In this document: one piece after another, positions 1-44,968 of the stretch
Position numbering within the stretch: the first letter of the stretch is position 1
Layout of the letters: each line of letters begins with the position of its first letter
IMG/VR virus record: IMGVR_UViG_3300045790_002585
Span: 1-44,968 of that record
From: a virus
Length of the DNA stretch: 44,968 nt
Strand: one strand, 5' to 3'
The notes under the pieces: model-generated
Database searches by the model: none
What the model saw: the letters and a program-made list of their open reading frames with translations, nothing else
Told to the model about the DNA's origin: nothing
Program-made: the position numbers and the translations under genes

Positions 1-153
1 TCGGAAGAGGGGGCTGCTGCGCAGGAGCAAAAATTTAGCTGCGAACAGGATGCTCGTGAAGACGAAACTATTCAGTCGATTTTAGTCAAAATCATTGAGC
101 GGGCGGATGTCGCTACGGTGCTTGAAGCAGAGGGTGTTTCGCTTGGGAGTTGA
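1..153 (+). CDS. 3' end of an unrecognised gene
   Basis: An open frame enters the window in phase 1 and ends at TGA 151-153. It encodes the last 50 residues of a protein that is acidic at first (SEEGAAAQEQ, DAREDETIQS) and ends in a probable helix (ILVKIIERADVATVLEAEG). I do not recognise the family. The prophage begins 24 bp after the stop codon, so the phage went in downstream of this gene and did not break it. It may belong to the same element as the leftward genes beyond 41297, but the sequence does not prove that. Confidence 0.5.
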   Translation, partial: SEEGAAAQEQKFSCEQDAREDETIQSILVKIIERADVATVLEAEGVSLGS

Positions 154-171
154 TCGCTGCGGGGCTCTTTG

Positions 172-176
172 GCAGA
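172..176. repeat. Left copy of 5-bp target-site duplication (GCAGA)
   Basis: GCAGA directly precedes the TG terminus of the prophage and recurs directly after its CA terminus at 41292-41296. Mu-family transposition makes a 5-bp duplication, so the pair fixes both boundaries. Confidence 0.9.
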
Positions 177-358
177 TGTATGGGGCCACTAAGAACGCGA
201 CAAGGCGGGATTAAGCGGGAACGGGCGGGAATTCGTGGGAAAGCCACAATTCACGGCGCTTACAGGGCGTTGGCGTCAAATCAATAAAAAATTTAAGTGG
301 CGCGACAAATTCCGCTAATCAGGACTATTCGGCTAAATACGCCAATTATATCGCGACA
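177..358. promoter_or_regulatory. Left end (attL) with three transposase-binding cores
   Basis: The terminus TGTATGGGGCCACT resembles the Mu left end, which also begins TGTAT and has CACT. CGCGACA cores lie at 196-202 (L1), 301-307 (L2) and 352-358 (L3), all in the same orientation. The L1-L2 distance of 105 bp is close to that of Mu. From 359 to about 600 the DNA is A/T-rich and non-coding; I see nothing further in it. Confidence 0.8.
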
Positions 359-601
359 TCTTTATTATAGGGTTAATTTAGATTTAGAGGTCGATTCAAT
401 ACCAATCTCATTATTATATCTGTTTTAAAGATTAAACGGCTCGTTGTGTCGAACCGCATGCCTTTGGGGTGCTGGAGTAATAGCCGCGTGGCGATAAACA
501 ATAATAAAATTAATTAGTTATGTGGGTTATACGGTTTAATGGGGAAGGGGCCGAGTCATTTTAAATAATGCGATTTAAGTGGCTGCGCGAAAAACACTTT
601 G

Positions 602-652
602 AAACGATTCAACTTGCATCACTTTCAAACACCTAATTGAATCGTTTTTTTT
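602..652 (+). terminator. Rho-independent terminator inside the left end
   Basis: AAACGATTCAA (602-612) pairs with TTGAATCGTTT (637-647), and the T-run continues to 652. It points rightward, so it would stop host transcription entering the prophage. A second, weaker hairpin GCAC-TG-GTGC with eight T follows at 667-684. Confidence 0.7.
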
Positions 653-776
653 GGTAACACGTTACCGCACTGGTGCTTTTTTTTGATAGCACTTCTACAT
701 GGACATTCACGCTGACAGGCGCGGGAGCGCCTTGTGCTGGGCCGAGTAATTCACGAATCCTTGCTTTTCTATCCAT
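633..776 (-). CDS. Possible 47-residue protein downstream of the repressor
   Basis: A short leftward frame starts at ATG 776-774, eight bases after the repressor stop, with AAGGA just upstream as a ribosome binding site. It encodes MDRKARIRELLG, then an alternating stretch (PVSVNVHVEVL), then a basic tail. Spacing and ribosome site suggest cotranscription with the repressor. The weakness is that its last codons lie inside the two T-rich terminator-like hairpins, so part of the frame may be accidental. No family recognised. Confidence 0.4.
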   Translation of the reverse strand: MDRKARIRELLGPAQGAPAPVSVNVHVEVLSKKSTSAVTCYQKKRFN

Positions 777-783
777 AGCGTCC

Positions 784-1227
784 TTAGCTCACTAGTCTTA
801 GTAACCGAGCGACAGATTCCTTACCAGGGCGTTTGCCTTCTTGCTCGGTGATTTCATCACAAAGCAATAATATTAGCTCAGCTTTATTGGCTGGCGCTAC
901 CACGCGGCCGGTTTCTTTTAAGACTTCCTCTAGAACTTCGACAACGTCGCGAAGTACCGCTCTATCTATAGGGCCATCGGGCGCGGAGCCTGGCGATAAC
1001 GTGTTTAAGCACATTTCACCGTCGCCGGTGAGCAGCCAATTGGCATTGAAGCCTAGTTTGACAAGCCCGGTGATTATGGCGCTGCCGGGCATTTTCTCAT
1101 TTGCCTCGTATTCCTGCCACGATCGCAGTTTACCGCCAACCGCTTCGGCCATGCGCTTTTGCGCGTAATTTAGGCTTTCTCGGGCCAGTTTTAAGCGTTG
1201 GCCGAGATCTGAATTTTGCTGCACCAC
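784..1227 (-). CDS. CI-like phage repressor
   Basis: 147 residues, GTG start at 1227 with GAGGTAG a few bases upstream. The N-terminal part is a lambda-repressor-like helix-turn-helix (LGQRLKLARESLNYAQKRMAEAVG, split by Q-K), followed by GFNANWLLTGDGEM, a sequence typical of CI-type phage repressors. It faces the early operon across a 163-bp gap containing operator repeats, as expected for the lysogeny repressor of a Mu-like phage. The C-terminal half (residues 80-147) has no recognised peptidase motif, so induction by RecA-stimulated self-cleavage is not indicated. It is the Mu c counterpart by position only; the fold is the CI type used by B3/D3112-like phages. Confidence 0.85.
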   Translation of the reverse strand: MVQQNSDLGQRLKLARESLNYAQKRMAEAVGGKLRSWQEYEANEKMPGSAIITGLVKLGFNANWLLTGDGEMCLNTLSPGSAPDGPIDRAVLRDVVEVLEEVLKETGRVVAPANKAELILLLCDEITEQEGKRPGKESVARLLRLVS

Positions 1228-1352
1228 TTGGCTACCTCGAAGCGGTGCAGAGGTGCACCGCTTTGGCAGCGGCGGGCGCTGTGTTGTATGTGGTTGTATT
1301 CAAAAGATTTTTCATTAATTACAGCCTAAAGAATAAAAAAATAAAGCGGTGC
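1221..1352. promoter_or_regulatory. Operator region: four AAGCGGTGC sites
   Basis: AAGCGGTGC occurs at 1240-1248, inverted at 1255-1263 (perfect 9-bp dyad with a 6-bp spacer), and again at 1344-1352. A one-mismatch inverted copy (GCACCACTT) lies at 1221-1229, over the repressor start codon. The arrangement fits a repressor controlling itself and the early promoter. Repeats are seen; binding is inferred. Confidence 0.65.
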
Positions 1353-1365
1353 GCGCTTATGCGCG

Positions 1366-1394
1366 TTGACATTGCGCGCATTAGCGCGTAATGT
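1366..1394 (+). promoter_or_regulatory. Probable early promoter (Pe)
   Basis: TTGACA at 1366-1371, a 17-bp spacer and TAATGT at 1389-1394 form a good sigma-70 promoter. The spacer and flanks are made of GCGCG blocks arranged as inverted repeats (1351-1388), possible Ner sites. The -10 overlaps the first ATG of ner, so the transcript would start near 1401. Confidence 0.55.
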
Positions 1395-1753
1395 CTAAGC
1401 CCATGAGCAAATTAGATAGCAAAACACTTCAGCTACTTCGTGACCCTGCAAAGCGCCGCGCTTGGGTGAAATATCAGGTTCACTTACAAGGCAAATCGCT
1501 GGCGCAAGTGGCCACCGATGCGGGCGTTAAAAGATCTACGCTGTATACCGTATTTGTAAAAACATACCCCCGTATGGAGAAAGTCGTTGCCGACGCAGTG
1601 GGCTTGCCCCCTGCGGTTTTGTTTCCAGAGCGCTACGACGACGACGGTTTGCCGACCTACCGTATGGGGCGCCCCAAAAAGTCTACTGCCAAGGTTGCAA
1701 AGGATAGCACGCAATTGAGTCTTGGCAATGTCCGTATACAGGATGTGGCATAG
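1391..1753 (+). CDS. ner: Ner-like early transcription regulator
   Basis: Up to 120 residues. The core matches the Ner/Nlp winged-helix family: GKSLAQVATDAGVKRSTLY, then a Pro-containing turn (TYPRMEKVVADAVGLPPAVLFPERY), which is the family signature. Ner in Mu turns down early transcription and repressor transcription during lytic growth. A basic tail (RPKKSTAKVAK) extends beyond the usual end of the family. The first ATG (1391) has no ribosome binding site and lies in the likely -10 box; the second ATG at 1403 is an alternative start that would be nearly leaderless. First gene of the early operon; the next gene follows after two bases. Confidence 0.85.
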   Translation: MSKPMSKLDSKTLQLLRDPAKRRAWVKYQVHLQGKSLAQVATDAGVKRSTLYTVFVKTYPRMEKVVADAVGLPPAVLFPERYDDDGLPTYRMGRPKKSTAKVAKDSTQLSLGNVRIQDVA

Positions 1754-1755
1754 AC

Positions 1756-2190
1756 ATGGCACGTACCCGCGATACCAAAACCCTAGACCTTTTTGACGTG
1801 CCACAACCTGCTGCGCAGTTACCAGCGAGCATGGATTACGGCTCCCTTGTCGCGCACATGGTAAGCGAAGTGCTGCGCACGGCAGATTGCGACCGGCACG
1901 AAATAGCCGCACGCATGAGCCGCTTAACTGGCAAAGACGTGAGCAAATACATGCTCGATGCCTGGTCATCAGAAAGTCGAGACACCTACAACATACCTTT
2001 TTACCTAGTGCCGGTATTAGAAACAGCATGCAGCTCGCATCAGTTTTCTAACTGGCTCGCAAGTGTGAGGGGTGGCCGACTACTAATTGGGCGAGAAGCC
2101 CTAAATGCAGAACTAGGAAGATTGGAGCACGCCAAAGCACAGGCCGCCCAGCGCATTCGCGACTTGAAAAAGCAAATGGGGGACGCCTAG
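1756..2190 (+). CDS. Early protein between ner and the transposase, function unknown
   Basis: 144 residues, starting two bases after ner. It has a central helical segment rich in charged residues (DRHEIAARMSRLTGKDVSK) and a C-terminal probable coiled coil (LNAELGRLEHAKAQAAQRIRDL). Genes of this size are common between ner and the transposase in Mu-like prophages, but I know no function. The stop codon touches the GTG start of the transposase, so the two are probably translationally coupled. Confidence 0.7.
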   Translation: MARTRDTKTLDLFDVPQPAAQLPASMDYGSLVAHMVSEVLRTADCDRHEIAARMSRLTGKDVSKYMLDAWSSESRDTYNIPFYLVPVLETACSSHQFSNWLASVRGGRLLIGREALNAELGRLEHAKAQAAQRIRDLKKQMGDA

Positions 2191-4334
2191 TGAGTGATGT
2201 GGCTGAGCGTGAACGTATGTATAGCTTTCGCTGTATAGCAGACGCACTTGGAAAAGAACTTTCAAGCGTAAAGCGTCGCGCCACCAAAGAAAGCTGGCCC
2301 TATACAACGCAGACAGTAGTGGGTGGCACGCGACACATTCATTCGCTCACAGACCTCCCCGTAGACATCCAGCAAGCGCTAATCTTAGCTCAAGCCCGCC
2401 ACGTTACCGCGCAAAAGCAGGATATTTCTGACAGCGCCTGGAATGTGTATGAGCGGGCAGGGGAGAACGCCAAACGCGAGGCAAAACGCCGCCTTGAGGC
2501 CCTAAACTTTCGCGAAGCACTCATCGCAAACGGCAGCGGCAAGTCGGCGGCTACCGACCAAGCCGCCGCTGAATACAGCGCCAACCGCGCCACCATCTAC
2601 AAGTGGGTGGAGCTTGTTAAAGGGGTAGAGCGCAGCAACTGGCTTGCCCATTTAATGCCTCAGCACGAGGGCAAGCCAAAACGCAGCGCGGAATGCACCC
2701 CCGAAGCGTGGGACTTTTTTAAGGCCGATTACTTACGCAATGAGCAGCCGTCGATTGCCAGCTGTTATGAGCGCCTAAAGCGCGCTGCTGCCGCGAATAA
2801 TTGGAAAATTCCTGCAATCCGCACGTTTAATCGGTGGTGCACCGAGCGCATACCGCTCTCGGTACGCATACTGCGCCGCGAAGGTGAGCATGCCTTGTCC
2901 TCTCGCTTCCCCTCAGTCGAGCGCACCGTGCGCAATATGCACGCGCTGGAATGGATAAATGGTGACGGCTACCAGCACAACGTCTTTGTAAAATGGCCAG
3001 ACGGCACCATAGACCGCCCCAAAACATGGTTTTGGCAAGATGTTCACGCACGTAAAATACTCAGCTACCGCGTAGACCTTACCGAGAACACCGACTCAAT
3101 ACGCCTGAGCTTTGGCGACTTGGTAGAACAATACGGCATCCCGTACCACGCCACCATCGACAACACCCGCGCTGCCGCCAACAAATGGATGACTGGCGGG
3201 GTGCCCAATCGCTATCGCTTTAAAGTCAAAGAAGACGACCCACTGGGCATCTTCCCCATGCTGGGCGTACAAGTGCACTGGACCAGCGTAGACAAAGCCG
3301 GTACTCAAGCCAAAGGCCGTGGCCAAGCCAAACCCATTGAACGCGCCTTTGGTGTGGGTGGTCTGGGCGACTACGTAGACCAGCACCCCGATTTTGCTGG
3401 TGCCTATACCGGCAAAAACGTAAACGCCAAACCAGAGAACTACGCCTCTAAAGCTGTGCCGCTGGCAGACTTTGTGCGAGTACTAAACGAAGAAATTATC
3501 CACTGGAACGCCAGAGAAGGGCGCCGCACCGAAATGGCTGGCGGCACTCTTAGTTTTGACCAGGTCTTTAACAACTCATATAACGCCGCCCCTATACGCA
3601 AAGCCACCGAAGCTCAGCGCCGCATGTGGCTACTCACCGCCGAAGCTATTCGCGTCGACAAAACTGGCTGCTTTACCTTGGCTGCGGGTGCCAAAACTGG
3701 ACAAGGCCGTGACGGCCGCAACCGCTACTTTGCCCCAGAGCTTTTGGAATACGGTGATCGAGGCATAAAAATTGTGGTGCGTTTTGACCCCGACGAGCTG
3801 CATCACAACGTGTATGCCTACACCCTCGATGGCCGCTTTATTACCACCGCCAATTGCCTAGAAGCCAAAGGCTTCGGTGACACCGACGGCAGCCGCATAT
3901 ACAGCCGCGAACGTAAGAAATTCATCAAAGCCACCAAGGCCGCCGCTACCGCCGAAATACGGATGGACCTCGCGGGCGTCTCGCAACGTCTACCGCGCCC
4001 TGAACTGCCAGGCCCAATAGAAAGCAAAGTAGTGCGACCTGTTCGCGCCGCCATTGAACTGCCCGACACCAAATCACCAGACGAATACTGGACAAAACAA
4101 GCCGAGGCTTCAATGGCCGAAGTAGAGGCCCTATTTGAACCCCATGCGCCCGAGCCAGAAAGCACCGCATACCAGCGTTGGTTGAGAGTGGGTGATGCTT
4201 TGGAGCAAGGCGAAACCCTTTCTCAGATCGACGCCAAATGGTGGGCTAAGAACAAAGAAAACCCCGAATTTACAAACCGAAAATTTATGGAGGATTGGCA
4301 AGAAAGGCTAGAACGGACAGTCAGCAGCAACTGA
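2190..4334 (+). CDS. A: MuA-like DDE transposase
   Basis: 714 residues, GTG start. It pairs prophage ends and carries out strand transfer for integration and replicative transposition. The N-terminal winged helix (about 8-65) is the end-binding region. The catalytic core contains WINGDGY (Asp259), TIDNTR (Asp324) and PIERAFG (Glu384), matching MuA residues Asp269, Asp336 and Glu392. PKTWFWQDV, NKWMTGG and RYRFKVKEDDP are almost identical to MuA. A beta-barrel region follows (VVRFDPDELHHNVYAYTLDG). The C-terminal tail (about 650-714) is where MuA contacts B and ClpX. Length is a little over MuA (663). Confidence 0.98.
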   Translation: MSDVAERERMYSFRCIADALGKELSSVKRRATKESWPYTTQTVVGGTRHIHSLTDLPVDIQQALILAQARHVTAQKQDISDSAWNVYERAGENAKREAKRRLEALNFREALIANGSGKSAATDQAAAEYSANRATIYKWVELVKGVERSNWLAHLMPQHEGKPKRSAECTPEAWDFFKADYLRNEQPSIASCYERLKRAAAANNWKIPAIRTFNRWCTERIPLSVRILRREGEHALSSRFPSVERTVRNMHALEWINGDGYQHNVFVKWPDGTIDRPKTWFWQDVHARKILSYRVDLTENTDSIRLSFGDLVEQYGIPYHATIDNTRAAANKWMTGGVPNRYRFKVKEDDPLGIFPMLGVQVHWTSVDKAGTQAKGRGQAKPIERAFGVGGLGDYVDQHPDFAGAYTGKNVNAKPENYASKAVPLADFVRVLNEEIIHWNAREGRRTEMAGGTLSFDQVFNNSYNAAPIRKATEAQRRMWLLTAEAIRVDKTGCFTLAAGAKTGQGRDGRNRYFAPELLEYGDRGIKIVVRFDPDELHHNVYAYTLDGRFITTANCLEAKGFGDTDGSRIYSRERKKFIKATKAAATAEIRMDLAGVSQRLPRPELPGPIESKVVRPVRAAIELPDTKSPDEYWTKQAEASMAEVEALFEPHAPEPESTAYQRWLRVGDALEQGETLSQIDAKWWAKNKENPEFTNRKFMEDWQERLERTVSSN

Positions 4335-4386
4335 CTGTCCGGTAGATCGTCGACTACATGACTAATCAACAACAAGGAAATCATAC

Positions 4387-5127
4387 ATGACAATCAGCGA
4401 TATCGACAACATCAGCGGCATGGCACCGCTCACCAATATGGCCCTGACCAAGGCTGCAGTAGAGCGAGCGCAAAACCGCGCCGAGTCACTGCCGGGCATG
4501 GTCGTGATGTTTGGCCCCAGCGGATTTGGCAAAAGCTACAGCGCCACGTTTGTTGCCAATACCTTGCGCGCCCACTACGTAGAGTGCCGCAGCTCTTGGA
4601 CAAAAAAGGCCTTGCTCGAAGCCATACTGCTCGACATGGGCATAACCGCTGCCGCCACCATCTACAAAATGACCGACCAAATATCGGAAGAACTCGCGCA
4701 AAGCCAGCGACCGCTGATCATCGACGAAGTCGATCATATCGTTGATAAAAAAGCGGTTGAGATAATTCGCGACATTTACGAAGGCAGCAAAGCCCCCATG
4801 CTGTTAATCGGCGAAGAAAAGCTCCCAGCTAAGCTCAAGCGCTGGGAACGCTTTGACGGCCGCATATTAGATTGGGTGCCAGCCCAGCCCGCCACCGACA
4901 AAGACACCGCCAGCCTTTGCCGTGTGTATGCGCGGGGCATCGACATAAAACCAGACATACAAAAAGAAATCACCCAGCTGGCGCGCGGCAGCGTGCGCCG
5001 TATCTGCGTCAATCTAGATAAAGTTCGCAGCATTGCAGAGCAAGAAGGCTGGGACAGCGTAGACAAAAAACGCTGGGCCGGTCGCGGCTTCTACACTGGC
5101 CAAGCGCCAGCAAGGAAGCTGATATGA
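4387..5127 (+). CDS. B: MuB-like AAA+ ATPase, target DNA activator
   Basis: 246 residues, ATG with AAGGAA upstream. Walker A is GPSGFGKS (43-50) and Walker B is LIIDEVDH (110-117). In Mu, B forms ATP-dependent filaments on target DNA, stimulates the transposase and protects the element from inserting into itself. This copy is shorter than Mu B (312) and lacks its N-terminal helix-turn-helix extension, as in B3/D3112-type phages. It begins 52 bp after the transposase; its last four bases overlap the next gene. Confidence 0.93.
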   Translation: MTISDIDNISGMAPLTNMALTKAAVERAQNRAESLPGMVVMFGPSGFGKSYSATFVANTLRAHYVECRSSWTKKALLEAILLDMGITAAATIYKMTDQISEELAQSQRPLIIDEVDHIVDKKAVEIIRDIYEGSKAPMLLIGEEKLPAKLKRWERFDGRILDWVPAQPATDKDTASLCRVYARGIDIKPDIQKEITQLARGSVRRICVNLDKVRSIAEQEGWDSVDKKRWAGRGFYTGQAPARKLI

Positions 5128-5771
5128 CTAAAATACCAAGAGCGCCCGCAAGGGGCATGGGTCGCAAACCCGTCAATATTGGTCATTACGGTACCCAAGA
5201 TGCTATTTGGCGCGCAATACGTGAGCTGCTCACCTTCACTTCTGAGCAACTGATTTGCCACGTAAATAATGACTTGGCGGTGAACGATTACACCGTTAAA
5301 AGCTATGTAGAACGGCTTTCAACCGCTGGTTACTTGAGTGTTGAAAAAGCACCAAAGCATCGGGGGGTTTGCGTTGAGGCTACCTACACCCTAATTAAAA
5401 ACACCGGAGTTGAAACCCCGCGCCTGCGTAAAGATGGCGGCAAAGTCACCCAAGGCGTTGGCCGCGAATGCATGTGGCGCAGCATGAAAACCCTTGGCGA
5501 ATTCGACTGGCTAGAGCTGGTATCCGTCATTAATGCCGATGGCTATTTGGTGTCCGAGGCCAGCGCCAAAGAATACTGCAAAATATTGGCTCAAGCGAAG
5601 TACCTGATCGTGGTGCGGCAGGGTCGAGGCACTATCCGCTCTCGCTATCGGCTATTGCCCTCTAAATGGACAGGGCCGCGACCGCCGCAAATTCAGCGTA
5701 CCAAATCCCTGTTTGATGCCAACTTAAACAAAGTCGTTTGGCAGCGCGGGCCGCGAGGGGGTGACGTATGA
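5124..5771 (+). CDS. Early protein with two winged-helix-like repeats
   Basis: 215 residues, start overlapping the B stop (ATGA). It appears internally duplicated: residues 25-72 (AIWRAIRELLTFTSEQLI ... LSTAGYLSV) align with about 115-163 (CMWRSMKTLGEFDWLELV ... LAQAKYLIVV). Both halves read as a helix-turn-helix followed by a wing. A basic linker with RGTIRSRYRL follows. This suggests a DNA-binding protein of the early operon, but the target and role are unknown. Confidence 0.75.
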   Translation: MTKIPRAPARGMGRKPVNIGHYGTQDAIWRAIRELLTFTSEQLICHVNNDLAVNDYTVKSYVERLSTAGYLSVEKAPKHRGVCVEATYTLIKNTGVETPRLRKDGGKVTQGVGRECMWRSMKTLGEFDWLELVSVINADGYLVSEASAKEYCKILAQAKYLIVVRQGRGTIRSRYRLLPSKWTGPRPPQIQRTKSLFDANLNKVVWQRGPRGGDV

Positions 5772-6115
5772 ATGCACTTTTGATCAGTGAACCAGCATGG
5801 ATATTAGCCCTGCGCGAGCAAGTCGCCGCCAAGGGCCAGCGCGCCGTTGCCAAAGAAATTGGTTACAGCCCAGCGGTGGTTAGCCAAGTGCTAAACGACA
5901 AATACGGCGGCGATGTCGCACAAGTTGAAAAACGCGTGCGCGGTGCCTACATGGGCGAGACCGTGTTTTGCCCCGTACTGGGCGAGATCCCCTCTAACCA
6001 GTGCCTAGACCACCAGCGCAAACCCTTTGCCCCCATCAACCCCATGCGAGTGCGCCTGTATAGGGCCTGCCGCGCCGGATGCGAAAACAGCAAACTGGAA
6101 GGGAGACGGTCATGA
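5768..6115 (+). CDS. Small helix-turn-helix protein with a cysteine-containing tail
   Basis: 115 residues, overlapping both neighbours by 4 bases. Residues 22-45 (GQRAVAKEIGYSPAVVSQVL) form a Cro/LacI-like helix-turn-helix. The tail carries four cysteines (FCPVLGEIPSNQC and YRACRAGC), which could bind zinc. The combination occurs widely in early operons of Mu-like phages. DNA binding is inferred; the role is not known. Confidence 0.75.
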   Translation: MNALLISEPAWILALREQVAAKGQRAVAKEIGYSPAVVSQVLNDKYGGDVAQVEKRVRGAYMGETVFCPVLGEIPSNQCLDHQRKPFAPINPMRVRLYRACRAGCENSKLEGRRS

Positions 6116-6441
6116 GCATGTATCACCCCAATTACCTTAGTCATTACGGCGAGCGCTTTATCCGCTTAGGTTTGTCGGCGCATGGCGTGAGCTTTGAGCA
6201 ATACCTTGCCGCGCCAGAACGCTACGAAATCAAATATGAAAACGAGTATCGCCCACTGCTGCCAGCCCAGCGCGCTGTGCAAGCACGGTTGGATGCAATC
6301 AGTTTTGAAGTGGATCGTGTTGCAGCCGAGGTGGATGAGTTGCCCCACCGCAACGGTGTGGCGATAGAGCCGCTGCGCCATCACTGTCGTCCCAAGCGTT
6401 CGCGCAAAAGCGATTTCACTCGGAGGCTGCGCACATGCTAG
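6112..6441 (+). CDS. Early hypothetical protein
   Basis: 109 residues. I chose ATG 6112 rather than the upstream in-frame ATG 6079 because GGAAGGGAGA lies just before it and the ATGA overlap with the preceding gene is typical here. The sequence has an aromatic N-terminus (MSMYHPNYLSHYGERF), a central helix and an Arg/Lys-rich end (HHCRPKRSRKSDFTRR). No family recognised. Confidence 0.6.
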   Translation: MSMYHPNYLSHYGERFIRLGLSAHGVSFEQYLAAPERYEIKYENEYRPLLPAQRAVQARLDAISFEVDRVAAEVDELPHRNGVAIEPLRHHCRPKRSRKSDFTRRLRTC

Positions 6442-6659
6442 TCGACAAATGCAGCCATTTAATACGCTGCGCCCAAGCCGAACAGGTGCCGGTCATTAGC
6501 TACAACTGCCCCGATTGCGGTGTAACGCTGCACGCCTTGCGCCCCCCGATCGGTGAAGAACCCTGGGACTCAGTGGTGGCGTGCCCAAGCTGCGAATGTA
6601 TCCATTTTCGGCTTGCCCATAGCCACTGCGACGTTGAAGCATGGAGCTTAGAGCAATGA
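6435..6659 (+). CDS. Zinc-ribbon protein
   Basis: 74 residues with two CxxC knuckles: CPDC (25-28) and CPSC (50-53), separated by 21 residues. That is a classical zinc-ribbon layout. It overlaps the genes on both sides by a few bases and belongs to the early operon. Function unknown; a nucleic acid or protein-binding adaptor is plausible. Confidence 0.7.
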   Translation: MLVDKCSHLIRCAQAEQVPVISYNCPDCGVTLHALRPPIGEEPWDSVVACPSCECIHFRLAHSHCDVEAWSLEQ

Positions 6660-6907
6660 GTAATTTAGCAAGCGACTACCTAAACGACCTTTGCGTTGAA
6701 ATTGTTAATCACCTGGCAGATGCAGCTCGGCCAATGGGCAGTGCACATTTGGCAGACGCGCTAAAAGTGAAGCACGACGCCGTTCAGGCCGCTGTCTGCA
6801 AACTGATCATTCGAGACCGAATCGTCATGGTTGGCCGCTGTGAAAATCAGCGGCCAATTTATGTGCTGCGCCTACCGGCGACAGAGCCAGGCCACGGCGC
6901 GGGCTGA
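6656..6907 (+). CDS. Small winged-helix-like early protein
   Basis: 83 residues from ATG 6656, which overlaps the preceding stop as ATGA; an in-frame ATG 15 bases earlier lies inside the previous gene and is less likely. The sequence reads as a helix-turn-helix followed by a beta hairpin (LADALKVKHDAVQAAVCKLI ... IVMVGRCENQRPIYVL), a winged-helix pattern. Role unknown. Confidence 0.6.
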   Translation: MSNLASDYLNDLCVEIVNHLADAARPMGSAHLADALKVKHDAVQAAVCKLIIRDRIVMVGRCENQRPIYVLRLPATEPGHGAG

Positions 6908-6936
6908 ATCCCGGCACCCTCAATATGGAGAACATC

Positions 6937-7554
6937 ATGAACACCCAAACCATACCCCCAGGCTTTGCCCTTAACGCCCAAGGCCACTTGGTGCCAGAAC
7001 ACCAGATCCGCGAACACGACAAATTGCGCGACGACGTGGCTCGCAGCTTGGCGATGGAGGCAGAAGAACTGCACGACCGCATTAAAGCCTTCAAAGATAA
7101 GGCCCTAGCCGATATCGCCGACATGGTTGCGATCGCCGCCGACAAATACCAAGTAAAGATTGGCGGCAAAAAAGGCAACGTCAGCCTGTGTACCTACGAC
7201 GGGCAATACAAAGTCACCCGAACCTACGCTGAGCGAATTGCTTTTACCGAGGAGCTAGAGGCCGCCCGCGAGCTAATTAACGACTGCATAGTGCGCTGGA
7301 GTGAAGGCGCCAACGCCAACATCAAAGTGCTGGTAGACCGCGCCTTTCGCACCAACGGCCAAGGCCAGATTAAAACCGCTGCCGTACTTGAGCTTCTGCG
7401 TCTAGATATTCAAGACGACGGCTGGAAGCGTGCAATGGAGGCGCTGAAGGATTCTATTCAGTCGGTGGGTGCCACCGCCTACGTGCGCGTATATAAGCGC
7501 GTGGGCACGAGCGATCAGTACCGGCCGCTAGCATTGGACATTGCAGCGTTATGA
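6937..7554 (+). CDS. DUF3164 family early protein
   Basis: 205 residues. ATG 6937 is preferred over in-frame ATG 6925 because the bases ATGGAGAAC supply a GGAG ribosome site 8 nt before it. The sequence matches the DUF3164 family of Mu-like phages: a PPGF..NAQGHLVPE start, a helical middle (KDKALADIADMVAIAADKY) and the conserved NVSLCTYDGQYKV. Members sit between the early replication genes and gp16. The biochemical role is unknown. Confidence 0.82.
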   Translation: MNTQTIPPGFALNAQGHLVPEHQIREHDKLRDDVARSLAMEAEELHDRIKAFKDKALADIADMVAIAADKYQVKIGGKKGNVSLCTYDGQYKVTRTYAERIAFTEELEAARELINDCIVRWSEGANANIKVLVDRAFRTNGQGQIKTAAVLELLRLDIQDDGWKRAMEALKDSIQSVGATAYVRVYKRVGTSDQYRPLALDIAAL

Positions 7555-7581
7555 AAGCGGTAGTGAGGAAGGCGCGCGACA

Positions 7582-8013
7582 ATGGCTAAGACACCCACAC
7601 GCGACCGGCGCGGCATAGAGCTGGCCAAAATCCACATGGGCGCTAACAAGCTGGGGCTGGATACAAAGGACAAAGACCCAAATAGCCCCTATCGCGCGAT
7701 GCTGTGGGCAGTAGCGCGGGTGCATAGCGCTGCCGAGTTGGATGCCAGTGGCCGCGCCGCCGTATTGGATCACATGCGGCGCCTTGGTTTTGACTCGCCC
7801 AAATACCGCCCCAAACCCTCTAAAGCTACAGAGGCTCAAATTGCCAAGGTGCGCGCCCAGCTCCACGAGGCTGGCCGTGACGAAAGCTACGGCGACGCTT
7901 TAGCCAAGCGCATCTGCAAAGTAGAGCGGCTGGTGTGGTGTAAACCAGATCAGCTCAACCGCATTGTTGCCGCGTTGTGGTACGACCAACAACGTAAACG
8001 CCGGAGCAAGTAG
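7582..8013 (+). CDS. GemA/Gp16 family regulator
   Basis: 143 residues. It matches the Mu gp16/GemA family (formerly DUF1018): RGIELAKIHMGANKLGLD near the start, YRAMLWAVARVHSAAELDASGR, and a GFDSPKYR-type linker. In Mu, gemA affects host gene expression and DNA topology. The C-terminal half is basic and helical. The stop overlaps the GTG of mor by one base, so the pair is coupled. Confidence 0.85.
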   Translation: MAKTPTRDRRGIELAKIHMGANKLGLDTKDKDPNSPYRAMLWAVARVHSAAELDASGRAAVLDHMRRLGFDSPKYRPKPSKATEAQIAKVRAQLHEAGRDESYGDALAKRICKVERLVWCKPDQLNRIVAALWYDQQRKRRSK

Positions 8014-8399
8014 TGAAGTTAGACCCTGCGCAGCTGCCCGGCAGCCTCGGCGAGGTGGTAGATGCCATTGGCATAGACGCCGCCCTGCGCCTAGTAGAGC
8101 AGCTTGGCGGCACCCGCTTATACGTGCCAGAGCGTATGACCCCAAGCCACCCCGTAGTGGCTCTGCTTGGCCATAAACACGCCTACACCTTAGCCAGCCA
8201 GTTTGGCGGCGACCAAATAATACTGCCCCGCTGCGTGGCGGCCATGCGCGCCCTGCGCGACACCACAATACGCGAGCAGCGCAGCGGTGGGGCAAGCACT
8301 AAAACACTGGCCCTAAAACACGGCTTAACCGAGCGGCAGATATACGCCATATTGGCGGGCGGAGAAGAGCAGGCCTCGCCGCAGCAGAGTTTGCTTTAG
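8013..8399 (+). CDS. mor: Mor-type transcription activator
   Basis: 128 residues, GTG start. The N-terminal dimerisation part begins LPGSLGEVVDAIGIDAALRL, then LGGTRLYVP, the Mor/C signature. The C-terminal helix-turn-helix is TKTLALKHGLTERQIYAIL. In Mu, Mor turns on the middle promoter that makes C, and C turns on late genes. No second Mor/C gene is visible here, so this protein probably activates late genes directly. Candidate targets are the dyads at 12625 and 22044. Confidence 0.9.
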   Translation: MKLDPAQLPGSLGEVVDAIGIDAALRLVEQLGGTRLYVPERMTPSHPVVALLGHKHAYTLASQFGGDQIILPRCVAAMRALRDTTIREQRSGGASTKTLALKHGLTERQIYAILAGGEEQASPQQSLL

Positions 8400-8473
8400 T
8401 GTTAGCCTAATCTACTACCCCCTTAATTTGCTAGGCGGTTACGCGCCTAAACTCCTGAGTCGCTATTTTCCGT

Positions 8474-8501
8474 TTGATTTATGCCAGTGCAGGTATATGA
8501 T
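8474..8501 (+). promoter_or_regulatory. Likely sigma-70 promoter of the accessory block
   Basis: TTGATT (8474-8479), a 16-bp spacer and TATGAT (8496-8501). It lies in the 289-bp gap after mor, past a hairpin TAGGCG/CGCCTA (8432-8449) that could end the early operon although it has no T-run. It would let the PIN-domain gene be expressed in the lysogen. Confidence 0.5.
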
Positions 8502-8688
8502 CAAATAAAGGGAATAAGTGAAGTAAATACAGGGAGCGCGCTTTCAATTGTCGCTGGCAAGTCCTTGCTGAGACCAAAATCCCCTAGTTTTTCTTGAGTG
8601 AGTTTTTGGGCCGTTGCTTTGCTCATTTGGGCGAAAGTGGTCTTTGCGTAAAGTCGTTTGAAAAATTGTATGTAAATAGGATGCAGCA

Positions 8689-9810
8689 ATGATCGATGAA
8701 GAAAAGGAATACGGCGCTATCTTAATCGATACATCTATTTTTGACGGGAACGGTCTAAGGCTTGAAAAAGGGCTTCTTGGAAAGCTCTCCCAGTTTAAAC
8801 GTAGCCCTATAGAATACTTGTTTCCTGATGTCATAAAAAATGAAGTAAAAAATCACTTAGAAGATAAAATTAAAAAATCTAGGGCGGCATTAGAAAAAGC
8901 GCTGAATGACGCGGGGGATCATCTTTTTTTTGAAGGTAGCGACTTAAATGATGCCAAACAAAAACTAATTGAAGGAAAAGAAATTGAGGGGCTTTCAGAA
9001 AGCCGAATTTCTCAATTTATAGAAATGACAGGGGCGCTAGTAATAACAACAGGAGATTACGTGTCCGTTGAACAGCTACTAAGTAAGTACTTTTTGGCAG
9101 CTCCTCCGTTTGCGGACTCTGGGAAGAAAAAAAATGAATTCCCTGATGCAATTGTTCTCCTTGCTATCGAATCTTGGGCTGCGGAAAAAGGTATATTTGT
9201 ACTTGCTGTAGCGAAGGACGGAGATTGGGAGAGCTACTGTGAAAAATCAGAAAGACTCGATTATGAGAATAACCTTGTTGATAGCCTCGGCTATTTCAAC
9301 AGGGCCAATGCCCCTTACGCGCTTGTTGAATCGCTAGAAAATGCTTTGAAGTCTGGTGGAGGGGCGAAATTCCGAGCCTCTGTGGCTGGCCTGCTTGAGT
9401 CTTACTTTGATGAATTTACCCCTGATCAAGACGCAGAGTCTGCGTACTACTGGGAGGGAGATGGTAGTCATGGGTGGTTTAAAGAATTTGAATTTTCAGA
9501 TTTGGAGTTTCAAGTAGTAGATAAAGCTGAAGACTGGGTTGTCTTGGATGTTTATGTGAGCATTAAAGTCGGCGCTCAAGGTGATTTTTCGCTATCCGTA
9601 TATGATTCTGTAGACAAAGACTACACTCCGCTGGATTCTATGAGCGTTGAGGTTGAAGAAGAGTTTTATACGTCAATACTAATCTCTATTCGAGGCAATC
9701 TAGATGGCCCTATTGACGAGCTTGTTGTAGATGAGGTTGAGATCATCGAGCCAATAGAAAGTATTCATTTTGGTACGTTGGAACCAGATTTTGGGGACTA
9801 TGAATATTAA
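8689..9810 (+). CDS. PIN-domain (DUF4935-like) protein, probable RNase, accessory
   Basis: 373 residues. The N-terminal half is a PIN-like nuclease domain: ILIDTSIF (Asp14), FPDVIKNEV (Glu52), FPDAIVLLAIE (Asp153) and AKDGDW (Asp177, Asp179) supply the acidic cluster that binds metal and cuts RNA. The strand-helix order resembles the DUF4935 PIN family. The C-terminal half (about 230-373) is very acidic and beta-rich, with no family I recognise. PIN proteins of this type occur in defence islands and phage accessory loci. Codon use and A/T content differ from the flanking phage genes, and the gene has its own promoter. An antiphage role is inferred. Confidence 0.75.
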   Translation: MIDEEKEYGAILIDTSIFDGNGLRLEKGLLGKLSQFKRSPIEYLFPDVIKNEVKNHLEDKIKKSRAALEKALNDAGDHLFFEGSDLNDAKQKLIEGKEIEGLSESRISQFIEMTGALVITTGDYVSVEQLLSKYFLAAPPFADSGKKKNEFPDAIVLLAIESWAAEKGIFVLAVAKDGDWESYCEKSERLDYENNLVDSLGYFNRANAPYALVESLENALKSGGGAKFRASVAGLLESYFDEFTPDQDAESAYYWEGDGSHGWFKEFEFSDLEFQVVDKAEDWVVLDVYVSIKVGAQGDFSLSVYDSVDKDYTPLDSMSVEVEEEFYTSILISIRGNLDGPIDELVVDEVEIIEPIESIHFGTLEPDFGDYEY

Positions 9811-9812
9811 GA

Positions 9813-9852
9813 ATTAATGTATAAATGGGGCAGGCCCCATTTATACATTAAT
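9813..9852. repeat. Perfect 40-bp palindrome (19-2-19)
   Basis: Arms 9813-9831 and 9834-9852 are fully complementary, with AG at the centre; the core is GGGGC-AG-GCCCC flanked by A/T-rich sequence. It directly follows the PIN gene. It could be a bidirectional terminator or a REP-like insertion. A related shorter palindrome follows the next gene. Confidence 0.75.
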
Positions 9853-9933
9853 AAAATTAACTGTGATGAATCATCTAGGGGCCGGGCTGGCAGCTAATCG
9901 CCGTCACGGCGGTTAAAATAAAAGGACTGGTTT

Positions 9934-10896
9934 ATGCCAAGATCTCTACTTGTTTTCGGTAATGGAATGGGGTTGGCTTTAGATTCTAATTACTTTTCAC
10001 TTAGCAATGGATTGTTGAATGTATGGAACGACACTGATCATTTAAGTAACGAGCACAAAGAATTGATTCTAAGTGCAATTGAGGGAACTACTGAAAAAAT
10101 CCCTCCTGGCTCAGAGGATCAGCTTGATCAGCTTCAAGTCGCCATTATCGCTACTGAGTTTTTGTGTAATTTCGAGATCGGTGGCACTTCTTGGGTAACT
10201 CCGCAGGCCAAAGAGTTACCGTCAACATTTAAAAAGTACATTCATGAAGTTGCATTGTATTTCCATCGTTCAGATTATACGTTACCAGATGAGTTTCTAG
10301 AGCCACTTTCAAATTATATCAAAGATACGAAATCTCATGTGGTTACGTTAAATTACGATAATTTATTATATGATGGCTTTAAATCTAAAAGTGTTCTTGA
10401 TGGCTATGATGGGCCACTTATTGATGGATTTTGGGCCTCATGTGGGTTTGATGAAAAGCACCTTGATCGGTACAACATTAAACGCCACGGTTGGTATATG
10501 CATCTTCATGGATCTCCATTATTTATTGGCAATAAAAAGGCAATGGGGCCGAACCGGGATTTTCTGAATCCAGAGCATGAGTCTCATATTGTATTGACTC
10601 ATGTTGAGCATAAACCGCTAATCATAGCTTCATCTCATATACTTTCTTCTTATTGGCGAAGGCTTGAAAAGGCTTTTGAAGAATCTGATCAAATTATATT
10701 GTTTGGCTATTCCGGTCTGGATAAGCATTTAAATGAAAGAATAAAGCTGCGGAAAAACGAGAAGGAACTTCTTGTTGTTGAGTGGAGCGGTAATGGTGAC
10801 AAGGAGGTTAGAAGATTGTATTGGGAGGAAAAGGTTGGTTTCTCTCGGCTTGAGTTAGTACATTTGGATAATATTCTGGAGTTCACTAAATGGTAG
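9934..10896 (+). CDS. SIR2/AbiH-like protein, probable defence gene
   Basis: 320 residues. Motifs in order: LLVFGNGMGLAL (residues 5-16, Rossmann glycine loop), VTLNYDNLL (Asn140, Asp142), MHLHGS (189-194, His192) and LFGYSGLD (256-263). This TLNYD - LHG - GYS order is shared by SIR2-like antiphage domains and by AbiH-type abortive infection proteins; the first motif leans towards AbiH. Such SIR2 domains degrade NAD during infection, but I cannot show activity here. It lies between two related palindromes and is A/T-rich, so it is probably a transferred accessory gene. Confidence 0.75.
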   Translation: MPRSLLVFGNGMGLALDSNYFSLSNGLLNVWNDTDHLSNEHKELILSAIEGTTEKIPPGSEDQLDQLQVAIIATEFLCNFEIGGTSWVTPQAKELPSTFKKYIHEVALYFHRSDYTLPDEFLEPLSNYIKDTKSHVVTLNYDNLLYDGFKSKSVLDGYDGPLIDGFWASCGFDEKHLDRYNIKRHGWYMHLHGSPLFIGNKKAMGPNRDFLNPEHESHIVLTHVEHKPLIIASSHILSSYWRRLEKAFEESDQIILFGYSGLDKHLNERIKLRKNEKELLVVEWSGNGDKEVRRLYWEEKVGFSRLELVHLDNILEFTKW

Positions 10897-10932
10897 CTTT
10901 ACAGAAGCACTCATTGGATTGATATTGTGAAT

Positions 10933-10951
10933 AAATGGGTCGGACCCATTT
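10933..10951. repeat. Palindrome related to the one at 9813
   Basis: AAATGGGTC-G-GACCCATTT is a perfect 9-1-9 inverted repeat after the SIR2-like gene. It resembles the AAATGGGGC-AG-GCCCCATTT centre of the larger palindrome. A degenerate relative, GGGGCTGACTCC, occurs at 11669-11680. Confidence 0.65.
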
Positions 10952-11049
10952 TAGGTCATAAGCTGCTTCGCTTTAGAAGTTTAAGTTCTCTGCGGTATGT
11001 GATTATTCAATCTTATAACAGTGCAATGTGAATATAGAAAGGGTGCTAT

Positions 11050-11325
11050 ATGAAATTTGTACGCTTGTTTATCATTACTTTAGTAGTAAACCTTTTCGCA
11101 TTCGAAATTTTTAAAGAAGTGTTCGGCAAACAAGGTTTTTCGGAATGGGGGGTATATCTTTACTTTATTTTCTTTCTGCTATCTTGGTTTACCATGCTTG
11201 GTTTCTTGGTTAAAGAGAATAATCATGAAAGTGGATTTAAAATAGCGCTGGATTTATTGAAAATATGGGGTGTGTCAATGGCAGCGCTAGTTGTAATTGG
11301 TTTGGTTGTAGGGGTTGTTTTTTAG
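11050..11325 (+). CDS. Small integral membrane protein, accessory
   Basis: 91 residues, ATG preceded by GAAAGGG. Three hydrophobic segments are likely: about 4-22 (RLFIITLVVNLFAF), 34-54 (WGVYLYFIFFLLSWFTMLGF) and 72-91 (IWGVSMAALVVIGLVVGVVF). No family recognised. It sits in the A/T-rich block between the SIR2-like and HNH genes. It could be a membrane effector or merely a passenger. Confidence 0.6.
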   Translation: MKFVRLFIITLVVNLFAFEIFKEVFGKQGFSEWGVYLYFIFFLLSWFTMLGFLVKENNHESGFKIALDLLKIWGVSMAALVVIGLVVGVVF

Positions 11326-11382
11326 ATTTAAAGAGAATAATGCTAGTGCTTCGAATCCTTTGATTTCTGGGTGATCTGATAA

Positions 11383-11658
11383 ATGGAACCATTAACAGAG
11401 CTAGAACGAAAAGCAGAAATTGAATTACAAAAGCTTGGCGTGGCTGAAGATTTCGGCTGGTGGCTTGCTGGGCTAGCTGCATTTTTAGCCTATTTAAGTT
11501 GGGGTAGTTGGCTGGTCTCTGTAACAGTGTTTTTTTCCAGTTACTACATTGCTACATACCCATATCGCAGAAACGAGCGTTTAGCGACTGATACATATCA
11601 TAGGGTTGCAGGGCTAGGGAAATATTGTCGCTCTAACGAGGATTCTGAAGAGAGGTAG
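11383..11658 (+). CDS. Small membrane protein, accessory
   Basis: 91 residues. A charged N-terminal helix (ELERKAEIELQKLG) is followed by one long or two short hydrophobic segments at about 24-58 (WWLAGLAAFLAYLSWGSWLV then VTVFFSSYYIA) and a polar tail. No ribosome site stands out before the ATG. No family recognised; I would treat it together with the preceding membrane protein and the HNH gene. Confidence 0.55.
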   Translation: MEPLTELERKAEIELQKLGVAEDFGWWLAGLAAFLAYLSWGSWLVSVTVFFSSYYIATYPYRRNERLATDTYHRVAGLGKYCRSNEDSEER

Positions 11659-11741
11659 CTATTAAGTTGGGGCTGACTCCTTTGGTTTCCTTGTTTTCAC
11701 TTATAGGTTGTCGTTCTCTACATTATACAGAAGAGGGAAAA

Positions 11742-12458
11742 GTGCCAAGCAATATCCATAGATTAAAAACTGCAATAGAAGAATGGCTAATTCGTAATGA
11801 TCTAAATTTGGATACGGGTTTTTATTCTATTAATGAGTGGCACGCGCGAAATGAAGAATACCTAAACGATGCTGAGCTCGTTCTGGTATTTGAAGGCGGC
11901 CTTCATACGATGCTTAATTTTGGCGGCGATACTTTTGAGTTCGATAATTATATAGAGTCCTTTGGTTATTACTATGAGCAAGGGCATTCGTGGAATATGG
12001 GTTTTTATCCAATCCCAGATTATGACTATACACCCGTAAGTGGGAATTATAGCCAAAAACTTCGAGACCCAAGATGGCGAGTTAAGTCTAAGCTCGTGAA
12101 AGAATTGGCTGGCTGGAAATGCCAAGATTGCGGCAGCCCAGATCTTCTTGAGACACACCACTGTTATTACACAATAATGCGTGAAGGCAATGAGCCTTGG
12201 GAGTACCCGTTAAGCGCGCTAAGATGTTTATGCCATTCTTGCCATGAGATGCGAGCGAAAATTGAGAGTCGCATGAGAGCTTATATGGCTAGGTTGACAA
12301 CCAAGGAATTGGAAACTCTGCAAAGTGGAATAGATAACTCATTCTATTGGTTTGAGCCAAATGCTGTTTTAGATTTTCTGTCGAAATTAGGTCACAGTGA
12401 CGAAAAGGTTTTGGCTGCGGTTATTGAACTTACGGCTAAAAGAAATGACACTAATTAA
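11742..12458 (+). CDS. HNH endonuclease-like protein, accessory
   Basis: 238 residues from GTG 11742, chosen because AGAGGGA lies just upstream; a longer frame from TTG 11667 is possible but begins in a degenerate palindrome. The zinc-binding HNH region is CQDC (127-130), THHCYY (His139, His140) and CLCHSCHE (Cys164, Cys167, His168), preceded by YSQKLRDPRW, a sequence often found before such domains. The N-terminal 100 residues are acidic and aromatic and may recognise a target. It is not where Mu-like phages carry a packaging nuclease, so it is likely part of the accessory block. Confidence 0.7.
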   Translation: MPSNIHRLKTAIEEWLIRNDLNLDTGFYSINEWHARNEEYLNDAELVLVFEGGLHTMLNFGGDTFEFDNYIESFGYYYEQGHSWNMGFYPIPDYDYTPVSGNYSQKLRDPRWRVKSKLVKELAGWKCQDCGSPDLLETHHCYYTIMREGNEPWEYPLSALRCLCHSCHEMRAKIESRMRAYMARLTTKELETLQSGIDNSFYWFEPNAVLDFLSKLGHSDEKVLAAVIELTAKRNDTN

Positions 12459-12624
12459 TTAAAATCTTAGAGCCAAAATTGCAATCAGCACGCTATGACT
12501 CTGTAATATGTAATAAAATAGTATCTGTTTCAGGGGTTTTTGTAATGTGGCTGTAAGCCGTAGCCCTAAACGTTCTCACAATTCACCGCTACCATGCCAA
12601 CATTATCACTGGCTTTAGCCACCC

Positions 12625-12647
12625 GCTGAAGCCCTTCACCTGATTCA
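12625..12647 (+). promoter_or_regulatory. Late-promoter element 1 (candidate Mor site before the holin)
   Basis: Dyad-containing sequence TGAAGCCCTTCACCT, then ATTCA one base later. It matches the element before the protease gene (22044-22066) at 21 of 23 positions. The place corresponds to Plys of Mu. The remainder of the 247-bp gap is A/T-rich near 12460-12540 and otherwise featureless. Confidence 0.6.
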
Positions 12648-12666
12648 AACCCTTCTAAATCATTAA

Positions 12667-12706
12667 CCTCAAGTCTGCATCGTAGCAAACGAATGGAGAC
12701 TTGAGG
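12667..12706 (+). promoter_or_regulatory. Hairpin over the holin start
   Basis: CCTCAAGTCT (12667-12676) is perfectly complementary to AGACTTGAGG (12697-12706), with a 20-nt loop. The 3' arm contains half of the GGAG ribosome site and reaches the first base of the GTG start. It could limit holin translation. Confidence 0.5.
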
Positions 12707-13008
12707 TGAACCCCCATGTAATAGATAAACTGCGGATTTGGCCGTGGCTTTGTTTGGCGTTTGCCTTTACCGCTATTGTTGCTGTGGTGGCCCCATACCA
12801 ATTGGGTGTGTTGGCGTGGTCGCTGAGTAAACTTTCGCTCGGCGCGTATTTGGGTTACTGGGTAGACCGCAGTATTTTTCATTACTGTCGGCCCCATGCA
12901 TTTTTAGAGCACAGCACCAGCGTGCCACCGGCGGTGTTTGTGGCCAGCATGATTCGACGCGCGCTGATTATTGCCGCCGCTATTTTGGCTTTGGGGCTGG
13001 GCGTATGA
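12706..13008 (+). CDS. Putative holin
   Basis: 100 residues, GTG start with GGAG seven bases upstream. Hydrophobic segments lie at about 12-30 (PWLCLAFAFTAIVAVVAPY), 31-50 and 83-99. The LSLGAYLGYWVDRSIF..YCRPH stretch is characteristic of a holin family found in Mu-like phages. It would permeabilise the inner membrane to release or activate the endolysin. First gene of the lysis cassette; its stop overlaps the next start (ATGA). Confidence 0.8.
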   Translation: MNPHVIDKLRIWPWLCLAFAFTAIVAVVAPYQLGVLAWSLSKLSLGAYLGYWVDRSIFHYCRPHAFLEHSTSVPPAVFVASMIRRALIIAAAILALGLGV

Positions 13009-13646
13009 GCCGGACGCGGCTTATTCATGGGTTGTTGCTTGTAGCGGCCTGTCTGTTTGCTTGTCTGCCTGCTTTTGCGCAAGTGCCTGCCAGTGCAGAG
13101 CATTACCGCCGAGAGCTTACCCGCATAGCCCAGCAAGAGATGGGCCTTGGCGCGCCCGTGGCCTTGTTTGCCGCACAAATCCACCAAGAGAGCAGCTGGC
13201 GGTCTACGGCCAAAAGCCCGTATGCCGAAGGCTTAACCCAGTTCACCCCAGCTACAGCAAAATGGATTGCTGAAATTTACCCAGACCTTGGCCCAGCTGC
13301 GCCGTATTCGCCCAGCTGGGCCATGCGGGCAATGGTGCGTTACGACCTGCACATACTGGCCAGAGTAAAACCCTGGCAAGCCCGAGACATTGCTGATTGC
13401 GACAAGTGGGCCTTTGCCCTGAGCGGCTACAACGGCGGCCCCGGCTGGATAAGCCGCGACCGCAAGCAAGCTAAAGGAACGGGGGCTTGCCCAGATGTAT
13501 GGTGGGGCGCGGTAGAGCGTTACTCCACCCGATCTGCCGCTGCATTTAAAGAAAACCGCCACTACGTTAATCGCATTTTAAACGGGCTTGAACCGCGTTA
13601 TATCGCCGCTGGTTGGCCGGGGGTGTCTACATGCTTCGTGTTGTAG
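13005..13646 (+). CDS. Phage endolysin: lytic transglycosylase (SLT-like)
   Basis: 213 residues. Residues 1-25 form a signal peptide (hydrophobic LLLVAACLFACLPAFA, cleavage after AFA). The catalytic domain has IHQESSW (Glu62), followed by EGLTQFTPATAKWIA and SGYNGGPGW, the order seen in soluble lytic transglycosylases. It cleaves peptidoglycan between MurNAc and GlcNAc. The signal peptide implies export by the host secretion system, with the holin setting timing. The 3' end overlaps the Rz-like gene. Confidence 0.88.
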   Translation: MSRTRLIHGLLLVAACLFACLPAFAQVPASAEHYRRELTRIAQQEMGLGAPVALFAAQIHQESSWRSTAKSPYAEGLTQFTPATAKWIAEIYPDLGPAAPYSPSWAMRAMVRYDLHILARVKPWQARDIADCDKWAFALSGYNGGPGWISRDRKQAKGTGACPDVWWGAVERYSTRSAAAFKENRHYVNRILNGLEPRYIAAGWPGVSTCFVL

Positions 13647-13981
13647 GTGCGGCAGCGATACTAATTTTAGTTGCAGTCTTGTATCACTCATGGCGAATTT
13701 CTGATCTGAATGAATCCGTCACAAGCAAAGGTCAAGAGATTGACTCTCTGACAGCCGACAGAGACGAGTGGAAAGAAGCTGCGTTGGCAAATATGAGCCG
13801 CGCCAATCGCCTGGCCGAGTTGCAAAAATCTGCCGACGAATCTGTGCGGCATTTACAGGCGGTGCTCATTGAACGCCAACGCAGTTACGCCTTGCAACAA
13901 CAAGCAATACATCAATCGCCAGCAAGTGACGACGGCCCAGTTGCGCCCGTGCTGCGCAAAACTTTGGAGGGGCTGCCGTGA
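13631..13981 (+). CDS. Rz-like inner-membrane spanin
   Basis: 116 residues from ATG 13631; an upstream in-frame TTG at 13613 is less likely. One N-terminal membrane segment (VVGAAAILILVAVLYHSW) is followed by a long periplasmic coiled coil (SKGQEIDSLTADRDEWKEAA ... HLQAVLIERQRSYAL). This is the i-spanin layout. It overlaps the endolysin gene upstream and touches the Rz1-like lipoprotein gene downstream. Confidence 0.8.
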   Translation: MLRVVGAAAILILVAVLYHSWRISDLNESVTSKGQEIDSLTADRDEWKEAALANMSRANRLAELQKSADESVRHLQAVLIERQRSYALQQQAIHQSPASDDGPVAPVLRKTLEGLP

Positions 13982-14238
13982 TGCGATTGGTGTTGCTAGT
14001 CATGGTAATGAATTTGGTCGGCTGTGCTGGCCAAATTGTTCCTACGGTGCCGCCCGCGTCAGTGATGTGTCAGGTGCCTGCCGGTTTGCTGGCGGTGGCC
14101 GATGCGCCGCAAATACCTGAGGGCGAATACAGCCAAGCCGATGTGGCCATGTACATCAGCAAGTTACACCAATGGGCATGGAAGGGCTGGCTACGGATTG
14201 GCGCAATTGATAAGTGGGTAACTCAGCACTGTGAATGA
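13981..14238 (+). CDS. Rz1-like outer-membrane lipoprotein spanin
   Basis: 85 residues from ATG 13981 (GTG 13978 also possible). The signal is a lipoprotein one: LVLLVMVMNLVGC with LVGC as lipobox, acylated Cys about residue 15. A proline-containing stretch (PTVPPASVMC) follows, as usual for o-spanins. It would pair with the Rz-like protein to fuse inner and outer membranes at lysis. Overlaps the next gene by 8 bases. Confidence 0.8.
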   Translation: MRLVLLVMVMNLVGCAGQIVPTVPPASVMCQVPAGLLAVADAPQIPEGEYSQADVAMYISKLHQWAWKGWLRIGAIDKWVTQHCE

Positions 14239-14440
14239 AAGCGATTTTGAACGTGCCGCGCTGTTTGCAGACCGTGAACGCGAGAATGCTTTAGCCAGGC
14301 ACCGGCAAAAAATGGCGGATCAAATTGAAGGTGGCGACACCTGTACGGATTGCGGTGGGCCAATACCGCCAGCGCGCCGAGCTGCGGTTAAAACCGTGTT
14401 TTGTGTTGAATGCCAGGGAATTAACGAAAGGCTGCGATAG
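14231..14440 (+). CDS. TraR/DksA-type zinc-finger protein
   Basis: 69 residues, GTG start inside the end of the spanin gene. The N-terminal helix is followed by a four-cysteine finger: CTDC (38-41) and CVEC (58-61) with GGPIPPARR between, the TraR/DksA signature. TraR-like proteins bind the RNA polymerase secondary channel and mimic DksA with ppGpp. Genes of this type occur at this place in many Mu-like phages. Confidence 0.85.
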   Translation: MNESDFERAALFADRERENALARHRQKMADQIEGGDTCTDCGGPIPPARRAAVKTVFCVECQGINERLR

Positions 14441-14442
14441 CA

Positions 14443-14787
14443 ATGAATTTAAACGATGTGAACTGGGATGCAACGCGTTTTGGCTTTGATCTTGCGCAAA
14501 CTCTTTTTATGGCCGGTGTGGCCATTTATGTGTGGTGGACAAACCGCACCAGGGCCACCAAAGAATCGATTAAAGAAGTGGATGAGCGCGCAAGCGCGTT
14601 GGAGCGCCGAGTGGATGGTATAGAAAAAGACCTTTCGCACCTGCCCGGTCACGACGAACTCGCCGTGCTGCACGAGAAGGTCAACGGCGTGGCCAACACC
14701 ATGAGCCAAGTGCAGGGCGAGTTGCGGGGCATAAACACCACCCTGAATTTGATAAATGAATTCCTGATTAACAAGAGGGAGCGCTAA
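14443..14787 (+). CDS. DUF2730 protein (Mu gp25-like)
   Basis: 114 residues. An N-terminal membrane segment (FDLAQTLFMAGVAIYVWWTN) is followed by a long coiled coil (ERRVDGIEKDLSHLPGHDEL, then LHEKVNGVANTMSQVQGELR). The HDELAVLHEKVN pattern is typical of DUF2730. It lies before the terminase genes as in Mu. Function unknown. Stop and next start share bases. Confidence 0.8.
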   Translation: MNLNDVNWDATRFGFDLAQTLFMAGVAIYVWWTNRTRATKESIKEVDERASALERRVDGIEKDLSHLPGHDELAVLHEKVNGVANTMSQVQGELRGINTTLNLINEFLINKRER

Positions 14788-15080
14788 TGAGTTACGCCGA
14801 ATTAGTCTCTACAGATATCCGCTTACGGGTGTTGCAGGCGCTGGAATGCGACCCGGACTATTCCCACAACGAAGACGTGGTGCGCATGGCGCTGGGCGCA
14901 GCGGGGCACAATATAAGTCGGGATTTGCTGCGCACTGAATTGTATTGGCTTAAAGAACAAGGCGCTCTAACGCTAGAAGATCACGACGGCCTCATTGTGG
15001 TCACGCTCACCTCGCGGGGTGAAGACATTGCCCTTGGTCGTGCGCGGGTGCCTGGTATTAAGCGCCCGGGGCCACGCTAA
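14787..15080 (+). CDS. Winged-helix protein (Mu gp26-like)
   Basis: 97 residues. It resembles the VpaChn25_0724 phage family: IRLRVLQALECDPDYSHNEDV, then LLRTELYWLKEQGALTLED and a GRARVPGIKRP end. The middle reads as a winged helix. Its fixed position before the small terminase suggests a role in packaging or its control, but this is not established. Translationally coupled to both neighbours by overlapping stop and start codons. Confidence 0.75.
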   Translation: MSYAELVSTDIRLRVLQALECDPDYSHNEDVVRMALGAAGHNISRDLLRTELYWLKEQGALTLEDHDGLIVVTLTSRGEDIALGRARVPGIKRPGPR

Positions 15081-15649
15081 TGCCCCGCAATCGCCCCAGC
15101 TCAATCGAGCAGTTACCCGCCGATATCTTGCAAAAGCTACAAGCGTTGCTGCGTGACCCCCGCGTAAATCAGTTGGATGCCACCCGCCGCATTAATGTCA
15201 TTTTGGCAGAGCAGGGCCATGACGAGCGGGTGAGTAAATCGTCGGTTAACCGCTACGCGGTGCGCATGAATGAAGTAGGGGAGCGCATGCGCCAGTCTCG
15301 ACAAGTGTCCGAGATGTGGATCGCCAAACTCGGCGCCGAGCCAGAAGGCAAAATGGGCCGCCTGCTAAACGAGATGCTGCGCACCCTTGCCTTTGAGCTG
15401 ACCGAAAAGGTGATGGCCAGCGACCTAAACGAAGAGACCTTGCCCGGCGTTATTGATCAGATTAAAAACCTGTCGCTCACCTCTATGCGGCTAGAAAAAA
15501 GCCTGAGTGAAAATATTAAAACCGAGAAGGAAATCCGCAAAGCCTTTGCGGCAGAAGTGGCCGCCGAAACCGAGGTGGTTGCCAAAGACGCTGGTCTGAG
15601 CGCCGAGGCCGTGCAAACCATTAAGAACAAAATACTGGGGATCGCCTGA
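15080..15649 (+). CDS. Small terminase subunit (DUF3486, Mu gp27-like)
   Basis: 189 residues. N-terminal RNRPSSIEQLPADILQKLQ and LDATRRINVILAEQG.DERVSKSSVNRY form the DNA-binding helix-turn-helix of DUF3486. The rest is helical (QIKNLSLTSMRLEKSLSENI). In Mu this subunit recognises pac and loads the large subunit. Stop overlaps the terminase large start. Confidence 0.85.
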   Translation: MPRNRPSSIEQLPADILQKLQALLRDPRVNQLDATRRINVILAEQGHDERVSKSSVNRYAVRMNEVGERMRQSRQVSEMWIAKLGAEPEGKMGRLLNEMLRTLAFELTEKVMASDLNEETLPGVIDQIKNLSLTSMRLEKSLSENIKTEKEIRKAFAAEVAAETEVVAKDAGLSAEAVQTIKNKILGIA

Positions 15650-17241
15650 TGAGCAATGACATCGGCATTGGCAACGTCCTTGGTGGCGGCACCGTCAACG
15701 ACGCACACTGGTATAAGGACTTCGACCCCAACGAAGTCCTTTTGCAATACCAGCGCGACTGGGTTGCTGATGACGCCCAGCTCAAAATTGCTGAGAAGTC
15801 TCGCCGCACGGGGTTAACCTGGGCCGAGGCCGCCGATGCAACTTTGTGTGCGGGTGCATCGCGCGCGGCCGGTGGCTGTAATCATTTTTATGTTGGCTCT
15901 AATAAGGAAATGGCCCGCGAGTTTATCGACGCGGTGGCCATGTGGGCCAAGCTGTTTGACCAGGCAGCGGGGGAGATTCAAGAAGAAATTCTGCTAGACG
16001 AAGACAAAGACATACTCACCTTTGTAGTGAACTTTGCCAGTGGCTTTAAAGTGCAGGCGCTTAGCTCGCGACCCTCTAACCTGCGTGGTATGCAGGGCAA
16101 TGTCACCATAGACGAGGCGGCCTTTCACGAGCAGCTTGCCGAGGTGCTCAAGGCCGCACTGGCACTCACCATGTGGGGCAGTAAAGTGCGTTTAATCAGC
16201 ACCCATAACGGTGTTGAAAACCTGTTTAATGAAATCATTCAAGACAGCCGCGCCGGTAAAAAAGATTACAGCGTGCACCGCATAACGCTAGACGATGCCT
16301 GCCGCCAAGGCTTGTATAAACGCATATGCCAAATAACGAAAAAGGCGTGGGCTGCCGAGGCCGAGGCCAAATGGGTTGCCGGGCTGTTAAAGAACACCGC
16401 CACCAGCGAAGACGCCCAAGAAGAATATTATTGCGTACCTAAGTCTGGCGGCGGCGCGTATTTGTCGCGGGCACTGATTGAGTCGCGCATGGTGGCCGCG
16501 CCCATCTTTCGTTATGAAGGCACCGCTGCGTTTAATGCCTGGCCGGAGCCGCTGCGCTATGCCGAAATTGCCGATTGGTGCCGCGAGCACTTGCTGCCCA
16601 TATTAACAACCCTACACCCCAAAACCCCTCATTGCTTTGGCGAAGACTTTGCCCGCACCGGCGACTTTACCGTGTTTGCGCCAATGGCCATTACGCAGAC
16701 GATGCGCCGCGAGGTGCCGTTTTTGGTGGAGCTGCGCAATGTGCCGTTTAAGCAGCAAGAGCAAATTATGAAGTACATCATTGATCGTCTGCCTAAGTTC
16801 CAGGCGGGGGCATTTGATGCCAGAGGCAATGGTCAATATTTGGCCGAGGCAGCGGTGGACGAATACGGCGCAGGCATTATAGAAACCGTCATGCTCAGCC
16901 AGTCCTGGTACCTAGACAATATGCCCAAGTTTAAAGCCGCCTTTGAAGACGACGAAATTAGCATACCCAAAGACCGCGACGTGCTGGACGACCTGCGCGC
17001 CCTGCAAGTAATAAAGGGCATACCCAAACTGCCCGACACCAAAACCGGCGACGAGAAAAAGCGCCACGGCGATGCTGCCATTGCGCTGGCAATGGCCTAC
17101 TTCGCCAGCTTAATGGAAGTGGTGGCAATTGATTTTACATCGATACCCAAGGTCGCGAGCAACTGGCACGGCGCAGCCAAGCAAGACGATGACGACGACA
17201 CCAGCGCTGATCTTGGTTTGAATTTTAGCGGCGGCTGGTAA
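15649..17241 (+). CDS. Terminase large subunit (Mu gp28-like)
   Basis: 530 residues. The ATPase has a deviant Walker A, EKSRRTGLT (49-57), and Walker B VTIDEAAFH (152-160). The RNase H-like nuclease has acidic residues in FGEDFARTGD (Asp333), FDARGNG (Asp390) and HGDAAIAL (Asp475). It powers headful packaging and cuts the concatemer or flanking host DNA. Length and motifs are normal for the gp28 family, so it is probably active. Confidence 0.93.
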   Translation: MSNDIGIGNVLGGGTVNDAHWYKDFDPNEVLLQYQRDWVADDAQLKIAEKSRRTGLTWAEAADATLCAGASRAAGGCNHFYVGSNKEMAREFIDAVAMWAKLFDQAAGEIQEEILLDEDKDILTFVVNFASGFKVQALSSRPSNLRGMQGNVTIDEAAFHEQLAEVLKAALALTMWGSKVRLISTHNGVENLFNEIIQDSRAGKKDYSVHRITLDDACRQGLYKRICQITKKAWAAEAEAKWVAGLLKNTATSEDAQEEYYCVPKSGGGAYLSRALIESRMVAAPIFRYEGTAAFNAWPEPLRYAEIADWCREHLLPILTTLHPKTPHCFGEDFARTGDFTVFAPMAITQTMRREVPFLVELRNVPFKQQEQIMKYIIDRLPKFQAGAFDARGNGQYLAEAAVDEYGAGIIETVMLSQSWYLDNMPKFKAAFEDDEISIPKDRDVLDDLRALQVIKGIPKLPDTKTGDEKKRHGDAAIALAMAYFASLMEVVAIDFTSIPKVASNWHGAAKQDDDDDTSADLGLNFSGGW

Positions 17242-17254
17242 TAAGGAACCCGAC

Positions 17255-18829
17255 ATGGCCAAAAAAAAGAAACAAAAAATTGATGCAAAATCGCCTGCGC
17301 TTACCGAAGAACAAACTGCCGGAACCGCGCAAAGCGCACAGCTACACCGCGAGTTTGCCGAGCACCCCACCAAGGGGCTGACCCCCGCGCGCTTGTACCA
17401 AATTTTGGAAGGGGCAGAGCAGGGGGACCTCAAGGCGCAGTCTGAACTCTTTGAAGACATGGAAGAAAAAGACCCGCAAATTGGCAGCGACCTTGCCAAA
17501 CGTCGGCAGTTGGCAGCGGAATTAGAATGGCAGATCGTGTCCCCAGACAATGCGAGCCGAGCTGAAAAAATGGCCGCAGAACATGCCGCCGAGGTGTTTG
17601 ACGGGCTAGAGGTCGAAGACTTAATCATAGAAATGGGCGCGGCCCTTGGCCACGGCTGGGCAAACCTTGAACTGTGCTGGGATCGCGACGGCGCTATGCG
17701 TTACATCGAACAGCCAGTCTTTCGGCCCCACGGCTGGTTTAGGTTGCACCCAGAGAACCAAAATAGCATTACTTTGCGGGACAATAGCCAAAACGGCGCC
17801 GAGCTGTGGCCATTGGGTTGGGTGCAACACCGGCACAAAGCCAAGCCCGGATACATTGCCCGATCTGGCCTGTGCCGTATGTTGGCGTGGCCTTACTTGT
17901 TTCAGAACTACGCGCTGGGCGATTTGGCCCAGTTGCTAGAGATTTACGGCATACCCGCCCGTGTAGGCCAATACCCCCGCAATGCCTCAGACAAAGAAAA
18001 GCTCACCCTGCTGAGGGCAGTAACCAGCCTTGGCAGCAATGCTGCTGGCATCATTCCAGAGGGCATGAAAATAGAATTTATGGAGGCTGCCGACGGCAAG
18101 GCCGATATGTTCACAACCATGATGACTTGGTGCGAGCGCTCCAAGGCCAAGGTGGTGCTGGGCGGTACACTCACCTCCGGCACCGGCGAAGGCACCAACA
18201 CCAACGCCCTAGGTAATGTGCATGAACGCGCTTTAGACAGTTTAATTCGCTCGGATATTCGCCAATACGGCGGCACCATAAACCGCGACATTCTGTGGCC
18301 AATGGCCTCGCTTAACTTTGGCATTGACGATCGGCGCCGCGCACCCCAGTTCAAACTGGACATGGGCGAGACCGAAGATTTTGCCGTGCTGTCGGAATCC
18401 TTGCCCAAGTTTGTGGAGATGGGTGCGCGAATTCCTATGTGGTGGTTTCATGAAAAAAGCGGAATACCCGAGGCCGGTGATAAAGACGAAGTCTTGGTAT
18501 TGGCTAAGCCGACACCAACAACACCGCCGGAATTGCCGCCACAAGACGCCGCCCTGCGTATTGCCCTTGCTGCGCTTAAAGGCGCTTCAAACAGTCCTCA
18601 ATCGGCCTTAGATGATGTGTTAAGCGCGATTAATCCGGCGACTCAACAAAGCCAAGCAGAAGCCCTGCTCAAGCCGATAATGGATCGCATACAGGCGGGG
18701 GATAACTACGAGGGCATTCAAGACGACCTTAGCGAACTTTACCCCGATCTGGATGTGAGTGGGGTAGAGAACATGCTGACGAGGTTGTTTTTTGTGGCGG
18801 AGACGTGGGGGCGGTTGAATAGCTTGTAA
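17255..18829 (+). CDS. Portal protein (DUF935, Mu gp29-like)
   Basis: 524 residues, ATG with AAGGAA upstream. After a lysine-rich start the conserved DUF935 blocks follow: LTPARLYQILEGAEQGDL, DLAKRRQLAAELEWQIV, and the helical KAKVVLGGTLTSGTGEGTN. The portal is the dodecameric ring at the head vertex through which DNA passes. The normal gene order would go straight to gpF; here a foreign gene lies between. Confidence 0.92.
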   Translation: MAKKKKQKIDAKSPALTEEQTAGTAQSAQLHREFAEHPTKGLTPARLYQILEGAEQGDLKAQSELFEDMEEKDPQIGSDLAKRRQLAAELEWQIVSPDNASRAEKMAAEHAAEVFDGLEVEDLIIEMGAALGHGWANLELCWDRDGAMRYIEQPVFRPHGWFRLHPENQNSITLRDNSQNGAELWPLGWVQHRHKAKPGYIARSGLCRMLAWPYLFQNYALGDLAQLLEIYGIPARVGQYPRNASDKEKLTLLRAVTSLGSNAAGIIPEGMKIEFMEAADGKADMFTTMMTWCERSKAKVVLGGTLTSGTGEGTNTNALGNVHERALDSLIRSDIRQYGGTINRDILWPMASLNFGIDDRRRAPQFKLDMGETEDFAVLSESLPKFVEMGARIPMWWFHEKSGIPEAGDKDEVLVLAKPTPTTPPELPPQDAALRIALAALKGASNSPQSALDDVLSAINPATQQSQAEALLKPIMDRIQAGDNYEGIQDDLSELYPDLDVSGVENMLTRLFFVAETWGRLNSL

Positions 18830-18908
18830 GCTGGTGAAGTTCGATGTTGACGATAGTGAACGGAGGTGATTAGCTTCAGGCATTAAGGACAAAACGCAAG
18901 GAATTTAA

Positions 18909-19832
18909 ATGGAAGTTAAAGCGGCACATAGTATTTGCTATGAAACGAGCTCCGACATGACGGTTTCAACCGTTGCAAAGAGCTTGCTTGCAAATGAGCG
19001 AATGATTATCGAGGCTTGCGGCCTGTTATCTGAGATATTTCCCGATCTTCTAATTGAAAAAAAGACAGTAAAAGTAGGGCGTATACAACATCAAAGTCCA
19101 CTTCGAGAAGTGCTTTTAGTAAGTATTTTTGTCAGTTTTCAGGAGGAGTTGACTAAGGAGGTACCGGTAATGATAGAGCGTATTTTCGGTAAAGAAATAC
19201 CTGCTGACATGGATACCATTGTTACTGTCTTAGTTTTTATTGTTGCGACACAGATTATTACAATGGGAATTGAAAAGGCGTTTCCTGGAAAATCAATTCC
19301 GAAGTTGAAAAATGAGTTAGAGGATAAAATTGCGATAGCCTCCAAGTTTACTGGCGCTACGAAGGAAGAAATTCGGCTTGCAGTTCAAAATAATTATGCT
19401 GAAAGCAGTAAAGGTAGCGCGTTGCTGAATAAAGCCTATGACTTCTTTAGACCATCTAAATTATCTAATGATTGTGCAATTACGACGGAACACGGATTTG
19501 AAGTTAGTGAACTCGCAATTATGGAAATTCCAACTGATTTAGAGTTTATGGAACAGGATGATATTCAAACCTATGAAATAGATGGTGCCGTTTTAGAAAT
19601 TCACCGGACTGATAGGGATTACAACAAGCAGGGGTGGCGAGCTGTATTAAGAGATGTAACTGATAAACCTCTGAAAATGGAGCTTGCCCCAAACCTGAAA
19701 CCGTCCGATCTATATGGTTCTGTTGAAATAGTCGGGGACGTAATCGTTGTAGAAGAAAAGCAGGTCGATGGAATGTATTTACCGAAGGCACTGCATTTGT
19801 TGGCTGTCCACGAGGTAAAGGATAAAAGTTAA
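18909..19832 (+). CDS. Unknown protein inserted between portal and gpF genes
   Basis: 307 residues, ATG preceded by AAGGAA. It is A/T-rich compared with the structural genes around it. It has a hydrophobic segment at about 103-119 (TIVTVLVFIVATQIITM), a helical middle (KLKNELEDKIAIASKFTG) and a beta-rich C-terminal third (TYEIDGAVLEIHRTDRDYNK, SVEIVGDVIVVEEKQVDG). The C-terminal part could be a small barrel. No family recognised. A possible weak promoter (TTGACG 18847) lies upstream. Position and composition mark it as an acquired accessory gene; exclusion or defence is only a guess. Confidence 0.65.
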   Translation: MEVKAAHSICYETSSDMTVSTVAKSLLANERMIIEACGLLSEIFPDLLIEKKTVKVGRIQHQSPLREVLLVSIFVSFQEELTKEVPVMIERIFGKEIPADMDTIVTVLVFIVATQIITMGIEKAFPGKSIPKLKNELEDKIAIASKFTGATKEEIRLAVQNNYAESSKGSALLNKAYDFFRPSKLSNDCAITTEHGFEVSELAIMEIPTDLEFMEQDDIQTYEIDGAVLEIHRTDRDYNKQGWRAVLRDVTDKPLKMELAPNLKPSDLYGSVEIVGDVIVVEEKQVDGMYLPKALHLLAVHEVKDKS

Positions 19833-19858
19833 TGGGGAAAATTTCATGCGTAGTATAA

Positions 19859-21151
19859 ATGCCTGACCAAATTAACCTAGGCTACGCCTTCACCCTTGCC
19901 CCCGCCAAAGCCGTGGAATACTTCCGCAGCAAGGGCCATCGCATCTCATGGAACTGGTACGACACTTATCAAGAGGCCAATGCCAAAGCCTTTACCGTGG
20001 CCAAGGCGGTGCGCCTTGATGTGTTGCAAGATATTCGCGGCGCCGTCGACGGTGCTATTGCCAATGGCACCACCTTTGCGGAGTTTAAAAAAGACCTTGA
20101 ACCTACCCTGCGCAATAAGGGCTGGTGGGGTAAGCAAATAGTGGTGGATGCAAACGGCGTTGCCGAGCAGGTACAGCTTGGCAGTGTGCGCCGATTAAAG
20201 ACCATTTACGGCACTAACCTGCAGACCGCGTACATGGCCGGGCGCTGGAAGGGTATGGTAGAAAATGCCCAAGAGCGGCCCTACTGGCAGTATATTGCCA
20301 TTGACGACGGCGCTACTCGGCAAGCGCATCGCAAGCTGCACAAGCGGGTGTTCCGGTGGGACGATCCCATTTGGCAAAGCCTATATCCGCCTAATGATTG
20401 GGGCTGCCGCTGCCGCGTAAGAGCGCTTACGGCAAAGCAGGTCGAGCAAAAGGGCCTGACGCTTGAAAACTCTGACGGCAAGCTGCGTGAGTCGCTGGCG
20501 CTTGTGAGTAAGCGCAGTGGGGAGTTGCAGCCGATAACCGGTTTCGACCTTGGTGGCGGTGAGTTGTTTAAGCCCGGCGCGGGCTGGAGTTATAACCCCG
20601 GTGCCGCGCATTGGCAGCCAGACTTAGATAATTACCCTTACGCTACCGCTAAACAATACATTGAAGGCGCCGTCAGCGGCCCGCCGTTTGAGGATTTTTA
20701 TCGCCGTATTGACCGAGTGGTGAATGCGACCGTAAAAGCAAACCCAGACTTATCACCGGCCTTATTGCTGGATGCGGTTGCGCCGCGCTTGTCTAAAGAG
20801 TGGATGCCAGTGGCCTCGCTTGCACCAAACTTGCAGGCGGTGATGGCCGTGCAAACGAATCAAGTGTTGTTAAGCCAAGACACCTTGGCCAAGCAGCTTA
20901 TTAATCGCGCTGGCCAACCGGTAAGCCTGGCAAGTTATCGGCAAATTCAACACGCCATTAATACCGCGACAGACATTATTCAAACTGCCCGCAATTTGAC
21001 GTTTTATCATACCGACGGCGATCAGTTGTTTAGGTTGGTGCTAAAGCGTACACAGCCTGGCGAATTGTTTGTGGTGAGTTATCACCCGGCGCGAGCCGGT
21101 ACCCGTAAAGCAGATATTAAAAAAGGTAAGGTGTTGCGTGGGGGGAATTAG
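19859..21151 (+). CDS. F: Mu gpF-like head morphogenesis protein
   Basis: 430 residues. The SPP1 gp7/Mu F minor head domain ends in LHKRVFRWDDPIWQSLYPP and NDWGCRCRVRAL (about 160-187), the family signature. It is a minor capsid protein near the portal. Residues 300-430 form a separate domain with FYHTDGDQLFRLVLKR and GELFVVSYHPARAGT, reminiscent of the Barnase/EndoU/colicin-E5-like nuclease domains often fused to gpF; I give that identity low confidence. No clear ribosome site precedes the ATG, perhaps because the inserted gene upstream separated F from its old leader. Confidence 0.88.
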   Translation: MPDQINLGYAFTLAPAKAVEYFRSKGHRISWNWYDTYQEANAKAFTVAKAVRLDVLQDIRGAVDGAIANGTTFAEFKKDLEPTLRNKGWWGKQIVVDANGVAEQVQLGSVRRLKTIYGTNLQTAYMAGRWKGMVENAQERPYWQYIAIDDGATRQAHRKLHKRVFRWDDPIWQSLYPPNDWGCRCRVRALTAKQVEQKGLTLENSDGKLRESLALVSKRSGELQPITGFDLGGGELFKPGAGWSYNPGAAHWQPDLDNYPYATAKQYIEGAVSGPPFEDFYRRIDRVVNATVKANPDLSPALLLDAVAPRLSKEWMPVASLAPNLQAVMAVQTNQVLLSQDTLAKQLINRAGQPVSLASYRQIQHAINTATDIIQTARNLTFYHTDGDQLFRLVLKRTQPGELFVVSYHPARAGTRKADIKKGKVLRGGN

Positions 21152-21312
21152 GGGGGCTGCGCCTGATAGCCCAGTGGTTTCTGCGCGCTAGGCTCGCATC
21201 ACTAGCGTGGTTACACAGCCCTGTCAGGCACAGGGCACACCGCCCTAAGCAGGGACGGCGCGGCATTCGCAGCGAGATTCTTTGCCGCAGAAACTTAATG
21301 AGAGTATAGAGC

Positions 21313-21774
21313 ATGAGTACAGTCATATCCATTGAGGTCACTGGCGACGATGTTCAATCTGCGCTGAATGAGTTACTTAAGCAGATTGGTGACACGCGGC
21401 CAGCGATGCGCGCCATATCTGAAGTACTGTTAGATAGCATTGAAGACGCCTTCGATAAAGAAGCCGACCCAGAAACCGGCAGTGTGTGGGAGGCGCTCTC
21501 TCAGGTCACTATTGATCAGCGCAAGCGTGACGGAAAATGGCCTGGTAAAATGCTGCAGTATTCGCCCGGCGGTTTGGCGTCTAGCTTTAGCGCTAATTAT
21601 GGCGACGAGTTTGCGGCCGCATCCAGTAATAAGCCCTATGCGGCTATTCACCATTTTGGTGGTATGGCGGGTAAAAATCGCAAGGTGAAAATTCCCGCCC
21701 GACGCTACGCTATTCTGTCGCCGTCACACCGCGAGGAAGTGCTCGATATACTGCAGCGCTATTTGGGCCTCTGA
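21313..21774 (+). CDS. G: Virion morphogenesis protein (Mu gpG-like)
   Basis: 153 residues. It matches the phage virion morphogenesis family: ISIEVTGDDVQSALNELL, then WEALSQVTIDQRKRDGK, LQYSPGGLASSF, AAIHHFGG and IPARRYAILS near the end. In Mu, gpG is linked to tail completion or head-tail joining. It follows a 161-bp gap containing several G/C-rich hairpins (for example CCCTGTCAGGCACAGGG) with no gene. Confidence 0.88.
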   Translation: MSTVISIEVTGDDVQSALNELLKQIGDTRPAMRAISEVLLDSIEDAFDKEADPETGSVWEALSQVTIDQRKRDGKWPGKMLQYSPGGLASSFSANYGDEFAAASSNKPYAAIHHFGGMAGKNRKVKIPARRYAILSPSHREEVLDILQRYLGL

Positions 21775-22094
21775 GAGCGGCCTCAGTGAATAGTCACTGG
21801 CCAAAGTGGCGTTTTTGGCCTGAAATCCTTCATTGCACTCCAGCCCCGAACGCTAACCCTGTTTAAAAGGTGTTTAAATTTGCCTGTACGCGCTGTTGAG
21901 GGGTGGCTGGCGGCAACGGTAGCCATAAGCTGGCCTAAATCGCACACAAGGCGATTCTGGCCGAGAAATTGAAATTGCCTCATTGACCTGTTTCGACTAC
22001 TCTGAGCGCGCTTTTGTAAATTCCCCCGCGACACCTCTTTACTGCTGAAGCGCTTCACCTTATTCACTGCCCCTTGTCCTGAGACGATGGCGGC
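21775..22094 (+). promoter_or_regulatory. Non-coding gap with late-promoter element 2 (PI position)
   Basis: No gene is seen in these 320 bp. A hairpin GGCCAAA/TTTGGCC lies at 21799-21820, just after gpG. The element TGAAGCGCTTCACCT, then ATTCA, at 22044-22066 matches the one before the holin; its core TGAAGCGCTTCA is a perfect palindrome. Mu has its late promoter PI at this place. GCCATAAGCTGGCC (21922-21935) recurs with one change at 41147. Confidence 0.6.
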
Positions 22095-23189
22095 ATGAAA
22101 CGAATTGCTGCTCTTAAATCCAACGCTGTTTGTGTTGCCGTTTGCGCCCTGCGGGTTCAAGCCGGTATTCCAATGCAGCGTTTAATCCCAGCCGGTACAT
22201 TTGACGCACCTCGCGGCGCTATGTCTGGCAAGGGCCCCTGGCTGCTAACCGAAGACAGTGCGCGCAAAGTCATTGCCCTTGCAGCTACCCGCAGCACCGA
22301 CATTGTCATTGATTACGAACACCAAACCCTGCTTGCCGAGCAAAACGGTAAGCCAGCACCAGCGTCTGGCTGGGTAGATCCTAAGTCTTTGGAATGGCGC
22401 GACGACGGCTTATACGGCCGTGTTGATTGGAAGGCCGCCGCCGCCAAAGCGATTGGCGACGACGAGTACCGCTATTTATCACCTGTATTCCCTTACGACG
22501 CCAACACCGGCGAAGTGCTGGATCTATTACACCTTGCTTTAACTAACTCACCGGCCATTGACGATGCCATTGCTGTTTTGGCGGCTGCACGTATGTCGGC
22601 CATGCCAGAAATTAACGAAGAGGACAGCCCCGTGAAACGAGAGCAATTAATCAACACCCTAGGTTTAGCTGCCGACGCCACCGACGCCGACATTGAAGCC
22701 GCACTGGCGGCACTGAAGGCAGGCAATGCGGAGCTGGCCGCCCTGCGCGAAGGCTTAGGCGTCGCCGCCGACGGTAATGCCGTTGAAGTGGTTGCCGTTT
22801 TAAAGGGCAAAGCTGCCAAGGCCGCCCAGCCAGACATGAGCCAATTTGTGCCTAAAGCGGTTTTTGACGAAACCCAAACCCAGCTGGCCGCCTTAAAAGC
22901 CGGTGGCGATAAGGCAGAAGTGGATCGCCTTATTAAGGAGGGCTTGGATGACGGCCGCATTGCCGGTAAGGCCACCGCCGAGTGGTTACGGGAACAAGGT
23001 CTTGCGGTGTTAAAAGCGCACTTGCAAGACAGCCCCTCGATTGCCGCGCTTAAGTCTAGCCAGACCCAAGGCAAAAAACCTGACGGCGACGAGCAGCAAG
23101 GCGAGCTGAGCAAAGACGAGTTGGCCGTGTGTAAGAACATGGGGATTAACCCCGACGATTTCAAAAAATCCAAAGTCGCTAGCGCCTAA
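22095..23189 (+). CDS. I: Phage protease (Mu I-like) with scaffold region
   Basis: 364 residues. The N-terminal part matches the Mu I protease family: RLIPAGTFDAPRGAM, IVIDYEHQTLLAEQNGK, APASGWVDP and YRYLSPVFPYD, then LTNSPAID at the end of the protease. The C-terminal half (about 180-364) is Ala-rich, charged and helical, as expected of a scaffold. The protease matures the head and removes the scaffold. A second start within the gene (22632) probably makes the scaffold alone. Confidence 0.9.
   Translation: MKRIAALKSNAVCVAVCALRVQAGIPMQRLIPAGTFDAPRGAMSGKGPWLLTEDSARKVIALAATRSTDIVIDYEHQTLLAEQNGKPAPASGWVDPKSLEWRDDGLYGRVDWKAAAAKAIGDDEYRYLSPVFPYDANTGEVLDLLHLALTNSPAIDDAIAVLAAARMSAMPEINEEDSPVKREQLINTLGLAADATDADIEAALAALKAGNAELAALREGLGVAADGNAVEVVAVLKGKAAKAAQPDMSQFVPKAVFDETQTQLAALKAGGDKAEVDRLIKEGLDDGRIAGKATAEWLREQGLAVLKAHLQDSPSIAALKSSQTQGKKPDGDEQQGELSKDELAVCKNMGINPDDFKKSKVASA
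22632..23189 (+). CDS. Z: Inferred internal scaffold protein (Mu Z-like)
   Basis: In frame with the protease. GTG 22632 is preceded by AAGAGGA about eight bases upstream and would give a 185-residue scaffold beginning VKREQLINTLGLAADATDAD. In Mu, gpZ is made from an internal start in gene I in the same way. The start is inferred from this precedent and from the ribosome site. Confidence 0.5.
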   Translation: MKREQLINTLGLAADATDADIEAALAALKAGNAELAALREGLGVAADGNAVEVVAVLKGKAAKAAQPDMSQFVPKAVFDETQTQLAALKAGGDKAEVDRLIKEGLDDGRIAGKATAEWLREQGLAVLKAHLQDSPSIAALKSSQTQGKKPDGDEQQGELSKDELAVCKNMGINPDDFKKSKVASA

Positions 23190-23229
23190 GCGTTGGTAAA
23201 AAACGGCTTAACACAGGAGGCACGTCACC

Positions 23230-23661
23230 GTGACTGCAGCTACTAAAAACCGTAATACCCCGTCGCGTGCAGGTCTTGTTCGCGGCTATCTCATTGCCGC
23301 GAGTGTACATGCCTTTGCGGGTGCCATCGCGGTGCTAAATGCCACCGGCTTTGCCGAACCGGCGACCACGGCCACCGGCAAAATTGCTCTTGGTCGCTTT
23401 AGCCGAGAATTTGATAACACCGGCGGTGCGGATGGCGCAGCCACGATTGAAGTGGAGCGCGGTTGCTTTCGGTTTGAGAACAGCGCCGCCGCTGACGAAA
23501 TTACGCTGACTGACATTGGCCAGCTTTGCTACTTGGTAGACGACCAAACGGTGGCGCTCACCGACGGCACCGGCACCCGCAGCGTGGCCGGGATCATTGA
23601 CGATGTGGATGACAACGGGGTGTGGGTGACGATTGATCCGACCTCTGGCGCGGCGCTGTAA
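23230..23661 (+). CDS. Capsid decoration-like protein (DUF2190-like)
   Basis: 143 residues, GTG with AGGAGG upstream. The beta-rich sequence ends CYLVDDQTVALTDGTGTRSV then AGIIDDVDDNGVWVTI, the pattern of small DUF2190-type capsid cement proteins found between protease and major capsid genes. Its place fits. The exact family is a judgement from sequence pattern. Confidence 0.7.
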   Translation: MTAATKNRNTPSRAGLVRGYLIAASVHAFAGAIAVLNATGFAEPATTATGKIALGRFSREFDNTGGADGAATIEVERGCFRFENSAAADEITLTDIGQLCYLVDDQTVALTDGTGTRSVAGIIDDVDDNGVWVTIDPTSGAAL

Positions 23662-23699
23662 GAGCCGCTTAACTTTTACCCCGAGAGGATTTTTTAATC

Positions 23700-24602
23700 A
23701 TGGATTTAACACCGAGTAATTTACAGATTTTATTCCAAGCTTATAACACCGCGTTTCAAACCGGCATGAGCAGCTTGGGTGATGACGGTATGTTGTACAA
23801 ACAGTACTGCATGGTGGTGCCTTCCACGACAAAAGTGGAGGTGTATCCGTTCTTAAAAACCTTGCCCCGCCTGCGTGAGTGGATTGGCGACCGGGTAATT
23901 AACTCGCTGGAAGCGGGCGACTTCAGTATTAAAAATCGCAAGTTCGAACTGACCGAAGGCGTTGACCGCGACGATATTGAAGATGACACCTACGGCTTGT
24001 ATGGGCCGGTGTATCAGGAGATGGGGCGCAGCTCCAGCGAGCACCCCGTTGAACTGTCGGTAGAGGTGTTAGAGGGCAACCCAATTTGCTACGACGGCCA
24101 GCCCTTGTTTGATGCCGATCACCTGGTGCTGGATGCCAGCGGCGAAGAACAGTCCGTCTCTAATGATATGGGTGGTTCTGGCCCAGCCTGGTATGTGATG
24201 GATTTGAGCCGTGCGATTAAACCGCTGATTTTTCAAAACCGCCGTACTTACGATTTTCGCGCCATTACCAACTTGAACGACGCTCAAGTGTTTATGAACG
24301 ACAAGTTTTTATTTGGTGTCGACGCGCGGGTGAATGCTGGTCCTGGTTTGTGGCAATTGATTGTGCGCAGCAAGCAGACCTTTAACGCGGCCAATTACGA
24401 AGCGGCCCGCAAGCGCCTTGAAGAATTGAAAGGCGACTATGAGCGACCACTCGGCCTGCGCCATACCCACACCATGATTCCCAATGGCCTGGAAGGCGCC
24501 GCTCGTAAAGTCATTGTAAATAGCTTGGCGACCGGTGGTGAAACCAACGAATGGGCAGGCAGCTCAGCGTTGATTAAAAACCCCTGGTTGGCCGCTGCCT
24601 AA
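23700..24602 (+). CDS. T: Major capsid protein (Mu gpT-like)
   Basis: 300 residues. It matches the Mu-like major head subunit family: LTPSNLQILFQAYNTAFQTG at the start, YPFLKTLPRLREWIGDRV, LTEGVDRDDIEDDTYGLY, and NEWAGSSALIKNPWL at the end. It has the HK97 fold in the family. It follows protease, scaffold and decoration genes and is followed by a strong terminator. Confidence 0.95.
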   Translation: MDLTPSNLQILFQAYNTAFQTGMSSLGDDGMLYKQYCMVVPSTTKVEVYPFLKTLPRLREWIGDRVINSLEAGDFSIKNRKFELTEGVDRDDIEDDTYGLYGPVYQEMGRSSSEHPVELSVEVLEGNPICYDGQPLFDADHLVLDASGEEQSVSNDMGGSGPAWYVMDLSRAIKPLIFQNRRTYDFRAITNLNDAQVFMNDKFLFGVDARVNAGPGLWQLIVRSKQTFNAANYEAARKRLEELKGDYERPLGLRHTHTMIPNGLEGAARKVIVNSLATGGETNEWAGSSALIKNPWLAAA

Positions 24603-24636
24603 TACCAATAAGACCGCACCTACCCAGGTGATCTTG

Positions 24637-24670
24637 GCCTCCACTTGCCCACGCGGGTGGAGGCATTTTT
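24637..24670 (+). terminator. Terminator after the major capsid gene
   Basis: GCCTCCAC (24637-24644) pairs with GTGGAGGC (24657-24664), followed by ATTTTT. It probably lowers expression of the downstream connector genes relative to capsid. Confidence 0.8.
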
Positions 24671-24686
24671 AACAAAGGAGCATGAC

Positions 24687-25046
24687 GTGGCACGAGCAAA
24701 AAGTACTGTTAGCAAAGCACCAGCGAATAGCCAGCCGACAGCGCAGGCTCAGGTCAGCGCGCAAGCCAGTGCGTCTGAGTCTGTAAGTGCAAGTGTAACT
24801 GTAGCTGGCGCTGAAACAGCCGCGACCGTGAACGCCGCCGACAACAAATCACCAGAAAATATGGACGTGCCAGTGCTGGTGATTCGGACTAAGCGCGGCA
24901 TTACATCGTTTCGGCGCGCGGGCCATCATTTTACCCGCGAAGCAAAAACCATTGCCGCAGATGAATTAAGCGCGGATCAGCTCGACGCTTTGCGCAATGA
25001 ACCGCGCTTAGAGATTGAACAAGGTTCTGCTGAGTCAGCGCAATGA
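24687..25046 (+). CDS. Mu gp35-like protein
   Basis: 119 residues from GTG 24687, with AAAGGAG seven bases upstream; the longer frame from 24645 would start inside the terminator hairpin. The first half is low complexity, rich in Ala, Ser and Gln (AQAQVSAQASASESVSASV). The second half is folded: VPVLVIRTKRGITSFRRAGH and ELSADQLDALRNEPRLEI, which matches Mu gp35-type proteins. Function unknown. Stop overlaps the next gene. Confidence 0.75.
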   Translation: MARAKSTVSKAPANSQPTAQAQVSAQASASESVSASVTVAGAETAATVNAADNKSPENMDVPVLVIRTKRGITSFRRAGHHFTREAKTIAADELSADQLDALRNEPRLEIEQGSAESAQ

Positions 25047-25465
25047 GCTACTGCACCCGCCAAGATTTAATCGATCGCTTTTCAGAACGAGAAATTCTGG
25101 AGCTGGAAAGCAATGCTGATGGTGGCACCGACACCGAAAAAGTCACCCTTGCGATGGCGGATGCCAGCGGTGAGATCGATGGCTATTTAGCAGGCGCGGG
25201 CTATGCCACACCCCTCAGTACGGTGCCAGCAATTATTACCGGCTATGCCTGTGACATTGCCCGTTACCGGCTCTATGACAATGACGCCACCGAGCAGGTA
25301 ACTAAACGCTATGAACTCGCCATTAAGTTTATGCGGGCGGTCGCAAAAGGCGAAGTGCGGCTCACGGCTAATGGCCTACCACTGGACGAATCTAGCAGCG
25401 CAGATTTAGTCGGCGAGGCTAGCTTTGAGGGCGGCCGCCAAGTGTTTACTGGCGGTGGTTTTTAA
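25043..25465 (+). CDS. DUF1320 protein (Mu gp36-like)
   Basis: 140 residues. YCTRQDLIDRFSEREILELE and a later GEIDGYLAGAGYATPLSTVP are the signature of the DUF1320 family; ACDIARYRLYDNDATE follows. Members occupy the head-tail connector position and are probable adaptor proteins. It overlaps the upstream gene by four bases and is followed closely by the next. Confidence 0.88.
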   Translation: MSYCTRQDLIDRFSEREILELESNADGGTDTEKVTLAMADASGEIDGYLAGAGYATPLSTVPAIITGYACDIARYRLYDNDATEQVTKRYELAIKFMRAVAKGEVRLTANGLPLDESSSADLVGEASFEGGRQVFTGGGF

Positions 25466-25466
25466 T

Positions 25467-25886
25467 ATGGCTGATTTTTTTGTGGTGCGCGACGGCATAA
25501 AAGCCCAAATAGAAGCCGCAGTGCCGGAAGTGCGCCGTGTTTACTTTGCAGAGGATCTCGACGGTGTGAAAGAGGCGAGCCAAATCACGCCCGCCGTACA
25601 TTTACTTTACCAAGGATATTCACCTGCTCAAGCCGAGCGTGCGCGAGTTGATATTACCCTCGATCAAGTGTGGGCGGTTGTCTTAGTGCTGCGCCAAGCT
25701 CAGGGCGATTACGGCGGCGGTGAAATTCTAGACAAACTGATTCAAGCACTTCATGGCTTTCAACCAAATGGTGCAGTTATGAAGCTGGAACTTACCAGCA
25801 GTTCATTTTCACCTAGCTATCGTCCTCGGGTCGCTTATTACCCGCTGGCGTTTTCTACCCGAGTCATTAACCGTAAAGGAGCCTAA
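25467..25886 (+). CDS. DUF1834-like protein (Mu gp37-like)
   Basis: 139 residues from ATG 25467, one base after the gp36 stop; the longer upstream frame overlaps gp36 and lacks a ribosome site. The sequence has AAVPEVRRVYFAEDLDGVKE, TPAVHLLYQGYSP and a C-terminal beta part (FSPSYRPRVAYYPLAFSTRV). It lies where Mu has gp37, in the head-tail connector or tail-terminator set. Confidence 0.75.
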   Translation: MADFFVVRDGIKAQIEAAVPEVRRVYFAEDLDGVKEASQITPAVHLLYQGYSPAQAERARVDITLDQVWAVVLVLRQAQGDYGGGEILDKLIQALHGFQPNGAVMKLELTSSSFSPSYRPRVAYYPLAFSTRVINRKGA

Positions 25887-25889
25887 GCA

Positions 25890-26657
25890 ATGGCGACGAA
25901 AAACTATTCTTACATTGGCAGAGGCCTGATCTACGCTGGCGAAGTTGGCAAGGCGCTACTGCCTGTTGGCAATTGCTCAACGCTAACGTTTGCCGCAAGC
26001 GAAACAAAGATAAGTCAGCCGGACTACACAACCGAAGGGGGCGGGTCGGCTAATTCTGTCTCATGGATTGACGAAGTCACCGGCGCCATGACATTGCTTG
26101 ATATAAGTCCGAAACACTTATCTCTCGCTTACCGAGGCACCACACGCGAGGTGGCAGGCGGGGCTAACGTAACGGACGAGCGACACACCGCTTTTCCGGG
26201 TGCCTTGGTTGCGTTTAATGATACGCCTGATATCAGCACCACGTCAGCCATAGATGTAACCCTAGATCCTGATGGGACGCCTGTGGCCCTGACCGAGGGT
26301 ACCGACTACGAAGTCACTCGCGCAGGGGTGGTCTTTCTCGATGACTCGGCGAACATTACCGACGCCGTCGATGGTCACGAGGTTGGCATTGATTACCCCA
26401 AAGCAGAAAGCGTGGTAATGGAGGCGCTCGTTTCGTCTGGGAAAGAGTATCGCTTTGTTTTTGACGGGCTAAATCAGGCGCAGTCAGGTAAAGCGGTGAC
26501 GATTACCGCGCACCGGATCAAGTTTTCGCCTACCGCTGGAACCAGTTTTATTGGTGATGAGTTTGCCGAGTTGCCTCTTGAGTTTACGGCTTTATCCGAC
26601 AGTTCAATCTCCGGGGCGGACATCTCAAAATTCTTCAAAGTTGCAATAGAGCAATAA
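25890..26657 (+). CDS. Major tail tube-like protein
   Basis: 255 residues. Mostly beta (YSYIGRGLIYAGEVG, GAMTLLDISPKHLSLAYRG, KEYRFVFDGLNQAQSGK, VTITAHRIKFSP), matching tail tube proteins of B3-like transposable siphophages. Mu itself has a sheath gene (L) here; none is present, which points to a non-contractile tail. Followed by a strong terminator, fitting high expression. Confidence 0.78.
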   Translation: MATKNYSYIGRGLIYAGEVGKALLPVGNCSTLTFAASETKISQPDYTTEGGGSANSVSWIDEVTGAMTLLDISPKHLSLAYRGTTREVAGGANVTDERHTAFPGALVAFNDTPDISTTSAIDVTLDPDGTPVALTEGTDYEVTRAGVVFLDDSANITDAVDGHEVGIDYPKAESVVMEALVSSGKEYRFVFDGLNQAQSGKAVTITAHRIKFSPTAGTSFIGDEFAELPLEFTALSDSSISGADISKFFKVAIEQ

Positions 26658-26684
26658 GTTTGGGTGGGCAAGGCCCGCCCAAAC
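26658..26684 (+). terminator. Hairpin terminator after the tail tube gene
   Basis: GTTTGGGTGGGC (26658-26669) pairs with GCCCGCCCAAAC (26673-26684) apart from one G-T pair, with a 3-base loop. The T-run after it is short and interrupted, so it may only attenuate. Confidence 0.65.
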
Positions 26685-26721
26685 CCTTTAAACACCGTTT
26701 TATCATTCAGGAGTAATGACC

Positions 26722-26874
26722 GTGAGCGAAGCCGCAAAGCAAAAATTGGTAAAAGTGAAGTTAAATCAGGCTCACACCCATCAGGGCAAGGAGCACAAAA
26801 CTGGCGCGACGATTGAGGTGTTGCCGCACACCGCAAGCTACATCGAAAAGCACAAAATCGGTAGCCGCATCTAA
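26722..26874 (+). CDS. Small tail-cluster protein (DUF7210-like)
   Basis: 50 residues, GTG 26722 with AGGAG eight bases upstream (an in-frame ATG at 26716 is too near that site). The sequence LVKVKLNQAHTHQGKEHKTG and ATIEVLPHTASYIEKHKIG matches a class of small phage proteins with the pattern VKL.. HTH.GKE...G..I.V....A..... Found next to tail tube genes. Function unknown. Confidence 0.7.
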   Translation: MSEAAKQKLVKVKLNQAHTHQGKEHKTGATIEVLPHTASYIEKHKIGSRI

Positions 26875-26957
26875 GCACTCTATTGATGCTTTAAGGGGCG
26901 GCTTGTACGCCCCTTGTTCATTCCTCGATGTAATCTGTTCGACCTGGAGCCTGCGCC

Positions 26958-29900
26958 GTGGAGCGTAACCTTGAATTATCCGTCAAGCTAAAGACTGCCG
27001 TTGCTGGTCTCGCCGAAATTCAAAAGCTGATCGGTGAGATTGATGACGTGGGTGGCGCGACCGAGCTTGCCGCTGGTCGCAGCCGTGCTTTGTCTGACGA
27101 AATTCAAAAGCTGGAGGATTCCCAGCGTTTAATCGATACCTTTCGCGATATTCGGGTCGAGGTTAATAAGGCCGGTGAGGAGCTGGGCAACGCTCAAGCC
27201 GAGGCGCAGAGGCTAGCGCGGGAGCTGGCGAATACCAAACAGTCAACTAACCAGCTGCAAAAAGACTTCGATAGTGCCGGTGCCGCTACAGCTCGCTTCA
27301 AAGATGAGCAGGCGCAGCTCTCCGTCGAGCTTAAAAATCTTAAAAAGAGTCAGGCTTTAGTAGACCAGTTTCGCGATCTACGGCTTGAGGTAAATAAGAC
27401 CGGTGAAGAACTGGAGGCAGCACAGAAAAAGGCGCAGCTGCTCGGACGCGAACTGTCCAATACCGAAAAGCCGACCAAGAAGCTGCAAGGCGACTTTGAT
27501 AAAGCGCGCAAATCGGTAGTGCGCCTTAAAGACGAGCAAATCGCGCAGATACAAGCGTTACAGCACAGTCGTGCGGAATTGGACAAGGTCGGTATATCGT
27601 CACGCAAACTAAACGACGCGCAAGCCAATATACGGCGTTCAGTGCAAAGCACGAATGAAGAAATACAGCAGCTCGCTGTTAGGCTAAAAGAAGCTCAAGC
27701 TGAATCGAAGCGGCTTGCTAAAGAGTTGTCAAACACAAGCCAACCCACCAAAAAATTAGAGCGTGATTTTGATCGCGCTCGCAAAACTGTTCAGCGATTA
27801 AAAGATGAGCAGTTAGAGCATATTCAAGCACTGCAACGCACCCGAGGGGAACTAGACAAAGCCGGAATATCGTCAAAAAACTTGAATGCAGCGCAGGCCA
27901 GTGTCCGCGATTCAATGGCGAGGACGACTAACGAAGTTAAGAATTTAGGCGCGCAGCTAAGGTATACGCGGGGTCAGGCCGCCAAGAAGCTTGCCGACCC
28001 AACGGACAATCTTGAAAAAGGGGCGCGATCCGCCGGTAATGAAGTTGAATCTCTTGGCGCTAAGGTAAAGCGGGCCGCGACGATTGCGATTGGCAGTGCA
28101 GCGGCCTTTTTTGGTATTCGTGAGGCGATTCGAGGCATCACTGGCATCGTTAAAGTGGGTGGTGATTTTGAGATCCTGCAAGACCGCCTAGAGTCGTTAA
28201 CCGGATCCGCAGAGGCTGGCGAAGAAGCGTTCGCGTGGATTAAAGATTTTACTGAAAATACGCCGTTCCAGCTTAATGAAGTAACCGACGCCTTTGTCCG
28301 AGCGAAAGCGTTTGGCCTCGACCCAATGAATGGCACGCTTAAAGCTGTGGCCGATCAGGCAGCCAAAACGGGTGGAGGGATCGAGTCGCTCAACGGTATT
28401 GTTAGCGCTCTCGGTCAGGCTTATAGCAAAGGTAAGCTGCAAACCGAAGAAATGCTACAGCTGATCGAGCGCGGCGTACCCGCCTGGGATTTACTCGCGG
28501 AGGCAACCGGGCGCAGCACCAGCGAACTGCAAAATATGGCAAGCGCTGGGCAGTTGGGGCGCCGAGAAATACAGCTACTGATTGATCAGCTCGGTAAGTC
28601 GGGTGCGGGAGCCGCTGAGAAACAAATGAGCAAGCTGCAGGGGCTTGTCTCGAACCTGAAAGATACCTTTGTTGAGTTTCTTAACGACGTAAACAATGAA
28701 GGTTTGCTGGAGTACGTTAAGGCTCAAATCAAGGATCTTGCCAGTGCATTTGAAGAGATGCGCGCTAACGGCGAGCTGCAGGAGTGGGCAAAACGAATTT
28801 CGGATTCGATTATCTCCTTTGCCGAGGCAACCAAGGCCACCGTGTTTGCGATAACCGAGCATATTGGTGTTATTACCTTGCTTGGTAAGGCGTACGCAGC
28901 CCTAAAACTTTCTAATCTTGTTACAGACATTCGTAATGTGGCTGGCGCTATGGTTGGCCCACTTGCGACTGGTGCTGGCGCAGCGACAACAGCAACCCAA
29001 TTCCTGTCGAGGGCGATGCGCGCTATTCCGTGGCTCGCAGTATTTAATGCGGCCCAGAACACCGCAGAAGCTTATTTTAAGATGCGGGACGCTCAGCGCG
29101 AGCTGGCGAAGTCCGAAGCGCTAGGCGCAGAAGTTAAAGAGCGTGCACTTGAACAGCTGCGGGAATTTAATGAACAAACCGGACTTAACGCCCAAACCAC
29201 AAAAGAAGCGATCCGGCTCCAGGATGAAGGGATCGTCATTCTGGATGAGTACACCGGAAAATGGCGCCTCGCCTCGCAAGAAATCTCGGCAGGCGAAAAG
29301 GCTCAGCGCGCCCAAGCGGCGGCCGCAAAATCGGCGCGCGCCGATTTGCTCGCCCTTGATGCCACGGTAAGCAACCTTACTGGAAAATTCAAAGAGAGCC
29401 GCAAAGGTGGCGAGGATCTCGATAAGTCGATCGCTGAGATGGCCGATTCAGCCCTTAACAGCGGGGCTGGCGGCATATCAGAACTATCACTTGCTATTGA
29501 ACGACTTGCCATTGAAGGGCATGCCACCCGCTCAGAGTTATCGGAAGGCTTAGGTTCTTATCTTGAGGGGCTGAGTAAGGAAAAATACACAGCATTTGGC
29601 GAGGCTGTATCCGACGAATTAAAGCGGATCAAAGAAAGCGCGGATAAAACAACGAACCGCCTGTCGTTTATGCAAACGGTACTAGAGGCGAGTTTGGTAG
29701 CGGCTGCGAAGCGTGCTGGCGTCGATATTGGACAAGTTTTAAAGGGCATAGACAAAGAGGCGCAAGCGTCGATAGGTGCGTTTACAAAACTAGCAGAAGA
29801 AATCAGTCGATCGGCATTAGCTGGCGACGAGGCCGATAAACTGTTGTCGGCTGGCCTAGCGAATACACTGAAGAATCTGGACAGCACAGAAGAGATTGAG

Positions 29901-31097
29901 GCCACGATCCTTGCACTAGATGCCTTGGGCGCGGCGGGAGTGCTGTCGTCAGGCCAGGTCGCTGAATTAACAGCGCAATTAAAGACCCGCGCGCAAGAAA
30001 TTAAAGCCGCATTAGACGAGGCCGAGAAGAAAGCTCGCGCTCTTGGTGATACTGGTAAGACTGCGGGGAATGATATTGCCGGCAGCATGGACGATGCAGC
30101 AGAGTCGGTTCGCGAGCTGGGTAATGTAGCAACCGAGGCTGAGCGCAAAATAGGTGATACTGCAACACGGGCTAGAGGTATTGCTGGTGGTTTGGCAGCC
30201 TTCTACAACACAGTTACGGCAAACCTAGTAAGCCTAAGCCAAAAGGCCCATGACGCGTTTCAAGGCGCGACTGGTGGACAGGCTGCACTTGATAGCATTG
30301 ACGATTACCGTTCAAAGCTTGAGGGCGTAGAAAAGCAAATTCAAAGTATGACGCGGGCGGTGTATGTCGATCGCACTGGAATTATTAACTGGATGCGCGG
30401 CACCTCCCTTGCCGCTGCAACGGTCGAAGCTGATTTCTATCGCCAAAAAATTGCCCTTGATGACCTTGTCCGGAGCATAGAAACCGGCGGACTCGCTGGC
30501 CGCAATATGACGGACTCTATTGACTCGCTAGGGCGTCGCTTCGACCTTCTCGATGATCAAGACTTGTCGCGCCTACAAGGTGCTATTCAGCGGGTTCAGG
30601 GTGAAGTGCTAGGCCTTAACGATTCACTCCAGGACACCATATCAAGCCTTAAACAAGAACTCGCGAGCCTGCAAGGCGACAACGAACAGCTTGAGCAATT
30701 ACGCTATCAAGAGCAGCGTCTCGAGCTAGAAACCCAGCTCCAGCGCGCACGAGGTCTCGGTGATCGTGAAGCAATAGCCGCCGCTCAGGAGGCGCTCAAA
30801 CTATCTCAGCAGGCTTACAACCTTCGAGTAGCCGCTGCCAAACAACGCAGCGATGAAGAAAAGGCCCGCGCCGCTGCTGATGCTGCCGCGTTAGAGCGCC
30901 AGCGTCAGCAGGACGAAGTTAATCAGCGTGAACAGCAGTCACAAAAGGCGCGGGATACCCGTCAAGAGCAGATCGGGCAAAGTATCAAACTCGTTTTACC
31001 CAAAGGTGGTGAGGCCAAGCTCAGCGGCGACTCCGACGACATCAACAAGCTGCTTGATTTTCTGGCGGACGCAGGACTAAGGACAACAGCGCAATGA
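26958..31097 (+). CDS. Tail tape measure protein
   Basis: 1379 residues, GTG start. The N-terminal third is coiled coil with imperfect repeats: a motif of the type ELSNTxxPTKKLxxDFDxAR occurs near residues 90, 165 and 256, followed by RLKDEQ. Residues about 400-555 form the tape-measure N-terminal domain (FEILQDRLESLTGSAEAGEE, ENTPFQLNEVTDAFVRAKAF, LQLIERGVPAWDLLAEATG). Hydrophobic helices follow near 640-690. The C-terminal region is again coiled coil (LEQLRYQEQRLELETQLQRA). It sets tail length and is ejected into the host; 1379 residues suggests a tail about 200 nm long by the usual length rule. Confidence 0.95.
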   Translation: MERNLELSVKLKTAVAGLAEIQKLIGEIDDVGGATELAAGRSRALSDEIQKLEDSQRLIDTFRDIRVEVNKAGEELGNAQAEAQRLARELANTKQSTNQLQKDFDSAGAATARFKDEQAQLSVELKNLKKSQALVDQFRDLRLEVNKTGEELEAAQKKAQLLGRELSNTEKPTKKLQGDFDKARKSVVRLKDEQIAQIQALQHSRAELDKVGISSRKLNDAQANIRRSVQSTNEEIQQLAVRLKEAQAESKRLAKELSNTSQPTKKLERDFDRARKTVQRLKDEQLEHIQALQRTRGELDKAGISSKNLNAAQASVRDSMARTTNEVKNLGAQLRYTRGQAAKKLADPTDNLEKGARSAGNEVESLGAKVKRAATIAIGSAAAFFGIREAIRGITGIVKVGGDFEILQDRLESLTGSAEAGEEAFAWIKDFTENTPFQLNEVTDAFVRAKAFGLDPMNGTLKAVADQAAKTGGGIESLNGIVSALGQAYSKGKLQTEEMLQLIERGVPAWDLLAEATGRSTSELQNMASAGQLGRREIQLLIDQLGKSGAGAAEKQMSKLQGLVSNLKDTFVEFLNDVNNEGLLEYVKAQIKDLASAFEEMRANGELQEWAKRISDSIISFAEATKATVFAITEHIGVITLLGKAYAALKLSNLVTDIRNVAGAMVGPLATGAGAATTATQFLSRAMRAIPWLAVFNAAQNTAEAYFKMRDAQRELAKSEALGAEVKERALEQLREFNEQTGLNAQTTKEAIRLQDEGIVILDEYTGKWRLASQEISAGEKAQRAQAAAAKSARADLLALDATVSNLTGKFKESRKGGEDLDKSIAEMADSALNSGAGGISELSLAIERLAIEGHATRSELSEGLGSYLEGLSKEKYTAFGEAVSDELKRIKESADKTTNRLSFMQTVLEASLVAAAKRAGVDIGQVLKGIDKEAQASIGAFTKLAEEISRSALAGDEADKLLSAGLANTLKNLDSTEEIEATILALDALGAAGVLSSGQVAELTAQLKTRAQEIKAALDEAEKKARALGDTGKTAGNDIAGSMDDAAESVRELGNVATEAERKIGDTATRARGIAGGLAAFYNTVTANLVSLSQKAHDAFQGATGGQAALDSIDDYRSKLEGVEKQIQSMTRAVYVDRTGIINWMRGTSLAAATVEADFYRQKIALDDLVRSIETGGLAGRNMTDSIDSLGRRFDLLDDQDLSRLQGAIQRVQGEVLGLNDSLQDTISSLKQELASLQGDNEQLEQLRYQEQRLELETQLQRARGLGDREAIAAAQEALKLSQQAYNLRVAAAKQRSDEEKARAAADAAALERQRQQDEVNQREQQSQKARDTRQEQIGQSIKLVLPKGGEAKLSGDSDDINKLLDFLADAGLRTTAQ

Positions 31098-31471
31098 CAC
31101 TGGACGAAATCGATCTTTCAGACAATTTGATCTGGCCGGATGAATACCAGTTCAACCAGATCGAGCAGTTCCGTGATCGCAGTTTGACTGGCGGACTAAT
31201 TATTCAGGAAGGACTAAAGCAGTACGGTCGGCCGATTACGCTGGAGGGCTGGCTGTCGCGATCAGTCGTGGAAGCGCTTGTCGCAAAGGAGGCAGTCGTC
31301 GGAGTGGTAATGGATTTGGTGCTACCCGATGAACGCGTGTTTGCCGTGACGTTTGATCGCAATAATGTCGCCGTCGAGGCGCGTCCAATTTTCCCCTACA
31401 CCAAGGCGAGTACAGATCCAGCGTGGTACTACGACGTTGTGCTGCGCTTAATTACGGTAGAAGGAGTATAG
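31094..31471 (+). CDS. Tail-tip protein, possibly distal-tail-like
   Basis: 125 residues, overlapping the tape measure stop. Beta-rich: IWPDEYQFNQIEQFRDRSLT, GGLIIQEGLKQYGRPITLEG, VVGVVMDLVLPDERVFAVTF. Small proteins directly after the tape measure usually join tail tube and tip, and the GRPITLEGW pattern resembles distal tail protein barrels. The assignment rests mainly on position. Confidence 0.65.
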   Translation: MTLDEIDLSDNLIWPDEYQFNQIEQFRDRSLTGGLIIQEGLKQYGRPITLEGWLSRSVVEALVAKEAVVGVVMDLVLPDERVFAVTFDRNNVAVEARPIFPYTKASTDPAWYYDVVLRLITVEGV

Positions 31472-31474
31472 CAA

Positions 31475-33424
31475 GTGGCCATTACCAGCGACGACATAAA
31501 ATTAATGCAGCCAGAGCGGCTGACAGAGAATTCCGACGGTGGCGGCCAAATGACCGGGCTGCCAGTGATCGACGGCGACATAAACAATCTGTTTGATGAT
31601 GTGTCCCGGATCGACCGCACTTACGGCGATGTCAGTTTACGTAAAGCTTTTTTAAAAGTGGATACGCCCACGGCCGATCTTTACCTTGATGCGCACAGCA
31701 TTTTAAGTGCACAGCCTGCCGACCCCAACGTCACTGGCCTGCTGTTCACAACCGAGGATTTTTACGACGAGCGCGCCTCGGCCCGCTCGCGTGTTGAGTC
31801 GTTTGTTGTGCCGGGGCCAGTGCTGACGCTACAGCTGAGGGGCACGCAGCTCAAGGGGCAAAAATCGATTATCTGTTATGCCCCGCGTGTAAATAACGCT
31901 AAACCGCCAGAAATTGGACAAACATATATGCTGCAAATAGAGGATGACTTGTCGACCCAGCAATTTATAAAAGCACTCAATGTTGAGTCATCGAGGGAAG
32001 TATTTTCGTACTATAACCAGAATACGGTCGTTAATTTTACGGCTGATCAGTATGTGCTGCAGCTATCGTCGGCGCTGGTTAGAGACTACCCAGCTAGTGA
32101 CCCAAGCCCGCTGGCAGACAACGCATCGCGCATACACGGCACCCAACCAGCATCGTCGGCAAAATATTACGGCTCGACTCGGCTCGCCGATGATGTGACC
32201 GCAGGCGCCACCAGCGTTGTTGTTACCGACACCTTTGCACCGATCATTCCCACCGCAACAAGCGAGACGCCGTTTATTGATCAGCGCCCCGGTGGTTTCG
32301 TCAGTCAGGTCATTGCGGCAGGCAATACCGAGATCGATATCAGTGTTGATGTCGTGAGTGGGACGAGTGTCACCATGCCGATGGCAATTATGCCTGGAAC
32401 TCTCACCCTTGATGCAGGCGAAATCTACACCGACAAGGGTGGCGTGTTCGTTGATTCCGGCGGCTCTCAAGGGGTCTATGAAGGCAGTACCATTAGCTAC
32501 GAGTCCGGCATTATTCAGTGGGGCAGTACCGCGCCATCCGGCACCCGAACAATCAGCTATATTCCGGGCGCGCTGCGCCAGCAATTGCCGAACACAGGCA
32601 AAATTGAGATCGACGAAACGAACCGCAATTTTAACTACGTGTTAAGCCTTGATCCGCCACCATCACCGAAGACCTTCTTTGCGAGCTATCAATACCTCGG
32701 CAAGTGGTACGACATTTACGATGACGGCAGCGGCGTGCTCACTGGTGATGGCAGCGGTCAGGTTAGCCATGCCACCGGTTCGGCTGTGCTTACATTGCAA
32801 GCGCAACCGGACGCGAACTCCGTTATTTTTTACCGCTGGGCAGAGCCGAGTATTTACACCGAGGACGCGGCCAATAGCTTTAGCAGCACCGCGCCAGTGT
32901 ACTTTGGCTTGAGTCATGGCCAGGTCGTTGCGGGGTCGGTCACGCTGTCGTGGGACTCAGGCGGCAACCTCAAAACGGCCACCGATGCGGCGGGCGACGG
33001 CGTGCTCAGCGGCGACGCCAGCGGCAAAATCAATTACGCCGCCGGGCTTATTGAAATTACATCGGCACCGTCGCCGGATGGTAACTGGACGATCGATTAC
33101 ACACACAAAGACGGTGGCGAGTTGTCTGCCGCTAACGCATTGCCGAACAACACCGATCAAAGCGATATAGCCCTCACCACGGCTGCGAATATCGAGCCGG
33201 GATCTGTGCGCTTTACATTGGAAAAGGCCATTTTGCGGGAGACCCGCGACGACAATAATATTTTGTTAAGCAGCTGGTATTACCGCCAACAGCATCAGCT
33301 TAGCGATAACGGCCAAGGCAATATTATTGATCGCCGGGAAAATATTGTGGCGGGTACGGTTAATTACACGACTGGGGACATCACGGTTACCGGCTCCCTA
33401 TTTTTGCAAAGCATTAACAGTTGA
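31475..33424 (+). CDS. Large tail-tip protein with repeated beta modules
   Basis: 649 residues, GTG with AAGGAG upstream. Two clear internal repeats begin near residues 416 and 505: SGVLTGDGSGQVSHATGSAV and DGVLSGDASGKINYAAGLIE, each followed by PD and a tyrosine. A third, weaker unit ends the protein (IVAGTVNYTTGDITVTG). These look like repeated beta-sandwich domains exposed at the tail tip. The next gene has the same kind of module. Probably structural; receptor binding is possible. Confidence 0.65.
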   Translation: MAITSDDIKLMQPERLTENSDGGGQMTGLPVIDGDINNLFDDVSRIDRTYGDVSLRKAFLKVDTPTADLYLDAHSILSAQPADPNVTGLLFTTEDFYDERASARSRVESFVVPGPVLTLQLRGTQLKGQKSIICYAPRVNNAKPPEIGQTYMLQIEDDLSTQQFIKALNVESSREVFSYYNQNTVVNFTADQYVLQLSSALVRDYPASDPSPLADNASRIHGTQPASSAKYYGSTRLADDVTAGATSVVVTDTFAPIIPTATSETPFIDQRPGGFVSQVIAAGNTEIDISVDVVSGTSVTMPMAIMPGTLTLDAGEIYTDKGGVFVDSGGSQGVYEGSTISYESGIIQWGSTAPSGTRTISYIPGALRQQLPNTGKIEIDETNRNFNYVLSLDPPPSPKTFFASYQYLGKWYDIYDDGSGVLTGDGSGQVSHATGSAVLTLQAQPDANSVIFYRWAEPSIYTEDAANSFSSTAPVYFGLSHGQVVAGSVTLSWDSGGNLKTATDAAGDGVLSGDASGKINYAAGLIEITSAPSPDGNWTIDYTHKDGGELSAANALPNNTDQSDIALTTAANIEPGSVRFTLEKAILRETRDDNNILLSSWYYRQQHQLSDNGQGNIIDRRENIVAGTVNYTTGDITVTGSLFLQSINS

Positions 33425-33432
33425 GGTAAGGC

Positions 33433-34992
33433 ATGAAAAACAAAGCGAGCCTAATCAATGGAACGGGTGGGGGCGGTGCAGCATGGCTTAATCAGTCCAT
33501 CGTCTACACTGCTGAGCCTGCAATACAACACATTACTGAGGGGAGCACGACGGTTTATTATCAGCTTGCGGCAGGTTCAGAGAGCGCGGCTCAGGATGTG
33601 CGTGTAGCGTCTGACCAAGCGTGGAAATTTCGGTTATCTACCGAGGGGCAGGTCGTGCCCGGCAGTGTTGTTTTAGAAATTGACGGTGTTTATTGGTTTG
33701 ACGATGGCGGTGGGCGCTTGCTGCGCAACTACAATGCCAGCACGGGCGTCGGCACCGTCGATGGCTCAATCGATTACAGCACCGCAACGGTCACGATTAA
33801 CCATTACTCAGGGCGGCCCCTCACTGCAACAGTGACGCCAATCGCATGCTTAATCGGTGACGACTGGAGCGTTATAAAAGCCTCGGAATTCCGCACGATT
33901 GCTGCGCCATTGCGGCCCAACGGATTCAATGTGCGGGCAAATGACCCCGCAACAAATACGCAGTACAACGGTAACGCCGACAACGAAGGCACGGTTACCG
34001 GGGACGGTATTACGGGATCTGTGAATTTACAAAATGGGGTCGCGTCACTGACATTTCCGTACCCAGTGTTGGCGTCAACATTGTTTTATAACGCGGTGAG
34101 CTATAAGCAGATCCCGCTTAATCCCGATATTCTTGGCCTTGATCCGGTGCGCTTGCCAGCCGATGGACGGGTTCCAATTTTGCGTGATGCCGATATTCTG
34201 GTTTTGACGCATACCCAAAGCGATTTAATCGACACGCCCAGTGACGGCCTGGTTATTAATGCCGGGCGAGACAAGCTTTATGACGCGTGGATCGAGGATG
34301 AAACAGGTGTCCGACTCGCCGCAGCGCAATACACCACCGATCTCGACGCAGGCACGGCAACACTTGCAAGCCCGTTTACAGCGGAAGACGAGGAGAGCAA
34401 TGCACTGACCGGCGACGTGTATTTTGTGCATCGCGTTGACGACATGGCGCTGTGCACTGAGGCCCGCATCGACGGCACCTTGCAGCTTGCGCAGCCAATT
34501 TATCATGACTTACCTGCCGCAGATACGTGGGTCGCCTCAGCAGTGTATCTCGGCAATTTGCGCGCGCGAGTAAAAGACTGGGAAAGCTACACGACTGACC
34601 CCGGTGACTACGACGGCGCAGGCACGCCGACGAACGCGCAATACAACTTAATCGCTTATCCCGTTGCAATCGATAATCGGGGAAGTGTTCCTGATCGCTG
34701 GAAAATCAAATTCACATCCACCACGTCTTTTGATCTGTTCAGCGAGCACCGTGGGCTTATTGAAAGCGGCAGCATTGCGGTTGATTTTAGCCCGGCCAAT
34801 CCGCAGACCGCGACCCCTTACTTTACGATTAAAGCGGACGGCTGGGGCACGGGCTGGAGCACAGGCAACACCGTGCTCTTTGATACTGATGCTGCCGCCG
34901 CGCCGCTATGGCTGATCAGAACCGTGTTGCCGGGCCTCGCGACCGTTGATGATGATCAAATGAAAATAGAGCTGCGGGGAGACCACAATTAA
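33433..34992 (+). CDS. Tail-tip protein sharing modules with its upstream neighbour
   Basis: 519 residues. It opens with a glycine-rich stretch (LINGTGGGGAAWLNQS), then a module like that of the preceding protein (GSVVLEIDGVYWFDDGGGRL, GTVDGSIDYSTATVTINHY). The rest is beta-rich (TGSVNLQNGVASLTFPYPV, DGLVINAGRDKLYDAWIEDE). Similar order is found in B3-like transposable phages. Stop touches the next ATG. Confidence 0.65.
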   Translation: MKNKASLINGTGGGGAAWLNQSIVYTAEPAIQHITEGSTTVYYQLAAGSESAAQDVRVASDQAWKFRLSTEGQVVPGSVVLEIDGVYWFDDGGGRLLRNYNASTGVGTVDGSIDYSTATVTINHYSGRPLTATVTPIACLIGDDWSVIKASEFRTIAAPLRPNGFNVRANDPATNTQYNGNADNEGTVTGDGITGSVNLQNGVASLTFPYPVLASTLFYNAVSYKQIPLNPDILGLDPVRLPADGRVPILRDADILVLTHTQSDLIDTPSDGLVINAGRDKLYDAWIEDETGVRLAAAQYTTDLDAGTATLASPFTAEDEESNALTGDVYFVHRVDDMALCTEARIDGTLQLAQPIYHDLPAADTWVASAVYLGNLRARVKDWESYTTDPGDYDGAGTPTNAQYNLIAYPVAIDNRGSVPDRWKIKFTSTTSFDLFSEHRGLIESGSIAVDFSPANPQTATPYFTIKADGWGTGWSTGNTVLFDTDAAAAPLWLIRTVLPGLATVDDDQMKIELRGDHN

Positions 34993-36071
34993 TGACCGTG
35001 ACAATTTATAAAAGCACCGATGCCAATGCGCCAGCGTTGCCAAGTTCGTCGGCAGAGTCGCCAGCATGGCTAATGAATTTGCTTAAAGCGTGCCTTGTTG
35101 ATGGTTACACGGGCAAGGCTGCCGCAGGCTGGGCGCTCGACTATCAAGACACAACAACAGGCAAAGAGCGGATAGGCCTTAGTAATGGCAATGGTGTTGT
35201 GGAGTTTGTTGTTTGGGATATTAATGGTGTGGGTGTAATGATTTGGGACAGCATTACAACACCGGGAGTGGGCGCTCTAAAAGCCGATAACTTTGCAGAT
35301 GTTATAAGCGATGGCGTTAATGGCCTTAAGCATTCATGCAAGCCCCTGCCGGGTGTTGCCTCTGAGGCTATGGCGGGGATTTATTGTAATTACATAAATA
35401 ATCCTTCAATTGTCGCATGGACAATTTACGCGAATGACAAGGCGGCATGGGTGCGTTTCCATTATCCGGAGGGTCACGCTACTGCGGAGGCGGGCGATTC
35501 ATTAAATTACGCTGGCTCTTATCATCCGGTATTTTTTATTGGCGCATTAAAAAGCCCGGATTTGGCGCGCGACGACTTTGGTAACTTTACAGTGATGTAT
35601 GGTTATCAAGCCAGTCCGGCAGGTAACATATCATCCTCAGGAAATGAAACTGCGATCTACGCTATATCCTTGCGCACGCCAATGGGAACTGTACCGAATT
35701 TTGCTGCGAACGCATCGCTTTTTGATTACTCAGTGCCGTCAGTTGAGCAATACAATCTAAATCCGTATAGCTCTATGCGAACGCTTTGCCCAGTACTCTT
35801 CTATTACCTTGGTGATGATGAGCCGCGCCCAGCCGCAGTCCTAAATTCGGGGCATGGGCGCTACACTTATGCTCAGCTGCCGGGGGTTGTAACACTGGCA
35901 AATAGTATTAATTCATACGGTGGCTTTTGGGGCTTATACAGCGCTGAAAACGCCATGACGTGGAATCAGCAGGAGGTCACGATAAATGGGCTGGCAATGA
36001 TGCCCTTTGGTTTTTCCAGCGGAAACGGTGATGGCTATGGGCTAACTGATGACGCGAGTTGGTGGCCATAA
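34992..36071 (+). CDS. Tail-associated protein
   Basis: 359 residues. The start MTVTIYKSTDANAPALPSSS, then LLKACLVDGYTGKAAAGWAL, is a recognisable opening of a tail protein family in many siphophages (IYKSTD..AP.L...... LL.ACLV.GY..KAA.GW). The remainder is aromatic and beta-rich with no catalytic motif. Probably part of the tail tip or fibre. Confidence 0.7.
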   Translation: MTVTIYKSTDANAPALPSSSAESPAWLMNLLKACLVDGYTGKAAAGWALDYQDTTTGKERIGLSNGNGVVEFVVWDINGVGVMIWDSITTPGVGALKADNFADVISDGVNGLKHSCKPLPGVASEAMAGIYCNYINNPSIVAWTIYANDKAAWVRFHYPEGHATAEAGDSLNYAGSYHPVFFIGALKSPDLARDDFGNFTVMYGYQASPAGNISSSGNETAIYAISLRTPMGTVPNFAANASLFDYSVPSVEQYNLNPYSSMRTLCPVLFYYLGDDEPRPAAVLNSGHGRYTYAQLPGVVTLANSINSYGGFWGLYSAENAMTWNQQEVTINGLAMMPFGFSSGNGDGYGLTDDASWWP

Positions 36072-36817
36072 TGACAATTCAATATTTGAGCTGCGCCATT
36101 GTCGAAAGCCCTTATATTCTGTGGGTTGACTATGCGTTGACGGTTGTCGATGACTCCCCCGATGACGTAATTCCCTTGCGAGCTTGGATTAATAACACGC
36201 CGTCGTTTGCGGCGGGGGTAAGGTCAGGCGCTAGCGTGCTGCGCCTTGCTCCGGCCTATCTTCCGCAGTTCATCACTTTTATGGCAATAAAAGGCGATGG
36301 GCAAAAAGTGTATTTCTCCCGCGATATCGACCTCTTAAACGATGTCGCGATAACGATCTACGCAATCGATGAGACCGGGGCAGGCCCCGGCGGTGGCGGT
36401 GGCCAAGCGCACATTGCGGGTACGGTGACTATTGACGGTATCGCCGCCGTGCGTGACGTGATTATTATTAGCGACGATAAAGCCAATGGCCGCACCGTGC
36501 TCGCCGAAGGCAGCAGCGCGGGCGACGGCAGTTTTGATATTAACTATACCGATTGGGGCGGCGCTGTTATTGCGCTTTCCATAGACGAATACGGGATCGC
36601 GTTTTCGCCGGAAACCGCCCTTAATAGCGGCGAGATCGTCCATCCCACAAGCCCGAACGGCTACGTTTACGAAGTAACGGCAGCGGGCACCACTGCCGCC
36701 AGCGAGCCGAGTTGGCCGACAAGCGGTAGCGTACAGAGTGGCAGCGCGACGTTTAATACAAAACCCTATTATCGACCTATCGCTAGCGGGCCACTAACAG
36801 GTGAGCTGCTGCCATGA
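36071..36817 (+). CDS. Tail protein with glycine hinge and carbohydrate-binding-like end
   Basis: 248 residues from ATG 36071, which overlaps the upstream stop; an in-frame TTG 12 bases earlier is less likely. A poly-glycine hinge (GAGPGGGGGQ, about residue 100) separates an N-terminal beta domain from a carboxypeptidase-regulatory-like domain (IAGTVTIDGIAAVRDVII). The end (NGYVYEVTAAGTTAASEPSW) is a module common in tail fibres. Host surface contact is plausible. Confidence 0.65.
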   Translation: MTIQYLSCAIVESPYILWVDYALTVVDDSPDDVIPLRAWINNTPSFAAGVRSGASVLRLAPAYLPQFITFMAIKGDGQKVYFSRDIDLLNDVAITIYAIDETGAGPGGGGGQAHIAGTVTIDGIAAVRDVIIISDDKANGRTVLAEGSSAGDGSFDINYTDWGGAVIALSIDEYGIAFSPETALNSGEIVHPTSPNGYVYEVTAAGTTAASEPSWPTSGSVQSGSATFNTKPYYRPIASGPLTGELLP

Positions 36818-38694
36818 CGTATATAGTCGAGCCGTGGGATGGCGTCGATCTGCCATTTTCAATTGCGCCGCATAGCGTCATTGACCCGCTGTTTGTCGAA
36901 CTGAATTTCGAGCGCAATTTCGACCCGCTGCCTTGGCTGTCGCCACGCTTTCATGCCGAGTGGCGGGCGCGCTTACAAAGCGCAGTGACAAAACAAGGCG
37001 AGTTTACCTTTCCGTCTGTGGCGGCTGATCGCGCAGATCATCACAGCGGCGCGGTGTGGGGGCAGGCTGATTTCACCGCAGCGCCTAGCGCACTACTGTT
37101 TGCTGCGGCAGAAAAAGGCGATGTAATTCGCGCTGGGGTGTGGGGTATTGCTGAGCAAAAGGCCAGTGCATTGACGCTAATGTGGAACCGCACTGTGATC
37201 GCGGACGCCATGAATTTGCAAAGCTGGGATCAGGGCACGGCCATCGACCTTGTTAATTATTCGGCCCGCTGGAAGGTGAGTGGTATTGCCGACGCGGCGC
37301 GGTCGGCGTCATGGTTTAGCGTTAATTTGGTGGGTAAAGTTTACAACGACGCTGCCGCAAAAATGGCCCTACACAATACCGATAATGCGCTCGGCGTGGT
37401 GCTTAATTTCTCTGGCGATCCAAATCGGCTGCCAAGCCCCGTGGCAGTGCAATTCGCTTTTGGCTATGTGCCCCACGCACGGCCGAGTGTGCCCCACGAC
37501 ATCTCAAACACAATCACTGCGCGCCAAGCGAGCCCAAGGGATGCTATTGACCGGATACCTTGGGGCCGTGGCGACAGCATTTGGCTCGACTGGAATTTGC
37601 CCTATCCGGTAGATCCAAATTTACCGCCAGGGCCGGAACCCGGCGAGATCCCAGACATTAAAGTGGTATACCTCACAATGAACACACTACAGATCGAAAC
37701 CATCATCGGTGAAATACCGCTTGATGTGCAGGACGTTGGTATTAGCCTCGATATCGACTCGCTGAGCTGGCAATTTAGCGGCACGGTGTACGGCGAAGCT
37801 TCGCTTTATCTAATCAAGCCCGACGAGGGCGGCATGAAAGAGATTAGCGTTACGATCAACGGCCACAACTGGCTGATTATGATCGAACGCTATTCTAGCG
37901 ACGAACAGTTTCCGACGAAGAAGTTTAGCATTAGCGGCATAAGCCGAACGCAATACATGGCAGCACCGTTTGCGCCGACGCGATCCTACACCAATGCGAT
38001 CGCCACGACCGCAAAGCAGGCGTGTGAAAACGAACTGGCCAGTACAGGCTTTACGCTTGTATGGGCGCTGGGTGGTGATGCCGACCTGCCGGACTGGACT
38101 ATACCCGCTGGCGCACTGAGCTATCGTGATCGCAGCCCCGCCCAAGTGATCGGGCAAATTGTAAAAGCGGCGGGCGGCGTAATGATCCCGAGCCGTAATA
38201 GCGACGCGTGGACAATACAGCCCCGCTATAGTACCCCGTCTTGGCAGTGGAGCGGCGTCTCACCTGACGTGGTTATCTATATCGGCATGGTGCGCAGCAG
38301 ATCTGCGACCTTTGAACCGGGGCCAAGCTTCGACGCATGCTATGTAAGCGGCATTAACCAAGGTGAGGCCGTTGATGTACGGCGCCAAGGTAGTGGGGGC
38401 CTAAACCCAATGCCAGACATATACGACGACCTGATAACCGACGCCCAGCCAGCAATAAGCCGTGGCAAGGTCGAGCTATCCGCCGCAGGCAATAAAGTAA
38501 TCGAAACCCTGTCTGTACTGATCCCCGAAAATGCCGCCGCGCCAGGCATTATCACGCCGGGCCAAATAGCTAAAATCATCCATGATGACGCCGAGCTGGA
38601 CTATTTCGCGTTAGTGCTATCGACACGAATCTCCGTGCAGCGCGCTGGTGCTGCCGAAATCTATCAAAGCGTAACGCTGGAGCGTGCGGCATGA
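36814..38694 (+). CDS. Tail hub-like protein
   Basis: 626 residues. The N-terminal half is unusual, with Trp-rich beta segments. The C-terminal half (about 280-626) looks like a phage hub: EISVTINGHNWLIMIERYSS, FAPTRSYTNAIATTAKQACE, SYRDRSPAQVIGQIVKAAGG, then a long conserved tail with SRGKVELSAAGNK. Hub proteins close the tube and meet the cell. Overlaps its neighbours by 4 bases on each side. Confidence 0.72.
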   Translation: MTYIVEPWDGVDLPFSIAPHSVIDPLFVELNFERNFDPLPWLSPRFHAEWRARLQSAVTKQGEFTFPSVAADRADHHSGAVWGQADFTAAPSALLFAAAEKGDVIRAGVWGIAEQKASALTLMWNRTVIADAMNLQSWDQGTAIDLVNYSARWKVSGIADAARSASWFSVNLVGKVYNDAAAKMALHNTDNALGVVLNFSGDPNRLPSPVAVQFAFGYVPHARPSVPHDISNTITARQASPRDAIDRIPWGRGDSIWLDWNLPYPVDPNLPPGPEPGEIPDIKVVYLTMNTLQIETIIGEIPLDVQDVGISLDIDSLSWQFSGTVYGEASLYLIKPDEGGMKEISVTINGHNWLIMIERYSSDEQFPTKKFSISGISRTQYMAAPFAPTRSYTNAIATTAKQACENELASTGFTLVWALGGDADLPDWTIPAGALSYRDRSPAQVIGQIVKAAGGVMIPSRNSDAWTIQPRYSTPSWQWSGVSPDVVIYIGMVRSRSATFEPGPSFDACYVSGINQGEAVDVRRQGSGGLNPMPDIYDDLITDAQPAISRGKVELSAAGNKVIETLSVLIPENAAAPGIITPGQIAKIIHDDAELDYFALVLSTRISVQRAGAAEIYQSVTLERAA

Positions 38695-38924
38695 GTACCC
38701 GTAATCCCTGGCTAAAGTTCAGCAAGCTCTTAAAAGGCGAGGGACGCACCGTCGTCACCGTACAAAGTAATAACGGCGACGGCACCAGTACGGTCACCAC
38801 CCGCGACGGTACAAGTATCAAGGTGAAGGGCGAGGGCGTAGCCGCGACCAAAAAGGCAATAATAGAAGGCGGCGAGCTGCGGTATGAAGTGCCGAATCTT
38901 AGTAGCTCTGTTGTTGAGGTGTAA
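38691..38924 (+). CDS. Small tail protein after the hub
   Basis: 77 residues. Basic N-terminus (STRNPWLKFSKLLKGEGRTV) then short beta strands (TVVTVQSNNGDGTSTVTTRD). Its frame overlaps the hub stop (ATGA). Similar small proteins end the tail cluster of B3-like phages. Function unknown. Confidence 0.65.
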   Translation: MSTRNPWLKFSKLLKGEGRTVVTVQSNNGDGTSTVTTRDGTSIKVKGEGVAATKKAIIEGGELRYEVPNLSSSVVEV

Positions 38925-38942
38925 ATAGGAAAGAGACAGCGA

Positions 38943-39033
38943 GTGGCATGGTGCGGGAACACCACGCCACCCGCCCACAGTAGTAAGACTGTGAGCCAAG
39001 GCTGCCCCGCTCGACGTCGAGCAAAGGGAGCCT
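38943..39033 (+). ncRNA. Structured leader before com (several hairpins)
   Basis: Three hairpins follow one another: GTGGCATGGTG/CACCACGCCAC (38943-38970, one mismatch), CACAGT/ACTGTG (38976-38993), and GCTCGAC/GTCGAGC (39009-39022), which is enclosed by AGGCT/AGCCT. No T-run follows. No late-promoter element like those at 12625 and 22044 is seen here. Confidence 0.45.
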
Positions 39034-39057
39034 ACCAGATTTTTATTGGAGGTTCAC

Positions 39058-39267
39058 ATGCAGGAAATACGATGTAGCCGGTGTAATCGGTTACTTGCGA
39101 AAGCAATTTATACAGTTATCGAGGCCAAGTGCCCTCGGTGCAAGTTCTTTAACAATATGAGTGCCACGAGCACCGCGAGCGCCCAGAGCGCCACGGAAGG
39201 TGCTCGTCATGTACACAATACACAACCGCGATTGTCTAGCGGTGTTGGCCGAGATGGAATCAAATAG
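39058..39267 (+). CDS. com: Com-like zinc-finger translational regulator
   Basis: 69 residues, ATG with GGAGG upstream. The N-terminal half is a Com finger: IRCSRCNRLL (Cys6, Cys9) and AKCPRCKFFN (Cys25, Cys28). In Mu, Com binds the com-mom mRNA and opens the hairpin that hides the mom start. The C-terminal half here is low complexity (MSATSTASAQSATEGAR) and is encoded by the DNA that forms the downstream hairpin, so its sequence may serve RNA structure more than protein. It overlaps the methyltransferase gene by 59 bases in another frame. Confidence 0.88.
   Translation: MQEIRCSRCNRLLAKAIYTVIEAKCPRCKFFNNMSATSTASAQSATEGARHVHNTQPRLSSGVGRDGIK
39166..39207 (+). promoter_or_regulatory. Hairpin at the methyltransferase start (Com target)
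   Basis: ACGAGCACC (39166-39174) is perfectly complementary to GGTGCTCGT (39199-39207). The loop is 24 nt. The 3' arm includes the end of the GGAAGG ribosome site (39195-39200) and stops one base before the ATG. Com would have to open it, as in Mu com-mom. Confidence 0.75.
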
Positions 39268-40168
39268 CGTCGATCTGGTTGCGACCGATCCACCGTATTA
39301 TCGCGTTAAAGCAGATGCTTGGGACAATCAGTGGGTAAGTCAGGGCGAGTTTTTAGCCTGGCTTGAATCGGTAGTAGTGGAATGCGTTCGCGTTCTTAAG
39401 CCAACCGGCAGTCTTTACTTGTTCATGGGACCAAAAATGGCCGCACCGGTGGAACGGATGATTGCGAAACACATGGTCGTTGAAAATCACATAGTCTGGA
39501 TTAAACCAAGTGGTATGCATAAACGGCAGCGCCGAGCCAGCTTGCGGCGCTATTTCCCTGCCACTGAACGGATTATATTTGCTACGCAGCGTAACTACTC
39601 TGAAGCCAAGGCACAGCATAAGGCGGTATCTATCGCTTGCGCGCCAATCATTGATTACCTCCAGAAAGCATTAAGTGACGTTGGGCTGACCCAGTCTGAT
39701 GTCGATCGCGCTTTGGGTATGCAAATGGCGGGGCATTGGTTTGGTCGGTCGCAATGGCGACTACCGACGGAGGAGCAGTATGCTCAGCTTCAGCAGCTTT
39801 TTAACGGCACGTTAAAACGGTCTTACAAACGGCTTAAAGCGGAATGTAACCGCTTAATGAACGACACTGAAAAGCCAGCAAAGCGGCATTTTGATGTGGA
39901 TGGCCGCGACTGGTACACCGACGCGTGGGTGTGCCAGCCCGTGCAGTTTTACCCCGGCAAACACCCCTGCGAAAAGCCAATGGCCATGATGGAGCACATC
40001 ATCACCGCCAGCAGCCGCCCCGGCGATGTGGTGTTCGACCCGTTTATGGGAGGAGGGACGACGGGGGTAGCTGCGATCGGTGCCGGGCGCCGGTTTATTG
40101 GGTGTGAGTTGGATGAGGGGTACTACCAAAGTGCGTCGAAACGGATTTGTACATTAGGGCGTGATTAA
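39209..40168 (+). CDS. DNA amino-methyltransferase replacing Mom
   Basis: 319 residues from ATG 39209, with GGAAGG eight bases upstream; a longer in-frame start at 39161 gives an improbable PRAPRAPRAPR repeat. Motif IV is DPPY (27-30) and motif I is DPFMGGGTTG (277-286) followed by FIGCELDE, the order of beta-class N6-adenine or N4-cytosine methyltransferases. A central insert (SDVGLTQSDVDRALG ... WFGRSQWRLPTEEQY) looks like a helix-turn-helix and may set target choice. It probably modifies phage DNA against host restriction. No restriction partner is present. Confidence 0.9.
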   Translation: MYTIHNRDCLAVLAEMESNSVDLVATDPPYYRVKADAWDNQWVSQGEFLAWLESVVVECVRVLKPTGSLYLFMGPKMAAPVERMIAKHMVVENHIVWIKPSGMHKRQRRASLRRYFPATERIIFATQRNYSEAKAQHKAVSIACAPIIDYLQKALSDVGLTQSDVDRALGMQMAGHWFGRSQWRLPTEEQYAQLQQLFNGTLKRSYKRLKAECNRLMNDTEKPAKRHFDVDGRDWYTDAWVCQPVQFYPGKHPCEKPMAMMEHIITASSRPGDVVFDPFMGGGTTGVAAIGAGRRFIGCELDEGYYQSASKRICTLGRD

Positions 40169-40354
40169 CTTGAATGGGGTAGTCTTAAAGGATAATACAT
40201 TGGCCAAAAACGCTGGGTATTCACTATGTGATGTCGTTTTAAGTGAGCGTGTTATCCATAAATTGCCCGAATTGCGACATTAGCGGCCAGGCGCTGTTTT
40301 AATATGGTCAATGCATTTGAATAGTAGCGTCTACCTGACGAGTTACTTAACTCA

Positions 40355-40382
40355 TTGAAATTTATAAAAAACGAGATATGAT
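40355..40382 (+). promoter_or_regulatory. Likely promoter of the right-end accessory gene
   Basis: TTGAAA (40355-40360), a 16-bp spacer and TATGAT (40377-40382). It has the same -10 and spacer length as the promoter before the PIN gene. The rest of the 258-bp gap (40169-40354) shows no gene. Confidence 0.6.
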
Positions 40383-40426
40383 CAAGAGAAAAGGATATTT
40401 AGCAGAAATAAAAGGAACCACGAATT

Positions 40427-41020
40427 ATGCAAGAACCAAGTTACGGAATGATCCCTGTAAGTGATTTTGCGACTGAAAAAGGTATTGCCGTTGAAAAAGC
40501 AATAGAAATGATAAGGGATGGATTCTATTCTGGTCGGAAAATTGGTGACTCTTGGTATGTGGAAAAATCCGAGTTGTCTCAAGAAGCATCTACGATACAA
40601 AAGCCAAGTGAATCTAAAAGTTCAAGTAAAAAAATGCTTTTCGTTGTTGGTCTTGTAGTATTCGCGGCAATCTATATTGCTTTTTTGGCCCCTAAGTATC
40701 AAAAAGATAAAGTTGTTGGTCTTCTCACTGCCGCCACGGATGAGAGGAAGTGCTTCAGTTTCCATAAAAATAGTCTGAAAGATCCAGAATCTGCCTATCT
40801 TGTTGATAGCTACACTTGGACTAAAGAAAATGAGATGAAATACGCTTCTGGTTCTTCTAACCCCGTATTTAAAGAATATGATGCCGTTCTTAGGGTTAAG
40901 CTGCAGGCCAAAAATGGATTTGGTGCATATGGGGGCCTAATAGTCGAGTGCCCTCTGAAAAATGGTAAGTTCGATAGGCATTATGCTTCTATGTGGCAGA
41001 TCGAAAATATGTACAAGTAA
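40427..41020 (+). CDS. Right-end accessory membrane protein
   Basis: 197 residues. The N-terminal 50 residues (MIPVSDFATEKGIAVEKAIE, then GRKIGDSWYVEKSEL) resemble a MerR/excisionase-like DNA-binding helix-turn-helix. A Ser/Lys linker leads to one membrane helix (about 70-88, LFVVGLVVFAAIYIAFLA). The C-terminal 105 residues would be periplasmic, with Cys in RKCFSF and VECPLK. The final gene of the prophage, A/T-rich, with its own promoter, where transposable phages often carry lysogenic-conversion genes. Superinfection exclusion is plausible; not demonstrated. Confidence 0.7.
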   Translation: MQEPSYGMIPVSDFATEKGIAVEKAIEMIRDGFYSGRKIGDSWYVEKSELSQEASTIQKPSESKSSSKKMLFVVGLVVFAAIYIAFLAPKYQKDKVVGLLTAATDERKCFSFHKNSLKDPESAYLVDSYTWTKENEMKYASGSSNPVFKEYDAVLRVKLQAKNGFGAYGGLIVECPLKNGKFDRHYASMWQIENMYK

Positions 41021-41243
41021 ATAATTTCTAATCGGGTAGCCGAGTGTTTCTAACTCTCAGACCCACAGCACACTGACCACACAAAGTTTTTCAACATCCA
41101 CCTTTACCAATAACGGCCCTCGTTTGTGCGCTGCAAAAACTGCTAGGCCATAAGTTGGCCAAAAAAGGGCATCTTATAGGTGAAAATCGACAGATGGGTC
41201 ATATTGTGGTGCTGTAGAACTGAAAGTAAGTAGGGGGGAACAC

Positions 41244-41291
41244 TGTCGCGATTAAATAGGCGTGATGTCGCGTTTTTTTCGGCGCGCTACA
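41244..41291. promoter_or_regulatory. Right end (attR) with two transposase-binding cores
   Basis: The terminus read inward is TGTAGCGCGCCG. Inverted cores TGTCGCG lie at 41266-41272 (R1) and 41244-41250 (R2), 22 bp apart as in Mu. R1 is at the same offset from the terminus as L1. The DNA between 41021 and 41243 is non-coding. Confidence 0.82.
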
Positions 41292-41296
41292 GCAGA
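41292..41296. repeat. Right copy of 5-bp target-site duplication (GCAGA)
   Basis: Identical to 172-176 and directly after the terminal CA. Confidence 0.9.
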
Positions 41297-42178
41297 TGTG
41301 GCGATGGTGTCGTGCCGATCGCTTTATTACCAATTACTTGAAAAAGTAGTCTCAAAATTACGCACACCGTGAAATTCGGTGCTATATCTCGAGTCTTAGC
41401 GAGTGGGTTTTAAAGGGTAAATAATGGTGCCAGGAGAGGCGTTGAATAATTGACTTAACACACTGTTTTATATAATAAAAAAATAGTGGTTTTTAAAAAG
41501 TACCCCCAAAAGTACCCCCAAATAAGCAAAGTACCTCCTGTAATCGCTCTGATTTTCTAAGATTAAACTTTGGTAATTCTGGTAATGCCGGCTAGGTTTC
41601 GTGGCTAAAGCTGAATTGCATACAGGGAGGAGGTGTTCTGAATACAACCCCCTTTAGAAAAACCGGCTATCTGTAAAAAGGACGGGGCACGAATTACCCG
41701 TGTGTACCACCCCTTCAGGAGTACCTTTTGCTTTGGGTCGATATGTAGCCAAGCCAGATCAGATACCCCCCCTCCTGAAATTCCCGCTCGTGCCAGAGAA
41801 AGTAGGAGGGCGGTCTAGGTTCGTAAGCCCCTGTAGTTTTGACTGGCCCCCGGTGCTTCTAGGTGGTGAATCTCTTTTCAATTAGCTCTACGTAAAAATA
41901 TCATTAGGGGTGCGGTGTCGGAATACCAGTGCTGGAGCTTTCGACCCACCCCCTCCTATAAAAATTGGTACCTGTGAATTTACTCTTTGAGCGGCGGTGT
42001 CAGTGATCGACTTGCCACGCTTTGGTGGTTCCTTTGGCAGGGCTTGGCTGTCAGATTTGCGTGGTTATTACGCGGGGATTGAATTGCCTTTCGCTGATCG
42101 CAGTATGATTTAAAACTTAGTGGGGGGCGGGGTGGTGTGAGGTTTTTGGGGTTAATGTCTAGGGGTGGGGTAAAAGTG
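41297..42178. other. Non-coding flank of the neighbouring element
   Basis: No convincing gene is seen in this stretch of almost 900 bp. A 12-bp tandem repeat AGTACCCCCAAA occurs at 41499-41510 and 41511-41522. Related C/T-rich motifs (TACCTCCTG near 41532, CCCCCCTCCTG near 41766, CCCCCTCCTA near 41950) are scattered through it. They may be recombinase arm sites or other protein sites of the neighbouring element. Confidence 0.4.
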
Positions 42179-42180
42179 GT

Positions 42181-42286
42181 GGGAACACTGGGAAACTGGG
42201 AATCCCTTTGTAACTGGTTGAATAGTAATGACTTATTTGTTCCCAGTGCTTTCCGTAGTTGTTCCCAGTTCCCGGCCACTGGGAAC
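42181..42286. repeat. Cluster of CTGGGAA motifs with a hairpin
   Basis: CTGGGAA occurs directly at 42188-42194, 42196-42202 and 42279-42285; its complement TTCCCAG occurs at 42240-42246 and 42262-42268. The last two copies form a perfect 9-bp stem GTTCCCAGT/ACTGGGAAC (42261-42286) followed by ATTTTT, a possible rightward terminator. The cluster could also be an iteron-type binding region. Confidence 0.5.
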
Positions 42287-42375
42287 ATTTTTAGCGGACT
42301 ATATTCAACAGTGTTGGACGGGGCTGGTTGTCGCTGGCTAGTAGCTTGATATAGCCACGAATGTTTACCCTTTAA

Positions 42376-42621
42376 TCAGTGAGGCCCTCGTAATGCTTCG
42401 ATTTCTTCGCGCTCGCTGTTGATCTTGTTGGCCCAATCGTCGGCTAGGTATTGCCCAATTTTAGCGATCTCTAAAGCGAGGTGATTGCTAGTAGTAGGGC
42501 TGTTGTCGGCTAGTTTTATGATTGCTTGGAACAAGCTTCCGAGATCCTTAACGCAAGTGTGGCCAAGGTCGGCAGCATCAGCGGCCATCAGAAGGGCCGC
42601 TTTTGGTGTGATATTCGTCAT
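42376..42621 (-). CDS. Small protein of the neighbouring element
   Basis: 81 residues from ATG 42621, preceded by AGGAA; an upstream in-frame ATG is less likely. Helical: TPKAALLMAADAADLGHTCV then LGSLFQAIIKLADNSPTTSN. It is third of three small leftward genes. No family recognised. Confidence 0.5.
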   Translation of the reverse strand: MTNITPKAALLMAADAADLGHTCVKDLGSLFQAIIKLADNSPTTSNHLALEIAKIGQYLADDWANKINSEREEIEALRGPH

Positions 42622-42707
42622 AATGAATTCCTGTGGGTTTAAAGGGGCCACCCCCGTGAATGCTAAATCGGTGGAGTAGCCATTCAGGTAGGATGTTGTT
42701 CTGCTCG

Positions 42708-42965
42708 CTAAGCTTTAGGGCTGTGGCCGTGAATAAGCATTTGTGCTTGTCCGATTAATGCCTCAAGAGCACCAATAGCATTAAGCAAAATGCTGTTGTT
42801 CAAGAGGTCAGGCGGCCCGTCGAATTCAGCTTCTAGCAGAAAGCACAAAGATTCCGCACGGTTTAGTGCTGTAGATAAGGCATCGATATCAATGTCTCCG
42901 AATTTTTTGATTTCAGGAGTATTCATATAAAACTCAGGGGTGCCAGAATAGTTACGATTAAGCAT
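42708..42965 (-). CDS. Small protein of the neighbouring element
   Basis: 85 residues. ATG 42965 lies inside the end of the upstream gene (8-base overlap), which suggests translational coupling; a second in-frame Met 13 codons later (MNTPEIKKFG) is possible. Acidic, helical protein (IDALSTALNRAESLCFLLEA, LNAIGALEALIGQAQMLI). No family recognised. Confidence 0.55.
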   Translation of the reverse strand: MLNRNYSGTPEFYMNTPEIKKFGDIDIDALSTALNRAESLCFLLEAEFDGPPDLLNNSILLNAIGALEALIGQAQMLIHGHSPKA

Positions 42966-43293
42966 GAGCCTTGCCCCCTGTAATCTGTTTTCTTTGAATA
43001 TCGCTTAGCTTGCTCGTGTAGTTGCAGCCAACGCTTTCAGCTTCACTATTAATACAGTTTTCAATATCTTGAGCTTTTCCGCGAATGGCGCAAACGGCTG
43101 TATATAAGTCCTTTGAGCTTAGGTTGTCGTTCTCGATCCCTTTCTCTATTGCGGTTTTAAGCAGTCCCGCAATGGCGGCAATCTGGCCAAAGCCCTCTTG
43201 CGATAGGGCGTCGATAAATTGGATGGTATTGCAAAGATCGCGGGTTGAATCCGCTTGCGCGGTAACTTGTGGAAAGTCTTCAGGGGTTTCCAT
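42958..43293 (-). CDS. First small gene after the immunity-like leader
   Basis: 111 residues, ATG 43293 with AAGGA nine bases upstream. That ribosome site is part of the 12-base repeat GAAAACACAAAG which the leader RNA can pair with. The protein is helical (CNTIQFIDALSQEGFGQIAA, KDLYTAVCAIRGKAQDIENC) with no known family. In P4, small genes follow the immunity region at this place. Confidence 0.6.
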   Translation of the reverse strand: METPEDFPQVTAQADSTRDLCNTIQFIDALSQEGFGQIAAIAGLLKTAIEKGIENDNLSSKDLYTAVCAIRGKAQDIENCINSEAESVGCNYTSKLSDIQRKQITGGKAHA

Positions 43294-43304
43294 AGGTAAG
43301 ATTC

Positions 43305-43316
43305 CTTTGTGTTTTC
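43305..43316 (-). promoter_or_regulatory. seqC-like antisense target over the ribosome site
   Basis: On the leftward strand GAAAACACAAAG directly leads into GA of the ribosome site. An identical 12-mer lies at 43497-43508. Both contain ACACAAAG, complementary to the hairpin loop of the RNA at 43347-43429. Confidence 0.6.
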
Positions 43317-43346
43317 AGTTAGTACGACAGCCAGTTAGTAGCTGGT

Positions 43347-43429
43347 AGCCGGGTGTCAACTGGAGCACACAAAGTAGCTCCGGGCTTATTCCCCTTTCGG
43401 GTATTGTATTACCGCCTCTCCACCCGGCT
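43347..43429 (-). ncRNA. P4 CI / C4-like antisense immunity RNA (candidate)
   Basis: An outer 9-bp stem, AGCCGGGTG (43347-43355) with CACCCGGCT (43421-43429) in plus-strand terms, encloses two hairpins. One is GGAGC/GCTCC (43362-43381), whose loop reads CTTTGTGT on the leftward strand; the other contains ACCCGAAAGGG. The loop is complementary to the two flanking ACACAAAG copies. This is the layout of the P4 CI and P1 C4 RNAs. Confidence 0.65.
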
Positions 43430-43460
43430 ATAAAAAGCCGAGACGCCATTCTACAGGCGT

Positions 43461-43490
43461 AAAAAAAACCGCGAGGCTGTCGGGTGCGGT
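43461..43490 (-). terminator. Possible leader terminator
   Basis: On the leftward strand ACCGC and GCGGT (43490 to 43468) can pair across a 13-base loop, followed by eight T. The stem is short. It lies between the first repeat and the antisense RNA. Confidence 0.4.
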
Positions 43491-43496
43491 GGGCCG

Positions 43497-43508
43497 CTTT
43501 GTGTTTTC
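43497..43508 (-). promoter_or_regulatory. seqA-like copy of the antisense target
   Basis: Leftward-strand GAAAACACAAAG, identical to the copy at 43305-43316, lies upstream of the antisense RNA. P4 has two such targets, seqA and seqC, on either side of CI. Confidence 0.6.
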
Positions 43509-43519
43509 CAGTGCGTCAA

Positions 43520-43548
43520 AAGTTAATCCCTCTGTAGTTGGCTGTCAA
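43520..43548 (-). promoter_or_regulatory. Probable leftward leader promoter
   Basis: On the leftward strand a perfect TTGACA (43548-43543), a 17-bp spacer and TAACTT (43525-43520). Transcription would begin just before the seqA-like repeat. The -10 is weak. The rest of the gap to 43672 holds no gene. Confidence 0.5.
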
Positions 43549-43672
43549 TAATTCATTACTATTTAGCATTTTAATTCTCTTCAGCTAGGCGTCTTATACG
43601 TGGATTTTTTGTCGTAATCCAAGTGGGGAAAATTAGTTAGGCGGCACAATTCTTGCTAAAAAATACATTTTT

Positions 43673-44968
43673 TTATAGGTTCGGAATGTCCCAATGGTCG
43701 CCAGTGTCTGAGCCATCCTCGCCAGTCAGCGAATCATCATCGACAAGTAATGCAGACAGGTTAATGACATAGCAATTAACGGCCTTTTTACCGCTACCGG
43801 GAAGGCGTACTTTCTTCGTTAGTCGGCCCTCTTCTTTATCGGTTTCCAGCGCCCCTCGTTCCTTCAGTAACCGTGCTATATGGACTATATCGAAGCCCTT
43901 GCACATATCTTTTAGGCCGTCTCGCGTTAAGTAATAGGTGTTTTCGCTGCTGTCGCCAAGCATTGAGTCTTGTTCTGTTAGCGTTTTACGAAAGCCCCAG
44001 CGTTCCATAGTGCGGGGTGCGTGTTCATCAATGCGGGCGTCGTCACTTTCCCAGCGGGAAAAGCGAGATTCCCCGTATTTGGTCAGCATCTCGCGGACGT
44101 GGTTTATTGCCTTGGTGTCTTCAAGGTTGCCATCCCCACCACGCATAGCCACCCAAGAGCGAAAGGCGCGACTGGCGGCGTAGGTTGCCCACCCCCGTTT
44201 CCAGCCTGTAATCCCTATTTGCGAGGCGTATTCACCAGCGGCGGCCACTAAGGCGAATTTGTCAGCGGCGCGGTGGGCTTGGCCGCTAGCGGTACCGCCT
44301 AAAATTTCAAACTTAAAGTTTTCGCGGGCAGTGTTTAAGTGGGTGGCTAGGCTGTCTCGGTCAGTAGCTACCATTGCTTCAATAAGTCGGATAATAGGTG
44401 AGCCATGATAGCGGCTCGCATTGTCTGTCAGGAGGGTGGATAGGGCGGCACCACCCCCTAGACCGTGATCGTGTTCAAAGTTGCCCAGATTGCGTCTCGC
44501 TTCACTGTTAGTGTGCGGATTGGCTGGAATAGTGAGTAGGCGCATTTCCATACCCGCTTGCGGCTTTCGGTTGGCTTCTGCCATGTGATCGGTAAGGGTT
44601 TTCTCTCCGCTGGAAATAAACACTATTCTCCATCGGTGTTGATTGCCTCGATTGCTTCCCGCCTCAGTAGCGCGTGATTTACCTACTCCACTGCCAAGGG
44701 AATAAACCGTTTCCCCTACAATACGAGGTTCAATTTGGCCGATCTCATCAAGTACTAGCAGGCAGTCAGAATGTGCGGCGGCCATCCCTTCAAGCGCGTT
44801 ATCAGTGGTGCGCCATGTCTTGGTGTATTCCCCTGTATTAGGATTGCCATAAACACTAGCGGCGATTTTTAGAAGGGTAGATTTACCTAGCGAACTATCA
44901 CCAAAGAAGTGAAAGCCACATGATTCCGTGCCCTGTATATCAAGGAATGGCCCAGCAAAAGCAGTGCA
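43673..44968 (-). CDS. DUF927-type ATPase (C-terminal part)
   Basis: 431 residues are inside the window; the frame continues past 44968, so the N-terminus is missing. Walker A is GDSSLGKST (about residues 24-32 of the visible part) and a Walker B-like strand is CLLVLDEIGQ. VYSLGSGVGKSRATE and RIVFISSGEKTLTDHM are further DUF927 features. Proteins of this type in P4-like satellites and genomic islands are replication helicase or primase-helicase proteins. The C-terminal part ends in a winged-helix-like segment (IVHIARLLKERGALETDKEE). It points to a mobile element separate from the Mu-like prophage. Confidence 0.82.
   Translation of the reverse strand, partial: CTAFAGPFLDIQGTESCGFHFFGDSSLGKSTLLKIAASVYGNPNTGEYTKTWRTTDNALEGMAAAHSDCLLVLDEIGQIEPRIVGETVYSLGSGVGKSRATEAGSNRGNQHRWRIVFISSGEKTLTDHMAEANRKPQAGMEMRLLTIPANPHTNSEARRNLGNFEHDHGLGGGAALSTLLTDNASRYHGSPIIRLIEAMVATDRDSLATHLNTARENFKFEILGGTASGQAHRAADKFALVAAAGEYASQIGITGWKRGWATYAASRAFRSWVAMRGGDGNLEDTKAINHVREMLTKYGESRFSRWESDDARIDEHAPRTMERWGFRKTLTEQDSMLGDSSENTYYLTRDGLKDMCKGFDIVHIARLLKERGALETDKEEGRLTKKVRLPGSGKKAVNCYVINLSALLVDDDSLTGEDGSDTGDHWDIPNL

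Follow-up and report, generated by a model that had tools for sequence, protein, structure and literature searches.

Com of bacteriophage Mu is a translational activator (PMC6483171), and RNAs selected in vitro with this protein carry 5′-CC(N)2-3GAG-3′ in a hairpin loop, in which the GA dinucleotides are protected (Nowacka et al. 2019, PMC6483171). In the Mu com-mom arrangement, a CCCC zinc-finger Com overlaps the modification gene at the right end of the genome, the CC(N)2-3GAG hairpin loop has GA before and C after it (GAAUGCCUGCGAGCAUCC), and RNA structure is present at the ribosome site. The locus described here has all of these features, but encodes a beta-class DNA methyltransferase where Mu encodes Mom, and carries two mini-hairpins where Mu has one, the second Mu motif being without a full hairpin. 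Furthermore, the inhibitory stem of our locus shares bases with the first mini-hairpin (operator A) and encloses the second (operator B), whereas Mu has a separate stem beside the Com hairpin that includes the GUG start (PMC6483171).

The pairing of Com with a methylase is itself already known. Burkholderia phage KS5 gp21/gp20, a Com overlapping an N4/N6 methylase, was so annotated in 2010 (PMC3091744), in a paper whose passages found by us name the genes and describe no operator or mechanism; Com-methylase pairs are likewise annotated in AP3 and Chuche. KS5, AP3 and Mana resemble our locus in combining Com with a methylase, with two Com operators in AP3 and Mana (+22 and +44, counted after the CPRC codons of the zinc finger), but they are P2-like phages and their methylase belongs to another subgroup. 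The com-dam pairs of Pseudomonas UMP151, Phipami28 and Curvibacter phage TJ1 also place Com and one or more operators before a DNA methyltransferase, which unlike ours is a D12 (Dam, alpha-class) enzyme; in UMP151, as here, a 9-bp stem sequesters the Shine-Dalgarno sequence (SD; GCCTCCTGA/TCAGGAGGC) and has bases in common with operator A. The com genes of UMP151 (locus L002, 2501-2689) and PAN70 (L005, 2001-2216) are unannotated in the public records. We found no report of a shared Com operator ahead of methyltransferases in the literature searched, coverage of which was partial.

Results

The com and methyltransferase genes

The window, the whole 44,968-nt stretch analyzed, is the virus record of a Mu-like phage that encodes a Mu transposase (2190-4334) and a MuB-like ATPase (4387-5127); the com/methyltransferase pair was placed at the right-hand end of the structural genes, and all features of the pair described below lie on the plus strand. 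The com gene (39058-39267) starts at an ATG 5 nt behind the SD GGAGG (39048-39052) and encodes a 69-aa zinc-finger protein, which exceeded the Pfam cut-off for PF10122 (Zn_ribbon_Com; 39.2 bits against 22.9) and also matched phrog_6417 (“translational regulator”, E = 5e-14) and phrog_13819. All cysteines of the CxxC-x15-CxxC pattern are present (codons within 39073-39141), and C6, C9, C25 and C28 are invariant in the Com alignment. RNA binding and translational activation are predicted functions of this Com.

The second gene (39209-40168; ATG at 39209, stop at 40168) encodes 319 aa and shares 59 nt with the com frame; its SD is GGAAGG (39195-39200). The gene behind com in the window was found to be PF01555 (N6_N4_Mtase, E = 1.3e-45) and not Mom (PF25680). 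DPPY comes first (residues 27-30) and FMGGG (FxGxG) lies in the last 60 residues, the motif order of a beta-class enzyme of the N6/N4 amino type; the nearest solved structures include MboIIA, DpnA and RsrI, and the product is probably m6A. Pfam matches and motif order therefore agree with the sequence-only reading, in which a Com-type finger precedes a beta-class DNA methyltransferase. After the methyltransferase, a 197-aa ORF (40427-41020) has a hydrophobic stretch and no Pfam match, and is possibly a right-end accessory gene.

Two Com operators in the 3′ end of com

We found the Mu Com motif CC(N)2-3GAG twice in the 3′ end of com, as GAGUGCCACGAGCACC (39159-39174) and GAGCGCCCAGAGCGCC (39177-39192). 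Each copy forms a 4-bp mini-hairpin with a 5-nt loop, GA before and C after, as in the Mu element. Operator A (39159-39175; GA-GUG-C[CACGA]G-CAC-C) has its stem at 39161-39164/39170-39173 and its CCACGAG at 39164, the canonical +22 position; operator B (39177-39193; GA-GCG-C[CCAGA]G-CGC-C) has its stem at 39179-39182/39188-39191 and lies at +40, the usual place being +44. A covariance model from which the window's own cluster had been withheld was run over the 45 kb and ranked B first (22.7 bits) and A second (21.8 bits), versus only 12.1 bits for the third-best match. A third CCNNGAG match (39173-39179, +31) was set aside as incidental, since it runs into the conserved GA of operator B and lacks a stem. 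Both operators are retained in four close relatives (L010, L090, L091 and L092), whose methyltransferases are 78-80% identical to that of the window, with changes confined to loop N positions and the 2-nt spacer. No Rfam family was matched near its gathering score in 38900-40300. We regard it as near certain that the operators are real. The tail of Com is low in complexity (SATSTASAQSATEG) and is the product of this RNA element, as had been proposed from the sequence.

The operator across com loci

We collected 338 com loci by protein similarity and not by operator. The 330 with sufficient flanking sequence grouped into 71 clusters at about 70% nucleotide identity. The motif was present within 150 nt 3′ of the zinc finger in 71 of 71 clusters, compared with 27 ± 4 for dinucleotide shuffles (maximum of 200 runs, 39); since the loci are all homologous and some clusters are related, these are not 71 independent events, and shuffling leaves this homology in, whereas the covariation and synonymous-codon tests remove it in part. 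On the opposite strand the motif occurred in 10 clusters. Among 1024 patterns of the form XX(N)2-3YYY, CC(N)2-3GAG ranked first both by clusters and by total count. Within com codons we counted 110 motif sites, against 59 ± 5 under within-gene permutation of synonymous codons; the encoded peptide therefore does not explain the motif.

Positions of the operator after the CPRC codons were rigid, at +22 (mostly CCNNGAG), at +44 (mostly CCNNNGAG) or at both, and these two sites differ in codon phase and in encoded residues. The downstream start lay mostly at +70 to +76, the start codons of many loci being picked by rule. From 83 distinct operators, with the window cluster excluded, we derived the consensus GA-NNN-C[CN(2-3)GA]G-N′N′N′-C, in which 97% of stem cells were paired and 89 cells were changed on both sides. 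Stem covariation was 0.645, versus 0.200 ± 0.020 for shuffles and at most 0.13 for slid partners. In 79 loci fetched by methyltransferase similarity alone (450 kb), no covariance-model match exceeded 16.4 bits. That the other 70 cluster representatives have hits in the operator zone follows largely from how the model was built, and its E-values are rough. A class-wide genome search was too sparse to serve as evidence (3 of 369 genomes above the cut-off).

A stem at the ribosome site excludes operator A

The inhibitory stem is formed by a 5′ arm (39166-39174) and a 3′ arm (39199-39207) complementary at 9 of 9 positions, with the single base 39208 between the stem and the methyltransferase ATG. 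Its 3′ arm masks 39199-39200 of GGAAGG, so that the last bases of the SD are covered along with most of the spacer up to the ATG. The perfect 9-bp hairpin reported by the sequence-only reading, partly over the ribosome site and ending one base short of the ATG, is therefore real; its location in the gene overlap did not hold, as it sits in the 3′ part of com, just ahead of the com/methyltransferase overlap. Of the four close relatives, L010 and L091 retain most of the stem, and L090 and L092 each show a single mismatch. Its folding is not exceptional (z −1.5), and 15% of constrained shuffles hid the SD at least as well. The stem alone is unremarkable and is weaker evidence than the operators; we dropped it as the main evidence. 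It is the two mini-hairpins with the Com motif, overlapping its 5′ arm, that stand out from chance.

Its relation to the operators is a matter of coordinates. The 5′ arm spans most of the operator A loop and its whole 3′ arm, so that the stem and A are mutually exclusive; in the fold predicted for the free RNA, operator B occupies the tip of the inhibitory hairpin. When both operators were formed in silico, the spacer (39201-39208) went from 13% to 55% unpaired. Neither A nor B alone was sufficient; with A alone, the ribosome strand paired instead with the next GAGCGCC repeat. The SD core and ATG were roughly half unpaired even in the free state, with no clear gain once A and B had formed. The computed cost of forming both operators was about 9 kcal/mol, an amount that would have to come from binding energy.

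We also compared operators with ribosome sites across loci. In 57 loci, pairing between the operator and its own ribosome binding site (RBS) reached −11.57 kcal/mol versus −9.99 ± 0.30 kcal/mol for permuted pairs (0 of 5000), and complementarity also exceeded an additive model that allows for composition (p 4e-4); the control, the zinc-finger coding stretch against the RBS, was weak (74 of 5000, p 0.06). The window stands at the 5% rank among loci for RBS-operator complementarity. Accessibility differed from shuffles across loci for the whole RBS (p 0.006). For the SD core no difference was seen across loci (p 0.58), and SD-core accessibility with and without operators was discarded as evidence, shuffles being equal. 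A like logic was found in other sequences, namely GCCTCCTGA/TCAGGAGGC in UMP151 (L002), GAGGGCC/GGCCCTC in L221 and L225, and GAGCTCC/GGAGCTC in L494. At the window RBS, the case for an inhibitory structure thus consists of a 9-bp stem exclusive with A and a complementarity that is significant across loci, the lone stem not being so.

A structured leader ahead of com

The com leader (38925-39057) is strongly structured RNA (fold z −4.46, 0 of 200 shuffles), forming several hairpins and pairing the com ribosome site (GTGAGCC with GGTTCAC). It is conserved in the four relatives, with one covarying pair. A 14-mer scan gave 77 viral contigs as candidate carriers; in the loci fetched earlier the leader core occurred in the window's close relatives only. 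The leader (38925-39057) had no Rfam match, and we dropped its assignment to a known RNA. It is possibly a second layer of control, acting on com itself.

Enzymes behind Com

Our own grouping of the 71 clusters by downstream gene gave 27 Dam-type, 20 N6/N4-type, 10 Mom, 5 C5-type and 9 other, and Pfam on the 69 representatives with a readable downstream frame gave 29 D12 (Dam), 20 N6_N4, 10 Mom and 5 C5. The operator motif was present with every downstream enzyme class. Between L244 (Dam) and L240 (Mom), whose viral contigs carry the same IMG genome number (2523533624) in their names, 95% identity extends from the zinc finger as far as the start codon, and the sequence beyond is unrelated (46%); the pairs L333/L332 (92%) and L310/L314 (90%) set Mom against N6/N4 in the same manner. 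These pairs indicate that exchange of the enzyme behind a kept switch does occur, with the breakpoint at the start codon, and this is a widespread pattern.

The sequence-only reading had held that the switch was retained here while Mom was replaced. In kind, this stands, as the L244/L240 pair illustrates; its Mom-first direction is unsupported, with 52 methyltransferase versus 10 Mom clusters. On a weakly resolved Com tree (36 columns) the partner label is scattered, with 35 changes versus 37.6 when shuffled, and several changes per class are required even if only well-supported branches are counted. The tree is directionless, and the replacement of Mom at this locus was set aside as far as its direction goes.

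Behind com in L306, L232, L320 and L217 are genes for neither a methyltransferase nor Mom: a ~55-aa ORF starts from about +70 (phrog_28816 in L320, the one tested) and is followed by another protein, which in L306 and L232 has ~380 aa, with ABC ATPase and GNAT (phrog_11143). In Gordonia phages, relatives adjoin ParB-like genes. The ABC/GNAT operon is a candidate for a new DNA modification operon. In L200 and L256, Com is followed by ~490-aa proteins, with a methylase domain in L200 and a putatively ParB-like N-terminus.

Discussion

Our main reading is that a Com-operated translational switch controls the methyltransferase of this phage, to which we assign a probability of roughly 0.8. The Mu-type switch proposed by the sequence-only reading appears well supported by sequence evidence: the in-vitro Com motif occurs twice, the hairpins covary and stand at set distances, and the operators pair with the ribosome site. 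That reading had seen the inhibitory stem and overlooked the two Com operators, which are the main evidence. We consider the switch likely and the precise inhibitory fold of this phage plausible.

In the proposed mechanism, one mRNA would be translated for both com and the methyltransferase. In Com-free RNA, the stem 39166-39174/39199-39207 would tie up the last part of the SD together with the spacer preceding the ATG, and little enzyme would be made. Com, produced first, would bind the CCNNGAG loops of hairpins A (39159-39175) and B (39177-39193); Com-stabilized A would exclude the inhibitory stem through the bases they have in common, B would remove the alternative partner, and the ribosome site would open. 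The methyltransferase would then appear only after a build-up of Com, presumably at a late lytic stage. Early methylation may be harmful, as had been suggested from the sequence.

The effect of bound Com could in principle be the reverse. Both operators are located within com, 16-50 nt ahead of the methyltransferase start, where a bound protein could hinder initiation or block the ribosomes translating com, making Com a repressor of the nearby ribosome site or an autoregulator of its own message, and the SD core in the free state is not clearly more hidden than chance would have it. We nevertheless consider repression unlikely: Mu Com, with the same motif, is a translational activator (PMC6483171), and operator-RBS complementarity exceeds that of permuted pairs, a pairing that is required if an activator is to work on an inhibitory stem, but not for repression. 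Com would accordingly be expected to activate.

Less probable still is that the 59-nt overlap provides simple translational coupling and the hairpins arise as by-products of coding for a Ser/Ala-rich tail. The frames do overlap and the single 9-bp stem is unremarkable, but the excess over synonymous permutation (110 versus 59 ± 5), the occurrence in two codon phases and the covarying stems all speak against such a by-product; coupling may act in addition to the switch. Short GC-rich hairpin sequences can also serve as protein sites on DNA, and the repeats might on that ground be sites for a transcription factor or targets of the methyltransferase. This we judge very improbable, given that the motif favors the coding strand (71 clusters, versus 10 for the opposite strand), that pairing is maintained despite sequence variation, as expected for a hairpin of single-stranded RNA, and that this very motif was selected with RNA (PMC6483171).

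Beyond this phage, we think it probable, with somewhat less confidence than for the switch itself, that Com and a bipartite RNA operator form a portable cassette that times DNA modification of any chemistry in many phage lineages. In such a cassette the start codon would be the point of enzyme exchange, and operator and ribosome site would evolve together as partners that exclude one another. The cassette would serve alpha- and beta-class amino-methyltransferases, C5-methyltransferases, Mom and possibly a new ABC-ATPase/GNAT operon.

Com has been known as an oddity of phage Mu and Mom; these data suggest a general means by which phages control DNA modification. A motif from in-vitro work on a single phage now extends to an RNA family whose stems covary and which precedes at least four classes of enzyme; its recognizable operator could be used to find controlled genes, including modification systems so far unrecognized. 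The question of why a phage must delay its own methyltransferase thereby becomes testable in many systems.
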